DNA from: Desulfurococcales archaeon
GTDB lineage: Archaea > Thermoproteota > Thermoprotei_A > Sulfolobales > NBVN01
DNA length: 64,000 nucleotides
Assembly (NCBI GenBank): GCA_023255955.1
Contig: JAGDWD010000008.1
Coordinates: forward strand, 316,845 to 380,844
Reading direction: 5' to 3'
This document shows positions 1-64,000 of this stretch, piece by piece. How positions within the stretch are numbered: the stretch's first letter is position 1; each line of letters begins with the position of its first letter. The position numbers and the translations under genes are program-made. Under the pieces are notes generated by a model. It saw only the letters and a program-made list of their open reading frames with translations, had not been told where the DNA came from and made no database searches.

Positions 1-4
1 TTAG

Positions 5-1402
5 GTGTCGCAGTTAATGCGAGCATCAATTAATCTTCTAGAGCTAAGTGCTGAGGAGATTAAGCGTCTCGTTAAAGGCGGGGAAATAACCGTAGCTGTC
101 TTCGGTTTAGGGAGTGTGGGGCTAGCTATAGCGACTGTATGGTTAAGAGCTGGTGCTAGGGTCATCGGTGTCGACATAGATAGTAGGAAAGTTAGAGATT
201 TAAATGCTGGTTTAGTACAGCACAGTGAGAAAGTAGTTGTAGAGACCATCAAAGACGCCTTAAGGACCGGTAGGTTCTATGCTACACTATCAGGTGAGGA
301 AGCTACTAAGAAATCTCACTTACTTGATATAATTGTCCCAGTACTTTATGACTCTAACGGCCCAGACTTCACATCACTAGATAGTGTTGTAGCTGTCATC
401 GGTAGAAACATGGTGAGAGGGCAGGCAGTCATATTAGAGACGTCTGTACCACCACTTACAACGGAGTACAGGATTAAACCGGTCCTTGAGGAGCTCTCAG
501 GTCTTAAAGCTGATGAAGATTTCGCACTTATCTATAGTCCTGAGAGGGTCCTCGTTGGGAGAGCTGTAGAAGACATAGAGATCCGCTACCCTAAGATAGT
601 GTCGGGTATAGGTCCGAAATCTCTAGCACTAGCAGAAGCTCTCTACAGCATCATAGCTAGGGCTGGCGTAGTGAGAGCCTCCAGTCCTAGAGTAGCAGAG
701 TTCGCTAAGCTTGCTGAGGGTGTCTATAGAGACGTAAATATAGCACTAGCTAACGAGCTTTCCAGGCTTTCGCTGGTTCTGAATGTGGATTTCATAGAAG
801 TTATTGAGATAGCGAATACTCAACCGTACTCACATCTACATAAACCAGGTGCTGGTGTTGGGGGACACTGCATACCGATTTACCCTAGGTTCCTTAGCTG
901 GTTAGGGTATCTTCACGGTGTGGACTTAAAATTAGTGGAGCTTGCTAGGCGAATCAACGATACACAACCTCTTCAAGTAGTTCGATTACTCTTAAATGAG
1001 ATCGGGGATGCTGGGAGAAAGAAGATTAGGGTAGCCGTCCTAGGTTTAGCGTACAGGGGTAACGTACCCATATCAACAGGTTCACCAACATATCACATAG
1101 TTAGGGAGTTAGTTAGGTTGGGCTATGATGTAATAGTTCATGATCCACTGATAGACGTCGACCCCCTACTAAGTTCCCTGGGTGTTAGACTGGTGAAGAA
1201 CCTGTCAGAAGCAGTAGAAGGTAGTGACGCTATAATAGTAGCAACAGATCATAGCCACTACAAAGAGGTGACCCCCTGCAGGCTTGCTGAGTTGTCTCGA
1301 AAGCCAGACCTCGTGATAATAGATGCGAGAGACATAATAGACGTGTCTGAATGTTGCGGGGTTAGGTACATAGGGATAGGAAGAGGCCGGAGGTGTGCTT
1401 AA
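5..1402 (+). CDS. UDP-N-acetyl-D-mannosamine/glucose 6-dehydrogenase family (nucleotide sugar dehydrogenase)
   Basis: N-terminal Rossmann motif VFGLGSVGLAIA; GAGVGGHCIPIYP active-site region; C-terminal GLAYRGNVPISTGSP. Confidence 0.88.
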   Translation: MSQLMRASINLLELSAEEIKRLVKGGEITVAVFGLGSVGLAIATVWLRAGARVIGVDIDSRKVRDLNAGLVQHSEKVVVETIKDALRTGRFYATLSGEEATKKSHLLDIIVPVLYDSNGPDFTSLDSVVAVIGRNMVRGQAVILETSVPPLTTEYRIKPVLEELSGLKADEDFALIYSPERVLVGRAVEDIEIRYPKIVSGIGPKSLALAEALYSIIARAGVVRASSPRVAEFAKLAEGVYRDVNIALANELSRLSLVLNVDFIEVIEIANTQPYSHLHKPGAGVGGHCIPIYPRFLSWLGYLHGVDLKLVELARRINDTQPLQVVRLLLNEIGDAGRKKIRVAVLGLAYRGNVPISTGSPTYHIVRELVRLGYDVIVHDPLIDVDPLLSSLGVRLVKNLSEAVEGSDAIIVATDHSHYKEVTPCRLAELSRKPDLVIIDARDIIDVSECCGVRYIGIGRGRRCA

Positions 1403-1443
1403 TCGTTGTTAGAGCTATTAGCTTCCTGTGATAGGGGTGTGTA

Positions 1444-2253
1444 GTGTTTATGAGACAGTTAGAAGAAGCTTTGATTGCGGCATCTACGAGAGCTATTACC
1501 TACCTACGCTCCTCATACGTCAGTAAGAAGCCTGTGGGGTATGGCTATAGCGGTGATGAATCCAGAGAATTTGATTTAGTCTCGGAGAGAATAATCTTGA
1601 GAACACTTAAGGAGTACCTCAACGACGTAGTTCTCGTCTCAGAGGAAAGTGGTGTCAGCGGTGAGGGTTCTTGGATAGCTATAGTAGATCCAGTTGATGG
1701 TAGCGTTAACTTCGAGGCTGGGATACCGATAGCAGCAGTTAGTATTGGCTTAGCTAGAAATTCTCGCGAGGTATCTATCCGAGATATTGAAGCAGCAGTT
1801 GTTGCTGAGGTCTTCAGAGACGTGATATATTACTTCGATAAGCAGAGTGGGTTTAGAACCATAGGACTGGATATCAAGAGAAGGTCCCAACCTGGCAGGA
1901 TATTACTAGGCTACGCTGACAGCGCGAAATCCTTCGAGCCATTAGTAAATATAATGAAGAACTACGGCTCTGACATCCGGTTGAGATCCCTAGGTAGCGC
2001 CGCCCTCGACATAATCTATGTAGCTCTCGGAGCTGCGTTAGGTTTCGTAGATGCTAGAGCTAAACTCAGGAATGTCGACATCGCCGCCTCTGTAGCTATA
2101 GCAAACCATCTGGGGTCGTATGCTTACCTCTGCAATGGAACTGATCTAACCTCCATGAGAATAGATAAGGTGCACCGCCTAGAATGCGTCGTCGTAGGTT
2201 ATGATAACAGTGTGGCCAGCTACCTACTCAATATGATGGGCTTTCGACCGTAG
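1444..2253 (+). CDS. Inositol monophosphatase / archaeal fructose-1,6-bisphosphatase family protein
   Basis: VSEESG and IVDPVDGSVNFEAGIP metal-binding motifs. Confidence 0.85.
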   Translation: MFMRQLEEALIAASTRAITYLRSSYVSKKPVGYGYSGDESREFDLVSERIILRTLKEYLNDVVLVSEESGVSGEGSWIAIVDPVDGSVNFEAGIPIAAVSIGLARNSREVSIRDIEAAVVAEVFRDVIYYFDKQSGFRTIGLDIKRRSQPGRILLGYADSAKSFEPLVNIMKNYGSDIRLRSLGSAALDIIYVALGAALGFVDARAKLRNVDIAASVAIANHLGSYAYLCNGTDLTSMRIDKVHRLECVVVGYDNSVASYLLNMMGFRP

Positions 2254-2270
2254 TGTAGGCTGGAGCTAAA

Positions 2271-2747
2271 CTATTCAGCTCTAACCCTACTCCACACATA
2301 TTTTAGTGCTAGCTCCACTTGACGTAATGCTAGAGGACTCGGTCCCACGAGGTCTATTTGAATTATATAACCACCACTCTCCTGTACTTTATAGTCCACT
2401 AAGTCCTTTCTCTCCCGTAGCTCCTCTAGGACCTTAAGCAGAAAGTTAGCGACTACCTCATCATCTGACCTAAGCCCACTCCTAAGCACTATTTTAACTA
2501 GGTCGTCAGAGATTACCTCACTAGCTATTATCTCATCCTCAACATACAATACCTTCACCTTTTCCTTCTCCTGCGATGAGGTTCTAACCTCGTTGGTCCC
2601 GACAGACACACTTATCTGCTTAGACTTTGAGTACTCGGCCATGAGTTCTCTCAGTATTTCCAGCTCTTCATTAAGTTCTCTTATCTTCTTCTCAAGCTCC
2701 TTTATCCTGTTCTCTAGGTACTTCACTACCCTATCCTGACTCAACAA
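2271..2747 (-). CDS. Hypothetical protein with N-terminal coiled coil
   Basis: ORF starting with a heptad-rich segment (ENRIKELEKKIRELNEELEILRELM); overlaps the end of the UDG gene, operon-like. Confidence 0.6.
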   Translation of the reverse strand: MLSQDRVVKYLENRIKELEKKIRELNEELEILRELMAEYSKSKQISVSVGTNEVRTSSQEKEKVKVLYVEDEIIASEVISDDLVKIVLRSGLRSDDEVVANFLLKVLEELRERKDLVDYKVQESGGYIIQIDLVGPSPLALRQVELALKYVWSRVRAE

Positions 2748-3376
2748 TCCCCACCCTGCTTAACATACTTCATTAAACCCTTACCGCTTACAGTATCGTC
2801 TAGTAGCTTCCTCAGTAGGTTAAAATCTTCGTACAGTACGTTATAGAGTTGAGGATTGTATAAGGCTGCCGCAGGATGGTATGTAGCTATGACAGCTCTA
2901 GGAGAGCCTAACACAACTAGTTTATATACTTTCCCTCGCATTCTCGAGATTCCGAGCCATCTAACTCCTCCTTTGAGCTCGAAGAGGTAGTACCCTGCGT
3001 AGTTTCCGAGGGACATGATTAGCTGAGGGTTCACTAAGGAGATTATTCTGTCTGTAAAATACGAGCACGCCTCGATTTCTTCAGGCTTAGGCTCCCTGTT
3101 GTTAGGTGGACGACACTTTACTACGTTAGTTATGAAGACATTCTCCCTTCTCAAACCTATCTCTTCTATGAGCTTTGTAAGCAACTTACCTGCGGCACCT
3201 ACGAATGGTCTGCCCTCCTCGTCTTCAACTCTCCCTGGAGCCTCACCTAGAAAGAGCACGGACGAATAGAGGTTTCCCTCTCCTGGAACAGGTCTACTTC
3301 TCGACTTATATAGAGAGCATTTAGAGCAAGTTGATATCTCAGCTTTCAGTCCCTCCCACTCCTGTTCCTTACTCAT
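2741..3376 (-). CDS. Type-4 (family 4) uracil-DNA glycosylase
   Basis: CSKCSLYKSRSRPVPGEGN, FLGEAPGRVEDEEGRPFVGAAGKLL and Cys ligands. Confidence 0.92.
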   Translation of the reverse strand: MSKEQEWEGLKAEISTCSKCSLYKSRSRPVPGEGNLYSSVLFLGEAPGRVEDEEGRPFVGAAGKLLTKLIEEIGLRRENVFITNVVKCRPPNNREPKPEEIEACSYFTDRIISLVNPQLIMSLGNYAGYYLFELKGGVRWLGISRMRGKVYKLVVLGSPRAVIATYHPAAALYNPQLYNVLYEDFNLLRKLLDDTVSGKGLMKYVKQGGDC

Positions 3377-3422
3377 TGAAGCTACTACCCTCTGCAGAGT
3401 ACTACCCAGAGGATTTGGTTTG

Positions 3423-4274
3423 CTACTCTAAAAGTTCTAGTCCGTAATTGTTAGCTACCGACCTAGCTATTTGCTTAATATATGACGGAGTCTTACCTTC
3501 TAGAACTATTCTCTTCGTAGTTACGGCAGACCTCATTACTGCTTGCCTTAGAATATATTCGAAGCGCTCAGGTGCGTCGCGAAACTCCTTAACTACATGC
3601 CTGGAGAGTATGTGGCCGTAACATTCCCCGGCTGTAAACACTCTCTCAGTAAACTGATGAGCGTAGTGACCTCCCCCTATACCAACTGAGGAAATACACT
3701 CAGGTGGGTTCTCTGAGAGAGCTATGTACACAGCCTTAGCTACTATTTCCTGGTATGGTTTATGTGACCATTCTGCTGGGGAGGAACCTATCTCAGCGAA
3801 GGTTATCGGCTTATTGAGTTCTGTAGGTCCGTGATGAGTAACCTCGTAGGTTATTTCGATGCCTGACGTAATGTACTGTCTTGAAATTTCGGTTAGGGCT
3901 CGAAGTATCGACAGAGCTATCGGTGGGTTAGCTACGGCTAGCCTCATTGCTTTCCCTCCATACTCAGCTTTAGTTGTTGGATTCCCGGTGTGATGGACTG
4001 TAAGAGAACTTATTCCGGAGGCAGCACTATGCCTAGAAACTACAATAAAGTAGTTAGCGTCTTCGAAATATTTGTCGAGGAAATCAAAGTAGAGAACGTC
4101 TTCTTCGAACCCAGCTACAGCAACTTCCTTACCTACGACCCTAGCTAAGCAGATATTAACACCACGATCTACGTGTTCCTCGCATTTTAGAAGCTTAGAA
4201 AGCTCTAACGATATCCCGCTCCCAGCAGGATCTTGCTTACTGTAGGCAACTACGACCTCCGGCAGTGCCTGCAC
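3423..4274 (-). CDS. dtdA: D-aminoacyl-tRNA deacylase (DTD2 type)
   Basis: HHTGNPT, THHGPTELNKPITFAEIGSSPAEW, VGIGGGHYAHQFTERV motifs. Confidence 0.88.
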   Translation of the reverse strand: MQALPEVVVAYSKQDPAGSGISLELSKLLKCEEHVDRGVNICLARVVGKEVAVAGFEEDVLYFDFLDKYFEDANYFIVVSRHSAASGISSLTVHHTGNPTTKAEYGGKAMRLAVANPPIALSILRALTEISRQYITSGIEITYEVTHHGPTELNKPITFAEIGSSPAEWSHKPYQEIVAKAVYIALSENPPECISSVGIGGGHYAHQFTERVFTAGECYGHILSRHVVKEFRDAPERFEYILRQAVMRSAVTTKRIVLEGKTPSYIKQIARSVANNYGLELLE

Positions 4275-4304
4275 CGTTCATAGATAACTGTAACTAACCA
4301 ATTT

Positions 4305-4787
4305 ATGTTTTCCCTGCCAACTACTTGGTTAGGTATGTCCGCCGTAATGATAGCTAAGTGCGGTGAAAGAGTGATAGCTTCAATCTATGTGAGGACCTGC
4401 GTCAGCGAGGTAGTACTGGAGTTACTTAACCGTTTCTGCCGGGTAGAGCTACATGAGTTACCAGCTGAGTGTGTGTTCAGCGGGGTTAAGGTAGTGGGGG
4501 GTGTTCACCATTACGTACCTAAGGGCTGTACTTACGTGGAGGTGTCTCAAGGATTCTACGTACTTCAGCCCGGTTTCATAGATTGTCAGTGCTTCTACTG
4601 TAATGGTGATATTTCATGTCGTTTTTCTCTACAAAAAAGCATCTGCACTTCAAGGGGGCGTGAAAAGATAGGAAACCATGTGGCTCTTGAGGACATAAAG
4701 AAACTAGTAGGAAGACTAGCATCATTACCGGGAAACCTTCTATGGTGTGTCGACCGAGAAGGTAAGCTTCACACATATGAGCTGTAG
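4305..4787 (+). CDS. Hypothetical cysteine-rich protein
   Basis: 160-aa ORF with many Cys residues (DCQCFYCNGDISCRF); no family recognised. Confidence 0.5.
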   Translation: MFSLPTTWLGMSAVMIAKCGERVIASIYVRTCVSEVVLELLNRFCRVELHELPAECVFSGVKVVGGVHHYVPKGCTYVEVSQGFYVLQPGFIDCQCFYCNGDISCRFSLQKSICTSRGREKIGNHVALEDIKKLVGRLASLPGNLLWCVDREGKLHTYEL

Positions 4788-4934
4788 AGCTCTCGGTGTT
4801 ATTATTATCGACTCCTTAAGGGGATAGCTCTCCAGGACGCTCTCCTTGACTAAGAACTTACCTTAGGCTTATAACTGGAGTTGAGAATTTAAATTCGACA
4901 TGCTGATAGAATACGAAATTAAGGTGTCAAGTTC

Positions 4935-6131
4935 ATGGTAAAGTACATGGTGAGAGCTAGAGTCGAAGTAGATGGTGTAGTGGATAAGCACGATATAGTG
5001 GGGGCTATCTTTGGCCAGACTGAGGGGCTCTTTGGATCTGAGCTAGACCTCAGGGACCTGCAGGATAAGGGTAGGATAGGGCGTATTTCAGTTGAAGTAA
5101 AACAGCAGGGATCTAAGACTGTTGGTGAGATACTCCTACCTTCTAACCTAGACCGTGTTGAGACAGCACTGATAGCTGCCATGCTTGAGTTTGTTGATAA
5201 GGTGGGTCCCTTTAATGCTAGGGTCAAGGTCGTCGATATAGTTGATGTAAGGAGAGAGAAGATAAAGAAGATAGTTGAACGTGCTAAAGAGATAATGCAG
5301 ACCTTTATTAAAGAGAAGGAGATAGACATCAAGGAAGTGCTACAGGAAATAGAATCATCTGTGAGGACAGCTGAGATAACTGCCTACGGCCCTGAAAGGC
5401 TTCCTGCCGGGCCTGATATCGATACGTCAGATACCGTCATTATAGTGGAGGGTAGAGCAGATGTTCTGAATCTTCTTAGGTACGGATACAGAAACGTCAT
5501 AGCTCTTGAAGGTGCTAAAGGTGAGATACCTGAAACAATAATAAAGCTCTCAAAATCTAAGAAGACCATAGCATTTCTTGACGGTGATAGAGCTGGAGAC
5601 ATGATCCTTAAGGAGTTGATACGAGTAGCTAAAATAGACTACGTTGCTAGGGCACCCCCAGGACGTGAGGTAGAGGAGCTGACCGGGAAGGAGATCGCTA
5701 AGGCACTAAAGAATGCTGTTCCCCTAGAAACATATCTACAGCAGATACCTAAGGAAGCCGAAGAGAAGGTAGAGGAAGTAAGACCACAGCCAGCTACCCC
5801 AGTTCCGGAGGCTGAGGCAGTAAGTGAGTTCGTCATCCCAGAACATGCTGTAAAAAACATAGAGTCTTTGAGGGGTAGCTTAGAGAGTATAATATACGAT
5901 AAGGAGTGGAAAGAGATTCTGAGAATTCCGGTTAAGGACTTAGTAGATAAGTTAGTTAGTGACGAGATAAAGGATGCTCACGCTATTCTCATGGACGGGG
6001 TCATAACTCAGAGACTTGTAGATATAGCATCAGCTAAGGGAGTAAACATTCTAGTAGGGTCTAGATTAGGAGCTCTCAGTAAGAAACCTACAAACCTTGT
6101 AATAATGACGTTCGATGACGTTAAGTCCTAA
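4935..6131 (+). CDS. dnaG: Archaeal DnaG primase-like protein
   Basis: Archaeal DnaG N-terminus (GAIFGQTEGLFGSELDLRDLQDKGRIGRI) and TOPRIM VIIVEGRADVLNLLRYG...AFLDGDRAGD. Confidence 0.95.
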   Translation: MVKYMVRARVEVDGVVDKHDIVGAIFGQTEGLFGSELDLRDLQDKGRIGRISVEVKQQGSKTVGEILLPSNLDRVETALIAAMLEFVDKVGPFNARVKVVDIVDVRREKIKKIVERAKEIMQTFIKEKEIDIKEVLQEIESSVRTAEITAYGPERLPAGPDIDTSDTVIIVEGRADVLNLLRYGYRNVIALEGAKGEIPETIIKLSKSKKTIAFLDGDRAGDMILKELIRVAKIDYVARAPPGREVEELTGKEIAKALKNAVPLETYLQQIPKEAEEKVEEVRPQPATPVPEAEAVSEFVIPEHAVKNIESLRGSLESIIYDKEWKEILRIPVKDLVDKLVSDEIKDAHAILMDGVITQRLVDIASAKGVNILVGSRLGALSKKPTNLVIMTFDDVKS

Positions 6132-6187
6132 CTATTCCTCTATGCAGATAATTTTAGATCGAATCTGGTGAAGTTGCGATATAATAC

Positions 6188-6604
6188 CTACTCTACGAAG
6201 ACGTCTTTTTTAGTGGTCTTTCTCAGTAGCCTGCCCTGAGAGAGTAGCTTAAGCTCTTCTTTCTCTAGCTCGTTAAAGAAGTCTTCACCATCCTTAAACT
6301 TGACAGTGAAAGCACAGTTTCCGTTTGGTAGTAGAGCTTTCCTATCACAGAACGCGAACTGACATCGGTATCCTATACATTGATCTCCCGTTAACCTGCA
6401 CATAGCTACTTTCTGAGTGAAGCCTTTAACCACTTTTGTCGAGTAGACTAGTGCTGCCTTAACACATTTAAAGAGAGGGCAGAGGTTGTTGCATGAATTA
6501 CCTATAGGCTTAGGCTCAGGCTCGGTGTACTCCCTTCCTCTAAACTCCCTTCTTGGATGGAACTCATGTCTATCAGGTCCCTTCGACACTGAGGTACTAC
6601 CCAT
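6188..6604 (-). CDS. Hypothetical cysteine-rich protein
   Basis: ORF with clustered Cys (CNNLCPLFKC, CRLTGDQCIGYRCQFAFC). Confidence 0.55.
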   Translation of the reverse strand: MGSTSVSKGPDRHEFHPRREFRGREYTEPEPKPIGNSCNNLCPLFKCVKAALVYSTKVVKGFTQKVAMCRLTGDQCIGYRCQFAFCDRKALLPNGNCAFTVKFKDGEDFFNELEKEELKLLSQGRLLRKTTKKDVFVE

Positions 6605-6952
6605 ATTATTTAAATTAACTACCTATTAAATTTTCGGGATCTAACTCATGATACCTCACAGGGAATCTACAAAAAGCTAAAGATTTAGTGATTAACTATA
6701 TTTATGTTTCCTAACTACAGTAGTTCACGCTATTGATAGCCTAAGTAACATCAGGAACTACAATTACTTTGATCTTCTCCGTCTTAAATGGTGACACCTT
6801 CATTCGGAGGCGTACTCTCTATTGAGATGCGGTTAGAGACTCACCCATCTTCGGACGCAGTGAACATATATAAACCGATGAGGGTGAGCATCTAGGGATA
6901 AACAGTAGAGACTAAGCAGACTAATACTATACTGTTATTAATTCTCCTACCT

Positions 6953-7789
6953 GTGGCGTGGCTAAGTATATCTTCCGCATCGGTTCTAGTATTACTTTCA
7001 AAGTCGAGCGCACTGATATGTGCTTTCTGGAGACTTGTTTTTGCGACCTTGATAATTGGCACATACATCCTAATCACCAGTAGGACTACGAAGCCTACAC
7101 CCAACATGTTTCAAAAACTTCACTTCTCTATAGTCTCAGGTTTTTTCCTAGCTATTCACTTCTTGACGTGGATGGAGTCACTATTTTATATCCCGGTATC
7201 ATTATCCACAACCATTATTGTCATGTATCCACTATTATCGATGTTATACGAAGTCATACTAGGACTTTCTAGACCTACAAAGAAAGAGATAGTAGGAGCT
7301 TTCATAGCGTTTTCTGGAGTGATTATTGCGGTCCGACCATACCTAGTAGAAAGAGCTTTCTACGGTTCCCTACTTGCTCTACTAGGAGCTCTTACTGGAG
7401 CAGCTTACTTTACTTTAGGTAGGATAATGAGGAAGAACGGTGTTAGCTTGGCTAGCTATACCGTAGTGTGCTATGGAACCTCATCAGTTGTACTCCTAAC
7501 GTATTCACTCATAAGCAGACAGCAAATACTACCAGCCGAACAGAGCTCGTGGATTTACCTGATACTTTTAGGTCTTGTACCAATGCTTGGTGGCCACACA
7601 GTCATCAATTACTTAATGAAGTACATGAAATCGTATGTAGCGACAATCATAGGGTTTGCCGAGGCTCCTGGTGCCACCATACTAGCATCATTAATACTGT
7701 CACAGAAGATTGAAGTAAATGTTGTTGTTGGTATGGCGATAGCCTTTAGTGGAGCTCTCTATACTGTGAAAGAATTTTCTGAGAGCTAG
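6953..7789 (+). CDS. DMT-superfamily (EamA-like) transporter; start uncertain
   Basis: About 9-10 TM segments; FWRLVFATLIIG and later G..IA.SG repeats. The open frame extends upstream to 6902 but has no ATG/GTG/TTG there. Confidence 0.75.
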   Translation: MAWLSISSASVLVLLSKSSALICAFWRLVFATLIIGTYILITSRTTKPTPNMFQKLHFSIVSGFFLAIHFLTWMESLFYIPVSLSTTIIVMYPLLSMLYEVILGLSRPTKKEIVGAFIAFSGVIIAVRPYLVERAFYGSLLALLGALTGAAYFTLGRIMRKNGVSLASYTVVCYGTSSVVLLTYSLISRQQILPAEQSSWIYLILLGLVPMLGGHTVINYLMKYMKSYVATIIGFAEAPGATILASLILSQKIEVNVVVGMAIAFSGALYTVKEFSES

Positions 7790-7977
7790 TTAGTTAGGGA
7801 ATATGGGTTCGGGCCTATATGTTCTCTATAAGCACTCTTCCCCATCACTCCACCATATACCTCACCCCCTTCAGGGACGATCAACACTTTCACATACTTG
7901 TTGTTGCTGACTAGCTCCCCAGGTATTACCCCTTTTACAGGGATGATAAACGTCCTCATTGGATTTACTAAACACAT
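7786..7977 (-). CDS. Small hypothetical protein
   Basis: 63-aa ORF in an otherwise empty interval; convergent with the transporter. Confidence 0.35.
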   Translation of the reverse strand: MCLVNPMRTFIIPVKGVIPGELVSNNKYVKVLIVPEGGEVYGGVMGKSAYREHIGPNPYSLTN

Positions 7978-8170
7978 ATATACGAAGTTTAAATCATTTC
8001 ACCCTCATTAAGATTGAGGAAAGTGGTCGAAGATATTCGAACCCTTAGAGGCTCTTAGAGTAACAGGTCGTGGAGGTTCTCTTCTTCGGATGGAAGATTA
8101 CTATGCTGTGTTATTCTGAGACTGTACTATTTTAAATTTAGGTGTTTCTTGAGAGTAGTAAGGGGCTGAT

Positions 8171-8800
8171 ATGAGAGTTACCTTAGTAGCTTGGAACGCA
8201 CCTGAAGGTGCTGACCTGAGGAGGCTGGTCTTACTAGCTGTGAAGACTTCTCAAGGGAAGCTCGCTTCTAAGGGCTTAGATCACTATCTGAGAAATTACC
8301 CCGAAGAAGATGTTCGTAGCTGGTTGATCGAAGCCGTGAAGTTCCCGTCAGTTCTCGAGCACGTAGTGTTCACGTTCCTTATTGAGGGTATTTCTAGGGT
8401 CACAAGTCATCAGCTAGTTAGACATAGGATAGCGTCCTATACACAGGAGTCTCAAAGGTATTCTGAGACGAAACCTGAGTACGTAATCCCCGAGACAGTT
8501 AGGGTTAAGGGCTTCGAGGAGAGATTTAAAAACTTAGTTGAGGAGCTCTTCAGATTCTATAAAGAGATGGTCGATTCCGGCGTACCTTACGAAGACGCTC
8601 GCTATATACTGCCACAGGCAGTGACTACCAGAATCTTAATGACCGTGAATTTGAGGGAGCTTATACATATAGCATGCCTCAGATTATCCGATAAAGCTCA
8701 GTGGGAGATAAGAGAACTTGTCAGTAAGATGGTGGAGGAAGCTTCTAGGGTAGTTCCCGAATTACCTAACCTGATTAGATCGGCTTGCCCATCGCTATAG
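8171..8800 (+). CDS. thyX: Flavin-dependent thymidylate synthase
   Basis: ThyX motif RHRIASYTQESQRYS. Confidence 0.95.
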   Translation: MRVTLVAWNAPEGADLRRLVLLAVKTSQGKLASKGLDHYLRNYPEEDVRSWLIEAVKFPSVLEHVVFTFLIEGISRVTSHQLVRHRIASYTQESQRYSETKPEYVIPETVRVKGFEERFKNLVEELFRFYKEMVDSGVPYEDARYILPQAVTTRILMTVNLRELIHIACLRLSDKAQWEIRELVSKMVEEASRVVPELPNLIRSACPSL

Positions 8801-8871
8801 GTTCGACACGGTATTACAGGATTAGCTGAAGTGTTTAATAGCTTCTCAAACTCTATGAGCGGGGAGAGGGT

Positions 8872-9819
8872 GTGAGTAGTAGGAAGTCCTTGGAGGATTT
8901 AGGGATCTCAACAACTATTTTAGCTAAACTCCGTGAGGCCGGCTATAAAACCCTGGAGTCTGTAGCTGTAGCCAACGTTAGTGAGCTAGCTAGCATAGCT
9001 GGTATTCCGCTACCCACAGCTCACAGGATAGTTTCTAAAGCGCGTGAGTTGCTTGGTCTAACCTTAAAGACTGCGCTGGATTTGAAAAAGGAGAAGGGTT
9101 CTCTACCGAAAATAATTACAGGCTCCAGGAGATTGGACGAGCTTCTAGGCGGGGGAGTGGAGACAGGTACCGTCACCGAGTTCTTTGGAGAGTATGGGAC
9201 AGGTAAGACCCAGCTCTGCATGCAGCTCTCAGTTAACGTGCAGCTACCTAGAGATAGGGGAGGCCTTAACGCTAAAGCCGTCTACGTAGATTCTGAGGGG
9301 ACCTTCAGGTGGGAGAGGATTGAGGCTATGGCTAAATCTGTAGGGCTTGATCCCGAGAAAGCCATGGCAAACATATACTGGATTAGAGCTATATCAAGCG
9401 ATCATCAGATGGCTATAGTTGAGGAGATAATGGATCTCATACCTAAGGAAAACATAGGTTTACTGGTGGTGGACTCCGTTACCGGGCACTTCAGAGCTGA
9501 ATATCCTGGAAGAGAGAACCTAGCAGTTAGGCAGCAGAAACTGAATAGGCACCTGCACCAGTTAGCAAGGATAGCAGATATCTACGAAATAGCTGTCGTA
9601 GTGACGAACCAGGTAATGGCAAGACCTGACGTCTTCTACGGAGATCCTACACAAGCTGTAGGTGGACATGTTCTAGCTCACGCACCGGGAGTTAGAGTTC
9701 AACTAAGGAAGTCGCGGGGGAATAGAAGAATAGCTAGAGTAGTTGATGCTCCGCACCTACCGGAGGGTGAGGCTATCTTTGCAATTACAGAGGAAGGTAT
9801 CAAAGACGTTGAGGAATAA
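8872..9819 (+). CDS. radA: DNA repair and recombination protein RadA
   Basis: HhH N-terminus, Walker [30 protein letters not shown]...[12 protein letters not shown]. Confidence 0.96.
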
Positions 9820-9907
9820 TTATGAAGGCATAGTAAGCAAATACTAGAACAACTATTTTATAAGTGAAACCCTCGCTCTTTAAAGTAGAGAAGAAAATTA
9901 GGTATAT

Positions 9908-10627
9908 TTGGTGATCGCAATACTTTACGATCTGAACGTCTTCGTAGTGTCTGCAATCATAGCTACATTCATATATGCATCGTACCGTGATTTACTGAGC
10001 CGGGAAATACCTGAAGTAACTTGGTTACCAGCATATCTTATTACCGTAGTTAGTGCTGTTATGAAGTTTCTAGGTGGTCACATATTACCTCTCGGAGCTC
10101 TCCTATCAATAATGCCTGCTCTGACGTATCTAGTTCTCTTTCTCACTGGGCTTATAGGTGGGGCAGACTTCCTAGCATTACTCCTAGTGTCAATAGCGCA
10201 CCTCCACGAGCCTTTAGTTCCCCTACTCACGTTCGTAATATCGTCTTTGATCCCCGTACCCCTAGTCCTCCTGAACTTGATAGAAAATACTGTCATAAGC
10301 AGGAAGGTTATTGACAGCATAGTGTGCGTACAAGGCTCTAAGAAGTTTCTATACTTCATAGGTAGACCTACTACCGTAATACAATTTCTCAAGAAGAGAT
10401 ACGTATTTCTCCATACTTACCCTATAGAGGGAGGCTATATTTGTAGTAGCTCGATTGATGTCGATATAGACTTCGAGAAGCAGAGGGAGATGATCGAGGA
10501 GGCTCTAAGAAGAGGACTAATGAAACCGGAGGACTACGTAATATACTCTCCTGCCTTACCCCACGTAGTTTTCATCGCCCTGTCTTACCCAATAGCTCTC
10601 CTGATAACTCTTTACCTCAACCTCTAG
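9908..10627 (+). CDS. A24-family prepilin/preflagellin peptidase
   Basis: Polytopic ORF with conserved Asp in YRDLLSREIPEV and GGAD (GxGD-like) motif. Confidence 0.8.
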   Translation: MVIAILYDLNVFVVSAIIATFIYASYRDLLSREIPEVTWLPAYLITVVSAVMKFLGGHILPLGALLSIMPALTYLVLFLTGLIGGADFLALLLVSIAHLHEPLVPLLTFVISSLIPVPLVLLNLIENTVISRKVIDSIVCVQGSKKFLYFIGRPTTVIQFLKKRYVFLHTYPIEGGYICSSSIDVDIDFEKQREMIEEALRRGLMKPEDYVIYSPALPHVVFIALSYPIALLITLYLNL

Positions 10628-10707
10628 CTTTTAAATTCTGGATTTAGCTATTATCTTTCACCTTTGGGTAGCAACACGTCGGCACTCACATAGTTTTCTA
10701 AAACAAG

Positions 10708-11331
10708 CTACGCTGTCTGCTTTTGAGCTACTATTGTTGCTGGTTTCGGTCCCTCAGGTGTAGATATTAGTAGCAACTTCGACTTATAGATCTCAGCCTT
10801 CCTAACAGGGTAAATCTTCTTAGCTCTAGTCATTAGGTCTACTGCCATGTCCCCGAAGATCATAGCTTTAACGAAGTCATCGAATGTGTTCTTCTGTGCC
10901 CACTCACTCACCGTCTGGAAGATTACCTTCCTGATAGCTCTCTTATGACTAGCATTGCAGTTGTATGCTGTCAGTACGAGGCCGATCACTCTCAGCATAT
11001 ATCCATCGCTGGTCGTCACGTCTATGATCCCGGCTACTTTAGATGACCTTCTCCTAACTATCGACTTAACATAGTCCCTTGAGAGTTCGTGTCCTTTGAA
11101 CCTGGTGTAAGCGTTTTCGTTGTCGTAGCTATATATCTGGAGATATAGGTGTATGTAGTGTTTGGTGAAGTCCCCGGTGAGATCAAATAGAGTTGTTTCT
11201 ATAACCCTACCGAGGAGTTTCCACCCTTCATCAGCTGGGATCGAACCGATAGGTACACTACCAAATACTTCAGGAGCTATAACGGTATACCACTTCTTCG
11301 TTCTCCACTTACCTCTTGTAGCTGACGACAC
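10708..11331 (-). CDS. rps3ae: 30S ribosomal protein S3Ae (eS1)
   Basis: KWRTKKWYTVIAPEVFGSVPIGSIPA...LFDLTGDFTKHYIHLYLQI. Confidence 0.95.
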   Translation of the reverse strand: MSSATRGKWRTKKWYTVIAPEVFGSVPIGSIPADEGWKLLGRVIETTLFDLTGDFTKHYIHLYLQIYSYDNENAYTRFKGHELSRDYVKSIVRRRSSKVAGIIDVTTSDGYMLRVIGLVLTAYNCNASHKRAIRKVIFQTVSEWAQKNTFDDFVKAMIFGDMAVDLMTRAKKIYPVRKAEIYKSKLLLISTPEGPKPATIVAQKQTA

Positions 11332-11384
11332 GCTCCCTCCTTAGCTTTAAGAATGTGCTTAGACTTAAAAGCTTTTAGTCTTCT

Positions 11385-11642
11385 CTAACCATCAGAAGTT
11401 AAAATCCTCTTCACGAGAAAGGACATCTGTATTAGCTCACTTAGAATGGATCTTAAAGTCAGGAGATCCTCCTTCAGACAGCTGGAACACTCCACATCAT
11501 AGGTGAGACAACCATTCTCAACTAGCCCTCTAAGATCAAATCTTGGTGGCGGGATGTCGTCTGGCTTTAAAGACCTCAATAAAGCTGTGGCGAGTTCTCG
11601 GTCATAGCAAAGAGAGATTTTGGTTTTAATTTTTATGATCAT
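11385..11642 (-). CDS. KEOPS complex Pcc1-like subunit
   Basis: Pcc1-like SLKPDDIPPP...DVECSSCLKEDLLTLRSILSELI; position upstream of S3Ae. Confidence 0.65.
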   Translation of the reverse strand: MIIKIKTKISLCYDRELATALLRSLKPDDIPPPRFDLRGLVENGCLTYDVECSSCLKEDLLTLRSILSELIQMSFLVKRILTSDG

Positions 11643-11672
11643 AGGGAAACACCGAGGATCTCACTATTGATT

Positions 11673-12113
11673 TCAGAAAAACTTGACTCGCCTAGCTATT
11701 CTACTCCTAACAGTATCTGAGCTTGGATCTACGTATAGTTGCCAGTGACTTATCAAGTCTCTTCCTATGAAAGCTTCATAGAGACGTGATTCTCCCAATA
11801 TCGAAGCTACATGAAGAACTGATGAGTAAGGAATTTCATAGCCGTTGAACACGACCCTATCAACCACGCACAGGGAGTGTATACGGTACTTACCTAGTCC
11901 AGGAATTGTTACCTCAGCCTCTATCTCTGGACTCACATTTTCATAGCATTTTAAATCTCTAGCTACGGCGTCATCTATTATCGACATGTTTAGTAGGTCT
12001 GTTACTATAGCCCGGGCGTAGCTGAATCTAGGACCTCTGTAAAGACCTAAAAGTAAGACAACACCCTTCAAATCCTGTGTTCTGAAATTCTTTACTGATA
12101 TGGTAACCCCCAA
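11673..12113 (-). CDS. Hypothetical protein, retropepsin/clan AA-like
   Basis: GLGKYRIHSLCVVDRVVFNGYEIP...FIGRDLISHWQLYVDP resembles aspartyl-protease-like small archaeal proteins. Confidence 0.45.
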   Translation of the reverse strand: MGVTISVKNFRTQDLKGVVLLLGLYRGPRFSYARAIVTDLLNMSIIDDAVARDLKCYENVSPEIEAEVTIPGLGKYRIHSLCVVDRVVFNGYEIPYSSVLHVASILGESRLYEAFIGRDLISHWQLYVDPSSDTVRSRIARRVKFF

Positions 12114-12317
12114 AAACTAGTGACACCATATTTTTTACAGTTTTATAGTTGATTATAGGGAGTTGATAGTAGTGTTAATCACCGGTAACCTCAAGAGAGA
12201 TAAAAGAAGTATGGTGATGGTAATGAAAATCTACGCTAAGTAAGTCCAAACTAGGATGAGGTCTTCGATTGACCTGGTCGTTCTCTCAATGAGGGATGAA
12301 TCCAGAGTGAAGGGGTA

Positions 12318-12356
12318 GCTTAAACCCAACTCTTTTAGGGTTAGGAGGAGGTTGGA
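12318..12356 (+). repeat. Orphan TnpB right-end (reRNA 3'-end)-like motif
   Basis: TTTAGGGTTAGGAGGAGGTTGG resembles the right end of the IS element in this window (TTTAGGGCGGGGAGGAGGTCAG), with an AACCC/GGGTT hairpin. Confidence 0.35.
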
Positions 12357-12448
12357 AGCGTTAAGGAGTCAGCTAATCAGCTAAGCAGACGTCAATAAAA
12401 GCAACTTAAATTAAAACTTATTTAGGTTCTCACTACGAGTTCTCAGTG

Positions 12449-12511
12449 AAGTATTTGATGATGAGTGTGGCGGTCTCAGATGGATGAAGACTTAGGAGCC
12501 CCCTGATACTT
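12449..12511 (+). ncRNA. Candidate archaeal C/D-box sRNA
   Basis: Perfect terminal stem AAGTA(T)/(A)TACTT flanking box C ATGATGA (12458-12464) and box D CTGA (12503-12506). Internal D'-like CAGA and C'-like GGATGAA, about 12-nt guide spacings, 63 nt in total. Confidence 0.6.
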
Positions 12512-12560
12512 AATCTAAAGGTGGACTATGGAGAATAATCGTATTTCATAGCTATCTGAC

Positions 12561-15500
12561 CTAGAAAACCTCTTCAGGGCCTCTCAACCTCTCAGCTAGC
12601 TTTGCTCTCAGCTTAAGTGCTATTATTACTGCTGCTACAGCTACGATAGATAGAGCTATGACATGGGTAAACCTTCCAATTAGCGTTACTAGAGTTGGGT
12701 TAAGTCGTGCTGTTAGGGTGATATCTTTATCTAGGTAAATTACCTCCGTATATTCCTGGTACCCTCCTTTCGTTACACGAATAAGCACTGTTCCAGCCGG
12801 TATAGAAAGCCTTACCTCCCCCTTTTCATCTGTGTATAGGGATGCTATACTGGTCCCTATGGCCGGATCGGTAACTTCAACGTAGGCGTTTCCCAACCTT
12901 TCATCAAGATCGTTCACAACAGTTAAGGCAATACTGTACATCTTTCTGCTAAGCCTAGCAGTGTAGCTAACATTTGAGAACACCTCTACTGTTGTTGGTT
13001 GAGGTGTGGAGTAGATTTTCTCAGCTGCGTCTACGGGCATTATGGTTAGTACATACCTACCGTACGGTACTGTTATGTTGGTGCCTCTGGAGGCTGTAAC
13101 AGCATCTACTACTGTTATCACAGTCGTATTCAGACTGATTCTAAACCTTCCCTCTAGGTATCCTCTAGCACTTGTGTCTCGCAGTACTAGTATTAGTGTG
13201 TAGTTATATCTCTTCAAGCCTAAGCTTAGCTTTACGTTGGAAAAAAGCCCCAGAGACTTCTCTACGGGTTCATAGGATGCAGCATAGCCTTCTACAGGCT
13301 CAATCCTGACCACATAGTTTGCTGCCCTTAGGGGTAGTGCTAGCGTGGGGGATCTAGTTACTGAGTACTGAGTACCGTTAATTAGAATTCTTAGAGGGAC
13401 TACAGGCCTCTCTGAGTATTTATCTTCCAGGGAAATCTCCAAGAGGTAAACCTTACGAAGAATTAGTACCGATAATGTCTTATCTTGATCGAGAAGTAGT
13501 TCAGCTATAGATGAGGTATATACCTTCTCATGCTCCTCTACCGGCATTACCTCCACTATGTAATAAGCGTAGGGTAACCTCAGAGTTGCTGGTAGAAGAC
13601 CTTTATAAGCTTCACTACCATTGATACGTACAGATGCTAGAATAGATATATCTCGCCGGGTGACCTCATCTAACGCTCTGATATTAGCCTCGTAGATGGC
13701 TCTATTTAGAGTAACCTCTAATGCCATACTTTTGTTTACTATAACCCTACTCGAATACCTAGTGAAGACCTTGGCAAGTTCCTGAATAGGTACTACCGTA
13801 ATATTAACCCAACCAGCTTTAACGGTAATATCGAGCCTCGAATCCTGAGAGGGTGTGTAGGCAATGCCATTAATGTATACAACAAGCTTAGGTTCTACGA
13901 CTCTCCTGGTCATGCCGTCAATGAAGACTATAGTCATATTATACTGCGATCTAGTGAGAGGAACCTGAAGCAGGGTATCGTTCTCTAAGGTTATCTGCGT
14001 ACAGAAGTTTCTGTAGTATCTATCTATGGATGTGACGCAGATTTCATGGGCGCCATAGAGTAATCTGAGCTTAAGACCTTCACGATCCTTATATTCATAT
14101 GTTTTACCATCTATATCTACTACTAATCTACCAAGCAACGGCTCACCATACTCGTCTCTAAGTATCAAACCGAAATTGAAGTCCCTATATTCAATCCGTA
14201 TCGATAACTTGATATCCTCACATCCTTCTTCGCAATACGGTACTGTCACCGAGGTAACGTATCTAAGCATATAATCTTTGGATGGGATCACGTCAATAGA
14301 GTAATTGAGACCTGGGATTATGTTTGTGAAGGTGATGTTGTTCCCTATGTAGGTTTTGGTTATTTTCTTCTTCATATTGCCAATATTGTATCGTAGAATT
14401 ACCTTTGAGCCGTTGATCTGTTCATGAGGTGCTGGCGGGACTAACCTTATTGTTATTGATGGTGCTAAGTAGTTAGCTAGGTTTATTGGTATGGGCTTAG
14501 CCATCGTTGGACCTAAGTTAAAGATAGCGTACACAGAGCTACTCGTTGCTAGTGCTACTAACTCAGCTGTAGGTAGAGAATACGCTGACACCAAGTTTTC
14601 AACAGCGAACTCAGCCTCGAAACCCACTCGAAGTAGCGGTAGCTGGAAGGGTGCTAGTGAAACTACCTGTATCCCGCCAGTGGAGAAGGTGAAGTACGAC
14701 ATGGTTGTAAATGGTTGGATTCTAACTAAGGATCCTAGAGTTACTAAAGCCTGAGCAAACTTGTAGGAGTTCTTAAGCCCGTCAAACCTATAGTGTTTTA
14801 TTCTACCGTCAGATAAACCTATAACTACATCGCTCTTAGAATACGTTATCACATCTACTATGGATACTTTCGCGGCTCCCACATACTCAAAACCGACACT
14901 GTGGTCAGGATTAAGTCTGTACGTGTAATCCAGGTTATAGAGCTCTAAGAACGTCAGGTTAGTTAAAGTAATGAGGTAGCCTCCCCCGTAGTCTATGAAA
15001 TGCGGTGTGCTTACAGTTGGGTAGAGACTCTTCCCGAATGATCCCACTACTCTACAGCTAGGTGGGGCGTTGCTCAAGTCCAGGAAGTCTATGTAATACC
15101 TAACGAAGAAGGGAGGACCATAGACATCTTCAGCTGGATCCGTGGAGGCTCTCTCAGGGATTATGGCCTCTACCTTAAGTGATTTGACTATAGCTGATGT
15201 GTTAACGTTCATCAAGATGAGGTACTTCTGGTAGATACCGACAACAGATATGTTAGCGAGATAACCTCTAGGTACGGGGATGAGTGCTACTCCATTACTA
15301 CCAGCATTCCACCCATAGATTCTCCTAGCTCTAGTTACCGGATCTAGCAGGCTTATCTCGATTAGGGCATCACCCACGGGCTCTTTATGTGTAGCATTGA
15401 CTAAACGAGACACTGATAGATTTACGATTATGCTTTCTATGTAGGGAGCCCAGAAAAGGGCTACACTGTCAGCTCTATAGTAATAACCATTAGCTGTGTA

Positions 15501-16145
15501 GACCTTAGCTGGGACAGCAACCTGAGGGTATATTCGGCTTGTTATGTACTTATCGCAGGTATATGTGGTTGATGTTCTGTGCGGAGATATTGTAAGAGCT
15601 CCTAACTGGGCTTCATCAAAAACATATACATAGCAGTTTACGCACAGCCCCAGGGGCTGGCCTTCACTTACGGTAGCGATGAGCTTGTAGCTCCCAGCTG
15701 CCCTAGCAACGAAGAGACTGATGACCCTGAAGTCAGCGCCCTGGATTAGGTGAAGTAGCTGGTAGAGTCGACCACCATCGATTTTGAAGAGATATATCTC
15801 CCCCCTATCACTACCAACTGCCAGCCTAGTCGGTGGGAATCCGTCGGTTGTAAATACTGTTATCTTCCCTGAAAGTGGGTATGTTTGTACTATTTTCGCT
15901 CCACTAACAGGGTCACTTAAATCTACAACAACAACAGCTGAGTGTTGTTTGTAGTTGACTGCTAGAGCTATATGGGTAGAATTTAAAGTTAAAACATCAA
16001 CTATAGTGAAATTAAAATCGTATTTGAAGATTATTGGGTGGGGAAAACCGTAGATCTGAGCAGAACTCACAGAGGGTATTGTCAGTAGGAGCTGCGACAT
16101 CAGTGTTAATACCACTAGGAGTGCTATACGCATACCATACTCCAA
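12561..16145 (-). CDS. Large secreted/membrane-anchored protein: signal peptide, beta-propeller-like N-half, tandem Ig-like repeats, C-terminal TM anchor
   Basis: N-terminal signal peptide; repeated I.PV....K.Y modules; C-terminal TM FTHVIALSIVAVAAVIIALKLRAKL; divergent from the pilus ATPase gene. Confidence 0.75.
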   Translation of the reverse strand: MEYGMRIALLVVLTLMSQLLLTIPSVSSAQIYGFPHPIIFKYDFNFTIVDVLTLNSTHIALAVNYKQHSAVVVVDLSDPVSGAKIVQTYPLSGKITVFTTDGFPPTRLAVGSDRGEIYLFKIDGGRLYQLLHLIQGADFRVISLFVARAAGSYKLIATVSEGQPLGLCVNCYVYVFDEAQLGALTISPHRTSTTYTCDKYITSRIYPQVAVPAKVYTANGYYYRADSVALFWAPYIESIIVNLSVSRLVNATHKEPVGDALIEISLLDPVTRARRIYGWNAGSNGVALIPVPRGYLANISVVGIYQKYLILMNVNTSAIVKSLKVEAIIPERASTDPAEDVYGPPFFVRYYIDFLDLSNAPPSCRVVGSFGKSLYPTVSTPHFIDYGGGYLITLTNLTFLELYNLDYTYRLNPDHSVGFEYVGAAKVSIVDVITYSKSDVVIGLSDGRIKHYRFDGLKNSYKFAQALVTLGSLVRIQPFTTMSYFTFSTGGIQVVSLAPFQLPLLRVGFEAEFAVENLVSAYSLPTAELVALATSSSVYAIFNLGPTMAKPIPINLANYLAPSITIRLVPPAPHEQINGSKVILRYNIGNMKKKITKTYIGNNITFTNIIPGLNYSIDVIPSKDYMLRYVTSVTVPYCEEGCEDIKLSIRIEYRDFNFGLILRDEYGEPLLGRLVVDIDGKTYEYKDREGLKLRLLYGAHEICVTSIDRYYRNFCTQITLENDTLLQVPLTRSQYNMTIVFIDGMTRRVVEPKLVVYINGIAYTPSQDSRLDITVKAGWVNITVVPIQELAKVFTRYSSRVIVNKSMALEVTLNRAIYEANIRALDEVTRRDISILASVRINGSEAYKGLLPATLRLPYAYYIVEVMPVEEHEKVYTSSIAELLLDQDKTLSVLILRKVYLLEISLEDKYSERPVVPLRILINGTQYSVTRSPTLALPLRAANYVVRIEPVEGYAASYEPVEKSLGLFSNVKLSLGLKRYNYTLILVLRDTSARGYLEGRFRISLNTTVITVVDAVTASRGTNITVPYGRYVLTIMPVDAAEKIYSTPQPTTVEVFSNVSYTARLSRKMYSIALTVVNDLDERLGNAYVEVTDPAIGTSIASLYTDEKGEVRLSIPAGTVLIRVTKGGYQEYTEVIYLDKDITLTARLNPTLVTLIGRFTHVIALSIVAVAAVIIALKLRAKLAERLRGPEEVF

Positions 16146-16198
16146 GATAGTTTGGATCTCCTCAAATAATAATATATTTGAGATTTGAGAATTAAAAC

Positions 16199-19100
16199 TT
16201 GTATGGGGTGAAGTTGAGGTCTTCCAGAAACCTGGCTAGTATTTTAGCCAGTATATTTAGGAGAAAGTCTGAGAAGAAACATAGAGAGAGTGAGGGTTCG
16301 ATAGAATCAATAGATGAGATTACAGAAACGGAATCAGCTCTTATTAAGCCAGCTATAAGCCCTGAAAAACTTAAACTAACGGTTGTTAGAGGAGATACTA
16401 AGCTACTTGAAACATACCCACTCTACGAGCCTTGGGCCTACGCATACATAGCTGAGGATAGAGCTACGGGCATAATAAACTACATAGTCTATGAGGTAGG
16501 GCTTACACCTCAGGAAGAGGAAATATACAGGAATATAGTTGACTATATAATGTGGGAGCTGGAACCCCCGAAGGTTCCCATAGAGGATGTTAGGGAGTAC
16601 ATATCCAGGTTTGCTAAGAGAGCTATAAGACTCTTCCAGATAAGACTTGGGAGAACACCCGGTCTTTCTTGGAGTAAAATAGGTTACTACATTGAGAGAA
16701 ATATCGTTGGATACGGTCCTATAGATCCATTAATGAGGGATCCTAACATCGAGGATATTTCGTGTGTAGGTCCTGGAATCCCGGTCTATGTCTGGCACAG
16801 AAAGTACGAGTATATACCGACCACGGTAGTTTTTAAGACGTCACAAGAGCTGGACGAGTTCGTGGTTAAGCTGGCCCATCTAGCCGGTAAGCATATCTCA
16901 GTAGCATATCCAATACTTGACGCTATCCTACCTGGAGGCCATAGGATAGCAGCAACTTTTCAGAAAGAAATCAGTACTAAGGGTTCGACATTCACTATAA
17001 GAAAGTTCAGGGAGGACCCCATCACGATAGTTGATTTAATAAATTACGGAACTATATCGCCGGAGATAGCTGCGTACTTCTGGCTAGCGATGGACTATAA
17101 GATGACTACTCTAATCCTGGGAGTTACCGGTGCTGGGAAGACAAGTACCCTAAACGCTTTAGCTAACTTGTTGAGACCGACCTACAAGATCGTTACGATA
17201 GAGGACACGCCTGAGCTTAGGCTACCTCAAGAGAACTGGGTACAGCTCACAGCGAGACCTACTTACCTGTTTTCAGGTGCTAGTGAAATAAAGCTGTTTG
17301 ACTTAGTTAAGGTGTCCTTGAGGTATAGACCTGACGTTATAGTCGTTGGTGAGGTCAGAGGTGAGGAAGCTTACGTCTTATTCCAAGCCATAGCAACAGG
17401 TCATAGCGGTCTATGCTTACCGGGTGACCAGCTCGTACCAGCGATAATTGACGGCCGTCTCGACCTCTATGAGATGGAGGACATAGTTAGGGGAGTCATA
17501 TTAAACAGGTATAGAGATGTGAGAGTTCTAGCATACGTAGATGGAAGACCGGAATGGGTGAACATATCGAGGGTAGTAATCAAGAACGGTAGTAACCGTT
17601 TCATCAGAATATATGTCGCTGATGGTGTGGTTCACGAAGTGCATGAGGAACATCCAATAGTTGTTTATGTGGATGGTGAGCTGAAAACTAAGAAGGCGAA
17701 GGAGCTTAAGGAGGGTGACTCTCTTGTTTCGATAGCTGAGGTATCTCCACCATCAAGTAGGAAGCTTATTACAGCGATAAACGTGCTAGATATGCTCAAG
17801 GAGCATCGAGAGAACCTATATGTTAGATTACCACCATTGAAAAACCATATATCGTTAACCTCGGCTCAGCTAGCCTCATTACTTGGTGTAAGCATATCAT
17901 CTACTAAGAAGTGGATATACGGGAAATCCAGTATACCGGTAAAGCACGTTGAGAGGCTTATAGAGCAGAAGCTTATTCAAGAAGAGGCTCTTCACGAGGC
18001 TTTCATAAAATATGGGAGGTATGAAAGAGACGGTGTTAGGGTAGCTATACCTCTTAACTTTGACTTAGGCTATGTATTGGGTTCCTTCTTAGCAGGTGGC
18101 AGTATTAGAGTAGACAATCATGGTGTTCCTAGTGATGTTCTATTCTACGTAGGTAAGAACTCAGAGCTTGTGAGGAAGCTGACAGAGAAGCTGTCAACCA
18201 TAGTTTCGCCAAGGTTGGTTAAGGTGAGGGTAAGTAGGGGTAGATACATCGTCGATGTTAGGTCGAAGATCTTCGCATTACTCATGTCAAGCCTCCTTAA
18301 CTGGAGAGCATCAGATCACCATCTCTCTGTACCATTAAACCTAGCGTTACAGTCTCCCGAGGAGTTCAGGAGAGGTATTGTGGTAGGGTTCTGGCACGTA
18401 AAGGGGTGGATAGGTAATGGCGAGAATAGGCAGTTTAAGGTTCAGGTTAGCATAGTAGACAGGAAGCTAGCAGAGTCGTTATCGTGCTTGTTAAGATCTC
18501 TAGGTGTTCTGGCTACCGTTACCTTACGTGTTAATGGAGGGGGTCATGGTAAGAAGGAGTTAGCTAGGTACGTCATTAAAATTACCGGTTGTCTTGATAA
18601 GCGGAAGTTTACTGAGATATTTGATGGTCAGGTACCTGTAGCAACAGATAGAATGGTTAGGTCTGCTAATGGACTGGTAATCCATAAGGTGAGGAAAGTT
18701 GAGGTAGTTGTGAAGGACAGTTTACTCTACGATATTGAGGTACCGGGTAGCCACATATACGCTATCTCAGGAGGGTTTATAGTGACCCATAACACGACAC
18801 TACATGCTGAAGATATAAATGCCGCGGTCAAGAGACTTACTTCAGAGCCTATGAAGATACCTGAGTCATATATACCGCTAGTAAACATGGCGTTAGTCAT
18901 AAAGAGGGTTACGAAACTAGATGAGTTAGGGAGGCCCAGACCCGTTAGAAGGATAACCAACGTCTGGGAGATCGAGGACTACGGTAAATACAGGGAAATA
19001 GCTACGTGGGATCCTGCGAGGGATAGGTTCAGAGCGAACTTGAGGGAGTCCCTAATAGTAGAACGAATAGCTGAAATGAGAGGTCTTAGCGTTGATGAGA

Positions 19101-19249
19101 TAGTAAGTGATATAATAAAGAGAAGAGCTATCTTGGAGTACTTGACTGCTACGGGTAAGAGATCTTATAGAGAGATAGCTACATACGTTTACAACTATTA
19201 TTACAAGCCTAGCGAGGTGCTTAAGGAAATTGGCTTCAAAGAGGCCTAG
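16199..19249 (+). CDS. Type II/IV secretion system (pilus assembly) ATPase containing an intein
   Basis: Walker A LGVTGAGKTST, Walker B-like DVIVVGEVRGEEA, His box TTLHAEDINAAVKRL interrupted by intein sequence. Confidence 0.93.
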   Translation: MYGVKLRSSRNLASILASIFRRKSEKKHRESEGSIESIDEITETESALIKPAISPEKLKLTVVRGDTKLLETYPLYEPWAYAYIAEDRATGIINYIVYEVGLTPQEEEIYRNIVDYIMWELEPPKVPIEDVREYISRFAKRAIRLFQIRLGRTPGLSWSKIGYYIERNIVGYGPIDPLMRDPNIEDISCVGPGIPVYVWHRKYEYIPTTVVFKTSQELDEFVVKLAHLAGKHISVAYPILDAILPGGHRIAATFQKEISTKGSTFTIRKFREDPITIVDLINYGTISPEIAAYFWLAMDYKMTTLILGVTGAGKTSTLNALANLLRPTYKIVTIEDTPELRLPQENWVQLTARPTYLFSGASEIKLFDLVKVSLRYRPDVIVVGEVRGEEAYVLFQAIATGHSGLCLPGDQLVPAIIDGRLDLYEMEDIVRGVILNRYRDVRVLAYVDGRPEWVNISRVVIKNGSNRFIRIYVADGVVHEVHEEHPIVVYVDGELKTKKAKELKEGDSLVSIAEVSPPSSRKLITAINVLDMLKEHRENLYVRLPPLKNHISLTSAQLASLLGVSISSTKKWIYGKSSIPVKHVERLIEQKLIQEEALHEAFIKYGRYERDGVRVAIPLNFDLGYVLGSFLAGGSIRVDNHGVPSDVLFYVGKNSELVRKLTEKLSTIVSPRLVKVRVSRGRYIVDVRSKIFALLMSSLLNWRASDHHLSVPLNLALQSPEEFRRGIVVGFWHVKGWIGNGENRQFKVQVSIVDRKLAESLSCLLRSLGVLATVTLRVNGGGHGKKELARYVIKITGCLDKRKFTEIFDGQVPVATDRMVRSANGLVIHKVRKVEVVVKDSLLYDIEVPGSHIYAISGGFIVTHNTTLHAEDINAAVKRLTSEPMKIPESYIPLVNMALVIKRVTKLDELGRPRPVRRITNVWEIEDYGKYREIATWDPARDRFRANLRESLIVERIAEMRGLSVDEIVSDIIKRRAILEYLTATGKRSYREIATYVYNYYYKPSEVLKEIGFKEA
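17414..18793 (+). mobile_element. Intein in the secretion ATPase (460 aa, Cys1 ... His-Asn, +1 Thr)
   Basis: Insertion between GHSGL and TTLHAED; N-terminal CLPGDQLV..., VHEEHPIVVY block, C-terminal LYDIEVPGSHIYAISGGFIVTHN; LAGLIDADG-like blocks LGYVLGSFLAGGS and FRRGIVVGFWHVKGW. Confidence 0.95.
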
Positions 19250-21002
19250 ACCTAGCTACACCCTTTCAGAGACTTACACTGCGCTAGCCTTAATAATGTT
19301 TGAGGGTCTAGCAAGGCGGTTAGCTAACGTCTTCCAATTTGAAGATGTGTTCAGGCGGGGAGCTCTAACATCGCACCCGGTTGTATACTCAGCTAAAATA
19401 CTGTTAAACACTTTAATATCGGTTGTTGTCGTTAGTCTCCCACTAGTGATAGCTGCTATGACTGTAGCCATACCATTTACTTACAAGGTAGTGCTGGCTT
19501 TAACAGGAATTATAGTCCCTATTATTGTTCTAGCTATAGGGTTTGCCTATCCCTACATAAAGGTTTCAGCAAGAAACTCCGCAACTTTGAATGAGTTTCC
19601 TTTCTTCCTTGTTTACGCTGCTACTATGGCTAGGGGAGGGCTAAGTTTAGAAACATTGATGGATAGAATATCGAAACTTAAGTTATTCGTAGGAATGAGG
19701 GCTGAGGCCCAGCGAGTCTTAGCTAGGATAAAGTTCTTCGGTGAGGATCCTGTAACAGCCCTAGATAAAATAGCCATGGACCACCCCAACAGCAGATTTA
19801 GAGATGTAATACTTGGTTACACCACCACGTTGAAGACCGGTGGAGACGTTCTTCACTACCTTCAGATAAGAACTGAGGAGGTTCTTAGCAACCGAATTAA
19901 CGACATAAAGGCCTTAACCAGAAGACTAGCTTCGTACTTAGAAGCCTATATAGTCTTCGGCGTCATAGTCTCATTAACCGTATTCGTATTGTTTGCCTCG
20001 ATGGGTGCTGTTGGTTTAGCTGCTTCGGGTTCGTCTGCTATTATTCCGGTGAGCTTCGCATCAGACAATACTTTCGTTATGTTATATAACTTCTTAGTAG
20101 TTCCACTCATAGGTATCCTTGTCCTGGTTGCCATAAACTCTGCTCTACCTAAGACTCCTATTACCGTAAGAGAGCCGTTAATTTTACTATCACTAACTTT
20201 ACCTATAGGAGCAATAGTTGGAATAGCGGTAGCACTAACGGTATCGCCTAAGTTACTTACCGGGATCTCAACCGGGAGGGATCTACTGGCTCTTCTACTA
20301 GGGCTAGCATCGCTCACAATAGTTGCTTTCACTCCACCAGCAATCGACTACTACAGAATTTCTAGGAAATTAAAGGGTTTAGTAAGGAATACCGCATCGT
20401 TTCTAAGGGATCTTAGCGAGATTAGGAAGACCGGACTAAGCCCGGAGAGATGTATAATTAATCTCTCTTCAAGACCTTACGGTACTCTAACACCTGTAGT
20501 TAAGAAGATTGCGGCAGCTCTCTACTCAGGGCTCCCTGTGGAGACTGCTGTAGGAAGAGCTTTGAGGGGCCTTAAAGAATGGTTCACACTCATGACATTC
20601 AGGTTCTTAGTTGACTCAATCGCTGTAGGAGGAGGATCTCCTGAGATAATTGATGCCCTGGCTAGATTTACTACCGTACTTGCTGAGTCGGAGATAGAAC
20701 TCAGAAGAGGATTGAGAACATATGTGGCCTTACCCTACTTCGGGGCAATCATGCTTGCTTCAGCCCCGATACTGATACTGTGGATGCTAACTTCGTTCGC
20801 AGGCACGGTCGAACCTAGCAGGCTGATTCCCATGATAACTTCCCTCTCTATAGGCTCGTACATAAACTCAGCCATCATGGGAATAATAGCCGGGATCACT
20901 TCAGAGCAAAGCATCTCTGCGGGCTTTAAGCATATAATCGCAATGACCTTAATCACTATAGCAGCATCCGCAGTAACACTCTTCTATATTGGGTTGATAT
21001 AG
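19230..21002 (+). CDS. Type II/IV secretion system F-family (TadC/FlaJ/GspF-like) membrane platform protein
   Basis: 590-aa polytopic protein with tandem GspF-like domains; overlaps the ATPase stop. Confidence 0.85.
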   Translation: MASKRPRPSYTLSETYTALALIMFEGLARRLANVFQFEDVFRRGALTSHPVVYSAKILLNTLISVVVVSLPLVIAAMTVAIPFTYKVVLALTGIIVPIIVLAIGFAYPYIKVSARNSATLNEFPFFLVYAATMARGGLSLETLMDRISKLKLFVGMRAEAQRVLARIKFFGEDPVTALDKIAMDHPNSRFRDVILGYTTTLKTGGDVLHYLQIRTEEVLSNRINDIKALTRRLASYLEAYIVFGVIVSLTVFVLFASMGAVGLAASGSSAIIPVSFASDNTFVMLYNFLVVPLIGILVLVAINSALPKTPITVREPLILLSLTLPIGAIVGIAVALTVSPKLLTGISTGRDLLALLLGLASLTIVAFTPPAIDYYRISRKLKGLVRNTASFLRDLSEIRKTGLSPERCIINLSSRPYGTLTPVVKKIAAALYSGLPVETAVGRALRGLKEWFTLMTFRFLVDSIAVGGGSPEIIDALARFTTVLAESEIELRRGLRTYVALPYFGAIMLASAPILILWMLTSFAGTVEPSRLIPMITSLSIGSYINSAIMGIIAGITSEQSISAGFKHIIAMTLITIAASAVTLFYIGLI

Positions 21003-21003
21003 A

Positions 21004-21489
21004 ATGACTCACATAAGAACGCTTAGACGTGGAATATATCCACTCATAGTTAAGGTAGTCCTTGTAGTGATAACCCTAATTACAGCCTTAATTTTAGTAA
21101 GCTACATTTTCAGCTTAGTGACAACAACTAAAGAACAGTTCGAGATCAAGCCCCTCCTATATATTACCTATACAGGGCTGAGCCCAGAACCAGTACTCAC
21201 CCTCTATGTACTTAATGCTGGAGCACGCTCGGAGACTCTATTAAGGGTTGAGATAATAACAGGAAGCGGGATCTACAGATGTGACTTGAATTACGATATT
21301 AATGCTGGATTCAAAGGTTATCTACTAATAGCAAGATCGCGAAGCTCTGAGTCAGGAACTTACGTCCGCTGTGATTGGGAGATAGATGGGAATCCAGTGA
21401 TAGTTGATGGAGACTTCTACACAATAAAGCTTTATACTGCAAAGCATGGAACCTTAACACTCATTACCGTAGCCCAGAAATCTGCTTAG
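21004..21489 (+). CDS. Type IV pilin-like protein
   Basis: Basic N-terminus followed by one TM (GIYPLIVKVVLVVITLITALILVSYIF) and a beta-rich extracellular domain; directly downstream of the platform protein. Confidence 0.6.
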   Translation: MTHIRTLRRGIYPLIVKVVLVVITLITALILVSYIFSLVTTTKEQFEIKPLLYITYTGLSPEPVLTLYVLNAGARSETLLRVEIITGSGIYRCDLNYDINAGFKGYLLIARSRSSESGTYVRCDWEIDGNPVIVDGDFYTIKLYTAKHGTLTLITVAQKSA

Positions 21490-21579
21490 AGTATTAGTTG
21501 GCCTTAAGTGTGTTATTCATCGAATTACTTTACCTTGGGTTACGGTATTTAAGTTTTGAAGAATTGAGAATATAGCGGT

Positions 21580-22608
21580 GTGTTAATGGGAGCTCAGAGT
21601 GTGTTAGCAGAGCTTTTGTGGGCTGAGAAGTATAGGCCTAGATCTCTACAAGAGATGGTTAATCAGGAAGATGTAGTGAGGAGGCTTCAGGTATTCGTTA
21701 AGGAGAAGAACATGCCCCACCTCCTCTTTGCCGGCCCCCCAGGTACAGGTAAGACTACAGCTGCACATGCTTTAGCTCACGACCTCTACGGGGAGGACTA
21801 CAGGATGTATATGCTCGAGCTAAACGCCTCGGACGAGCGTGGAATCGACGTTATAAGGACTAAGGTCAAGGAATTTGCTAGGAGTAAGCTACCTGTCGGT
21901 GTACCTTTTAAGATAGTTCTCCTAGATGAAGCAGACAACATGACCGCTGATGCTCAGCAGGCTCTCAGGAGACTTATGGAGATGTACGTCGACGTTACGA
22001 GATTCATACTGATAGCTAACTATCCAAGCAAGATAATAGAGCCTATACAGTCCAGATGTGCTGTGTTCAGATTCACAACTCTTAAAAAAGAGGATGTCGT
22101 GTCTAGGCTTAAGTGGATATGCAGCCGTGAGAAGGTGTCCTGTGATGATAAGGGTTTGGAGGCTATTTTCGACGTATCGGGTGGGGATATGAGAAGAGCT
22201 ATCAACATACTACAAGCAGCTGCGGCCCTTGGAGAAGTTAATACATCAAATGTCTATAAGGTTGTCGGACTAGCAACACCGACCGAGATTAGGGCTCTAC
22301 TTAAGACTGCGTTGTTCGAGGGAGACTTCACTAAGGCTAGGGACATATTGAGGAAGTTAATGATTACTTACGGTTTATCGGGAGTCGACGTAGTTAAACA
22401 GCTCCACAGGGAGATATTCAGCTCCGAGTTTACGGTACCGGAAGAGGTGAGGGTTGAGATAGCTGATTACCTAGGTGAGATACAGTTCAGGCTCGTAGAG
22501 GGGGCTGATGACGAGATACAACTAAGTGCCTTGCTAGCTAAGCTAGTCCTCCTAGGTAGGAACCTGAGACAGACCACAACCCAGCCATCCAAGCCTTCAA
22601 AGCGGTGA
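21580..22608 (+). CDS. rfcS: Replication factor C small subunit
   Basis: WAEKYRPRSLQEMVNQE, GPPGTGKTTAAHALA, LDEADNMTADAQQALRR. Confidence 0.97.
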   Translation: MLMGAQSVLAELLWAEKYRPRSLQEMVNQEDVVRRLQVFVKEKNMPHLLFAGPPGTGKTTAAHALAHDLYGEDYRMYMLELNASDERGIDVIRTKVKEFARSKLPVGVPFKIVLLDEADNMTADAQQALRRLMEMYVDVTRFILIANYPSKIIEPIQSRCAVFRFTTLKKEDVVSRLKWICSREKVSCDDKGLEAIFDVSGGDMRRAINILQAAAALGEVNTSNVYKVVGLATPTEIRALLKTALFEGDFTKARDILRKLMITYGLSGVDVVKQLHREIFSSEFTVPEEVRVEIADYLGEIQFRLVEGADDEIQLSALLAKLVLLGRNLRQTTTQPSKPSKR

Positions 22609-22612
22609 AGAG

Positions 22613-24028
22613 ATGTCAGTTGAGAGAAAGCTTCCCTGGGTGGTCAAATATAGGCCGAGGAAAATCGATGACGTAGTGAATCAAGAGGAAGCAAAGAAGC
22701 TTTTCATGGCATGGATAGATTCTTGGCTCCGCGGTAGGCCAGAGAAGAAGGCAGCTCTCATCTACGGCCCTCCCGGCTCAGGTAAGACATCACTAGTGGA
22801 GGCAGTAGCCCTGGAGAAGGGGTTAGAGCTAGTGGAGATGAATGCTAGTGACTATAGAAGATCGACAGACATAGAGAGAATAGCTAAAACCACTTCTCGC
22901 GTCGGGAGCCTCCTCAACGTAAAAAAGAAGATCATCCTCCTAGATGAGGTTGACGGGATCTCCGCAACAGCAGATAAAGGAGCTCTTGACTCCATATTAG
23001 ATCTAATCGAGAAGACACAGCATCCAGTAGTGCTAGTAGCTAACGATCCCTGGGACCCTAAGCTCAGAGATCTACGAGAAGTCTGCCTCATGATAGAGTT
23101 CAAGAGGCTGACGAAAACAGAGGTAAAGAAGGTTCTTCGAGATATATGTGCTAAAGAGAAGCTTACGTGTGAGGAGGAAGCCGTCGACTTCATTGCTGAG
23201 AGAGCTGAAGGAGATCTCAGATCCGCCATAAACGACCTTGAAGCTGTGGGTGAAGGCTTCGGTAAAGTGACGTCAGCACTAGCTAAATCACTTCTCAGAG
23301 CTCGGGATCGGGAACTCAACGCGTTTGACGTGGTTAGGAGAATTCTTATAGCTAAATATGCTTGGCAAGCTAGGGAAGTCTCTAACCAGACGGATCTAGC
23401 ACCGGATGAACTGATTCTCTGGATACATGAGAATATCCCCAACCAAGCGCAAGATCCTGAAGATCTTTGGAGAGCTTACGAGTCTCTATCGAAAGCGGAC
23501 ATATATCTCTCCAGGATAATAAAGACCGGAAGCTGGGATCTCCTAGTCTACGCAGCTGATATGATGACCGCAGGTGTAGCACTGTCTATAAGAAACCCCC
23601 AGTACAAGTTCAAATGGGTTAAATACTCTTTCCCTGAGAGAATTAAACTTCTATCTAAAACTAGGGAAGTAAGGCAAATCAGGGAAGATCTAGCCAAGCT
23701 ATTAGTATCCCACCTTAAGTGCTCAACATCCTTAATTAAATACGATGTTATACCGTTCCTAAAAATAATTTTTGATAATAACCCGGAGTACGCTGCTAGA
23801 TTAGCTCTCGGTCTTAACCTCAGTGATTCAATGATAAAGTATCTCTCCGATAAGAACGGTGATAAGATAGTGGCTCTAGTAGAGAAACTGAGACAGGAAT
23901 CAAGAAAACCTGTACCAGTGCAGAGAGGGGGTCCGCAAGAAGAGAAGCAACAGAAGAAAACTACTGGCGAGGAAAAGAAGAGGAATGAAAAAAGCTCTAA
24001 GGGTTTAGAAGGCTTCTTTAAGAAGTGA
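22613..24028 (+). CDS. rfcL: Replication factor C large subunit
   Basis: WVVKYRPRKIDDVVNQEEAKK, GPPGSGKTSLVEAVA, LDEVDGIS; C-terminal PIP-like GLEGFFKK. Confidence 0.97.
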   Translation: MSVERKLPWVVKYRPRKIDDVVNQEEAKKLFMAWIDSWLRGRPEKKAALIYGPPGSGKTSLVEAVALEKGLELVEMNASDYRRSTDIERIAKTTSRVGSLLNVKKKIILLDEVDGISATADKGALDSILDLIEKTQHPVVLVANDPWDPKLRDLREVCLMIEFKRLTKTEVKKVLRDICAKEKLTCEEEAVDFIAERAEGDLRSAINDLEAVGEGFGKVTSALAKSLLRARDRELNAFDVVRRILIAKYAWQAREVSNQTDLAPDELILWIHENIPNQAQDPEDLWRAYESLSKADIYLSRIIKTGSWDLLVYAADMMTAGVALSIRNPQYKFKWVKYSFPERIKLLSKTREVRQIREDLAKLLVSHLKCSTSLIKYDVIPFLKIIFDNNPEYAARLALGLNLSDSMIKYLSDKNGDKIVALVEKLRQESRKPVPVQRGGPQEEKQQKKTTGEEKKRNEKSSKGLEGFFKK

Positions 24029-24284
24029 ATATGTCCCTTATTATCCTAGCAACAGGATTAGCGTAGTTTAATCTATATGCTTTAATTCTCCCTAGGCAGA
24101 CTTCATGTACTATGCCTTGCTCAACTAGATAGTCAAGGTTCTCCTTTACTATCTTATGATTCAGTCTCGTGAGTTTAACTATAGCCGTTATGTTTAAAGA
24201 CTCCCTATCTACAAGGAGCTTCAGTATCTTAACCCTAACCTTACTGGAGATAACTTCAGCTACTAAATCACCTATACTACTCAC
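24018..24284 (-). CDS. Winged-HTH transcriptional regulator (ArsR-like)
   Basis: VRVKILKLLVDRESLNITAIVKLTRLNHKIVKENLDYLVEQGIV. Confidence 0.75.
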   Translation of the reverse strand: MSSIGDLVAEVISSKVRVKILKLLVDRESLNITAIVKLTRLNHKIVKENLDYLVEQGIVHEVCLGRIKAYRLNYANPVARIIRDIFTS

Positions 24285-25596
24285 CGATTTCTCGCCTCAT
24301 GGCTATAGTTCTCTCTATAACTTTCAACAAGCTATCTATAGGTGCGGCACCAAAACTAACATAGCTACTCCTACCTCTCCTACCCTTTAAAGCTTTCTTA
24401 ACCATCACAATACCGCGATTTGCTAGTTCGGTAACATAATAGTAAATCTGTGTATGTCTCCTAGGTTCTATCCCCAAGTTGAAGCATAACCTCCGATATA
24501 TCTCTTCGACGTAGCCTATATTTACATAGCTTTCCCCTGTCTCTTTAAGTCCTAGAGCTATGGCTTTAAGCAAGAGGAGTTGGTGTGTGCTTAGGTAGTT
24601 GAGGGAATCTAAGACATGTATTAGACCTAGGTCCTCACTAGCCGATACAGCTCTAACGTGATCTACGAGGACCCTCACAACTTTCCCTTCCTCAATCTCC
24701 TTCTCAGCTAGTTTCCCGGCGGCATACAGTATGGCTAGAGCTTTCCTGGCATTACCATCCCCACCAGTGTCGTAGCCGATTAGATTAGCTATGTACTCGA
24801 AAACATAGTCATCTACGACACCTGGGTAGAAAGCCTCATCAGCTCTATATTTAAGTATGTCGAAGAGTTCCCGCGATTTATATGGGTTGAAGAGTATTGT
24901 GTTTCTCATCATGTAGCTACCTGAGATCTCATCTAAGATTCTGAGAACATCGTTTAACTTCATTCTGCTGATGTAGATAAAATTAAGTCGTAGAATATCT
25001 GAGTGAAACATGTCGTAGAACCTGATAAGCGCGTACTTATCCTCACCTTTGAAGCTAGTAAGTACGGAATCAAACTCATCTAAAGTCACTATAGCGTAGA
25101 GGTCCTCCCTATCCATCTCCTTAAGTAGAGCCTGCGCAAACTCTGAGAGACCTAGCCCCCTATCAGGTATACTCAAACTAAGCTGGTTCTTAACCTCTCT
25201 AAGAACTGAGAGAGCAGATCTCGTGCTAGCGCAGTTCACATGAGCATATCTTAGCTTGATACCCTTCTCGCTAGCTAATCTTGTTATGACCTTCCCGAAG
25301 GATATAGCTGTAGCTGTTTTACCTGTGCCGAGAGATCCGTAGAGAACTACCCTAGCAGAAGAGGAACCAGGAGAAACCACAACATGCTTGAAGATTTTAA
25401 CTAGCTGCTTAAACTGTTCCTCCCTATGTGGGAGGTTTTCCGGTACGTACTCAGGGTAGAGCTTCGTCTCATCAAGAAACACTCCAGGCTTCTTTATAAC
25501 ACTTTCAGCTAATTCCTTGAGGTTATACATACTTTCACTTACTACCCGAATACTTACACCTCCCCAACTAATAAAATCGCTTAAAAACTGTTCCAC
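24277..25596 (-). CDS. cdc6: Orc1/Cdc6 replication initiator; true start probably the ATG at 25530
   Basis: PEYVPENLPHREEQFKQL, Walker A GSLGTGKTATA, LDEFDS. Homologues typically begin near MYNLKELAESVIKKPGVF. Confidence 0.94.
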   Translation of the reverse strand: MEQFLSDFISWGGVSIRVVSESMYNLKELAESVIKKPGVFLDETKLYPEYVPENLPHREEQFKQLVKIFKHVVVSPGSSSARVVLYGSLGTGKTATAISFGKVITRLASEKGIKLRYAHVNCASTRSALSVLREVKNQLSLSIPDRGLGLSEFAQALLKEMDREDLYAIVTLDEFDSVLTSFKGEDKYALIRFYDMFHSDILRLNFIYISRMKLNDVLRILDEISGSYMMRNTILFNPYKSRELFDILKYRADEAFYPGVVDDYVFEYIANLIGYDTGGDGNARKALAILYAAGKLAEKEIEEGKVVRVLVDHVRAVSASEDLGLIHVLDSLNYLSTHQLLLLKAIALGLKETGESYVNIGYVEEIYRRLCFNLGIEPRRHTQIYYYVTELANRGIVMVKKALKGRRGRSSYVSFGAAPIDSLLKVIERTIAMRREIGE

Positions 25597-25665
25597 TGTC
25601 CGTGTTTAAACCATTTCCTTCGACTAATCCCGACACAGTAATACGCTGGCTAACTCAGCTAGCTA

Positions 25666-26409
25666 CTATCTATCGGTAACCTCTTCATAAAGCCTCTTCT
25701 TCTCCTCATATTTATCCCGACTCATTACAGGTCTAGCAGGTACCCCTGCCACCACGGTATAGGGCTCCACGTCCCTGGTGACAACAGCTCCCGCTGCTAC
25801 CACGGCTCCCCTACCTATCTTAACTCCCGCAATTATCGTTGAGTTTGCTCCGATTACGGCCTCGTCCTCTATTACTGTCTCAACTATTCTCTTACTTGGT
25901 GGGTACTTATCGTTAGTTATTACGGCTCTAGGGCCTATAAAGACGTTATTTCCTATGAGGGTCTTTATAGGTATGTAAACACCTGACTGTATATTTGTGT
26001 TCTCCCCGATACTCGTATACCCGTCGATAACGACACCGCTCCCTATTTTGCTCCCTTTTCCTATCCTAGTATTTTCTCTAATGAGGACATGGTGTCCTAG
26101 CTCAACGTTGTCCCCTAACTCAACACCTTCATAGATAACGTTGTGAGACCTGATTATGGATCTATCCCCTAACCTACTACCTGAACTAACGTTGTCTAGT
26201 TCCTCTAGAGATACCTTACTTAAAATACGTACATCCAGTAGCTTTGCTCTGGTAGGGAACCCTACTACAGTGAAGCTAGAAACTATGGTGTGGGAACCTA
26301 CGTACGTAGGTCCTAAAACTATAGCAGGGTAGACTATGTACGCTGCTGAACACAGGTGAGCTCTTCCGGAGACGTAGTGTTGGGACCCCTCCAACACCTG
26401 GAACCACAA
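25666..26409 (-). CDS. Hexapeptide-repeat acyltransferase/acetyltransferase (WbpD-like)
   Basis: Left-handed beta-helix hexapeptide repeats, ending AVVAAGAVVTRDVEPYTVVAGVPARPV. Confidence 0.88.
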   Translation of the reverse strand: MWFQVLEGSQHYVSGRAHLCSAAYIVYPAIVLGPTYVGSHTIVSSFTVVGFPTRAKLLDVRILSKVSLEELDNVSSGSRLGDRSIIRSHNVIYEGVELGDNVELGHHVLIRENTRIGKGSKIGSGVVIDGYTSIGENTNIQSGVYIPIKTLIGNNVFIGPRAVITNDKYPPSKRIVETVIEDEAVIGANSTIIAGVKIGRGAVVAAGAVVTRDVEPYTVVAGVPARPVMSRDKYEEKKRLYEEVTDR

Positions 26410-26494
26410 CTTAGCGTTTTCGTAACTCTATATAAGCCCTGCTGGAGTCTGGGGAGTAGAGCTGGATCTACTGGACTTTGTTAGACAGGTAACA

Positions 26495-26731
26495 GTGGTT
26501 GTTATGAGTGTGGCTTGGTTAGTGTTTCTTGTATCCTGGGCAGTGGGTTGGGCCCTTAGAGGATCTCCAATACCTTTCAGAAACCTAAAGAGGACTGGGC
26601 AGAGCCTGATAGAGGACTCTGTAATTGCTGCGTTCTGGCTCGCTCTCGGGACGAGCATATTTGCTCTCATATCATACATAGCGTCATCCATATCTGTACC
26701 CATGCCTTCTCCTCCAAATCCATATCCTTAG
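26495..26731 (+). CDS. Small two-TM membrane protein, CedA1-like conjugation-pilin homologue
   Basis: Two hydrophobic helices; shares the GSPIP-x4-KxxGxxLxxD motif with the adjacent polytopic protein. Confidence 0.55.
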   Translation: MVVMSVAWLVFLVSWAVGWALRGSPIPFRNLKRTGQSLIEDSVIAAFWLALGTSIFALISYIASSISVPMPSPPNPYP

Positions 26732-26744
26732 TAGTGAGCTAGTT

Positions 26745-28091
26745 ATGGAGCTACTTTCCCTAGCATATTCCCTATCGTTACTTACATTTAGCTTAGGCAC
26801 GGTACTGTACGGTTCTCCGATACCGATCAAGTCAGTGAAGAAGTGGGGAGTGTTAATGATGTATGACGGTATGGCGTCTGCCTTGCTAGTGTCTTTATAT
26901 AGTCTCCTGGTGAGACTTACCGATTACCTACTCACCGTTTTAGATGCTAGCTGGCCGCAATTCATGCTGTGGCTTACAGGTAGAACAGGTATTTTAGTGA
27001 CTTTCTATATTAGTCTGCAATCCATGGCTACAGCTCTTAAGCTCTCCGGGACCGACCTACTAGCTGAGCTACTCAAACACGTGGGGAGCTTAGTAGCAAC
27101 ATCTCTTACAGCAATTAAGGTAATATATCTAATAGCCACCGTGGTTTACAGTATAAGAGATAAAATTCTGGCAGTGGGGATACTACTTTATTCTATACCC
27201 ATGAGGGTGGGAAAAACAGCTGGAGCAGCCATGATAGCTCTATCGTTAGTTTACTACGTAGGTCTTCCCCTAATGCCGGCATTCGCCGCAATCTTCGAAT
27301 CCCCTTCCGCTGTAGTGCATAGCGACGGCTACGGCTCTATTAAGGGTGTTGTCGTAGATGTAGCTGGTAGACCTATCCCATACCCTGTAGTAAGGCTATA
27401 CACCACTAATGGTATTGAACCTGCTGTTGTAGTGGTTGGGGATGTAGATGGCGGTTTTTATGTGGGACCTCCACAGGATCTCATAAAGTTGGGAAAGGAG
27501 CTTGAGGTAGATATACTATTCATGGGCTACAAACTCTCTCCCGATCCAGCAGTCTTAGTGATCCCCTGGACAGGTACGTTGAGAGTAAGTAACATCATGT
27601 ACCTAGGGAATGGCCTCTCAATAATTTTCTCCGGGATCTTAGTTATTGAGGGAGTTGAGCACCCATCACCTACAAGTGCTACAATAAAGCTCTCAGTAAT
27701 AGATTACGTAGCTGATTTAGGATTCCTCAAGGTGAACTCCACTAATGTGAATCAGTTGTTAGTAGACGGTAAGGAGCTGACATGTACGTGGACTTCCTTT
27801 AGTTGGAGAGGTATGTTACTTGATGAATGCTTTATCCAGCTAGGTCCAGGAACCCATACAGTGACGGTAGGTCACTACTCCGGTATAGGGTACCCGGAAC
27901 CCGAAGTTGAAGAAAGACACTATATTGACTACGGTGACGTAATGGACTACCTAAATGCTCTCCAAACCACCGCAGCATCATATCTCTACTCCTATCTACT
28001 GCTACCATCCGCTTATCTGGTACTTCTATCAACATCATCGTATATCTTATCTAAATTCCTGGGGGGTGGTCTCAGATTAAGGTTCTTTTAA
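26745..28091 (+). CDS. CedA-like polytopic membrane protein with carboxypeptidase-regulatory-like Ig insert
   Basis: N-terminus YGSPIPIKSVKKWGVLMMYDG; several TM helices; insert GSIKGVVVDVAGRPIPYPVVRLY. Confidence 0.55.
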   Translation: MELLSLAYSLSLLTFSLGTVLYGSPIPIKSVKKWGVLMMYDGMASALLVSLYSLLVRLTDYLLTVLDASWPQFMLWLTGRTGILVTFYISLQSMATALKLSGTDLLAELLKHVGSLVATSLTAIKVIYLIATVVYSIRDKILAVGILLYSIPMRVGKTAGAAMIALSLVYYVGLPLMPAFAAIFESPSAVVHSDGYGSIKGVVVDVAGRPIPYPVVRLYTTNGIEPAVVVVGDVDGGFYVGPPQDLIKLGKELEVDILFMGYKLSPDPAVLVIPWTGTLRVSNIMYLGNGLSIIFSGILVIEGVEHPSPTSATIKLSVIDYVADLGFLKVNSTNVNQLLVDGKELTCTWTSFSWRGMLLDECFIQLGPGTHTVTVGHYSGIGYPEPEVEERHYIDYGDVMDYLNALQTTAASYLYSYLLLPSAYLVLLSTSSYILSKFLGGGLRLRFF

Positions 28092-28099
28092 GGAGGTAC

Positions 28100-28258
28100 T
28101 TGCGTCAGCTAATACTATCAGCACTCATGATTGTGGGATTCACTCTTAACTTACCTGAAAGCGATGTCTTGAAGGTATTCCAACTATGCTCGCTAGTTCT
28201 AGCATTAGTGTTTTACTGGCTCTTAGAGCTCAGAAGATCTCCCTATATGCTTAGCTAA
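28100..28258 (+). CDS. Uncalled 52-aa two-TM small protein, CedA2-like by position
   Basis: TTG start 4 nt after GGAGGT: MRQLILSALMIVGFTLNLPESDVLKVFQLCSLVLALVFYWLLELRRSPYMLS; not in the ORF track because it is short. Confidence 0.55.
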   Translation: MRQLILSALMIVGFTLNLPESDVLKVFQLCSLVLALVFYWLLELRRSPYMLS

Positions 28259-29257
28259 GGTTCTTAGTAGCTCTTCTAGGCCTATCCTACCTAAAGCACT
28301 TACCTTGATTATCTCGGTACCGGGAACAACCTCAGATGCGGCGGTAACTACCTTCTCAAGCCGTTCTGGACTTACCTTATCGATTTTGTTTACCACGACT
28401 ATGATGTCCACCTTAACGTTCTCTTTAAAGTATCTTAGAAGATTAAGCTGGCTTTCAAGGCCGTAGTAAAAATCTTCTGATGGATCTATAAGATAGAGTA
28501 TAAGGTTAGCTAAGTTTGTTATGGCTATGAAAGCTTTCCTCTCAATCTCATTCATTCTTTCCGGGGGTCTGTCTAGAATCCCCGGTAAATCGAGGATTTG
28601 AAAGCGGCTGAAACCGTAATCTATATGACCCATTACTATCTCCTTAGTAGTGAACGGAAAGGGCGATGATTTGGGCTTAGCTGAGGATATTACTGAGACT
28701 AGGGTTGACTTACCTACTTGCGGTAATCCCGCGACAGCAATAACCGGTAGAGAGGGGTCGATACATGGGGTTCTTCTAAGCTCAGCTATAGCTCTATTTA
28801 CTAGCTCGATATCCTTCGATAGCTTTCTTACTATGGATAGAACTCTCCCAATATATTCTCTATATATTTCCTTAGCTTCAGCAGAGTCAAAACTTGCGGA
28901 TACTCTGGCTTTATACTCTCTTGAGAGGACACTAACCTTCCTTAACTTCCCAAGGAGTTTCCCCACCACGTCATCGATAGAGTACCCCTCAGGTAGGGCA
29001 TTAGAAGCTATGTCCTTATAGAAACCTATTTGAAGTATGCCCTTAAAGCCTTTAAGAGGTCCTATAACGTTCCTCGTAAGGTAGCTGAAGACCCTATCTA
29101 TTCTCGTAGCATATCTAACTAACGCTTTCCTACTAACAGACTTAGATAAAGATATGGACTCTATTCCTACCTTAAGTACATACTCCCTGATTTCCCCGTA
29201 GGTAGGTACCTTCCTTAAAGTCTCTTCTGGGCACCTCCACTTTTTCTCCATAAACAC
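28223..29257 (-). CDS. NOG1-like GTPase
   Basis: NOG1 N-terminal helical domain (LRKVPTYGEIREYVLKVGIES), AGLPQVGKSTLVS, DLPGILDRPPERMNEIERKA, NKID. Confidence 0.92.
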   Translation of the reverse strand: MFMEKKWRCPEETLRKVPTYGEIREYVLKVGIESISLSKSVSRKALVRYATRIDRVFSYLTRNVIGPLKGFKGILQIGFYKDIASNALPEGYSIDDVVGKLLGKLRKVSVLSREYKARVSASFDSAEAKEIYREYIGRVLSIVRKLSKDIELVNRAIAELRRTPCIDPSLPVIAVAGLPQVGKSTLVSVISSAKPKSSPFPFTTKEIVMGHIDYGFSRFQILDLPGILDRPPERMNEIERKAFIAITNLANLILYLIDPSEDFYYGLESQLNLLRYFKENVKVDIIVVVNKIDKVSPERLEKVVTAASEVVPGTEIIKVSALGRIGLEELLRTLAKHIGRSSEL

Positions 29258-29496
29258 TTACCCTCTAACCTTATCTCTTCAATCCTATGTAAAGGTATGT
29301 GAGTATCTGAAAGCACTATCCGATCCTTCATAAGGACGGAATCGTAGTCTAACTTTATTGTCTTCGTCCCACATATCGTAGATCTATCAGTAACAACTAG
29401 CTCTACATCCTTTATGTTTAAGTGGCCTAGCTTAGACAGCCAAAACAGCTTCTTGAGCACGTCGTACGATTCCAGCCTACTCACTACCCACTCCAA
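29215..29496 (-). CDS. Hypothetical DUF504-like small protein
   Basis: ORF overlapping the NOG1 start; DSVLMKDRIVLSDTHIPLHRIEEIRLEGKCLW resembles small RNA-repair-linked DUF504 proteins. Confidence 0.5.
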   Translation of the reverse strand: MEWVVSRLESYDVLKKLFWLSKLGHLNIKDVELVVTDRSTICGTKTIKLDYDSVLMKDRIVLSDTHIPLHRIEEIRLEGKCLWRKSGGAQKRL

Positions 29497-29657
29497 CTCA
29501 TATTATTATGTAACTTATAACTTCAGTAATATCTTCAATATCCTCAGCTTACCTAGTAAGCCCGGACATAAAGAACGGTGGATCCGAACATGGAGATAAT
29601 GCTAGCAGTAATTAAACCGCTACAGCATAGAGTTTGCGGTGGTAGGGGAAGCATCAG

Positions 29658-31376
29658 ATGAGTGAGAGAGAGTTAGCAGATAAGTATGAGAAGATAGTTG
29701 ATCTAGCTAAGAGAAGAGGCTTCTTTTGGTCTTCTTACGAGATTTATGGAGGTGTTGCTGGGCTCTACGATTTAGGTCCGCTGGGGGCATTGCTCAAAGC
29801 AAATATTGTGAACCTTTGGAGGGAGTACTTCGTTCTAAGGCATCAGGATCTTGTAGTTGAAATTGAGACCCCGATTATAACCCCGGAGATAGTGCTTAAA
29901 GCTAGCGGTCACTTAGACCATTTCACTGATCCGATAACTGAGTGTGTTAAGTGTGGGAGGAAGTATAGAGCAGATCACCTGATTGAGGAGTTTGCTAAGA
30001 TAAAGGTTGAAGGTCTCAGTATCAAGGAACTAAACAACATAATAAAGGAGAAGGGCCTGAGGTGCCCAGTATGTAACGGGGAACTAAGTGATGTAAGAGA
30101 ATTTAATTTACTGTTTAAAACTACTATAGGTCCTTACTCTTCTGATGTCGGGTACTTAAGGCCTGAAGCTGCTCAAGGTATTTTCGTAGCCTTTAAGAGG
30201 GTCCTCGTAGCTGTGAGAGAGAGGTTCCCTATAGGTATAGCCCAGGCTGGGAAAGTAGGTAGGAACGAGATATCTCCGAGGCAAGGTATGGTGAGACTCA
30301 GGGAATTCACGATAATGGAGGTAGAGTTCTTCCACGATCCTGAGGGGGAGGAACCTCCTTGGGAAAGATTCTCCGGGAAACTAAGGCTTCTAACAGCTGA
30401 GCAGAGAAAGAAAGGCGAGGATAAACCCATAGAGATAGACGTAATTGAGGCCATTAAGGAGGGGATCATAAAGAATAAATGGCTTGGGTATTGGATGTGT
30501 GTTGCGAGGGACTTCGTGAAGGAGATAGGTATAGATTACAACGAAATGTTCTTCGAGGAGAAATTACCCCACGAGAGAGCCCACTACTCCGCCCAGACTT
30601 TCGACCAGCTTGTTAGGGTAAGTCGCTGGGGGTGGATAGAGGTTTCAGGACACGCCTATAGAACAGACTACGACCTGAGGAAACACATGGAATTCTCTGG
30701 ACAGGATATGACTGTCTTCAAGTCCTTCAAAGAGCCTAAGCTAGTGGAAGTAGAGAAGATAGTTATCGATAAAGCGCTACTAGGAAAGATCTTAGGCTCA
30801 GCCATGACGTCGTTCCAGGAAGCTATAAATAGGTTAGATATAACTGAGGTAAAAAAGATCTTGGCAAACCCCGGGAATATCATCAACATCGCTGGGTATG
30901 AAATACCGCGAGAGGCTATTAAAATCGTGAAGGAAACTCAGAAGGTAACCGGTACCAGGATGATTCCACATGTTGCTGAACCATCTTTCGGAGCTGAAAG
31001 ATTGGTCTTAGTGGCTCTCGATAAAGCATATTCTGAGGAAGATGGGCGAGTCGTCCTCAGGTTTCCTAGGAAGATAGCACCGATAAAGGTAGCAGTATTT
31101 CCTCTACTTGAAAAAGATGAGTTAGTAGAGGTAGCTAGGAAGATTTATACCGAACTAATGATGGCAGGCTTCACCGTCCTCTACGATGAGAGTGGTAGTA
31201 TAGGGAGGAGGTATGCCAGAGCTGATGAGATAGGTGTACCACTAGCCGTAACAGTAGACTTCCAGACACTTGCCGATGGTACTGTCACAATAAGAGATCG
31301 CGACACGAAGCAGCAGATTAGGGTTCACACTAGGGAGCTGAAAAACATGTTGAGGGAAGCTCTTGGAATTATCTAG
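29658..31376 (+). CDS. glyS: Glycyl-tRNA synthetase
   Basis: GLYDLGPLG, SGHLDHFTDP, YLRPEAAQGIF, class II motifs. Confidence 0.96.
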   Translation: MSERELADKYEKIVDLAKRRGFFWSSYEIYGGVAGLYDLGPLGALLKANIVNLWREYFVLRHQDLVVEIETPIITPEIVLKASGHLDHFTDPITECVKCGRKYRADHLIEEFAKIKVEGLSIKELNNIIKEKGLRCPVCNGELSDVREFNLLFKTTIGPYSSDVGYLRPEAAQGIFVAFKRVLVAVRERFPIGIAQAGKVGRNEISPRQGMVRLREFTIMEVEFFHDPEGEEPPWERFSGKLRLLTAEQRKKGEDKPIEIDVIEAIKEGIIKNKWLGYWMCVARDFVKEIGIDYNEMFFEEKLPHERAHYSAQTFDQLVRVSRWGWIEVSGHAYRTDYDLRKHMEFSGQDMTVFKSFKEPKLVEVEKIVIDKALLGKILGSAMTSFQEAINRLDITEVKKILANPGNIINIAGYEIPREAIKIVKETQKVTGTRMIPHVAEPSFGAERLVLVALDKAYSEEDGRVVLRFPRKIAPIKVAVFPLLEKDELVEVARKIYTELMMAGFTVLYDESGSIGRRYARADEIGVPLAVTVDFQTLADGTVTIRDRDTKQQIRVHTRELKNMLREALGII

Positions 31377-31415
31377 GTAACACAGCTACATAATCTAAAA
31401 CGGATTAATCAAGAA

Positions 31416-33173
31416 CTAGAACTTAAGTGCTTCAGGTCTTTTTGTGTTGACTCTATCCCTAACCATCTTAATTAACTCTTCTCTCTTCTCCGAATCCAGT
31501 AAAGTAGTGACTAGGTCTCTGGGGATCTTAGTGAAGACTACCCTAGGCTCCTCAATCCTGTGGTCCTCCTTAATTAGCTCGCTAGGTCTACCCTGAATTA
31601 CTATACCGCCCCCAACTTCCACACCCATCATGTTCAGGAGATCTAAGGCTTTTCTAGGTGTTATCGGGAGAAGCATTGTCGCGAGGTAGACACATATTCT
31701 GAAGCATATGTTTAGGGTAGTCCCTACTTCAGCTAGATTCTCCTTCACTCTGAACCACGGTGCTTTTTTAGTAATATACTGGTTCCCTACTCGAGCTAGC
31801 TCGACGATTACGTCTGTGGCGGGCCTTATTTCAGCTTTCTCCATGTGCTCGACATAGATATCCCAATACTTCTCAACTTCCTTTAGAACCTCTACATCGG
31901 ACTCATCCAGCTTGTCCAGCTTCGGTACAGTACCGTTGAAGTACCTCCATATCAATGTTAACGTTCTGTGAATGAAGTTCCCTATATCATCATTAAGCTC
32001 GCTATTAACTACCCTAATGAACTCGCTCCACTTAAAGCTCGTGTCCTTATCCTCAGGCCTCATCCTCATCAGCACGAACCTCCAGGAGTCTACGTCGTTG
32101 AATATCTCCAAAACCTCGTCGGCCCAGATACCTATTCTCCTGCTTTTACTGAATTTATCGCCTTCGTAAAGAAGGTACTCTGTAGCGGATATCAAATCAG
32201 GGAGCTTATAGTTTCTACCTGAGGCAAGTATTAGTGCTGGGAATATTATCGCGTGGAACGGTATGTTGTCCTTACCTATGAAGTAAGCAGTCATCGTTTT
32301 AGGATCCGACCACAGCCTTTCCCACTCATTAGGTTTTCCCAACGATACGAAGAACTCTTTAGTTGCGGATATGTAGCCCAGGAGAGCATCAAACCACACG
32401 TATATGGTCTTATCCTCAGCTCCCTTAAACGGTGCTGGAATGCCCCAGGAGGTGTCTCTAGTGATGGATCTTGACTTCAAACCTGAACGTATCCAGGATA
32501 CCGCATAGCTCTTAACATTCTCCTGAAGACTTCTGTTACTCTCTAGCCACTCCAACAATTCTTTACTCAGCTTATCGAGTCTGAAGAACCAGTGTTTTCT
32601 AGCTAGAAACACCGGTCTAGTACCGCAGAAAGCGCATTTCGGGTTTACTAGGAGATCGGGGTCGAGGACTCTACCACATCGATCACACTGATCACCCCGA
32701 GCATCTTCGTATCCGCAGTAGGGGCAGGTACCAGCAATAAACCTATCGGGTAGGTACTGCTTGTCCTGGGGACACCACGCTATAAGCTGTTCACGAATCT
32801 CTATGTACCCCCTCTGCTCAATATCCTTAAAGATATCCTTAACGAAGTCCTTATGAATTTCTGACTCAGTCCTCGTATAGTTATCGAAGGAAATGTTCCA
32901 CATATCCCATATACTCAACACATATTTGTGTGCCTGATCTGTGAAAACCCTTGGCTCCAGGCCCTTCCTACGGGCTTCTATCTCGATTACCGTACCATGC
33001 TCGTCACTTCCACTTACAAATACCACACCATACCCCCGCATCCTCAGATACCTAGCAAACACGTCAGCAGATAGTACGCTACCTACTAGAGTACCGAGGT
33101 GTGGAACCCCATTTACGTATGGCCAAGCAGATGTAACTATCCAGTTCTTCGTAATCCACACCTTATTACACAT
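31416..33173 (-). CDS. metG: Methionyl-tRNA synthetase
   Basis: WPYVNGVPHLGTLVGS (HIGH-like), KFSKSRRIGIW (KMSKS-like), paired zinc knuckles. Confidence 0.96.
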   Translation of the reverse strand: MCNKVWITKNWIVTSAWPYVNGVPHLGTLVGSVLSADVFARYLRMRGYGVVFVSGSDEHGTVIEIEARRKGLEPRVFTDQAHKYVLSIWDMWNISFDNYTRTESEIHKDFVKDIFKDIEQRGYIEIREQLIAWCPQDKQYLPDRFIAGTCPYCGYEDARGDQCDRCGRVLDPDLLVNPKCAFCGTRPVFLARKHWFFRLDKLSKELLEWLESNRSLQENVKSYAVSWIRSGLKSRSITRDTSWGIPAPFKGAEDKTIYVWFDALLGYISATKEFFVSLGKPNEWERLWSDPKTMTAYFIGKDNIPFHAIIFPALILASGRNYKLPDLISATEYLLYEGDKFSKSRRIGIWADEVLEIFNDVDSWRFVLMRMRPEDKDTSFKWSEFIRVVNSELNDDIGNFIHRTLTLIWRYFNGTVPKLDKLDESDVEVLKEVEKYWDIYVEHMEKAEIRPATDVIVELARVGNQYITKKAPWFRVKENLAEVGTTLNICFRICVYLATMLLPITPRKALDLLNMMGVEVGGGIVIQGRPSELIKEDHRIEEPRVVFTKIPRDLVTTLLDSEKREELIKMVRDRVNTKRPEALKF

Positions 33174-33331
33174 TTACGGTGGGTTTAATGTGCTTATATC
33201 GTAGCTTAAACCTCCAGAATCTTTTTAGATTTCACTGGAGTTACTAGCACCGAATACTCGAAAGCATTGGGAGAAATAAGGCTGTGAACTCATATAAGAT
33301 CCGAATTCCTCTCAAGTTGGAGTAGAGGTAG

Positions 33332-34393
33332 TTGAAGGCGTCTCTATACTCTAGATATCCCGTAGCGTTAAGCTTGGAGGATCTATCTAAGCTCGTAGCT
33401 GGTAGATCCATAAGCTTAGGTGAGCTCATAGAGCAACTTAAGAACTACGGTGATAAGGCCTTAAATAGGTTGGAGTGTGCTGTAAGAGGAGCTGTTTATA
33501 AGCCATACGAAAACGCCCTAGATGAGGTTTCCACCTTCTACCTTGCTATAGCGTTAGCCCAGCAAGCGCATGGATGGCTCTTGAGAAGGCTTGCAGACCA
33601 TGAGGGTAAGAGGGTCAACTCTGAGATTATGAGGGAGAGGGATGATGATGTAGTCAGCATCCTGAAGTTGTTGGGGGTGGATGTGGAGTACATAGGTGGG
33701 GAGGGTGGTTGCGGACATAGGGTTGTCTTAGGTAGGTCTAGTAGTGGTGAAGTAGTAGCGTGTTACCCATATAGGGTAGCCATCCCAAGGTACATTAAGT
33801 ATGCTGAGAAACTTCTCACAGAACCTAGCTGGAAACTTGTAAATAGATATGTCCTTAAGGGCTATGTTTACTTGAGTAAGAAAGATCTAGCTAGATTAGC
33901 TGAGGAATCAGTAAAGAGGAGGATAATGGAGTATGCGAATATATTCTCCGAGCAGTTCGTTAGGGATGTTCTCGGAGACTACATTGAGAGGGCTAGGAGC
34001 TTAGTCCCCAAGCAAGTTATTGAAAGAGAAAAGAAAGCTGTGCCTGGAAAAGTGGAGAGTGCTTTCCCGCCATGCATAGCCAGCCTGAGAGAAGCCTTAA
34101 GAAGAGGTGAACATCTAAGCCACCACCAGAGATTTGCGTTAGCTACTTTCATGCTGTCTATAGGTTACAGCGTCGACGAGGTGGTAGACACATTTAGAAC
34201 CTCACCTGACTTCGACGAGAAAATTGCTAGATATCAAATAGAGCACCTAGCCGGTCTACGCGGGAGTAGGAAGAAGTACCTCGTATATAGCTGTGAGAAG
34301 ATGAAGTCCTTAGGTATCTGCATAGCTAATTGTGGAACTAAAACCCCACTTCAGTACTATAGGAGGATCGCTAGGGGATTAGAAACTCTATAA
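33332..34393 (+). CDS. priL: DNA primase large subunit PriL
   Basis: FPPCIASLREALRRGEHLSHHQRFALATFMLSIGYSVDEVV with conserved Cys for the Fe-S cluster. Confidence 0.93.
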   Translation: MKASLYSRYPVALSLEDLSKLVAGRSISLGELIEQLKNYGDKALNRLECAVRGAVYKPYENALDEVSTFYLAIALAQQAHGWLLRRLADHEGKRVNSEIMRERDDDVVSILKLLGVDVEYIGGEGGCGHRVVLGRSSSGEVVACYPYRVAIPRYIKYAEKLLTEPSWKLVNRYVLKGYVYLSKKDLARLAEESVKRRIMEYANIFSEQFVRDVLGDYIERARSLVPKQVIEREKKAVPGKVESAFPPCIASLREALRRGEHLSHHQRFALATFMLSIGYSVDEVVDTFRTSPDFDEKIARYQIEHLAGLRGSRKKYLVYSCEKMKSLGICIANCGTKTPLQYYRRIARGLETL

Positions 34394-34883
34394 GTTCGTA
34401 TCCGGGGGTTTCCATACCCTTCTTTACAGTGAAGATTAGGGTCCTGTCATTAGAAACCTGGAAGGGTACTCCAAGTACTGCTCTCGTAATCTTAGCACCT
34501 TCCGGGAATACCCACATAACCTTATAGCTGTACTCCGCAACTTCCTTCTCGTAGTAGTTCTCGTATACGTTAACACCTCTGGATAGGGCTCCCTTGAAGA
34601 TTATTAAGAACTCTACGTAAGGCCTCCTTGCCGACGCTAAGAACCCTACATCGACATGGACTACCCTAGCTCTAACCTCTTTTCTATTTATTAGTATCTT
34701 CTCCGAATCCACAAAGAACTGCATGTTACTCCTCATATCTTCAAGTTCTCGCTGCTTCCTAGACGGATCAGAAATAGATTGGTAGAGCTCTTTATCTGGA
34801 TCCCAATAAAAGAACAGAATTTTTTGCCTAAATTCCCCAGAGGAGTCTACACTAAAAAATCCATATCCGTATCTCGGCCTCAA
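34371..34883 (-). CDS. Hypothetical protein
   Basis: 170-aa ORF adjoining the Lrp-like gene. Confidence 0.55.
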   Translation of the reverse strand: MRPRYGYGFFSVDSSGEFRQKILFFYWDPDKELYQSISDPSRKQRELEDMRSNMQFFVDSEKILINRKEVRARVVHVDVGFLASARRPYVEFLIIFKGALSRGVNVYENYYEKEVAEYSYKVMWVFPEGAKITRAVLGVPFQVSNDRTLIFTVKKGMETPGYELIEFLIP

Positions 34884-35341
34884 GGAAGCACCTTATTATC
34901 TTCCTTCAGTACTCTCAACACTACTAGAGTTGAGGTATTTAATACTCCATCTATGGATCCTATCTGATCTAGCAGCTTCGATAGTTCCGTATGATCCTTA
35001 ACCAGCAGGGTACAGACGAGAGCCCACTCTCCAGTAACATCATATATGCTCTTTACCTGGGGTATCGAGCTTAGATGCTCAACAACTTTATTGAACTTCT
35101 TAACGTCTATCGACATAAACAATAATGCCTTCAGTTTATATCCAAGTAGCTCGGGGTCGACCACAGCAACTACCTTCTTGATGAATCCCTGTTCTTTAAG
35201 TTTCTTTATTCTCATGTAGACGGTGGAGGGGCTTACACCAACTCTCTTAGCTATCTCCGCGTAAGTTAGATCCGCATCTTCCTGGAGAACATTTAATATC
35301 CCTATATCTACATCGTCTAGGAACCTATTCTTATTGCTCAT
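34880..35341 (-). CDS. Lrp/AsnC-family transcriptional regulator
   Basis: DIGILNVLQEDADLTYAEIAKRVGVSPSTVYMRIKKLKEQGFIKK. Confidence 0.92.
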   Translation of the reverse strand: MSNKNRFLDDVDIGILNVLQEDADLTYAEIAKRVGVSPSTVYMRIKKLKEQGFIKKVVAVVDPELLGYKLKALLFMSIDVKKFNKVVEHLSSIPQVKSIYDVTGEWALVCTLLVKDHTELSKLLDQIGSIDGVLNTSTLVVLRVLKEDNKVLP

Positions 35342-35387
35342 AGAGGTTCCCTACTGATATTCTATGCTCGGTTAAAAAATATTTCAG

Positions 35388-36131
35388 CTATGCTTGAGGA
35401 GCTAGTATGTATCTTACCACTACATCTCCAGGTATTCTGAAAACCATACTAAGAGGACTAGAAGATTTAAAGAAGAATTCTAGACTATCTGTAAGACTGA
35501 GTAGAGGATCTACCTTCATTAAGTAACTTTCTTCGTATGCTGACTGAGCACTCTCCTTAAACTCTACGTCAATTATCGATCCCGACACCCTAGAAAGCTT
35601 TACCAAGGTACCCCCACCTCTTAGAATAATGTGGTCAGCATCTGGTGCCTCTATTTCTATGATCCCTGATCCCTTAAGAGTTGATAGAGCTTGTTTCAAC
35701 CCCTTTGTTAGTAGAACTGCTTTAACTGAGTAATCAATGTTAAGTTCTGGGATTTCCTCGGCAGATACTTCGATAGACCTGAACTTGAATGATTTCGGTA
35801 CAGCCCCCTCAATAGTTATGTGGTAAAACATTTCATCTGCTGATAGCTTAACTACATCACTTTTCTTAGGTTTTGGGAGTACCTTCAGGAGGGAACTTAG
35901 GTTCAACCCTATATCGAGCTCCTCAGACTTCAGAGAGTACGATGTGAAAGCTGTGGGCGGTATCTCTAACTCGATTAAAGCAATCCTAGCAGGGTCTAAA
36001 GCCCTGATCTTCAACCCATCCGACGTCAACCTCATGAGAACTTCATCTGCTACCTCCCCCACGGCCTCAAGTAGGGAAACGAATACCTTAGCAGATGGGT
36101 ACTCGAAACTAGCTATAGCTTCCTCACTCAT
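35388..36131 (-). CDS. pcn: DNA polymerase sliding clamp (PCNA); start set at the ATG at 36131
   Basis: PCNA fold signatures (LKIRALDPARIALIELEIP, LNLSSLLKVLPKPKKSDVVKL). The track ORF begins at 36164, but a TATA-like CTTATATAG lies between 36164 and the ATG. Confidence 0.94.
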   Translation of the reverse strand: MSEEAIASFEYPSAKVFVSLLEAVGEVADEVLMRLTSDGLKIRALDPARIALIELEIPPTAFTSYSLKSEELDIGLNLSSLLKVLPKPKKSDVVKLSADEMFYHITIEGAVPKSFKFRSIEVSAEEIPELNIDYSVKAVLLTKGLKQALSTLKGSGIIEIEAPDADHIILRGGGTLVKLSRVSGSIIDVEFKESAQSAYEESYLMKVDPLLSLTDSLEFFFKSSSPLSMVFRIPGDVVVRYILAPQA

Positions 36132-36135
36132 GCAG

Positions 36136-36179
36136 CATTCCGAACTATATAAGTCTAGACACAATTTAAGATCGGAATG
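36136..36179. promoter_or_regulatory. pcna core promoter flanked by perfect 8-bp inverted repeat CATTCCGA...TCGGAATG
   Basis: IR arms 36136-36143 and 36172-36179 bracket the TATA-like element (TATATAAG on the plus strand). Confidence 0.45.
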
Positions 36180-36243
36180 ATGTGGTTCTTCGGAGCTGAG
36201 TAGTGACGAACCGTGTGAGGACTGAGCTGACCTCCTCCCCGCC

Positions 36244-37512
36244 CTAAAGGGTGATGGTTCCTGCTAGTGCGGGGAGGTTTGGGGCTACATTCCCGGGTTT
36301 AGCCCCGGGCTGGGTCTCCGGCTCGTTACCTCTATCCCGTGCGGGACTCGGGGTTATGAGGATGTTGTATGCTCCTACTAGGTCGGTGTTGAATACCTTG
36401 TTTAGAGTGGTGCACTTGAAGAGCCCTCTCCTGACTCTGACTCCGCATTCCTTCCCGTGGATTGGACAGGTTTGGGAGGTGTGTGCTTCGTTGACGTATG
36501 TGACTGTTATTCCATACTCCTCTGCTACCTCACCGATCCTCCTGAGGAGGTAGCTGTATGTCCAGACGTGGACGTTGTTGAAGTCTCCGTTCTCCTGGGC
36601 TATGTACTTTGGGTAGCCTACCTTAATTACCGATACACCCTTCTCGTAGAGCCACTCCAACACCCTTCTAACACACTTGTTAATGTAGTCTCTAACCTGC
36701 CTCCTCCACTTAACATACATTAACCTCAATCTCCGAGACGTTCTATACCCACACCGGTTCAGCATAGACTGGTATTCCGCTATCCTCCCTCTCCAGTAGT
36801 GGGAGATGGACTTGAGGAGTCTGCCGTTCACCAGGAGAGTGGAGCCGTCCTCCACGTATATAGCCATGAGGTTGTTAATGCCAATGTCTACCCCGGCTAC
36901 TAGGCTTCCCTTGGGCCGCCCTGGAACCTTGACAAAGATTCCTCTAATGGCTTTCTCCTCCACCTCGAATGGGATGTATGCATACCACTTCTTCCTATCT
37001 AGGTCGTAATGTATTTCCAACCGCCCCTGTTTCCCCTTTAAGTGAATCAGCCCCTTGTACTCCACTACTATCTGCCCAATGGCTCCGAGGCCCTTTAGGA
37101 CTAGTTTGCCATCCTCTATTCTGTACTGGTCGTTTCTGAGAGCCGTCCAAAAAGTCCTCCTACCCGCTTGCTTCTTGTAGCCTGGTGGGTTGACCTTAGC
37201 TATGAATGGTGGTAGTTTACCCTCCTTCCTCAGCTTTAACGATTTGAAGAAGCTGTTCCACGCTTCATTGTTCTTGTTCAGTATTTGCTGTGCTGTTGCC
37301 GAGCCTATCAGTGCCTTGTACTTCTCGTAGAACTCCCTGTACGTATTCCTCAAATCAACGCCCTTCTTCTCGAAGAACATCCTACGTCTAGCGTAGTTGA
37401 CTTCATTCCAGAGCTTAGCTGACAGACTGCAGAGTAGTTTGAGCTTGTTCTCCGTCTCCTTGTCGGCTATTAGTTCTACTATGCTTGCCCTCTTCATTTC
37501 TCTCTCGCCCAC
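36244..37512 (-). CDS. tnpB: TnpB-like RNA-guided endonuclease/transposase accessory protein
   Basis: VAGVDIGINNLMAIY (RuvC-I), TSQTCPIHGKECGVRVRRGLFKC and NTDLVGAYNIL (RuvC-III). Confidence 0.92.
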   Translation of the reverse strand: MGEREMKRASIVELIADKETENKLKLLCSLSAKLWNEVNYARRRMFFEKKGVDLRNTYREFYEKYKALIGSATAQQILNKNNEAWNSFFKSLKLRKEGKLPPFIAKVNPPGYKKQAGRRTFWTALRNDQYRIEDGKLVLKGLGAIGQIVVEYKGLIHLKGKQGRLEIHYDLDRKKWYAYIPFEVEEKAIRGIFVKVPGRPKGSLVAGVDIGINNLMAIYVEDGSTLLVNGRLLKSISHYWRGRIAEYQSMLNRCGYRTSRRLRLMYVKWRRQVRDYINKCVRRVLEWLYEKGVSVIKVGYPKYIAQENGDFNNVHVWTYSYLLRRIGEVAEEYGITVTYVNEAHTSQTCPIHGKECGVRVRRGLFKCTTLNKVFNTDLVGAYNILITPSPARDRGNEPETQPGAKPGNVAPNLPALAGTITL

Positions 37513-37952
37513 TGCTCCTCAACGTACTTCTTAACGACCTCGGCTGTTACATTTCCAACAGTTGCTACGAAGTAGCTTCTACTCCATAGTTTCCCGTGGA
37601 CAGCCCTAGACCTCAACTCAGGAAACCTCTGTAGTATCCGCCTAGCACTCTTACCCTTAAGGTAGTTTACTACGTAGGCTGGGGAGTGTCTTGGAGGGCA
37701 TAGAGCGAGGACATGAACGTGATCAGGCATAACCTCCAAAGCTAGCTCCTCACACCCCAACTCACTGAGTATCTCCCGCAAGACCACTCTAGTGTACTCA
37801 GCAACCTCACCAACAAGAACATCCCTACGATACTTCGGAATCCACACAAAGTGGTAGGCACACCAGTACCTAGCATACCTAGTACTCCTAAGCCTAACCC
37901 ACCCTAGAGATTCACCCTCCAAGACACCCCAAGAATATACTAGAGTATTCAA
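37494..37952 (-). CDS. tnpA: IS200/IS605 Y1 transposase TnpA
   Basis: YHFVWIPKYRRDVL, MPDHVHVLALCPP (HUH), KYV..QW C-terminus. Confidence 0.93.
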   Translation of the reverse strand: MNTLVYSWGVLEGESLGWVRLRSTRYARYWCAYHFVWIPKYRRDVLVGEVAEYTRVVLREILSELGCEELALEVMPDHVHVLALCPPRHSPAYVVNYLKGKSARRILQRFPELRSRAVHGKLWSRSYFVATVGNVTAEVVKKYVEEQWAREK

Positions 37953-38043
37953 AGCTTATAAACTTTTCATCCCAGCCCTGAAGAACGAGGCTTTCAATTG
38001 TAAGAGTTAATAGCTAAACAGTACCGACATATAGGTTAAGAAA

Positions 38044-39213
38044 ATGAGTCTGAGTAAGTTTCTCGTCCGGTATGGTAGAACGACTCTTCACTTCGGTCCG
38101 GGCACAGCGGATTCTTTAAGGTCGTGGCTCTCCAGCTTCAAGAGGGTTTATGTAGTGACCAGCAGGAACGCTGCTAAGGTTAGTGGTGCTCTAGGTGATG
38201 TACTCGAACTGCTGAACCATGGGGGCATTAAATACGAGATATTCGATGGTGTGCTCGCGAACCCTACAGCATCCATCGTAGATAGGGTTGCTGAGAATGC
38301 GTGGAGGTTCGGTGCGGAGGCTATGGTAGCTATAGGGGGTGGTAGTGTGATAGATACAGCTAAAATAGCTTCAGTAATTGTTGAATGTGGTGGGAAAGCT
38401 TCTGAGTACCTTAAAAGGTATCGCGACGTGTGCGGCGCCCTAAAGATAGCGGCAGTGAACTTAACTCACGGCACGGGAAGTGAGGTTAATAGGTATGCTG
38501 TAGCCACAATAGAGGAGACTAAGGAGAAGTTAAGCATAGCTAGTGAGTATATCTATCCCTCAATAGGGGTAGACGATCCTAGATACACTACTACCTTACC
38601 TAAGAACCAGACCATCTACACAGCACTAGATGCTTTCTACCACGCATTAGAGGCCTCAACGGGGAGATTCACCACACCTTTCGCTTGGACATTAGGAGAA
38701 ACCGCAATCAAGCTCATAGTTAAGTGGTTACCTATAGCTGTGAGAATGCCTGGAAACCTCGAAGCTAGGTACTGGCTACTCTATGCCTCAGCTATAGCCG
38801 GAATGGCTGTTGATAACTCGAGGACTCATCTAATACATGCGGTAGAGCACGTACTAAGTGGCTTAGAGCCTCGCCTAGCGCATGGAGCAGGTCTTGGAGC
38901 CATAGGGCCCTCCGCAATAGAGCTACTCTACTCTATCGTCCCGGAAAGACTTCACGGATTGCTTAAGTACTTGGATCCGGATTTAGAGCCTACCCAGGAA
39001 CACTCCGCAAAGGCTGCTACAACTGTCAAGAAGTTCCAGGAAGAGGTAGGCTTCACGGAAACTTTACTGGACTACGGCTTTACGCCGGATATGGCTTCTA
39101 GGGTATCTGAAATGGCTCTAACATCTACAAGGTACCTCCTGGATTTAGCACCTATAGATGTTGGGAAGGATCTGATAGAGAAAATATACTTGAGATCCCT
39201 AGGGCGAACCTAG
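38044..39213 (+). CDS. Iron-containing (group III) alcohol dehydrogenase
   Basis: AIGGGSVIDTAK, THGTGSEVN, LDAFYHALEAS, HAVEHVLSGLEPRLAHGAGLG. Confidence 0.93.
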   Translation: MSLSKFLVRYGRTTLHFGPGTADSLRSWLSSFKRVYVVTSRNAAKVSGALGDVLELLNHGGIKYEIFDGVLANPTASIVDRVAENAWRFGAEAMVAIGGGSVIDTAKIASVIVECGGKASEYLKRYRDVCGALKIAAVNLTHGTGSEVNRYAVATIEETKEKLSIASEYIYPSIGVDDPRYTTTLPKNQTIYTALDAFYHALEASTGRFTTPFAWTLGETAIKLIVKWLPIAVRMPGNLEARYWLLYASAIAGMAVDNSRTHLIHAVEHVLSGLEPRLAHGAGLGAIGPSAIELLYSIVPERLHGLLKYLDPDLEPTQEHSAKAATTVKKFQEEVGFTETLLDYGFTPDMASRVSEMALTSTRYLLDLAPIDVGKDLIEKIYLRSLGRT

Positions 39214-39214
39214 A

Positions 39215-39502
39215 ATGAGTATCGGGATATATCTCTCAATCGCTACCGGACTTGTCCTGGGCTGGCTAATCAAGGTACGAAGACTTAGGAAGTACTCTGA
39301 GAGGTGTTTATCCATATTAATATACTCCCTAGTCTTTCTAGTTGGTGCTAGCTCCGGAAGTATGGAACTCCCCCTAACTTCGAGCTCCTACAGTACTCCT
39401 ACTGTAATCAGAGTAGCTTTCTTGGTTGGAACTCTAGCTATTCTCCCCACATTCTTCTCTATGGCGTTAGCTATCGCGTTCCTAGGGATGAAGCATGAGT
39501 AA
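39215..39502 (+). CDS. LysO-family transporter, N-terminal half (split gene)
   Basis: Small TM protein with LysO/DUF340-like GLVLGW...SLVFLVGASSG; overlaps the next ORF. Confidence 0.6.
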   Translation: MSIGIYLSIATGLVLGWLIKVRRLRKYSERCLSILIYSLVFLVGASSGSMELPLTSSSYSTPTVIRVAFLVGTLAILPTFFSMALAIAFLGMKHE

Positions 39503-40133
39503 GCAGGCTATCACACTGATAGTAGTGTTCTCTCTAGGTTTTGCTGTGGGGAGGTACCTAAACATAGATCCCTCAGTACTTAAGGTATGGCTAGAATACC
39601 TCCTATACCTACTACTGTTCTTCATCGGTATCTCCATATCAGATGAGGTACTCAAGCTGAGGAATGTCTCGGAGTTTCTTGGTGAGTTACTGAAACTCGT
39701 TTCGTCGACCCTGCTAGGCTCAGCACTGGGAGGTACTCTAGCAGGTGCTATAATATTACTAAGTGGTTATCCGGCTGAGCTAGGTTTCTCAGATCCTGCT
39801 CTCGTCGTGAGATACGGAATAGCTGTCTCCATTGGGATGGGGTGGTACACTTTTACGGGTGCTATCCTCAGTATGCGCGGAGCTTTTCTAGGGTTTTTAG
39901 GGTTCACATCCAACCTATCTAGAGAGCTCATAACTTTTCTCCTCTACCCACTACTCCCTAGGAAGCTTAGAATTAGCGGGATCTCCATGGGAGGCGCTAC
40001 CACCATGGATACTACCTTGCCCGTAATACACAGGTTCGGAGGTCCTAAAGCGTCCCTACTGTCCTTCGTACACGGTCTTATACTCACCTTACTAGTACCG
40101 ATAATCCTACCTCTGATAGCATCTCCTGGCTGA
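39495..40133 (+). CDS. LysO-family (DUF340) transporter, C-terminal half
   Basis: YLLLFFIGISISDEV, GMGWYTFTGAIL, SNLSRELITFLLYPLL, SMGGATTMDTTLPVI. Confidence 0.8.
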   Translation: MSKQAITLIVVFSLGFAVGRYLNIDPSVLKVWLEYLLYLLLFFIGISISDEVLKLRNVSEFLGELLKLVSSTLLGSALGGTLAGAIILLSGYPAELGFSDPALVVRYGIAVSIGMGWYTFTGAILSMRGAFLGFLGFTSNLSRELITFLLYPLLPRKLRISGISMGGATTMDTTLPVIHRFGGPKASLLSFVHGLILTLLVPIILPLIASPG

Positions 40134-40134
40134 C

Positions 40135-40941
40135 CTATATGAGTGCGGCTGTTTTGATCCCTTCTTTGAGCACCTTATTTATTTGGTACCTTAGGTACAT
40201 CGCCGATAATACTAGGAAGAGAACTGAGTAGGTTGCCCCGACAAGTAAAGTAGTTCCTGGGTCCAGGATCGTTCTTGATACGCCTAGTGAATACCTAAGA
40301 AGCTCTGCTGGGTAGCTAAACGGTGTTAAGTAGGCAACGATCTGTAGGGACCGAGGCATAGCTGAGACCGGGACTAACCCCCCGGTTGCTATCGGGAGTA
40401 TCCAGCTAATGAACTCGACTACAGGACCTGCTGTTCCAGCTGCTATTACACTCCCACCAAGTATGAAGGAATACGCTAGTAGAACAAGTAGTAAGAAGCT
40501 GACTCCAGCGATAAGAGCTACTGGATCGACTACGCTAATGTGTGGCGGCCCTATAAACGTTCTGATGATCATGTAAGCTATACCTAACGCTATAGAGTAC
40601 CAAGTAATGGAGACAGGTACGGTTCCTATATAGTGGGAGAGTATGGGGCTTCCAGACGTTATCACATACTCAAATATACCTAGCTGTAGCAACCACCTCA
40701 ATAGCATCGCCCAATCCCATGTTGCTGTACTGTATGCGAGGAAGATCGCGGTACCGACTAAGATCCCCGTAGCTAATAACCCTGTATCCCCACCTCCAAC
40801 GAATAACGATGCGGGGACCACGAAAATAGATAGCCAAACCCCGAGAGATAGGAGCCCGTACACAAGTCCTTTACTTCTTACTAGCTCGGATATGAAGTAA
40901 GCTACTAGTACAGCTTTCGCTGACCTCAGGAGGTCCTTCAA
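40135..40941 (-). CDS. ABC transporter permease
   Basis: Polytopic ABC-2-like protein in an operon with an ATPase. Confidence 0.75.
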   Translation of the reverse strand: MKDLLRSAKAVLVAYFISELVRSKGLVYGLLSLGVWLSIFVVPASLFVGGGDTGLLATGILVGTAIFLAYSTATWDWAMLLRWLLQLGIFEYVITSGSPILSHYIGTVPVSITWYSIALGIAYMIIRTFIGPPHISVVDPVALIAGVSFLLLVLLAYSFILGGSVIAAGTAGPVVEFISWILPIATGGLVPVSAMPRSLQIVAYLTPFSYPAELLRYSLGVSRTILDPGTTLLVGATYSVLFLVLSAMYLRYQINKVLKEGIKTAALI

Positions 40942-41729
40942 GTCTTAACACCCACCTCGAGTTTCTTTCTCTCCCAAGCGGTAGCAGAGCGGGCCATGGG
41001 AGACCCGTACAGCACTCCAAGTGATATAGCTAAAACAAGAGATATCAGTACGGTGTAGGTCTCAGCGAGGCCCGCAATTATTCTCTGGATAACCTCGATA
41101 CAGTGTGCTGGAGGCATTAGAGACGACACGATGTATAGGGGCCACTGCATCAACCACCTAGGGTAGTAAACACCCATAATTATGAGGAGTAAGGGCCTTA
41201 TGACGTTTATAGCCCTCCAGTTCTCGCCTCCGAAGGTGTAGAGACTTAGACCTACAGCTGTAGCTAGGGGTGTGAAGACCGCTGCTGAGATTAGTGAGAG
41301 TAAGACCACTATCGCACCAATTAGGAGTCCCTCCAAGCCCCTGAAGATAATCATTACCGGGAACACTGCCGTAGCTCCGAGAACGACTGAGGCAATAAAC
41401 CTAGGTATAGGCATTGATAGATAGTGAATGACTAGTTTGGTGGGACTTGAGACTATATAGGGTAGGGTACCCAGCTGCTCGTCGTATATAGGTCTCCACA
41501 TTATATCATCCACAACAGTCATTATAGAGAAGAGTAGGTAGCTACCGACAATCATGAACTGAATAGGGTCCACCCCCACTCTCTCAATGAAAACTCGTGG
41601 GGAACCTACAGCATAACCGAAAATAAGCATGAAGGCTGTCGTAAGGTAAGGCCATGCTACGAACATTACTAGAAGGCTCTTCCTTCTAAATAGGTCTGAG
41701 TAGACTAAGAGCATCTCGGCACGGACCAA
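40938..41729 (-). CDS. ABC transporter permease
   Basis: Polytopic ABC-2-like protein in an operon with an ATPase. Confidence 0.75.
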   Translation of the reverse strand: MVRAEMLLVYSDLFRRKSLLVMFVAWPYLTTAFMLIFGYAVGSPRVFIERVGVDPIQFMIVGSYLLFSIMTVVDDIMWRPIYDEQLGTLPYIVSSPTKLVIHYLSMPIPRFIASVVLGATAVFPVMIIFRGLEGLLIGAIVVLLSLISAAVFTPLATAVGLSLYTFGGENWRAINVIRPLLLIIMGVYYPRWLMQWPLYIVSSLMPPAHCIEVIQRIIAGLAETYTVLISLVLAISLGVLYGSPMARSATAWERKKLEVGVKT

Positions 41730-41743
41730 GCCGAGGAAAGCTT

Positions 41744-42760
41744 TTACTGAGTCCCTGATTTTTCAACACCCTCAGCAGTAGTAAAGTATACGAACACATC
41801 CTCTAGGGTAGGTTCCTCTATCTTTAACTTAACTACATCGATACCTCTAGACGCAGTTAACCTCAGCACGTCGTCCACTATTTCCTCAGGTCTTTTTGCT
41901 AGTATTCTAAGCACATAGAGCCCGTCAGAACTCTGTGTAGGTTCCCGCACATCTAAACCGTAACTCCTTATCTCACTTAGTAGATCCTCCGGGAAAGAGT
42001 TGAGGTGTAGCTCTAAGGTCCGTACCTTCGGTATCCTGCTCTTAAGCTCCTCCGGAGTTCCTTCAGCAACTACCACACCCTTATTTATTAGAATGACCTT
42101 ATCACACACTAGCTCCACCTCAAACATGTTGTGTGAAGTATATAGGATGGCTTTCCCCTCCTTAGTAGCTAGCTCACGGACTAACCCCCTAATTTTTCTA
42201 GCAGAGGGTGGGTCTAGACCTAGAGTCGGCTCGTCGAGTAGCAACACTGGGGGGTCCTTAAGGAGTGCTCGCGCTAAAGCCAGCCTCGCTCTCATACCTA
42301 GACTGAACTCCTCATATAGCCGGTCACTCCCACCAAGCTCGTTCAGACCGACCAGATCTAGTAGGTACTTTATCCTTTGTTCGAGCTCGTTTTTTCCAAT
42401 ACCGTAGAGGGCACCGAAATATAGGAGGTTTTCTCTCCCGGTTAACCTGCCGTAGAATCCCTTCTCAACACTCAACATTATCCCGATGTTCCTGCGGACT
42501 TTCTGTGGTTCCTTAACGACGTCGAAGCCGCAAACACTAGCACTACCGGAGTCTGGAAGGAGAAGTGTTGAGAGTATCTTAATCGTGGTAGTTTTCCCGG
42601 CACCGTTAGGTCCTAGGAGACCGACTACTTCTCCGTACCTTACTTTAAGAGATACCCCGCGTACCGCATCAACGTATTCCGAGTAGTTTCGAAACAGGCC
42701 TACGCGTTTCTTGGTCACAAATCTTTTAGTTAAGTCTCTAGCTACTATAGCCTCACTCAA
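41744..42760 (-). CDS. ABC transporter ATP-binding protein (drug/multidrug export type)
   Basis: LLGPNGAGKTTTIK, FSLGMRARLALARALL, VLLLDEPTLGLDP. Confidence 0.95.
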   Translation of the reverse strand: MSEAIVARDLTKRFVTKKRVGLFRNYSEYVDAVRGVSLKVRYGEVVGLLGPNGAGKTTTIKILSTLLLPDSGSASVCGFDVVKEPQKVRRNIGIMLSVEKGFYGRLTGRENLLYFGALYGIGKNELEQRIKYLLDLVGLNELGGSDRLYEEFSLGMRARLALARALLKDPPVLLLDEPTLGLDPPSARKIRGLVRELATKEGKAILYTSHNMFEVELVCDKVILINKGVVVAEGTPEELKSRIPKVRTLELHLNSFPEDLLSEIRSYGLDVREPTQSSDGLYVLRILAKRPEEIVDDVLRLTASRGIDVVKLKIEEPTLEDVFVYFTTAEGVEKSGTQ

Positions 42761-42941
42761 AGCCCATCACCTCAGGATTAACTATCCCTAGCCAGGAAAG
42801 TCCTACTTTATGATTCTCTTTATTCTCGAATAAAGTCTTTTTAACTGAAAGTATCTCGGACTTATTCTTTTTCTTTAATGTGCTAAGCTTCTTGCTTGAC
42901 ATTCTCATCGTCGGAATTCTCACCATAGCCTCCCCACTCAT
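42753..42941 (-). CDS. Small basic hypothetical protein
   Basis: 62-aa ORF overlapping the ATPase start; weak support. Confidence 0.25.
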   Translation of the reverse strand: MSGEAMVRIPTMRMSSKKLSTLKKKNKSEILSVKKTLFENKENHKVGLSWLGIVNPEVMGFE

Positions 42942-43104
42942 AATTTCTATTGACCAGTATAATATGCCTACATTAGTAGGTGTGATCAGTTACTGAACCC
43001 TTCCTTCGCGTGAGTTAGCCGTAATTAGTACCTTAAGACTAGACTACTCAGTGCTTATATTGCCAGCTTATTTTTGCATTGGAATAGCGATTATTGGTGA
43101 CCGC

Positions 43105-44490
43105 GTGCCTCATCCGTGGATACCTAACTCCTACATTAAGGAAATATTAATGAGAGAACTTGGTGTATCTTCAATCCTGGATCTATTCAATGATATACCG
43201 AGGGAGCTCCTCCTAAAGAGGGAGTTGAACGTAGGTTATGGCTTGCCACTAACGGAATATCAGCTAGTGCGACGTTTTAACGAGATAATGAGTAGGAATA
43301 GCTACTCATTTAAGATACCTCCATTCCTCGGTGGAGGCATGTGCTACCACTACGTCCCCGCGGTAGTAAGGCATATCGCAGGTAGGTCTGAGTTCTATAC
43401 GGCTTACACACCTTACCAGCCGGAGATATCGCAGGGAATTACTCAGGCACTCTTCGAGTATCAGAGTATGATGGCCGATCTTTACGGTGTTGACGTAGTT
43501 AACGCGTCAATGTATAATGGCTCCACAACTCTAGCTGAGGCTGTTAGGTTAGCTGTTAGGGTTACCGGTAGGAGGAGTATTGTGGTGGCAAAGAATATTC
43601 ACCCAGAATTTGCGGAGGTTGTCAGAACGTGGTCCGAACCTGTTGGAATATCTATTCATGGTGTGAGCTACGAGAGGGAGACTGGGCAGGTAGATCTAGC
43701 TGAAGTAGAGGACAGCTTAAGGAAGCTTAAACCAGCTGCTGTAGTAGTTCAAACACCGAACTTCTTCGGAGTAGTTGAGCAGGAACTGAGCAAGATCTCT
43801 GAGGTAGCTCATGAGAGCGGTTCCCTACTGATAGTATACCAGGATCCGATACTCTTAGGTGTCCTAGAAGCTCCGGGGAAGCTCGGAGCAGACATAGTTG
43901 TCGGGGATACAGCGTCTGTGGGTAGCGGCCTCAACTTTGGGGGTCCGACAGCTGGGGTACTCGGGATAAAGGATCCTGAGGGGAGGCTTCTTAAACAACT
44001 TCCAGGGAGGTTAATAGGGTACACAAAAACCTTGGACAACTCCGAGGGAGGTTACATCATGGTTCTGCAGACTAGGGAGCAGCACATCAGAAGGGAGAGA
44101 GCAACATCGAACATAACCACTAACTCCTCACTCGAGGCGATTAAGGCTGCTGTGTACTTAGCTCTCCTCGGATCTGAAGGGTTGAGGAGACTTGGTGAGG
44201 CTATAGCAGGTAGGACTCAGTACTTGGTGGATAGATTGAGTGAGGTAGGGGTTGAGCCAGCGTTTGAAGGGGGTGTCTATCTTAGGGAGGTGCTGATCAA
44301 GCATCCTGATATAGTTAAGATACGTAACTACCTGAAGAGTCAGGGAGTTTATATAGGCCCCCTCATCGGCAGGTTCTACCCGGATCTGAGCGACTGCGGC
44401 CTGGTCTGCGTTACGGAGATGCATTCCCGAGAGGACATAGACACTCTGCTGGAACTACTAAAACAGTTTCTGGGGGTGGCTAGGCCGTGA
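43105..44490 (+). CDS. gcvPA: Glycine dehydrogenase (decarboxylating) subunit 1; start set at GTG 43105 rather than 43051
   Basis: PHPWIPNSYIKEILMRELG, FLGGGMCYHYVPAVVRHIAGRSEFYTAYTPYQPEISQG; GGTGA just upstream of GTG 43105. Confidence 0.94.
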   Translation: MPHPWIPNSYIKEILMRELGVSSILDLFNDIPRELLLKRELNVGYGLPLTEYQLVRRFNEIMSRNSYSFKIPPFLGGGMCYHYVPAVVRHIAGRSEFYTAYTPYQPEISQGITQALFEYQSMMADLYGVDVVNASMYNGSTTLAEAVRLAVRVTGRRSIVVAKNIHPEFAEVVRTWSEPVGISIHGVSYERETGQVDLAEVEDSLRKLKPAAVVVQTPNFFGVVEQELSKISEVAHESGSLLIVYQDPILLGVLEAPGKLGADIVVGDTASVGSGLNFGGPTAGVLGIKDPEGRLLKQLPGRLIGYTKTLDNSEGGYIMVLQTREQHIRRERATSNITTNSSLEAIKAAVYLALLGSEGLRRLGEAIAGRTQYLVDRLSEVGVEPAFEGGVYLREVLIKHPDIVKIRNYLKSQGVYIGPLIGRFYPDLSDCGLVCVTEMHSREDIDTLLELLKQFLGVARP

Positions 44491-46001
44491 ACGTCTTTAG
44501 ACAGGCTAAGTGGGGAGAACCCCTAATATATGAAGTAAGCATATACAGAAAGAGCGGGGCTCTAGTAGATAGCGAGTTCGAAGAATATAGTAGGAAGTTA
44601 CTCAGCAGGATGCGGAGGGTGGCTAGGGAGGGTGTCCCACCTCTTCCATCCCTGAGTGAGATTGAGGTTGTAAGACACTATCTCCGGCTTTCACAGATGG
44701 CTTACGGTGTAGACCTGGGTCCAGTACCATTAGGTTCCTGCACTATGAAGTACAACCCGAAGATCTGTGAGGAGCTGGCAAACGATAGGAGGATTAGTGA
44801 GGCCCACCCATATCTTGATGAGGAGGACGTGCAGGGGTTGCTGGAGATAGTTTACACTCTTCAGAAGTGGTTAGCAGAGATATCTGGGATGGATGTATGC
44901 TCCATACAGACTCCTGCTGGAGCAGCTGGAGAGTTTGCTGGAGCGTTAATGATAAGGAAGTACCATGTTGATAGAGGAGAGGGTCATAGAGATGAGATGA
45001 TAGTCCCAGATAGTGCCCATGGGAGTAATCCAGCAAGTGCTGCCATGGCTGGGTTTAAGGTAGTTAGAATACCTACCGATTCGAGAGGTAATACAGATCT
45101 AGAAGCCCTCAAAGCTGCTCTAAGTAGCAGAACTGCTGGGATAATGCTGACCAACCCCAACACACTCGGACTCTTTGAGGAGTATATTACGGAGATAGCT
45201 AGGGAAGTTCACGGAGTTGGAGGGTTACTCTACTACGATGGAGCTAACCTCAACGGTATTCTCGGATATGTGAGACCCGGTGATATGGGTTTCGATGTAG
45301 CTCATCTGAACTTACACAAGACTTTTGCGGCACCTCACGGAGGGGGAGGTCCCGGAGCTGGAGCTATATGCTGTAAGGGGGTCCTGAAGGACTACATACC
45401 GGTCCCTATAGTTGATTACGATGGTAGGAAATACTACTTGAGGTTTGACGTCCCTAAGACTATTGGGAGAATCAGCTGGTTCTACGGTAACATAATCCCA
45501 GCAGTTAAGTCCTTCCTCTACATAGCTGCTCTAGGCCCAGCAATAAGGGAGGTAGCTGAGATAGCTACACTAAATACGAACTACCTGCTGAAGAAGCTTG
45601 AGGCAGTTCCTGGGGTAGACCTAGTTTACGGGTACGGTAGGTGGAGAAAACATGAGTTCGTCGTAAGCTTTGAGAAGCTGTATAAGGAGACTGGAGTAGG
45701 TGCTGAAGACGTTGCTAAGGCCCTACTAGATAGAGGAATACATGCTCCTACAATATTGTTCCCATTGATAGTTCCGGAAGCACACATGATTGAGGTAACG
45801 GAGACTGAGACTAAGGAGAACCTAGATAAGATTGCTGAAGCTTATAAGGAGATAGCCTCCACCGCCTACAAATCTCCCGATGAAGTTAAGAGAGCACCAC
45901 AGAACACCTCTGTTAAGAGGTTAGACACCGTCTACGGTAACCTACCCAAGAACATAGTACTTACTTATCGCCAACTCGAGAAGAAGAAACGTGAGGGGTA
46001 G
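44487..46001 (+). CDS. gcvPB: Glycine dehydrogenase (decarboxylating) subunit 2
   Basis: PLGSCTMKYNPKI, DSAHGSNPASAAMAG, HLNLHKTFAAPHGGGGPGAG. Confidence 0.96.
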   Translation: MNVFRQAKWGEPLIYEVSIYRKSGALVDSEFEEYSRKLLSRMRRVAREGVPPLPSLSEIEVVRHYLRLSQMAYGVDLGPVPLGSCTMKYNPKICEELANDRRISEAHPYLDEEDVQGLLEIVYTLQKWLAEISGMDVCSIQTPAGAAGEFAGALMIRKYHVDRGEGHRDEMIVPDSAHGSNPASAAMAGFKVVRIPTDSRGNTDLEALKAALSSRTAGIMLTNPNTLGLFEEYITEIAREVHGVGGLLYYDGANLNGILGYVRPGDMGFDVAHLNLHKTFAAPHGGGGPGAGAICCKGVLKDYIPVPIVDYDGRKYYLRFDVPKTIGRISWFYGNIIPAVKSFLYIAALGPAIREVAEIATLNTNYLLKKLEAVPGVDLVYGYGRWRKHEFVVSFEKLYKETGVGAEDVAKALLDRGIHAPTILFPLIVPEAHMIEVTETETKENLDKIAEAYKEIASTAYKSPDEVKRAPQNTSVKRLDTVYGNLPKNIVLTYRQLEKKKREG

Positions 46002-46029
46002 ACTCCACCTAATTCCTCCCACCTAGCTT

Positions 46030-47391
46030 CTACTCTAAGCCCAATACCTTAGACTTATACTCTGATAGGACACTCCTAACTCTCGAGGCCCATCTAGGTA
46101 AGTCTGCTGGTGTCTGCGGGTAGTCCTCATAGAGGTTTCTAACACGGTTCATATACTCAGACACGTTCTTCAGCTTAAAGAGGAGTGATGGTCTACTGAG
46201 ACCAGCTAGAAACCTCATCGCTTTATCTACCACAGAAAGTTCTAGATCGCCCCTCAATGAGAGTATGTTCAGGTCCTCCTCCCTAATTATTTTTCGGCTC
46301 ATACCGAAGTCTATGTCTTCGTCCGGAAGCTCCTGCAGGAAGAGCCTGAAGACGTCCAGAACTGCTTGCTTAACTCCGTAGCTATTCATGTAGCAGATAT
46401 TAGCCTTCCATAACCCCTCAGCATCGAATCTCCCGGTCTCAACGGCTTCCAATATAGCGTCTGACACACAGTTAGAGGAGACCATGGCGGAGCCCTTACC
46501 ACCACCATGCACTGGATTCACAGTATACGCAGCATCACCTACTACCGCCACTCCATTCCAGACCAAGCTATTGAGGGGGCCTCTAGTAGGTACTACAGCC
46601 CCTCCAGCCTCCACTAGCTTACTGTCCTTAAATATGTCCCTCTTCAGTACGTACGTGTAGAGAAGATCTTTTGGATGTGGATAGCCTCGCCCGCCCTGCA
46701 CACCTAACCCCACATTAACGTAACCCTCCCTCAGTGAGTACGGGAATAACCACCAGTACCCGCCTGGAGCTACCCGCTTACTTACGTATATCCTGAGAAT
46801 CTCAGGCTCGTCTACACCTCTAGGAAGTTTTCTGACTTCCCTATATGCTATGTTAGTATCTCTCGGGTATAGCTCCTCACTTACTGGCCATTCCCGAGGT
46901 AGTCTCCTCGCTATTACCCTAGCATTACCAGACGCATCTATGACTACCTTAGCGTTTACCTCCACTGATTTACCCTCCTTCAACAGGACGACTCCACGTA
47001 CATGGTTCTCTCTAATTACAGGTGATACAGCTGCTGTTCCTGTCATGATCTCCAAACCGGAGTCTACCGCACGTTTAAGGAGGTACCTGACCAGACCTAT
47101 CCTATCCACCTCATAGCCCTCACCTAAGACGCGGAACCTAATCATTTCGTTAGGGGAAAATATATCTATGCCTCTCACATGCCCTTCTATAACTTCATGA
47201 GGGAGATCTACTAGCCCGAGCGTATCTAGGTGGTGCTTCCCTATCGCATCACCGCAAGGCTTATCACCAAGCCTCTCATAGGGCTTCACATCTACAGCAA
47301 GAACCCTCAGACCTGAGCGAGATAATCTGTAGGCCGCGTACGCTCCAGCAACTCCCAGTCCCACGATAACTACGTCGTAAGCACTCGACAT
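46030..47391 (-). CDS. Geranylgeranyl reductase family FAD-dependent protein
   Basis: VGLGVAGAYAAYRLSRSG, KPCGDAIGKHH, VVGDAAYTVNPVHGGGKG. Confidence 0.9.
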   Translation of the reverse strand: MSSAYDVVIVGLGVAGAYAAYRLSRSGLRVLAVDVKPYERLGDKPCGDAIGKHHLDTLGLVDLPHEVIEGHVRGIDIFSPNEMIRFRVLGEGYEVDRIGLVRYLLKRAVDSGLEIMTGTAAVSPVIRENHVRGVVLLKEGKSVEVNAKVVIDASGNARVIARRLPREWPVSEELYPRDTNIAYREVRKLPRGVDEPEILRIYVSKRVAPGGYWWLFPYSLREGYVNVGLGVQGGRGYPHPKDLLYTYVLKRDIFKDSKLVEAGGAVVPTRGPLNSLVWNGVAVVGDAAYTVNPVHGGGKGSAMVSSNCVSDAILEAVETGRFDAEGLWKANICYMNSYGVKQAVLDVFRLFLQELPDEDIDFGMSRKIIREEDLNILSLRGDLELSVVDKAMRFLAGLSRPSLLFKLKNVSEYMNRVRNLYEDYPQTPADLPRWASRVRSVLSEYKSKVLGLE

Positions 47392-47713
47392 ACCGATCTG
47401 CCATAACTACTTTACTGAACAACAAAAAAGCTGTCAGTGACCACCTCATTGTTTATCTCTAGAAGCTATTAGGGACCTTAACTAGTAGGTACTGCTACCC
47501 GACCAACTATTCTTGTAGGGTAACCCTAGCTATAGGATCGGAATATCCCGGAAAGTCTTGTTGTAGCCACCCTTTACAGCTATTGAGAGGGAAGGTATAG
47601 CTCCATAATCTCAGCTATCTAAGATCTCTCGGAGCTAGTTATAGCTTTAGCAACATATCCTGACCAGAGAAGGTTATGTCATGAAGGGATTCTGCTATCT
47701 ACGTAGGTTGTAG

Positions 47714-48454
47714 CTAGGAGGTCTGGGTGTAGACCTCTATACCTAAGCTCTCAGCTAGCTCCCTGGCTTTACTATCTACGTAAGGTGATACTACCACTAA
47801 CCTTGGAGCAGCTCCTGTAACCTTCCTGTAGAGCTCCGCAATCCTCCAGAACTCGTAGATATCACCTCTAGATATACTAGACTTAACCTCAACCAGTACG
47901 TGCTCACCATCCTTAACCACAACATCCACCTCGATAACGCTTGGCTTACCGTAGATAGCTCCGGAGGAGTCGTAGTATACCCACCTCCCGACCTTAGCCA
48001 CCCCCAGTACCTTCTCTAGGACACCCCTCATACCTTCCCTAAAGGCTTCCTCCGATATCACTCCCCACCTAGCTCCAAGAGCGTCTAATCTCCTGCTTAG
48101 GTCGAGGTAAGCTCTCTCAAGAGCCTCCGCCCTCTTGCTTAGGTCTACGTAGGCTTTATTGAAGTCCTCCCTAAGCTTATTATGGTCCTCTCTAAGCTTG
48201 TTGAGGTCCTCCCTAAGCTTCCTAATCTCCTCCTCAATAGCTTCAAACCTCCTATAGGCCTCCTCCCACCTCCTCTCCTCAATCTTTACGAACTTATTGA
48301 AGTCCTCTCTAAGCTTGTTGTGATCCTCCCTAAGCTTCCTAAGTTCGGTGAGCAGTGTGTCAAGGCCTATGAGGCCCGCAACTGCTAACCTAAACTCCTC
48401 ATCCTCTTTAAGTAGCCTCAGGATCTTCCTCTTAAGGTCCGCCTCCGAAGCCAT
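47714..48454 (-). CDS. DUF3782-like coiled-coil protein with PD-(D/E)XK nuclease-like C-terminus
   Basis: Repeated KLREDHNKLREDFNK heptads; VIEVDVVVKDGEHVLVEVKSS nuclease-like motif. Confidence 0.82.
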   Translation of the reverse strand: MASEADLKRKILRLLKEDEEFRLAVAGLIGLDTLLTELRKLREDHNKLREDFNKFVKIEERRWEEAYRRFEAIEEEIRKLREDLNKLREDHNKLREDFNKAYVDLSKRAEALERAYLDLSRRLDALGARWGVISEEAFREGMRGVLEKVLGVAKVGRWVYYDSSGAIYGKPSVIEVDVVVKDGEHVLVEVKSSISRGDIYEFWRIAELYRKVTGAAPRLVVVSPYVDSKARELAESLGIEVYTQTS

Positions 48455-48769
48455 GCGGTCTCCGAGAGTAAACCTCTATGGAGTTAATAAGTATCTTTCA
48501 ATTTTATCTTATAGATTCTAGATACGAAGAAAGGTCTCGAGGTAACATAGGCTTAGGAACAGAAAAGCTTTTATTTGCTGAGTACTTTTCCCCTAGTGCT
48601 TACAATAGGATCTCCGCGTGTAGACCGGGTCGAGAGGCTATGTGGACCCCGCTTTAAAGTACCCTAGGGAGTTCACTGCCAGACTCAGAGGAAAAACTTA
48701 AATACATGAACACTGAAAACATTCATACCTGAACCTAATCGATAGAGATGCGGGCTCATGACGCAGGAT

Positions 48770-49369
48770 CTAAAAGGATAGAATTGAAGGTATTTCTACT
48801 ATTACCACACCAGCATCTAGCATTTCATCTACTGCTTTCTGTACTGAGCCTGGTGGTATGTTCACGCCCCTCACCGCATCTGCTAGTAGGAATACTTGGT
48901 ACCCTAGTCTAACTCCATCTAAGGCTGTTGCTTTAACGCAGTAATCTGTTGCTACTCCACATACGAACACCCTCCTAATACCTCTCTTCCTCAGCTCTGT
49001 GTCTAGTTCGGTACCTTCGAACCCGCTGTAGGCCTCCCTATCCGGGTCTGTTGCCTTAGATATCACTATAGCCTCTCTAGGTACTCTGAGACCTGGGTGG
49101 AAGGAGGCTCCGGGGCTCCCCTGTACACAGTGGGGTGGCCAGGGCCCTCCACGGGTCTTGAACGAGATGTGGTTAGGTGGGTGCCAGTCTCTAGTGAAGA
49201 CTAGGGTAGCCCCAGCTCTACTGAAGAGCTCTACGTACTCGTTAATCCTACCCACTATCTCATCACCGCCGGGTACCGGTAGGGCACCGCCTGGCATGAA
49301 ATCTACCTGCATATCAACAACTACTAGAGCGTCGAAGGGTCTCACCCTCACCCTAGCCACCCTTCCCAC
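48770..49369 (-). CDS. pncA: Nicotinamidase (isochorismatase-like)
   Basis: VVDMQVDFMPGGALPVPGGDEI, DWHPPNHISF, CGVATDYCVKATALD. Confidence 0.93.
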   Translation of the reverse strand: MGRVARVRVRPFDALVVVDMQVDFMPGGALPVPGGDEIVGRINEYVELFSRAGATLVFTRDWHPPNHISFKTRGGPWPPHCVQGSPGASFHPGLRVPREAIVISKATDPDREAYSGFEGTELDTELRKRGIRRVFVCGVATDYCVKATALDGVRLGYQVFLLADAVRGVNIPPGSVQKAVDEMLDAGVVIVEIPSILSF

Positions 49370-49583
49370 CCCCGCTTACCTCAACTACTTTAGTGTAGTT
49401 AAACCTCTTAAGGATCTCGCCCACCCTATCCAGGGGTACCTTAATTATGTGGAGGTATCTCCCGGTCCTAGCCTTAACCTTAGCCATACTCTCCTTAGAT
49501 AACCTAAAGGTCTACACTCCCCAGCTCTCCGAGATCCTGACGAGTTCCTCTAAACCGGTGACATCGATGGAGGTACCCACCAT
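49353..49583 (-). CDS. Small uncalled ORF interrupted by one in-frame UAG (49512-49514), upstream of and overlapping the pncA start
   Basis: MVGTSIDVTGLEELVRISESWGV(UAG)TFRLSKESMAKVKARTGRYLHIIKVPLDRVGEILKRFNYTKVVEVSGGGKGG; TATA-like CTTATATC about 27 nt upstream of the ATG. Confidence 0.45.
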
Positions 49584-49634
49584 CAAGTAAATTAGTGATT
49601 AAGAGATATAAGCCCAGTAACCTCAGGGAACTAT

Positions 49635-50675
49635 GTGAGGGAGGCTAGACTCTACGGGGTTCTGGAGAGTGGTTGGGTTAGGTGCTTAACCTGCGAGAGA
49701 CTCTGCCGTATATCGGAGGGTAGGAGGGGAGCCTGCGGGAACTACATAAACCTAGGTGGTAGGCTGTACCACCTAGGTTACGGTAGGCTCAGCGCTATTG
49801 AGAGTAGGCCGATAGAGATTAAACCACTCTTCCATTACTGGCCTAATAGCACTGCCCTAACATACTCAAGCTGGGGCTGTAACTTCTACTGCCCCTGGTG
49901 TCAGAATCACCACCTAAGCTTTACCCACCCCACGGGCTCGGAGCCGGTGATCGAGCCAGCTAGGCTGGTGGACATGGCTGTTAGTAGGGGTGATGAGGGG
50001 CTTTCAGCCAGCTTTAACGAACCTACTGTGAACTTCGACTACCTCCTCGATGCATCTGAGGAAGCTAAGAGAAGAGGGCTTTACTCGATGGTGGTTACGA
50101 ACATGTACCTAACGGAGAAGGCTCTCAAAGCCCTAGTTGAAGCAGGGGTCGACGGCTTCTCAGCAGACATCAAGGGCTGTCCCGGGATGCGTGGGGCTCT
50201 AGTAGGTGTAGACCATAGCAGGATCTTCAGGAGCGCTAAGCTAGCTCTAGACCTTGGGGCCCACGTGGAGATGGTCTACCTAGTAATCACGAACACCAAC
50301 GACAGTGAGGAGTGCTACGAGTGGATTCTGAAGAACCACGTAGACATGTTAGGGCCGGAGGTACCCCTCCACGTAAATAGGTACTATCCAGCCCATAGGT
50401 GGAGGGAGCCACCGACACCGTTGGAGAAGCTGCTGAGGATTAGGGATAGAGCTAGAGAGCTTGGAGTAGAGTACATCTACGTAGGTAACGTAGGGTCCAG
50501 TAAGTACGAATCAACCTACTGCCCGAACTGCGGTAAGCTACTGATAGCTAGAAGCAACTACAGAGTAACCTACTTCAACCTGGACCACGTAGGGGGCAGG
50601 TATAGGTGCCCAAAGTGCGGTAAGGAAATGCCGATAAGAGGTAGGTACGTAGAGGGAAAGAGGTACTGGTGGTAA
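49635..50675 (+). CDS. AmmeMemoRadiSam-type radical SAM protein
   Basis: CNFYCPWCQNH radical SAM CxxxCxxC; N-terminal CLTCERLCRISEGRRGACG; C-terminal zinc ribbon. Confidence 0.88.
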   Translation: MREARLYGVLESGWVRCLTCERLCRISEGRRGACGNYINLGGRLYHLGYGRLSAIESRPIEIKPLFHYWPNSTALTYSSWGCNFYCPWCQNHHLSFTHPTGSEPVIEPARLVDMAVSRGDEGLSASFNEPTVNFDYLLDASEEAKRRGLYSMVVTNMYLTEKALKALVEAGVDGFSADIKGCPGMRGALVGVDHSRIFRSAKLALDLGAHVEMVYLVITNTNDSEECYEWILKNHVDMLGPEVPLHVNRYYPAHRWREPPTPLEKLLRIRDRARELGVEYIYVGNVGSSKYESTYCPNCGKLLIARSNYRVTYFNLDHVGGRYRCPKCGKEMPIRGRYVEGKRYWW

Positions 50676-50876
50676 CTAGGAACCCATCACCCTACCTGAA
50701 GCTGTCGAGAAATTGGAGCCGGATTACGTAGTAGGTCCTTCAGGTCATGGGCTGTTCTATTTTTGATTGGTGAATGTTGGGTTTATGGTTTTGTGATTGT
50801 AGGGTTGCTGTGTTCTGGGGTTATGTGTTAAACTCATTAACTTCATTCCTATAAGTAGCTTGGACACCCTGCTGAG

Positions 50877-51049
50877 TGATGGGAGCAACACTCCGAGCTC
50901 TGCGGGGTTAAGTGTAGATGGGAGCCCCATGCCATTAGGCTCGACAGCCACCCACGACCCGCAGGGATACCCAAGACCCTGCGAGCGAGGTGGAAGTCCC
51001 TAGATGCGATGAACAAAACATAAACCCATATCAACGAGCATCTAGGGAC
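50877..51049 (+). ncRNA. Candidate structured non-coding RNA (possible orphan TnpB reRNA-like transcript)
   Basis: TATA-like CCTATAAG at about 50848-50855; hairpins GGAG/CTCC, ATGGG/CCCAT, CCACC/GGTGG enclosing CGCAGGG/CCCTGCG, and 12-bp GTCCCTAGATGC/GCATCTAGGGAC. Confidence 0.45.
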
Positions 51050-51204
51050 AAACGGTCCTGCTAACCTAACATAACAATTAACTGCGAAACTACTCTCTTC
51101 ACTCCAACAGAAATACTCGCCCTTTATTGTGGGCTCAGGTGCTTTATAAGTTTAAACCTTTCATTTTTAACTGTCTAAGCACTATATTATTTGGTGAATA
51201 AACG

Positions 51205-51651
51205 ATGAGTAAGATTACCTACAAAGACCAGGTTATAACAGTTGTAGGTGAGAGGGTTTCTCCAGATAAGCCCATGAAAATGGTTGTGAAGTCTGGTAAC
51301 TTTGAGATAGTTACTGATAAGCTTGGAGGGGAGGCCCCATCCCCTATAGAGTATTTACTGGCATCGTATGCTGGGTGCATCAATGTAGTTGGGGAGATAG
51401 TAGCTAGGGAAATGAACATCAAGATTCATGACATTAAGGTGGAGGTTTCAGGTGTGTTTAACGCAGCAAAGCTGATGACTGGTACAGGTGAGAGAGCTGG
51501 GTATAAGGAGATTTCCGCTAACGTATACGTTAAGAGTGATGCTGATGAGAAGACCCTTGAAGAGTGGCTCCGGAGGGTTAGTGAGAGATGCCCTATTGAG
51601 GACAACATAGCGAATCAGACCCCAATTAAACACCAACTCAAGAAGATTTAA
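51205..51651 (+). CDS. OsmC-family protein
   Basis: GGEAPSPIEYLLASYAGCINVVGEIVA and RVSERCPIEDNI paired Cys motifs. Confidence 0.92.
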   Translation: MSKITYKDQVITVVGERVSPDKPMKMVVKSGNFEIVTDKLGGEAPSPIEYLLASYAGCINVVGEIVAREMNIKIHDIKVEVSGVFNAAKLMTGTGERAGYKEISANVYVKSDADEKTLEEWLRRVSERCPIEDNIANQTPIKHQLKKI

Positions 51652-51698
51652 TTCCGGTAATTCCTGCTAGAGGAGACTTTTTTAAGTTGTGACATGCT

Positions 51699-52025
51699 CT
51701 AGCTTTCTCTTAATCCGTACCTGAGGGCAATGAGCTCCTCAAACTTCCTTATGGCTCTATCTATCTTCTCGTCTATCGCTGCCATCACATCCGGTGGTAA
51801 CTGGTTAGGACTCTGTATGGTTAAGTCTATAGTAAGATCTAGGGTATCCCCTAACTCCAGTTCTACAGACAGATCTATATCTATCTTCGATCCAAGTAGA
51901 CTCCGCAAACTTTTCGTGATGTAATCCTCTAAAACCATTGACAACTCCTCCAGAGAACTTACATCTATCTTATTCAGGTCGAGGCCGAGATGAACAATAC
52001 TCTTACGTAGCTTGCTTTCAGCCAT
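51699..52025 (-). CDS. Hypothetical protein
   Basis: 108-aa ORF, alternating hydrophobic beta-rich core. Confidence 0.5.
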   Translation of the reverse strand: MAESKLRKSIVHLGLDLNKIDVSSLEELSMVLEDYITKSLRSLLGSKIDIDLSVELELGDTLDLTIDLTIQSPNQLPPDVMAAIDEKIDRAIRKFEELIALRYGLRES

Positions 52026-52126
52026 ATCTACAACATCCTTTTAAACTCCTCAAAGATATCATATTTGGTCAGGCCCTGAGGACAGCCGCTAGTGCGGCAG
52101 AATGATCCAGGGTTCCCCAGGCAACA

Positions 52127-52900
52127 TCACCTTTTAATTACCTTCTCTGAGAGCTCCCTGAGTCTCTGGCATATATGTTCTAAGACCTCAGCTATGGTCT
52201 TGGAGTTATCGTAGTTTCTCACTATCTCTTCGAGAAACTCCTTGGGTTGCGACCTCATAGTGGAGGCTACCTCAACTAGCTTAGGGACTGCTCTAACTAC
52301 GTTGTCTACTATGGTTATCGAAGCAGCTAAGGAAGTTCTTGACAGAGGGTTTAAGTCTATAGCTATAACGGTCTTACCCATCCTCCTTAACGCCTCGGTT
52401 CGATCCCCATCCTCTAGAGCGACTAGGACTACATCAGCTATGTATATCCCGCGGGGGCTCACCCTACGTCTCTCACTGAAGAGCTCCGGTATTGTTGCTG
52501 TAGCATCATCAACACCTAGAACTTCATCAGCTCCGTGAGACCTGAGCACATCAGCTATTTTTCTTATCCTCTCCTCAGTTCTGTAGAACAGGTTCACCTC
52601 GATCTTAGCGTTTACTACCTTAGCTAGTCTCACCACATCTCCAGGTACTAATGCCGCAACATTGCCGTTAACTGAGATTACCGGGTGTTTAGCTAGTAGA
52701 AGCGTAGCTGCTGCTGCTTGGATAGCCTTAAAGGCCGGCTCTATGGTTTTCTCACCTATTAAATAGTCAAAACACTCACCCCTCCCGTGAGCTATCAGAC
52801 CCTGCGGAACTACGTAACCCTCATTGAAGCCCTCAACTAGCTTCTCCCTAATTAACAGGGACTCATATCTCGGATGCGACCTCGGTATTTCTACCCGCAC
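52127..52900 (-). CDS. 4-phosphopantoate--beta-alanine ligase (archaeal phosphopantothenate synthetase)
   Basis: [40 protein letters not shown], next to pantoate kinase. Confidence 0.92.
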
Positions 52901-53757
52901 TTAGACACCGTAAAACCATACTTAGCTAGCTTAAATGGTGATAAAGTATACACACAAAACCTCTCCACTACTTGGCGAATCCTGTGGGATATACCGGGTC
53001 TGTGGACTACAACTAGGAGTGACTTCTTCAGGAAGTAGCCCAGGACGGAGTCCCCTAGTTCTCCAAGAGCTTTGTTAAGCATGTTAATATCTTCCTCAGT
53101 TGCGAAACCTACTGATAGTGAGAACTCCCTGGAGAGTCTGAGGAAGTTACTTAGGGACGGTCTAGAAATAAACTCTTCGTAGATCCTTGTCCCAACATCA
53201 ATAAATTTACCCATGTACCTACTGAGCATCTCCCTAGTTGTTAACCTCCGGGCAAGCACTCCTAAAGTAACCTCCACATCCTCTACTGGTACTGCGAAAG
53301 CCTCCCCCATCCCTGGAGGACCCGGCTTCCTCCTCACTACTAGACCCCCACCAGTTACCTGAGAAATTACGTCCCCCAAACCCCCACCGACCTCAACCTC
53401 TATTCTATGTGCTAACATCCCAACATCCTTAACAGTGAGCTGAGCACCGTCTAGGTAAAGAAGTGTGTAGGCTAGCGCGAGTGCTATTGACCCACTGACA
53501 GCTGCTCCAACACCTAGCGGGACAGGTGAGAAACCCTCCACGGATACCCCCACTTGCTGAAGCCTCCGTGTTACTGGGTGGTAACCTTCAAGGCAGATAC
53601 CGTTAATAACGAGGGGACAGCTCCCTCTAGTGATCCTGAAAACAGCTGGGGGATCTATAGTTAAGCTAGCCCCGAGAGAGCCCGTAGTCTCCGGTGTGTC
53701 ACCTATATGGGGTACCCAAAAACCACTAATGTTTAAAGGTACTTTAATGATGACCAA
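52891..53757 (-). CDS. Pantoate kinase (GHMP family)
   Basis: GHMP-like [21 protein letters not shown] and [27 protein letters not shown]. Confidence 0.9.
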
Positions 53758-53772
53758 TGTTGAGGATCCCTA

Positions 53773-55023
53773 CTATTTCTTTAAGTTCATGTACTTCAGT
53801 AGCAGGTCTAGTATGGCCCTAGCAACCTCTACTTTTCTAGTCTTACTAATAGAAGTACTTTCCCCTGTGTCAGTGATTATTGTGACCTCATTGAACTCTG
53901 ATGCGAAGGCTATGTCTGACCGACTTATGTCGTTAGCTACTACAATATTGAACCCTCTCTTGACTAATTTTTCTTTTGCTTTAGAAGCTAGCTTAGCCGC
54001 ATCACCCTCAGCAAACTCCGCTGCGAAACCTACGACTACGCCCTTAAAGAACTTCCTTATCTCCACCGAGATCTTAGGTGTCGGAACCATCCGCACTTCT
54101 AGACTCTCTAAATCACTACTAATCTTCCCACCCTCAACTTTACTAAACTTGAAATCTACGGGGGCTGCCGCAAGAATTACCGCGCTGTAGTTACCTGATT
54201 TCAGCTCCGCTACGACAGCATCTAACATTTCCTGTGTGGTCCTCACCGGTATAGATTTCACGTAATGCGGGGCTTCCACGCTCATCGGTCCGTGGACGAG
54301 GGTTACTTCAGCTCCTCTAAAATAGGCTTCTCTAGCTATCGCAACACCCATTTTCCCGGAGCTGGAATTAGTTAGGAATCTCACATTATCTAGATACTCC
54401 CTTGTAGGACCGGCTGTAACTAGGATCTTCATCCCCCTCAGGTCCTTACCCCTCATCGTTGATGCCTCTACTGCGGCAACTATGTCTTCTAGTGGAGGGT
54501 ACTTAGCTCGGTTCTCCTGGATGATTGGAGGTACTATAGTCACACCTATCTCCTCAAGCTTCTTTGCTGCCTCGAGAACCGGTGGGGATGTGAGGAGACT
54601 GAAGTGTGCTGCTGGGACAACTACGAGAGGCTTCCTCATTCCTAGAAATGAGTGTGCTAGGACAGTCACTGATGTGTCGGCAATCCCTCCGGCTATCTTA
54701 GCTATGGTGTTAGCAGTTGCCGGTGCTATTACGTAGGAGTCGCAGATCTCGGCTAGGGTGATATGACCTACCTCACCAGAGAAGTCGACGAAGACTTCGT
54801 TGCCTGTAGCCCACTCGAAGAGTCTGGGACTAACATATTTCGTAGCCTCACGACTCATAACTACGTAGACTTCTGCTCCTAGTCTGATTAGCTCTCGGGC
54901 TAGGTCCACACTCCTATAAAGAGAAACTGATGAGGTCACACCCAAAGCTACACATTTACCTGAGAGAACCTCACTTAGCTTAGCTCTAATTTCATGTGCG
55001 GGATGCCACCTAAGTTTCTTCAA
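53773..55023 (-). CDS. coaBC: Bifunctional phosphopantothenoylcysteine decarboxylase / phosphopantothenate--cysteine ligase
   Basis: CVALGVTSSVSLYRSVDLAREL, IAPATANTIAKIAGGIAD, VTAGPTREYLDNVRFLTNSSSGKMG. Confidence 0.95.
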   Translation of the reverse strand: MKKLRWHPAHEIRAKLSEVLSGKCVALGVTSSVSLYRSVDLARELIRLGAEVYVVMSREATKYVSPRLFEWATGNEVFVDFSGEVGHITLAEICDSYVIAPATANTIAKIAGGIADTSVTVLAHSFLGMRKPLVVVPAAHFSLLTSPPVLEAAKKLEEIGVTIVPPIIQENRAKYPPLEDIVAAVEASTMRGKDLRGMKILVTAGPTREYLDNVRFLTNSSSGKMGVAIAREAYFRGAEVTLVHGPMSVEAPHYVKSIPVRTTQEMLDAVVAELKSGNYSAVILAAAPVDFKFSKVEGGKISSDLESLEVRMVPTPKISVEIRKFFKGVVVGFAAEFAEGDAAKLASKAKEKLVKRGFNIVVANDISRSDIAFASEFNEVTIITDTGESTSISKTRKVEVARAILDLLLKYMNLKK

Positions 55024-55225
55024 CTACCTACCCTGTATAGGGGCCTCACCACGAAAATAAAGCTGGGTCTATAGATATCGTGCTAAGAATACCGAGGCAG
55101 TGCCCTAATTTATAGCTGAAAGCTCCTCTAGGTCAGAGGTCAGCCAACCCTACGTTGTTTGGTACCTCATTATGGTGTCCTGGGATTGTAGATATAGAAT
55201 TATTTTTAGCTAGCGCTCAACACTT

Positions 55226-55720
55226 ATGGTCGCGAACATGGAAACAGTGGGGTACGTGGTCAGGCCTATAGCTTCTGAGGCAGAGCTGAAGAAGGTAATA
55301 GAGATAAACATGGTTACTCTCCCGGAGCACTATCCTTACTTCTTCTGGTACGAGCACTTCGAGCTCTGGAAGGATATTTTCCTCGTAGCCCTCGTCGGAG
55401 AGAACATAGTGGGCTACAACATGTGTAGGATAGAGTACGGCTTAGGTCATGTAAGGAGAGGGATCGTTAAGCAGGGACATGTGGTTAGCATAGCTGTTCT
55501 ACCTGAGTTTAGGCGTAGGGGGATAGCTACAGCACTAATGGTTAACGCTATGAACGCTATGAAAGATAAGCATGGAGCTGGAGAAGTGTACCTCGAGGTT
55601 AGAGTAAGTAATGAGCCAGCAATAAGGCTCTACGAAAAGCTCGGATTTAGGAAAGTGAAGATTCTGAAGAAGTACTACCTCGACGGTGAGGATGCTTATC
55701 TCATGGCTAGGGAACTTTAA
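55226..55720 (+). CDS. N-alpha-acetyltransferase (RimI/ArdA-like GNAT)
   Basis: HVVSIAVLPEFRRRGIATALM, VRVSNEPAIRLYEKLGFRKVK. Confidence 0.92.
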   Translation: MVANMETVGYVVRPIASEAELKKVIEINMVTLPEHYPYFFWYEHFELWKDIFLVALVGENIVGYNMCRIEYGLGHVRRGIVKQGHVVSIAVLPEFRRRGIATALMVNAMNAMKDKHGAGEVYLEVRVSNEPAIRLYEKLGFRKVKILKKYYLDGEDAYLMAREL

Positions 55721-55847
55721 GATACTTTTCGGTGGCTCCATCAACCGGTTTATCTCTGCACCACCAGTTTGACCCTACGAAATAATGAAAAATACTGAAA
55801 CACTTCTTAACCTGCTGAAGATCGTGTTTCGATTTACAACTGAAGGC

Positions 55848-55865
55848 CTCACTCTTAAGAGTGAG
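55848..55865. repeat. Perfect 18-bp palindrome CTCACTCTTAAGAGTGAG
   Basis: Intergenic; exact self-complement. Confidence 0.9.
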
Positions 55866-55994
55866 AGAAGGTTGGGCTGAAAAGTTTATTAGGGTTGTGT
55901 AGGGAGGGGTCAGGTACTATCTAATATGGCTGAAGGACCGTGCTCTAAGACTAATTAGTCCGGACTGCAAGAAACTTTAGGAGAGAGATCAAGA

Positions 55995-56585
55995 ATGGTA
56001 GACCATAGAACCGTGCCTGGAGTCACTAAAGTGTATTTGAGAATCCATGAGGATAGGTTGGGGGTGCTCATCGGTGAAGGCGGTAGGGTGGTTAAGGACT
56101 TAGAGGCCCGCTTAGGTGTTAAGATTACTGTTAACACTGTGGATAGCTCAGTCATAGTAGAGCCTGCCAGCCCCTCCACCCCAGCTACAAACATACTGAA
56201 GTGTCAGGAGATCATAAAAGCTATAGATCACTGCTTCTCCTACGAAAGAGCTTCGAGGCTCTATGATGACGATGCTGTACTCATAATAGTAGATCTAAAG
56301 GATCAGGTATCCTCTAACGAGAGCCATCTCCAGAGGATTAAGGGGAGGATCATAGGTGAGGAGGGAAAAGCAAGAAAGAACTTAGAGGAGATTACAGGAA
56401 CCTACATCAGCGTGTGCCGCGATACTGTCGCAATTATAGGTGAGTACACTAGGGCGGAACTAGCTCGGCAGGCTATTGAGATGTTAGTCCAGGGACGCCA
56501 ACACTCAACCGTCTACAAGTTCCTTGATAAAGCTATCAGGGAACTAAAAAGAAAGGAGCTTACAGACCTGTGGAGTAAGCTGTGA
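55995..56585 (+). CDS. KH-domain RNA-binding protein (Pno1/Krr1-like)
   Basis: LGVLIGEGGRVVKDLEARLGVKI and GRIIGEEGKARKNLEEITGTYISV tandem KH signatures. Confidence 0.9.
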   Translation: MVDHRTVPGVTKVYLRIHEDRLGVLIGEGGRVVKDLEARLGVKITVNTVDSSVIVEPASPSTPATNILKCQEIIKAIDHCFSYERASRLYDDDAVLIIVDLKDQVSSNESHLQRIKGRIIGEEGKARKNLEEITGTYISVCRDTVAIIGEYTRAELARQAIEMLVQGRQHSTVYKFLDKAIRELKRKELTDLWSKL

Positions 56586-56874
56586 TGTGTGTGTAACTCT
56601 GAATTGTGATGAGGGGCCAAAGCTCTGAGCTCCTTCTACTCCTCTCAGGATAGAGCTCCACTCATGAGAAATAAAATAATGTCGTAGCTGACCGTTAAAG
56701 AATAGAGTGTCGGATACCTCAGTGCTATAGATGTGGGATCGCAGTGTTTCGACCTACAGGGAAGCTCTTTCTTCAAGGTATATGCTAGGTTCACGGTATT
56801 ACCATGTTTTAAAACCGACTACTTAGCTGATTTTACCGCGTATAGTTAAGCACTGTTAGTGATTCTGTGTCTAG

Positions 56875-57081
56875 GTGGTAGAAACGCCCATTAAGATACT
56901 TAAGGTATCTAGGGATGAGTTACCCACGCACATGAGTCTCATGTCTCAGAGGGGGTTTAAGTGTGTGGAGCTTGATGGAGGAGAATACAGTTGCTCGAAG
57001 AAGATAAATGAGATACAGGAGTATGTAGTCATACTCCTATCCTCTTCTGAAGATAAAACAAGCCCGTCACTACATCGCTAG
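56875..57081 (+). CDS. Small hypothetical protein
   Basis: 68-aa ORF; weak support. Confidence 0.35.
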   Translation: MVETPIKILKVSRDELPTHMSLMSQRGFKCVELDGGEYSCSKKINEIQEYVVILLSSSEDKTSPSLHR

Positions 57082-57153
57082 AGGTTCCTGTAATTCTGTT
57101 CTAGAAGAAACCTACTTATTAACATTTTAAGGGTAGGGTATGCGGAGATCTAG

Positions 57154-57567
57154 ATGCGTGATAATATCCTAGATAGGAGATTTGAAGGTAAGGCAGTGAG
57201 GATCTATATATCAGGCATGGAGGAGCCTTTAGAGGGTGTAGTAGACGAGGTATCTAAGTATGAGATAGGGATAAGAACCCCCAAAGAAGGCCCGATAGTA
57301 GTGTTCAGACATGCTATAGCTTATGTTGAGGTCTCTCAGACAGATCTTCACGGATTTTCTAGTGAGGAACTAGAGGACGTAATAATAACGCCCGAGATGA
57401 GTGGTAGTGATGTCGTGATAGTTCTCCGCGGTAATGTTAAGTTATCTGGTAAGCTCGCTAAGGTCTCTAAATACGAGATCGGTTTAAGAGTGGGAGATAA
57501 GGCCCTCATAGTACCTAAGGCCAGCATATCTCACATAATATTCCAGCAACCTAGATCTGGAGAATGA
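57154..57567 (+). CDS. Putative tandem Sm/Hfq-like domain protein
   Basis: Two repeats each with KYEIGIR/KYEIGLR followed by VFRHAIAYVE / VPKASISHIIF. Confidence 0.65.
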   Translation: MRDNILDRRFEGKAVRIYISGMEEPLEGVVDEVSKYEIGIRTPKEGPIVVFRHAIAYVEVSQTDLHGFSSEELEDVIITPEMSGSDVVIVLRGNVKLSGKLAKVSKYEIGLRVGDKALIVPKASISHIIFQQPRSGE

Positions 57568-57574
57568 GCCTTCC

Positions 57575-58330
57575 TCACAGTATCGACGCGTCTTCTATTA
57601 CATAATAACCTACGTTCATTAAAGGATAAAGAATTTTTCTAGCTCTGTGTATTGCTACTCCCCTCCCCCTAAACAATGGTGACCTAATTACGAATGTCTC
57701 GAATTCCCCTCCCTCACCTATGGGACTGACACCACACTCATTATAGGCTTTAAGTAGGGACTGCAGGACCTCGGAGTTGTCGGGATTTCCGAGCACTCTC
57801 AAATCTAGGCAGTAAGCCTGGATAGCGGTAATTATAAACCCTAGCTCACCTATCTCCTCCCTCAGTAAGTCCACCTCATTACGGCCCCAGATAGGTGCGT
57901 AGAGAGATACTCCCAATTCATCAGCTAGAGCCCTAAACCTCTCGAGCTGGAACCTAGATCTGACAGCTCCCACAACAATATATTCTACATCTGGGTGCTT
58001 ACTTAGAATCTCCTTCAAACCATCCTTAAACTCTATGTACTCTAAGTCTTTGAGGCCGCTTACAGAGACAGTGTAAACTGGGAGCCCCATGATTTCCCCG
58101 TGTAACTTAGCCCATCGAATGTTTACTGCGTGGAACAGCCACGAATCCTCCCTGCCGGGTTCGACAACCACTAATGCCTCAGGTACTAGTCCATGATATA
58201 ATGAGAGTAGTAGAGAGTAGTGTGAGTCCTTACCACCACTATATAGAGCTATAGCCCTACGCACGATCGAACCCTCCACACATAGCCCACTACGGTAACA
58301 TCCATAGCTAAGCTCACTACGTAATCCCAA
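57575..58330 (-). CDS. Diphthine--ammonia ligase-like (Dph6/DUF71) ATP pyrophosphatase
   Basis: YSGGKDSHYSLLL PP-loop; GAVRSRFQLERFR; GEGGEFETFV. Confidence 0.9.
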   Translation of the reverse strand: MGLRSELSYGCYRSGLCVEGSIVRRAIALYSGGKDSHYSLLLSLYHGLVPEALVVVEPGREDSWLFHAVNIRWAKLHGEIMGLPVYTVSVSGLKDLEYIEFKDGLKEILSKHPDVEYIVVGAVRSRFQLERFRALADELGVSLYAPIWGRNEVDLLREEIGELGFIITAIQAYCLDLRVLGNPDNSEVLQSLLKAYNECGVSPIGEGGEFETFVIRSPLFRGRGVAIHRARKILYPLMNVGYYVIEDASIL

Positions 58331-58454
58331 TGATAGTTTAATTGAGGAGAACTTATATCAAACCAGTTCCTCCTAATCCAAGGAACAGGAAACTTGAAGT
58401 TTAATACGGATTAGGGAGCAAGTAGATTTTTAGCTCCGACCTACACTTAAGAAT

Positions 58455-58763
58455 GTGGGAAAACAAGTGAAGTGCCCAAGATGTGGATGGGATACACAGC
58501 CGTCTAAGACTTGGCACTTAACGTCTCCTCTGCCTGACTCGGAGGGGAGGATCACTATAACCATAATGGGCTCGTTCAAGTGCCCGAAGTGTGGCTATAG
58601 CTGGAGAGGTAGGGTCAACGTTCTCAAGGTCGGTGGTGAGCACGACGTGGAGCTAGGTGAATCTAGGAAGAGCCGTAAGAAGCAGGAGGAAGGTAAGCAC
58701 AGTGAGAGCGGGGGAGGAAAAGTAATCGAGATCGATATTAGAGAGGTCTTGGAGGAGGAGTAG
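58455..58763 (+). CDS. Zinc-ribbon protein
   Basis: CPRCGWDTQ...FKCPKCGYSWRG and charged C-terminus. Confidence 0.75.
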   Translation: MGKQVKCPRCGWDTQPSKTWHLTSPLPDSEGRITITIMGSFKCPKCGYSWRGRVNVLKVGGEHDVELGESRKSRKKQEEGKHSESGGGKVIEIDIREVLEEE

Positions 58764-58766
58764 CGG

Positions 58767-59198
58767 GTGCTGAAGATCCGGGTCTTAAGGACCGCCTTGA
58801 TGGTTCTTGAGTCTCTGGTAGGGCTCTCACTACTCGTTCTAGTGCTTCTCACATTATTTGGCTATATCACCATAGCTGTCGTGGAAGGAAGTTCTATGGA
58901 GCCTACCCTGCAGACAGGGGACCTAGTCATAGTACTCAGGAAGATATCCGTTAACGACATGTCGATAGGTGATGTAGTAGTTTATCGTCGTGGGTCAACA
59001 CTAATAATACATAGAATTGTGATGATTGAGGGAAACACCGTCATCACTAAGGGGGATAATAACTGGGTGGTCGACCCTCCAGTTAGTTCTGATGCTATAG
59101 TAGGGAAAGTCCTTGAGGTCGGGGATAGGTTGTTTAAGATTCCTCTAGTGGGTTACTTAACTCTTCTGTTAAGGTACTCGATCAGCTCCCTCACATAG
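58767..59198 (+). CDS. Signal peptidase I
   Basis: VVEGSSMEPTLQTGDLVIV, HRIVMIEGNTVITKGDNN. Confidence 0.9.
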   Translation: MLKIRVLRTALMVLESLVGLSLLVLVLLTLFGYITIAVVEGSSMEPTLQTGDLVIVLRKISVNDMSIGDVVVYRRGSTLIIHRIVMIEGNTVITKGDNNWVVDPPVSSDAIVGKVLEVGDRLFKIPLVGYLTLLLRYSISSLT

Positions 59199-61171
59199 CG
59201 GCCGGTAGACCTTAGCTTATAGATAGTATCAACATATTCCTCAAAACCCATATTCAGACTCTCCTTCCAAGCTCTGTAGTTCTCGATGAGACTTTTGTAC
59301 GCTCTTAGATGAGCCAGACATAGACTCACACCCTCTAAGAAGTCTATAGAGTCCTCCCCGCAAACAGCACAGCGGCCTACATTCCTAGCTAACTTGAGTT
59401 TCTCTTTCAGAGTTCTGTCCTCATGTTCAGCAATCACTTTCTTAATCTCACTCAGCTTACTATTTAACTTAGAGATAGCCTCACCCACTACCTCCTCTCT
59501 ACTCAGCTTACCATGTAGAATTGCCTGGAGTTTTCTCTCGAACTCCCTAGTCAGCTCCACCTCCGTTATCTCTCTAAATAATGTTTCTAGAATTTGCGCC
59601 ACCCTCAACCCTAACTCAGTCACCTCCATGTTCTTTCCCCGGACGTACCCCCTTTTAATCAGCGTCTCGATAATCTCTGCTCTAGTAGCTTCAGTACCTA
59701 TACCTACAGACTCCATCCACTTAAGTATTGAGGCCTTAGTATATGGAGGAGGCCTCCGGGTATACGTCTTAACGAGCTTAACCGACGATATCTTAACCTC
59801 CTCACCAGTACGTAACGGAGGCACCTCTACGTTACTAACCTTCCTAAAGCGGTAAACCCGGAGCCATTCATATGAGACTACCCTCCTGCCCGTTAACGTG
59901 AAGGACAGCCCAGTAGAAGGTTCCTTCATTACGTAAACTACCTCCTCAACTCTCGAGCTGGGGTAGAAGGATGCCAAGTACCGCCTCACTATCATGTCGT
60001 ACAAGTTCCGTTCTTCCCTGCTGAGACTCCTTGACGGTAGGTAACCTGTGGGGTGTATAGCTGGGTGTGCTGGATCCTCCCCCAAACCTTCCCGCGGCTT
60101 CGTTAGATTTCTTCTGAGGAGCTCTAACGCGTAATTACCTAGGTCAGGTAGGTGAGTCAATTTCCGTAGTATCTGGGTGTTATCTATTGTTGGAGGTATC
60201 TTCTCGGAGTTAGTCCTAGGATAGCTAATTAGAGACTCAAGATATAGGTCCTCCGCAATCTTCAGAGTTCTCGCTGGAGAATAACCGAACACCTTAGCAG
60301 CTTCTACCTGGAGCTCAGTTAAATTAAATGGGGGAGGGGGTTCTAGGTGTATTATTCTCTTCTCAGCCTGAGTTACGGTAAGCTTTCCACTAGACTTCAA
60401 GGCTTCTACTACTTTCTTAGCCTCATCTAAGCTTCTGAATGGTTCGAAGTTCCTGTTGAGTGTGTACTCCCTCCCCCCATGAGAGATCTTAACAGTAACC
60501 GTGAACATCGCTAAAGGTACGAAAGTCTCCCTCTCAATATGTCTCCTCACTAGCTCCAGTAAAGTAGGGGACTGAACCCTGCCGGCACTTAGAACTGTCC
60601 TGTTCTTATAGACCCTGCTGTAAATCTCCATTAACGCCCTACTAACATTTATGCCCCACATCCAGTCAAGTACGTGTCTAGCTAGACCTGACTCTATATA
60701 GTTCCAGTCGAGTGGCTGGAGATTCTTGAAAGCCCTTACTATGTCTTCCTTAGTTAACGTCGAGAACTTAGCTCTACTAGCTCTCTTAACGTCCCCCAGG
60801 AAATTTATTATGTTGAACCCTATTACCGAGCCCTCAATATCGAAATCACAGGCATTGACGTATTCTTCAGCACGTGCTGACAGCTTTTTAAGTACATTAT
60901 AGTACCTCCTTAAATGCTCCGATCCAGGTTCATACAGCCATCGAGGACCCCAATCACAGTTGAAGACGGGGAACCCTCTCTCATTTGTGTATAGGGTGTA
61001 GAGATGGCCTGCTGTAGATGTGATGACTAGGTCCTTACCGAGAAAACTCCCTACCCACACCTTAACACCGTCGATTACTAGCCTAGTCTTAGCTCCTAGA
61101 GCCTCAGCTATCTTAGCAGCTGCTCTCGGTTTCTCAGCGATGACTAGGACGTAGCTACTGGGCAGAGGCAG
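59153..61171 (-). CDS. Type IA DNA topoisomerase; N-terminus extended upstream of the called GTG (61060) to a probable non-canonical start at or near 61165-61171
   Basis: Catalytic region ESLISYPRTNSEKIP; TOPRIM N-terminus YVLVIAEKPRAAAKIAEALG encoded upstream of the called start; CxxC Zn motif. Confidence 0.88.
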   Translation of the reverse strand: MPLPSSYVLVIAEKPRAAAKIAEALGAKTRLVIDGVKVWVGSFLGKDLVITSTAGHLYTLYTNERGFPVFNCDWGPRWLYEPGSEHLRRYYNVLKKLSARAEEYVNACDFDIEGSVIGFNIINFLGDVKRASRAKFSTLTKEDIVRAFKNLQPLDWNYIESGLARHVLDWMWGINVSRALMEIYSRVYKNRTVLSAGRVQSPTLLELVRRHIERETFVPLAMFTVTVKISHGGREYTLNRNFEPFRSLDEAKKVVEALKSSGKLTVTQAEKRIIHLEPPPPFNLTELQVEAAKVFGYSPARTLKIAEDLYLESLISYPRTNSEKIPPTIDNTQILRKLTHLPDLGNYALELLRRNLTKPREGLGEDPAHPAIHPTGYLPSRSLSREERNLYDMIVRRYLASFYPSSRVEEVVYVMKEPSTGLSFTLTGRRVVSYEWLRVYRFRKVSNVEVPPLRTGEEVKISSVKLVKTYTRRPPPYTKASILKWMESVGIGTEATRAEIIETLIKRGYVRGKNMEVTELGLRVAQILETLFREITEVELTREFERKLQAILHGKLSREEVVGEAISKLNSKLSEIKKVIAEHEDRTLKEKLKLARNVGRCAVCGEDSIDFLEGVSLCLAHLRAYKSLIENYRAWKESLNMGFEEYVDTIYKLRSTGRYVRELIEYLNRRVK

Positions 61172-61182
61172 CTCTGCCTACC

Positions 61183-62256
61183 TCAAAGAGGTATTGGTGC
61201 TGTTACAAATAGAAGTAGAAGGTATATCAGTAGTAAGTAGAGCCTTTCCCGCTGAGAAAGTTTTGAAAGTTGGTTAGAGTACCCTATGTGGGGTCTAAAA
61301 CCACTAATAAGGATGGCTAGCACCGCGAAGAACCCTAGCCATCTGTAGGTAGGTGAGAGTATGGATAATGCTATGAGGAGTAGAGGTATGGATAGGCTGA
61401 CTGCTCTATGAAGCTCTATACTGGTTATAGACCTCAGAACGTGGCCCCCGTCTAGTTGCCCTACCGGTAGGAGGTTAGCGAAGTGGATTAGCAGGAGTAG
61501 CATTGAGGCAAGCGCGGCTGGGTGAAGTATCACGATAGTGCCCTCCGGATATCGCATGAACCCTGTTGACAGCATTAGGTACATCAACATCGGTGCGAAC
61601 CCTATCGGGGTAACGTCTGGACATGCCAGCTCCTCAACCCTGACCGCTGGTGACATGTTCAAGGTAATCATGAGTGCTAATGAAGAAACTATGACACCTA
61701 CTAGAGGACCTGAAATACCCAGCATTGCGAGGGATTTCCTGTCCCGAGGTAGGAACCTCACAGCAATAACTGCTCCGAACGTACCTAGAGGAGATATTAC
61801 CGGGGCCGGTATGAACATCGGGAGAGGTGTGGGAACATCTGCCCTACGTGATGCTATGAAATGCCCGAGCTCGTGGAGACCTAGAGGTACTAAGACAGAC
61901 AGAACGAAGATAACTGTTGATAGGGGGACGTTACCTACCCCTCCGAGGCATTCATAGAAGGATAGTGAGCTGAGGTAGCCTGTTATCGCTACAGCTACTA
62001 GTGTAGCTACTGCTAGGGAGTAGTAGATAACTCTATTAAAACCTTTAAGACCTACCCTAAACACCCGGACAACTTCGTGGCCAGCACTTACCGTAAGTAG
62101 TGGTTGGTAACCTAGGCTAACTAACTCCTTGAAGACCTCGTTGAAGAACCTCTCGATACTACCACTCACAACTACGTACTCGAGGAATGCCGGAGACTCA
62201 TATGTTAGCTCTACTCCAGCATACCTAGAAAGAACTCTCTCAACTTCTTCTCTCAC
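61183..62256 (-). CDS. Site-2-protease-like M50 metallopeptidase
   Basis: [41 protein letters not shown]. Confidence 0.93.
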
Positions 62257-62570
62257 AGCTCTACTTCACCGAAAATCTTCCTCTCAGTTTCGATTAGGTG
62301 TGGTACAGGTATTAACTCTCTTGCCCCGTTGGGAAGCCTCCTAACTATTGTGAATGGGAGGACCCCTCTACGTAACTCTTCGCGAGCTATTTCAACAAAG
62401 TCTCTACTTGGGAGCTTACTGACGTCTATTAGGGGTCTAGCCCCGAGAGATAATTGTAGAGCTCTCGCACCTATGATCCTCGCTCTCTCAAACCTAGTCA
62501 ATCTAGGTAACCATATCCGGACTTCAATATCTGAGGTCTCCCTCTCTGGTCGCTCCAAACTCACCACCAA
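62253..62570 (-). CDS. rpoK: DNA-directed RNA polymerase subunit K (Rpb6-like)
   Basis: [27 protein letters not shown]. Confidence 0.92.
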
Positions 62571-62789
62571 GAATTCCTTCTATAACCTAGAAGCTTATAA
62601 CCTAATAACACTGAAACATTGTTTTAGATGCAACTACGAATAGTAGAAGTCTGGTGCTAGTTACCGCAGCTGATTTAGTTACTAAACAGCCTCAGATAAC
62701 CTAAGAAGGAATGGGTAGCGACCACCTTTCTGTAAAACTTAAAACTTAATAGGTTAGGCCTATATTCCTCTTTCTGGTGTCCTAGTATT

Positions 62790-63950
62790 GTGGAAGAGAC
62801 TGCTCCTGTAGGTCCTTGGGAAGCTGAGGCGTTTGTGGACTACGATAGGTTAGTTAAGATTTTCGGTGCGAGGCCTTTAACTGAGAGTGAGGTAAAAAGT
62901 CTGGAGAAGGTTGCGGGCGGTTCTCACATAATGCTGAGAAGGAGGGTATTCTACTCCCACAGAGACCTAGACGTCTACTTAAACATGTATGAGAAGGGGG
63001 TTAGATGCTCTCTATATACTGGGAGAGGTCCGTCAGGATCTACACACCTCGGTCATATACTACCATGGTTCTTCACTAAGTGGTTGCAGGATAGGCTCGG
63101 CCTCGAGCTGTTCTTTCAGATGACTGACGACGAGAAATTCTGGCATGATGAGAGATTGGATATATCTGAGAGTAATAGATACGCGTACGAGAATATTTTG
63201 GATCTAGCTGCGATAGGTTTAGACTACAGAAAGACACATATAATCATAGATAGTGAGGACATAGCCTATCTCTACCCTATAGCTGTGAGAGTAGCTAAGA
63301 AGATAACGTTCTCGACACAGAGAGCTACCTTCGGATTTACAGACTCAACAAATATAGGCTTGATATTCTACCCAGTACTTCAGATATCCATGTCGTTCCT
63401 ACCTTCAGAGCTCTATAAAGAGGAAACCTACGTACTTATACCAGCAGGTATAGACCAAGACCCCTACTGGAGGATAGCTAGAGATATAGCACCTAGCCTA
63501 GGCTACCCGAAACCATCGCAGATACATAACAAGCTACTCCCAGGTCTCGGCCCCGAGGGGAAGATGTCCTCGTCCAAACCTGAGACCGCTATATACACAA
63601 CAGATCCCCCGGAAGTCGGGGCCCAGAAAATCATAAGAGCCTACACCGGGGGTCAACCCACAGTAGAGCTTCAGAGGAAACTCGGAGGTAACCCAGACCG
63701 GTGCTCAGTCTATAAAATGTATGAGATGTTATTCGAAGAGGACGACGCTAAGCTCTTAGAGAGGTACCAGAATTGTAGAACCGGGGCACTCCTATGTGGT
63801 GACTGCAAGGCCGAGCTTGCTTCAAGAGTTCGCAGATTCCTAGCAGACTTCCAGAGAAAGCGGGAGGCTGCACGTGATAAGGTAGAGCTATACCTTCTGA
63901 GGACGAAATTCGAGCTACCTAAGCGTAATGTGAGAAAACTCCTTCAGTAA
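62790..63950 (+). CDS. trpS: Tryptophanyl-tRNA synthetase
   Basis: GRGPSGSTHLGHILPWFF (HIGH-like), EGKMSSSKPETAIY (KMSKS). Confidence 0.96.
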   Translation: MEETAPVGPWEAEAFVDYDRLVKIFGARPLTESEVKSLEKVAGGSHIMLRRRVFYSHRDLDVYLNMYEKGVRCSLYTGRGPSGSTHLGHILPWFFTKWLQDRLGLELFFQMTDDEKFWHDERLDISESNRYAYENILDLAAIGLDYRKTHIIIDSEDIAYLYPIAVRVAKKITFSTQRATFGFTDSTNIGLIFYPVLQISMSFLPSELYKEETYVLIPAGIDQDPYWRIARDIAPSLGYPKPSQIHNKLLPGLGPEGKMSSSKPETAIYTTDPPEVGAQKIIRAYTGGQPTVELQRKLGGNPDRCSVYKMYEMLFEEDDAKLLERYQNCRTGALLCGDCKAELASRVRRFLADFQRKREAARDKVELYLLRTKFELPKRNVRKLLQ

Positions 63951-64000
63951 ATCTGAGATATCTCTACGTATAATACGAACAGCATAGGAAATAGCTAAAT

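Follow-up and report, generated by a model that had tools for sequence, protein, structure and literature searches.

How does DNA enter an archaeal cell through the Ced system, and why are Ups pili needed as well? Heat-loving archaea use Ced to import DNA from one another by way of a conjugation-like pilus, and in Sulfolobus an Ups-type pilus holds the DNA-exchanging cells together. Both questions bear on a three-gene locus in a 64,000-nucleotide stretch of DNA (the window) from a member of the GTDB order that includes Sulfolobaceae and Desulfurococcales; the nearest formally named member of its family is Zestosphaera tikiterensis. An earlier note on the sequence had proposed a Ced-type set of three plus-strand ORFs at 26495-26731, 26745-28091 and 28100-28258, and these coordinates were borne out. 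The features discussed here are as follows.

26429..26436, plus strand: TATATAAG, a putative TATA box for the operon cedA1-cedA-ORF3, read from the sequence
26495-26731, plus strand: ORF1 (cedA1) as first reported, 78 aa
26462..26731, plus strand: cedA1 in its proposed full form, 89 aa (NF041797 match, PDB 8dfu match, N-terminus by alignment)
26745..28091, plus strand: cedA (ORF2), VirB6-like multi-TM channel protein, 448 aa (NF041796 match, orthologues, model)
27312..27914, plus strand: part of cedA coding for a predicted extracellular beta-sandwich, residues ~190-390 (AlphaFold2, Foldseek)
28100..28258, plus strand: ORF3, positional cedA2 counterpart, two-TM hairpin, ~52 aa (place, selection, weak profile match)

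A chromosomal Ced locus

Our reading, with a probability of about 0.9, is that the window carries a cedA1-cedA-cedA2 locus belonging to a domesticated, chromosomal Ced system that works by the mechanism proposed below, in an uncultured crenarchaeon from the family that contains Zestosphaera. At its core this adds one member to an already known system. The Ced-type assignment held: similarity to Ced proteins is strong, CedA1 lies above its equivalog cut-off, and the genes found linked to this set in relatives are themselves Ced genes, not those of another system. A Pfam search of ORF1 to ORF3 returned no useful family. The gene order is that of the Ced loci of Sulfolobus acidocaldarius and Saccharolobus islandicus, where CedB and CedD are likewise encoded elsewhere. 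Thermoproteales Ted works the same way on paper, with VirB2-, VirB6- and VirB4-like parts, but its proteins have no recognisable sequence similarity to Ced (PMC9905601), whereas those of the window are directly similar to Ced.

Upstream of the locus lie rfcS, rfcL and orc1/cdc6 (assigned by sequence, Cdc6 by an NCBIfam model) and a hexapeptide transferase gene (25666-26409) that is divergent from cedA1; on the other side, a NOG1-like GTPase gene (28223-29257) is convergent with ORF3, with aminoacyl-tRNA synthetase genes beyond. Ced machinery is homologous to conjugative T4SS, and a gene for a resolvase is found about 1.2 kb past cedB, both of which would suit a conjugative plasmid or integrated element in place of a host system. 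Such an origin is nevertheless extremely improbable given the position among rfcS, rfcL, orc1/cdc6 and aminoacyl-tRNA synthetase genes, the conservation of the Ced genes across the order, and a search of viral contigs that found no relative of them.

The pilin CedA1 and its start

ORF1 scores 108.7 bits against the NCBIfam CedA1 model NF041797 (equivalog cut-off 100) and matches the CedA1 pilin of Aeropyrum pernix (PDB 8dfu), whose structure is that of a conjugation-type pilus (PMC9905601), with an E-value of 6.3e-21. Judged by sequence, ORF1 is, as first proposed, CedA1, the VirB2-like two-helix pilin of the Ced system. In an alignment across the order, the residues GxxxxGxPxP...K..G....ED...AAFW.A are invariant or nearly so. 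The pilin resembles that of A. pernix, but in the window's family it usually ends in a conserved proline-rich tail (PMPPPPxP) that falls outside the A. pernix alignment.

The start first assigned to cedA1, GTG 26495, appears to be late, because the frame stays open upstream of it, the model match begins at about 26471, and relatives carry MDLxxFVRxxT in this upstream stretch. The start is probably CTG 26462, 11 codons upstream, which would give a protein of 89 aa; the extended open frame scores 116.9 bits against NF041797. Several genus relatives have GTG or TTG at the position aligned to 26462, where the window has CTG. This CTG is preceded by GGGGAG and lies about 30 nt after the putative TATA box, which is found as TATATAAG, TATTTAAG or TATATAAA at about the same position in all genus relatives.

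The N-terminal signature that ORF1 and ORF2 had been said to share is real: the CedA1 model also matches ORF2 (34.3 bits, E 1.9e-8), as does the solved A. pernix pilin with an E-value of 7e-5, compared with 6e-21 for ORF1.

CedA and its predicted outer domain

Residues 2-185 of ORF2 match the NCBIfam CedA model NF041796 (145 bits, E 3e-42) better than any other NCBIfam model, and the remainder of the protein, past residue 185, lies outside it. Whole ORF2 stays below the cut-off (145 versus 330 bits), in part because of this extra region; the cut-off fits Sulfolobus proteins. The match sustains the original reading of ORF2 as CedA, the VirB6-like channel, and by sequence its N-terminus is homologous to that of CedA1. 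Homology of CedA to VirB6 comes from published profile work on CedA and TedA. Pfam VirB6/TrbL gave no match to ORF2 at E<1, and bacterial VirB6 was absent among the 50 best Foldseek matches of the ORF2 model.

In the AlphaFold2 model of CedA (mean pLDDT 94), TM helices form a bundle that ends at residue 184. Beta-rich domains occupy ~196-380, with strands spanning 199-379, and lie between the penultimate TM helix and the last one, which covers 396-439. For the beta part, the best Foldseek matches are Ig folds of the transthyretin/CNA-B/carboxypeptidase-regulatory type, among them those of the BcpA pilin and of Sulfolobus SlaB; all these matches are modest, and each leaves part of the protein uncovered. 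By the positive-inside rule, the basic loops GSPIPIKSVKK and RVGK and the C-terminal GGGLRLR would place this region of ~190 residues outside the cell.

Long CedA occurs in nearly all Desulfurococcales-type loci, whereas Sulfolobaceae CedA lacks the beta region. In a midpoint-rooted tree built only on the membrane part, the CedAs of Sulfolobaceae, short at 259-266 aa, group as a single clade that is nested among long forms and has the window's family as its sister (97/92); a second short form, in locus L120, is independent. Loss is more parsimonious than gain because of this nesting and the independent short form, and the midpoint-rooted tree suggests that the ectodomain is ancestral and was lost in Sulfolobaceae. 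As a likely ancestral state, the ectodomain goes beyond the known system; the openly readable Ced papers do not mention it.

A small two-TM gene behind cedA

At 57 of the 73 loci with a complete cedA, a two-TM protein of ~40-70 aa is encoded directly 3' of it, by a gene that mostly overlaps cedA or starts within 20 nt. Orthologues of ORF3 occupy this place in every genus relative with sequence there, at ~40% identity within the genus. Mean pN/pS is 0.49 in frame; the two remaining forward frames give 0.87 and 1.50, and one reverse frame gives 0.61. ORF3, uncalled but proposed earlier as a two-TM gene, is therefore genuine: it is kept after cedA in relatives, is under purifying selection and is more than a chance frame. 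Its last 36 nt (28223-28258) overlap, in antisense, the 3' end of the NOG1-like GTPase gene. The GGAGGT motif described ahead of ORF3 is present at 28092-28097, but it ends just 2 nt ahead of the TTG, a spacing too short for a normal Shine-Dalgarno sequence. In most genus relatives the gene starts at a GTG or CTG that overlaps the cedA stop; here that codon is TTA.

ORF3 agrees with CedA2 in position, size and hairpin topology. At the level of sequence, the NCBIfam CedA2 model NF041798, which matches three of four tested Sulfolobales proteins in the same place, does not match ORF3, and hhalign of the ORF3 set from the window's family against a Sulfolobales CedA2-like set gives a weak match (P 7e-5, probability 63%). 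By position and layout ORF3 is the counterpart of CedA2, and homology is likely. Alternatively, it could be a small membrane protein with no relation to CedA2, possibly one that anchors the CedB ATPase as VirB3 would. The missing NF041798 match leans that way, as does the place of the small gene between cedA and cedB in other lineages; where it is missing, in Acidilobaceae/Caldisphaera, CedB lies directly 3' of cedA and has an N-terminal TM. Across loci, the small gene occurs without a CedB TM in 17 and with one in 5, and is absent with a CedB TM in 9 and without one in 2. This pattern, however, follows clades and holds few independent events, Sulfolobaceae have both CedA2 and a TM-bearing CedB, and ORF3 has its place, size, hairpin layout and weak profile similarity in common with the Sulfolobales CedA2-like proteins. 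We therefore consider an unrelated protein, anchor or other, rather unlikely and retain ORF3 as the positional CedA2 counterpart.

CedA2 has been reported as not conserved across species and as absent from A. pernix (PMC9905601, PMC11868833), whereas the window's operon keeps a cedA2-like gene. Loci without the small gene cluster in Acidilobaceae/Caldisphaera and a few others; a gene in the cedA2 position is therefore more widespread than published statements imply.

CedB, CedD and the co-occurrence of Ced genes

The earlier note had suggested looking for CedB elsewhere in the genome, and a full-length relative was found on another contig than the window's (genome G000, contig 10, 87714-89414). 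It matches NF041017 over its full length with 183 bits, against a cut-off of 700 that fits Sulfolobus proteins, and this is still by far the best model. A CedD relative lies on the window's own contig but outside the window (contig 12, 409717-410640, minus strand); it scores 218 bits against a cut-off of 600, again fitted to Sulfolobus proteins, and comprises the ATPase part only (~350 aa). It matches CedD better than a candidate on contig 10 (L004), which was dropped. Compared with Ced of Sulfolobus and Saccharolobus, the window genome's CedB has no N-terminal TM helices and sits in an Ups-type operon, its CedD relative is reduced to the ATPase domain, and there is no sign of a second CedA-like gene (CedE). 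A nurA-herA-mre11-rad50 cluster, proposed as supplier of ssDNA (PMC9905601), is located on contig 13; HerA was assigned by model, and the genes around it by their order and sequence.

CedA1 and CedA are each present in 37 of the 41 genomes of the order and absent from the same four, which also have no clear CedB relative. In 33 named loci of other lineages, cedA is followed by an ATPase gene, either directly or after the small gene; among ten such ATPases that were classified, CedB is the best or only model for eight, no model reaches the threshold for two, and CedD is the better match for none. In six loci (L211, L212, L214, L215, L216 and L217) CedB is split into two adjacent ORFs, an N-terminal one of ~120-206 aa and an ATPase of ~280-400 aa, consistently across genomes of two families.

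An operon of cedB with Ups-type pilus genes

In the window's family, cedB lies away from the cedA locus as the last gene of a tight operon, preceded by genes for a class III pilin-like protein, a secretion ATPase (E), an UpsF-like membrane protein (F) and a protein of ~700 aa (X). This order is complete in all 18 complete family loci, and two contig-truncated loci keep X-cedB. Profile-profile comparison (hhalign) of X with UpsX gives a probability of 97.4% (E 1e-11 over 485 columns), compared with 0-0.2% for reversed, shuffled and unrelated controls; on this profile evidence X is homologous to UpsX. F matches UpsF with a probability of 85.5% (E 6e-6). In a tree, the secretion ATPase stands in a separate clade, and UpsE clusters with two other ATPases; orthology of the secretion ATPase to UpsE is not supported by this tree. 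Orthologues of a wHTH regulator (50% identity) lie beside the family's operon and beside the ups operons of two Sulfolobaceae. The cedB operon brings together UpsX-like, UpsF-like, secretion ATPase and class III pilin-like genes, with a wHTH neighbour, much as in Sulfolobales Ups (upsX-upsE-upsF-upsA-upsB), but in the order pilin-E-F-X, ending in cedB and with an ATPase that is not sister to UpsE. When S. acidocaldarius loses UpsX, its UV-induced DNA transfer falls to roughly half (PMC3892339).

Similar pilin-E-F-X-cedB operons occur in a second family (G027, G037, G051), with cedB split in two ORFs and an ~800-aa protein homologous to X by profile (97.4%, E 1e-11). A third family (G025, G035, G114) has a protein at the X position together with cedB; the X model matches only that of G114 (E 2e-21), and the profile match of the set is weak. 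X is missing from the four genomes of genus g10; in the two of these that were searched for them, cedA1, cedA and cedB are absent as well. This joint absence is a single co-loss, not many. Two families without Ced have X-like proteins too (E about 1e-5), and X alone is therefore no proof of DNA exchange. In families without Ced, UpsX/X-like proteins of ~695 aa are encoded away from pilus genes at L210 (G031) and L213 (G142); the X fold may have another use.

The cedB/Ups-type operon goes beyond the known Ced system. It is unmentioned in the openly readable literature found, which comprises Ced papers and work on other pilus regulators, and a text search of the 2016 archaeal T4P census found neither Ups by name nor DNA import.

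A Ced-derived pilus might also have changed its job to adhesion, protein export or DNA release and lost DNA import. The ectodomain of CedA resembles a Gram-positive pilin (BcpA) and adhesion-type Ig domains, and CedA1 of Sa. islandicus contributes to export as well (PMC11868833). Yet CedA1, CedA, CedB and the CedD relative, which are all the components that genetics has tied to import, are kept as a set and lost as a set, and the linkage of cedB to an Ups-type operon fits DNA exchange. A changed job is accordingly very unlikely, and we keep to DNA import.

Proposed mechanism and its meaning

The gene identities, operon structures, conservation and co-loss described above suggest how such a system may work. 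CedA1 subunits would polymerise unprocessed into a conjugation-type pilus that, by homology, serves as DNA conduit. CedA would form the membrane channel beneath it, its outer Ig-like region most likely docking the pilus or the partner cell surface, and the small two-TM protein would bind CedA or CedA1 in the membrane. CedB, with the short CedD, would be the ATPase motor drawing DNA into the cell for repair by homologous recombination. For the pilus conduit, CedA channel, CedB/CedD motors and recombinational repair, the proposal follows Sulfolobus genetics and the structure of the pilus (PMC9905601, PMC11868833). Within the window's family, cedB would be co-transcribed with the Ups-type type IV pilus set; this pilus probably draws cells into contact, and the means of contact and of DNA uptake would then be produced as one unit.

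The operon offers a physical link from aggregation pili to the DNA pump, and it suggests that X/UpsX may have its role at the motor, CedB. The outer domain of this CedA could help to reveal how the channel is docked by a pilus or by a partner cell. The Ups-type pilus and Ced import may ancestrally have been one machine, with cedB in a pilin-E-F-X-cedB operon as in several crenarchaeal families and with a CedA bearing an extracellular Ig-like docking domain; the unlinked sets and stripped CedA of Sulfolobus would then be derived. We give this reading even odds. If it is true, current models, which rest on Sulfolobus, describe a derived state.

Further observations at the pilus loci

The operon's secretion ATPase in the window genome (contig 10, 81707-84235; L138:1708-4236) contains an intein at about residues 332-754 with a LAGLIDADG domain; its ORFs are similarly enlarged in genus relatives and G011 (753-887 aa), compared with 424-450 aa elsewhere. 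The resolvase-type recombinase gene 3' of cedB also encodes an HTH (L138:10572-10970, at the end of contig 10). A promoter motif, AAC-N-C by the TATA box, had seemed by eye to be common to cedA1 and the cedB operon; it was dropped, the window genome's own cedB operon lacking it. Within the window, 16688-17425 encodes a type IV pilus-type secretion ATPase domain inside an open frame of ~900-1017 aa; in the tree it groups with other Sulfolobales pilus ATPases, and the length suggests another intein or a fusion.
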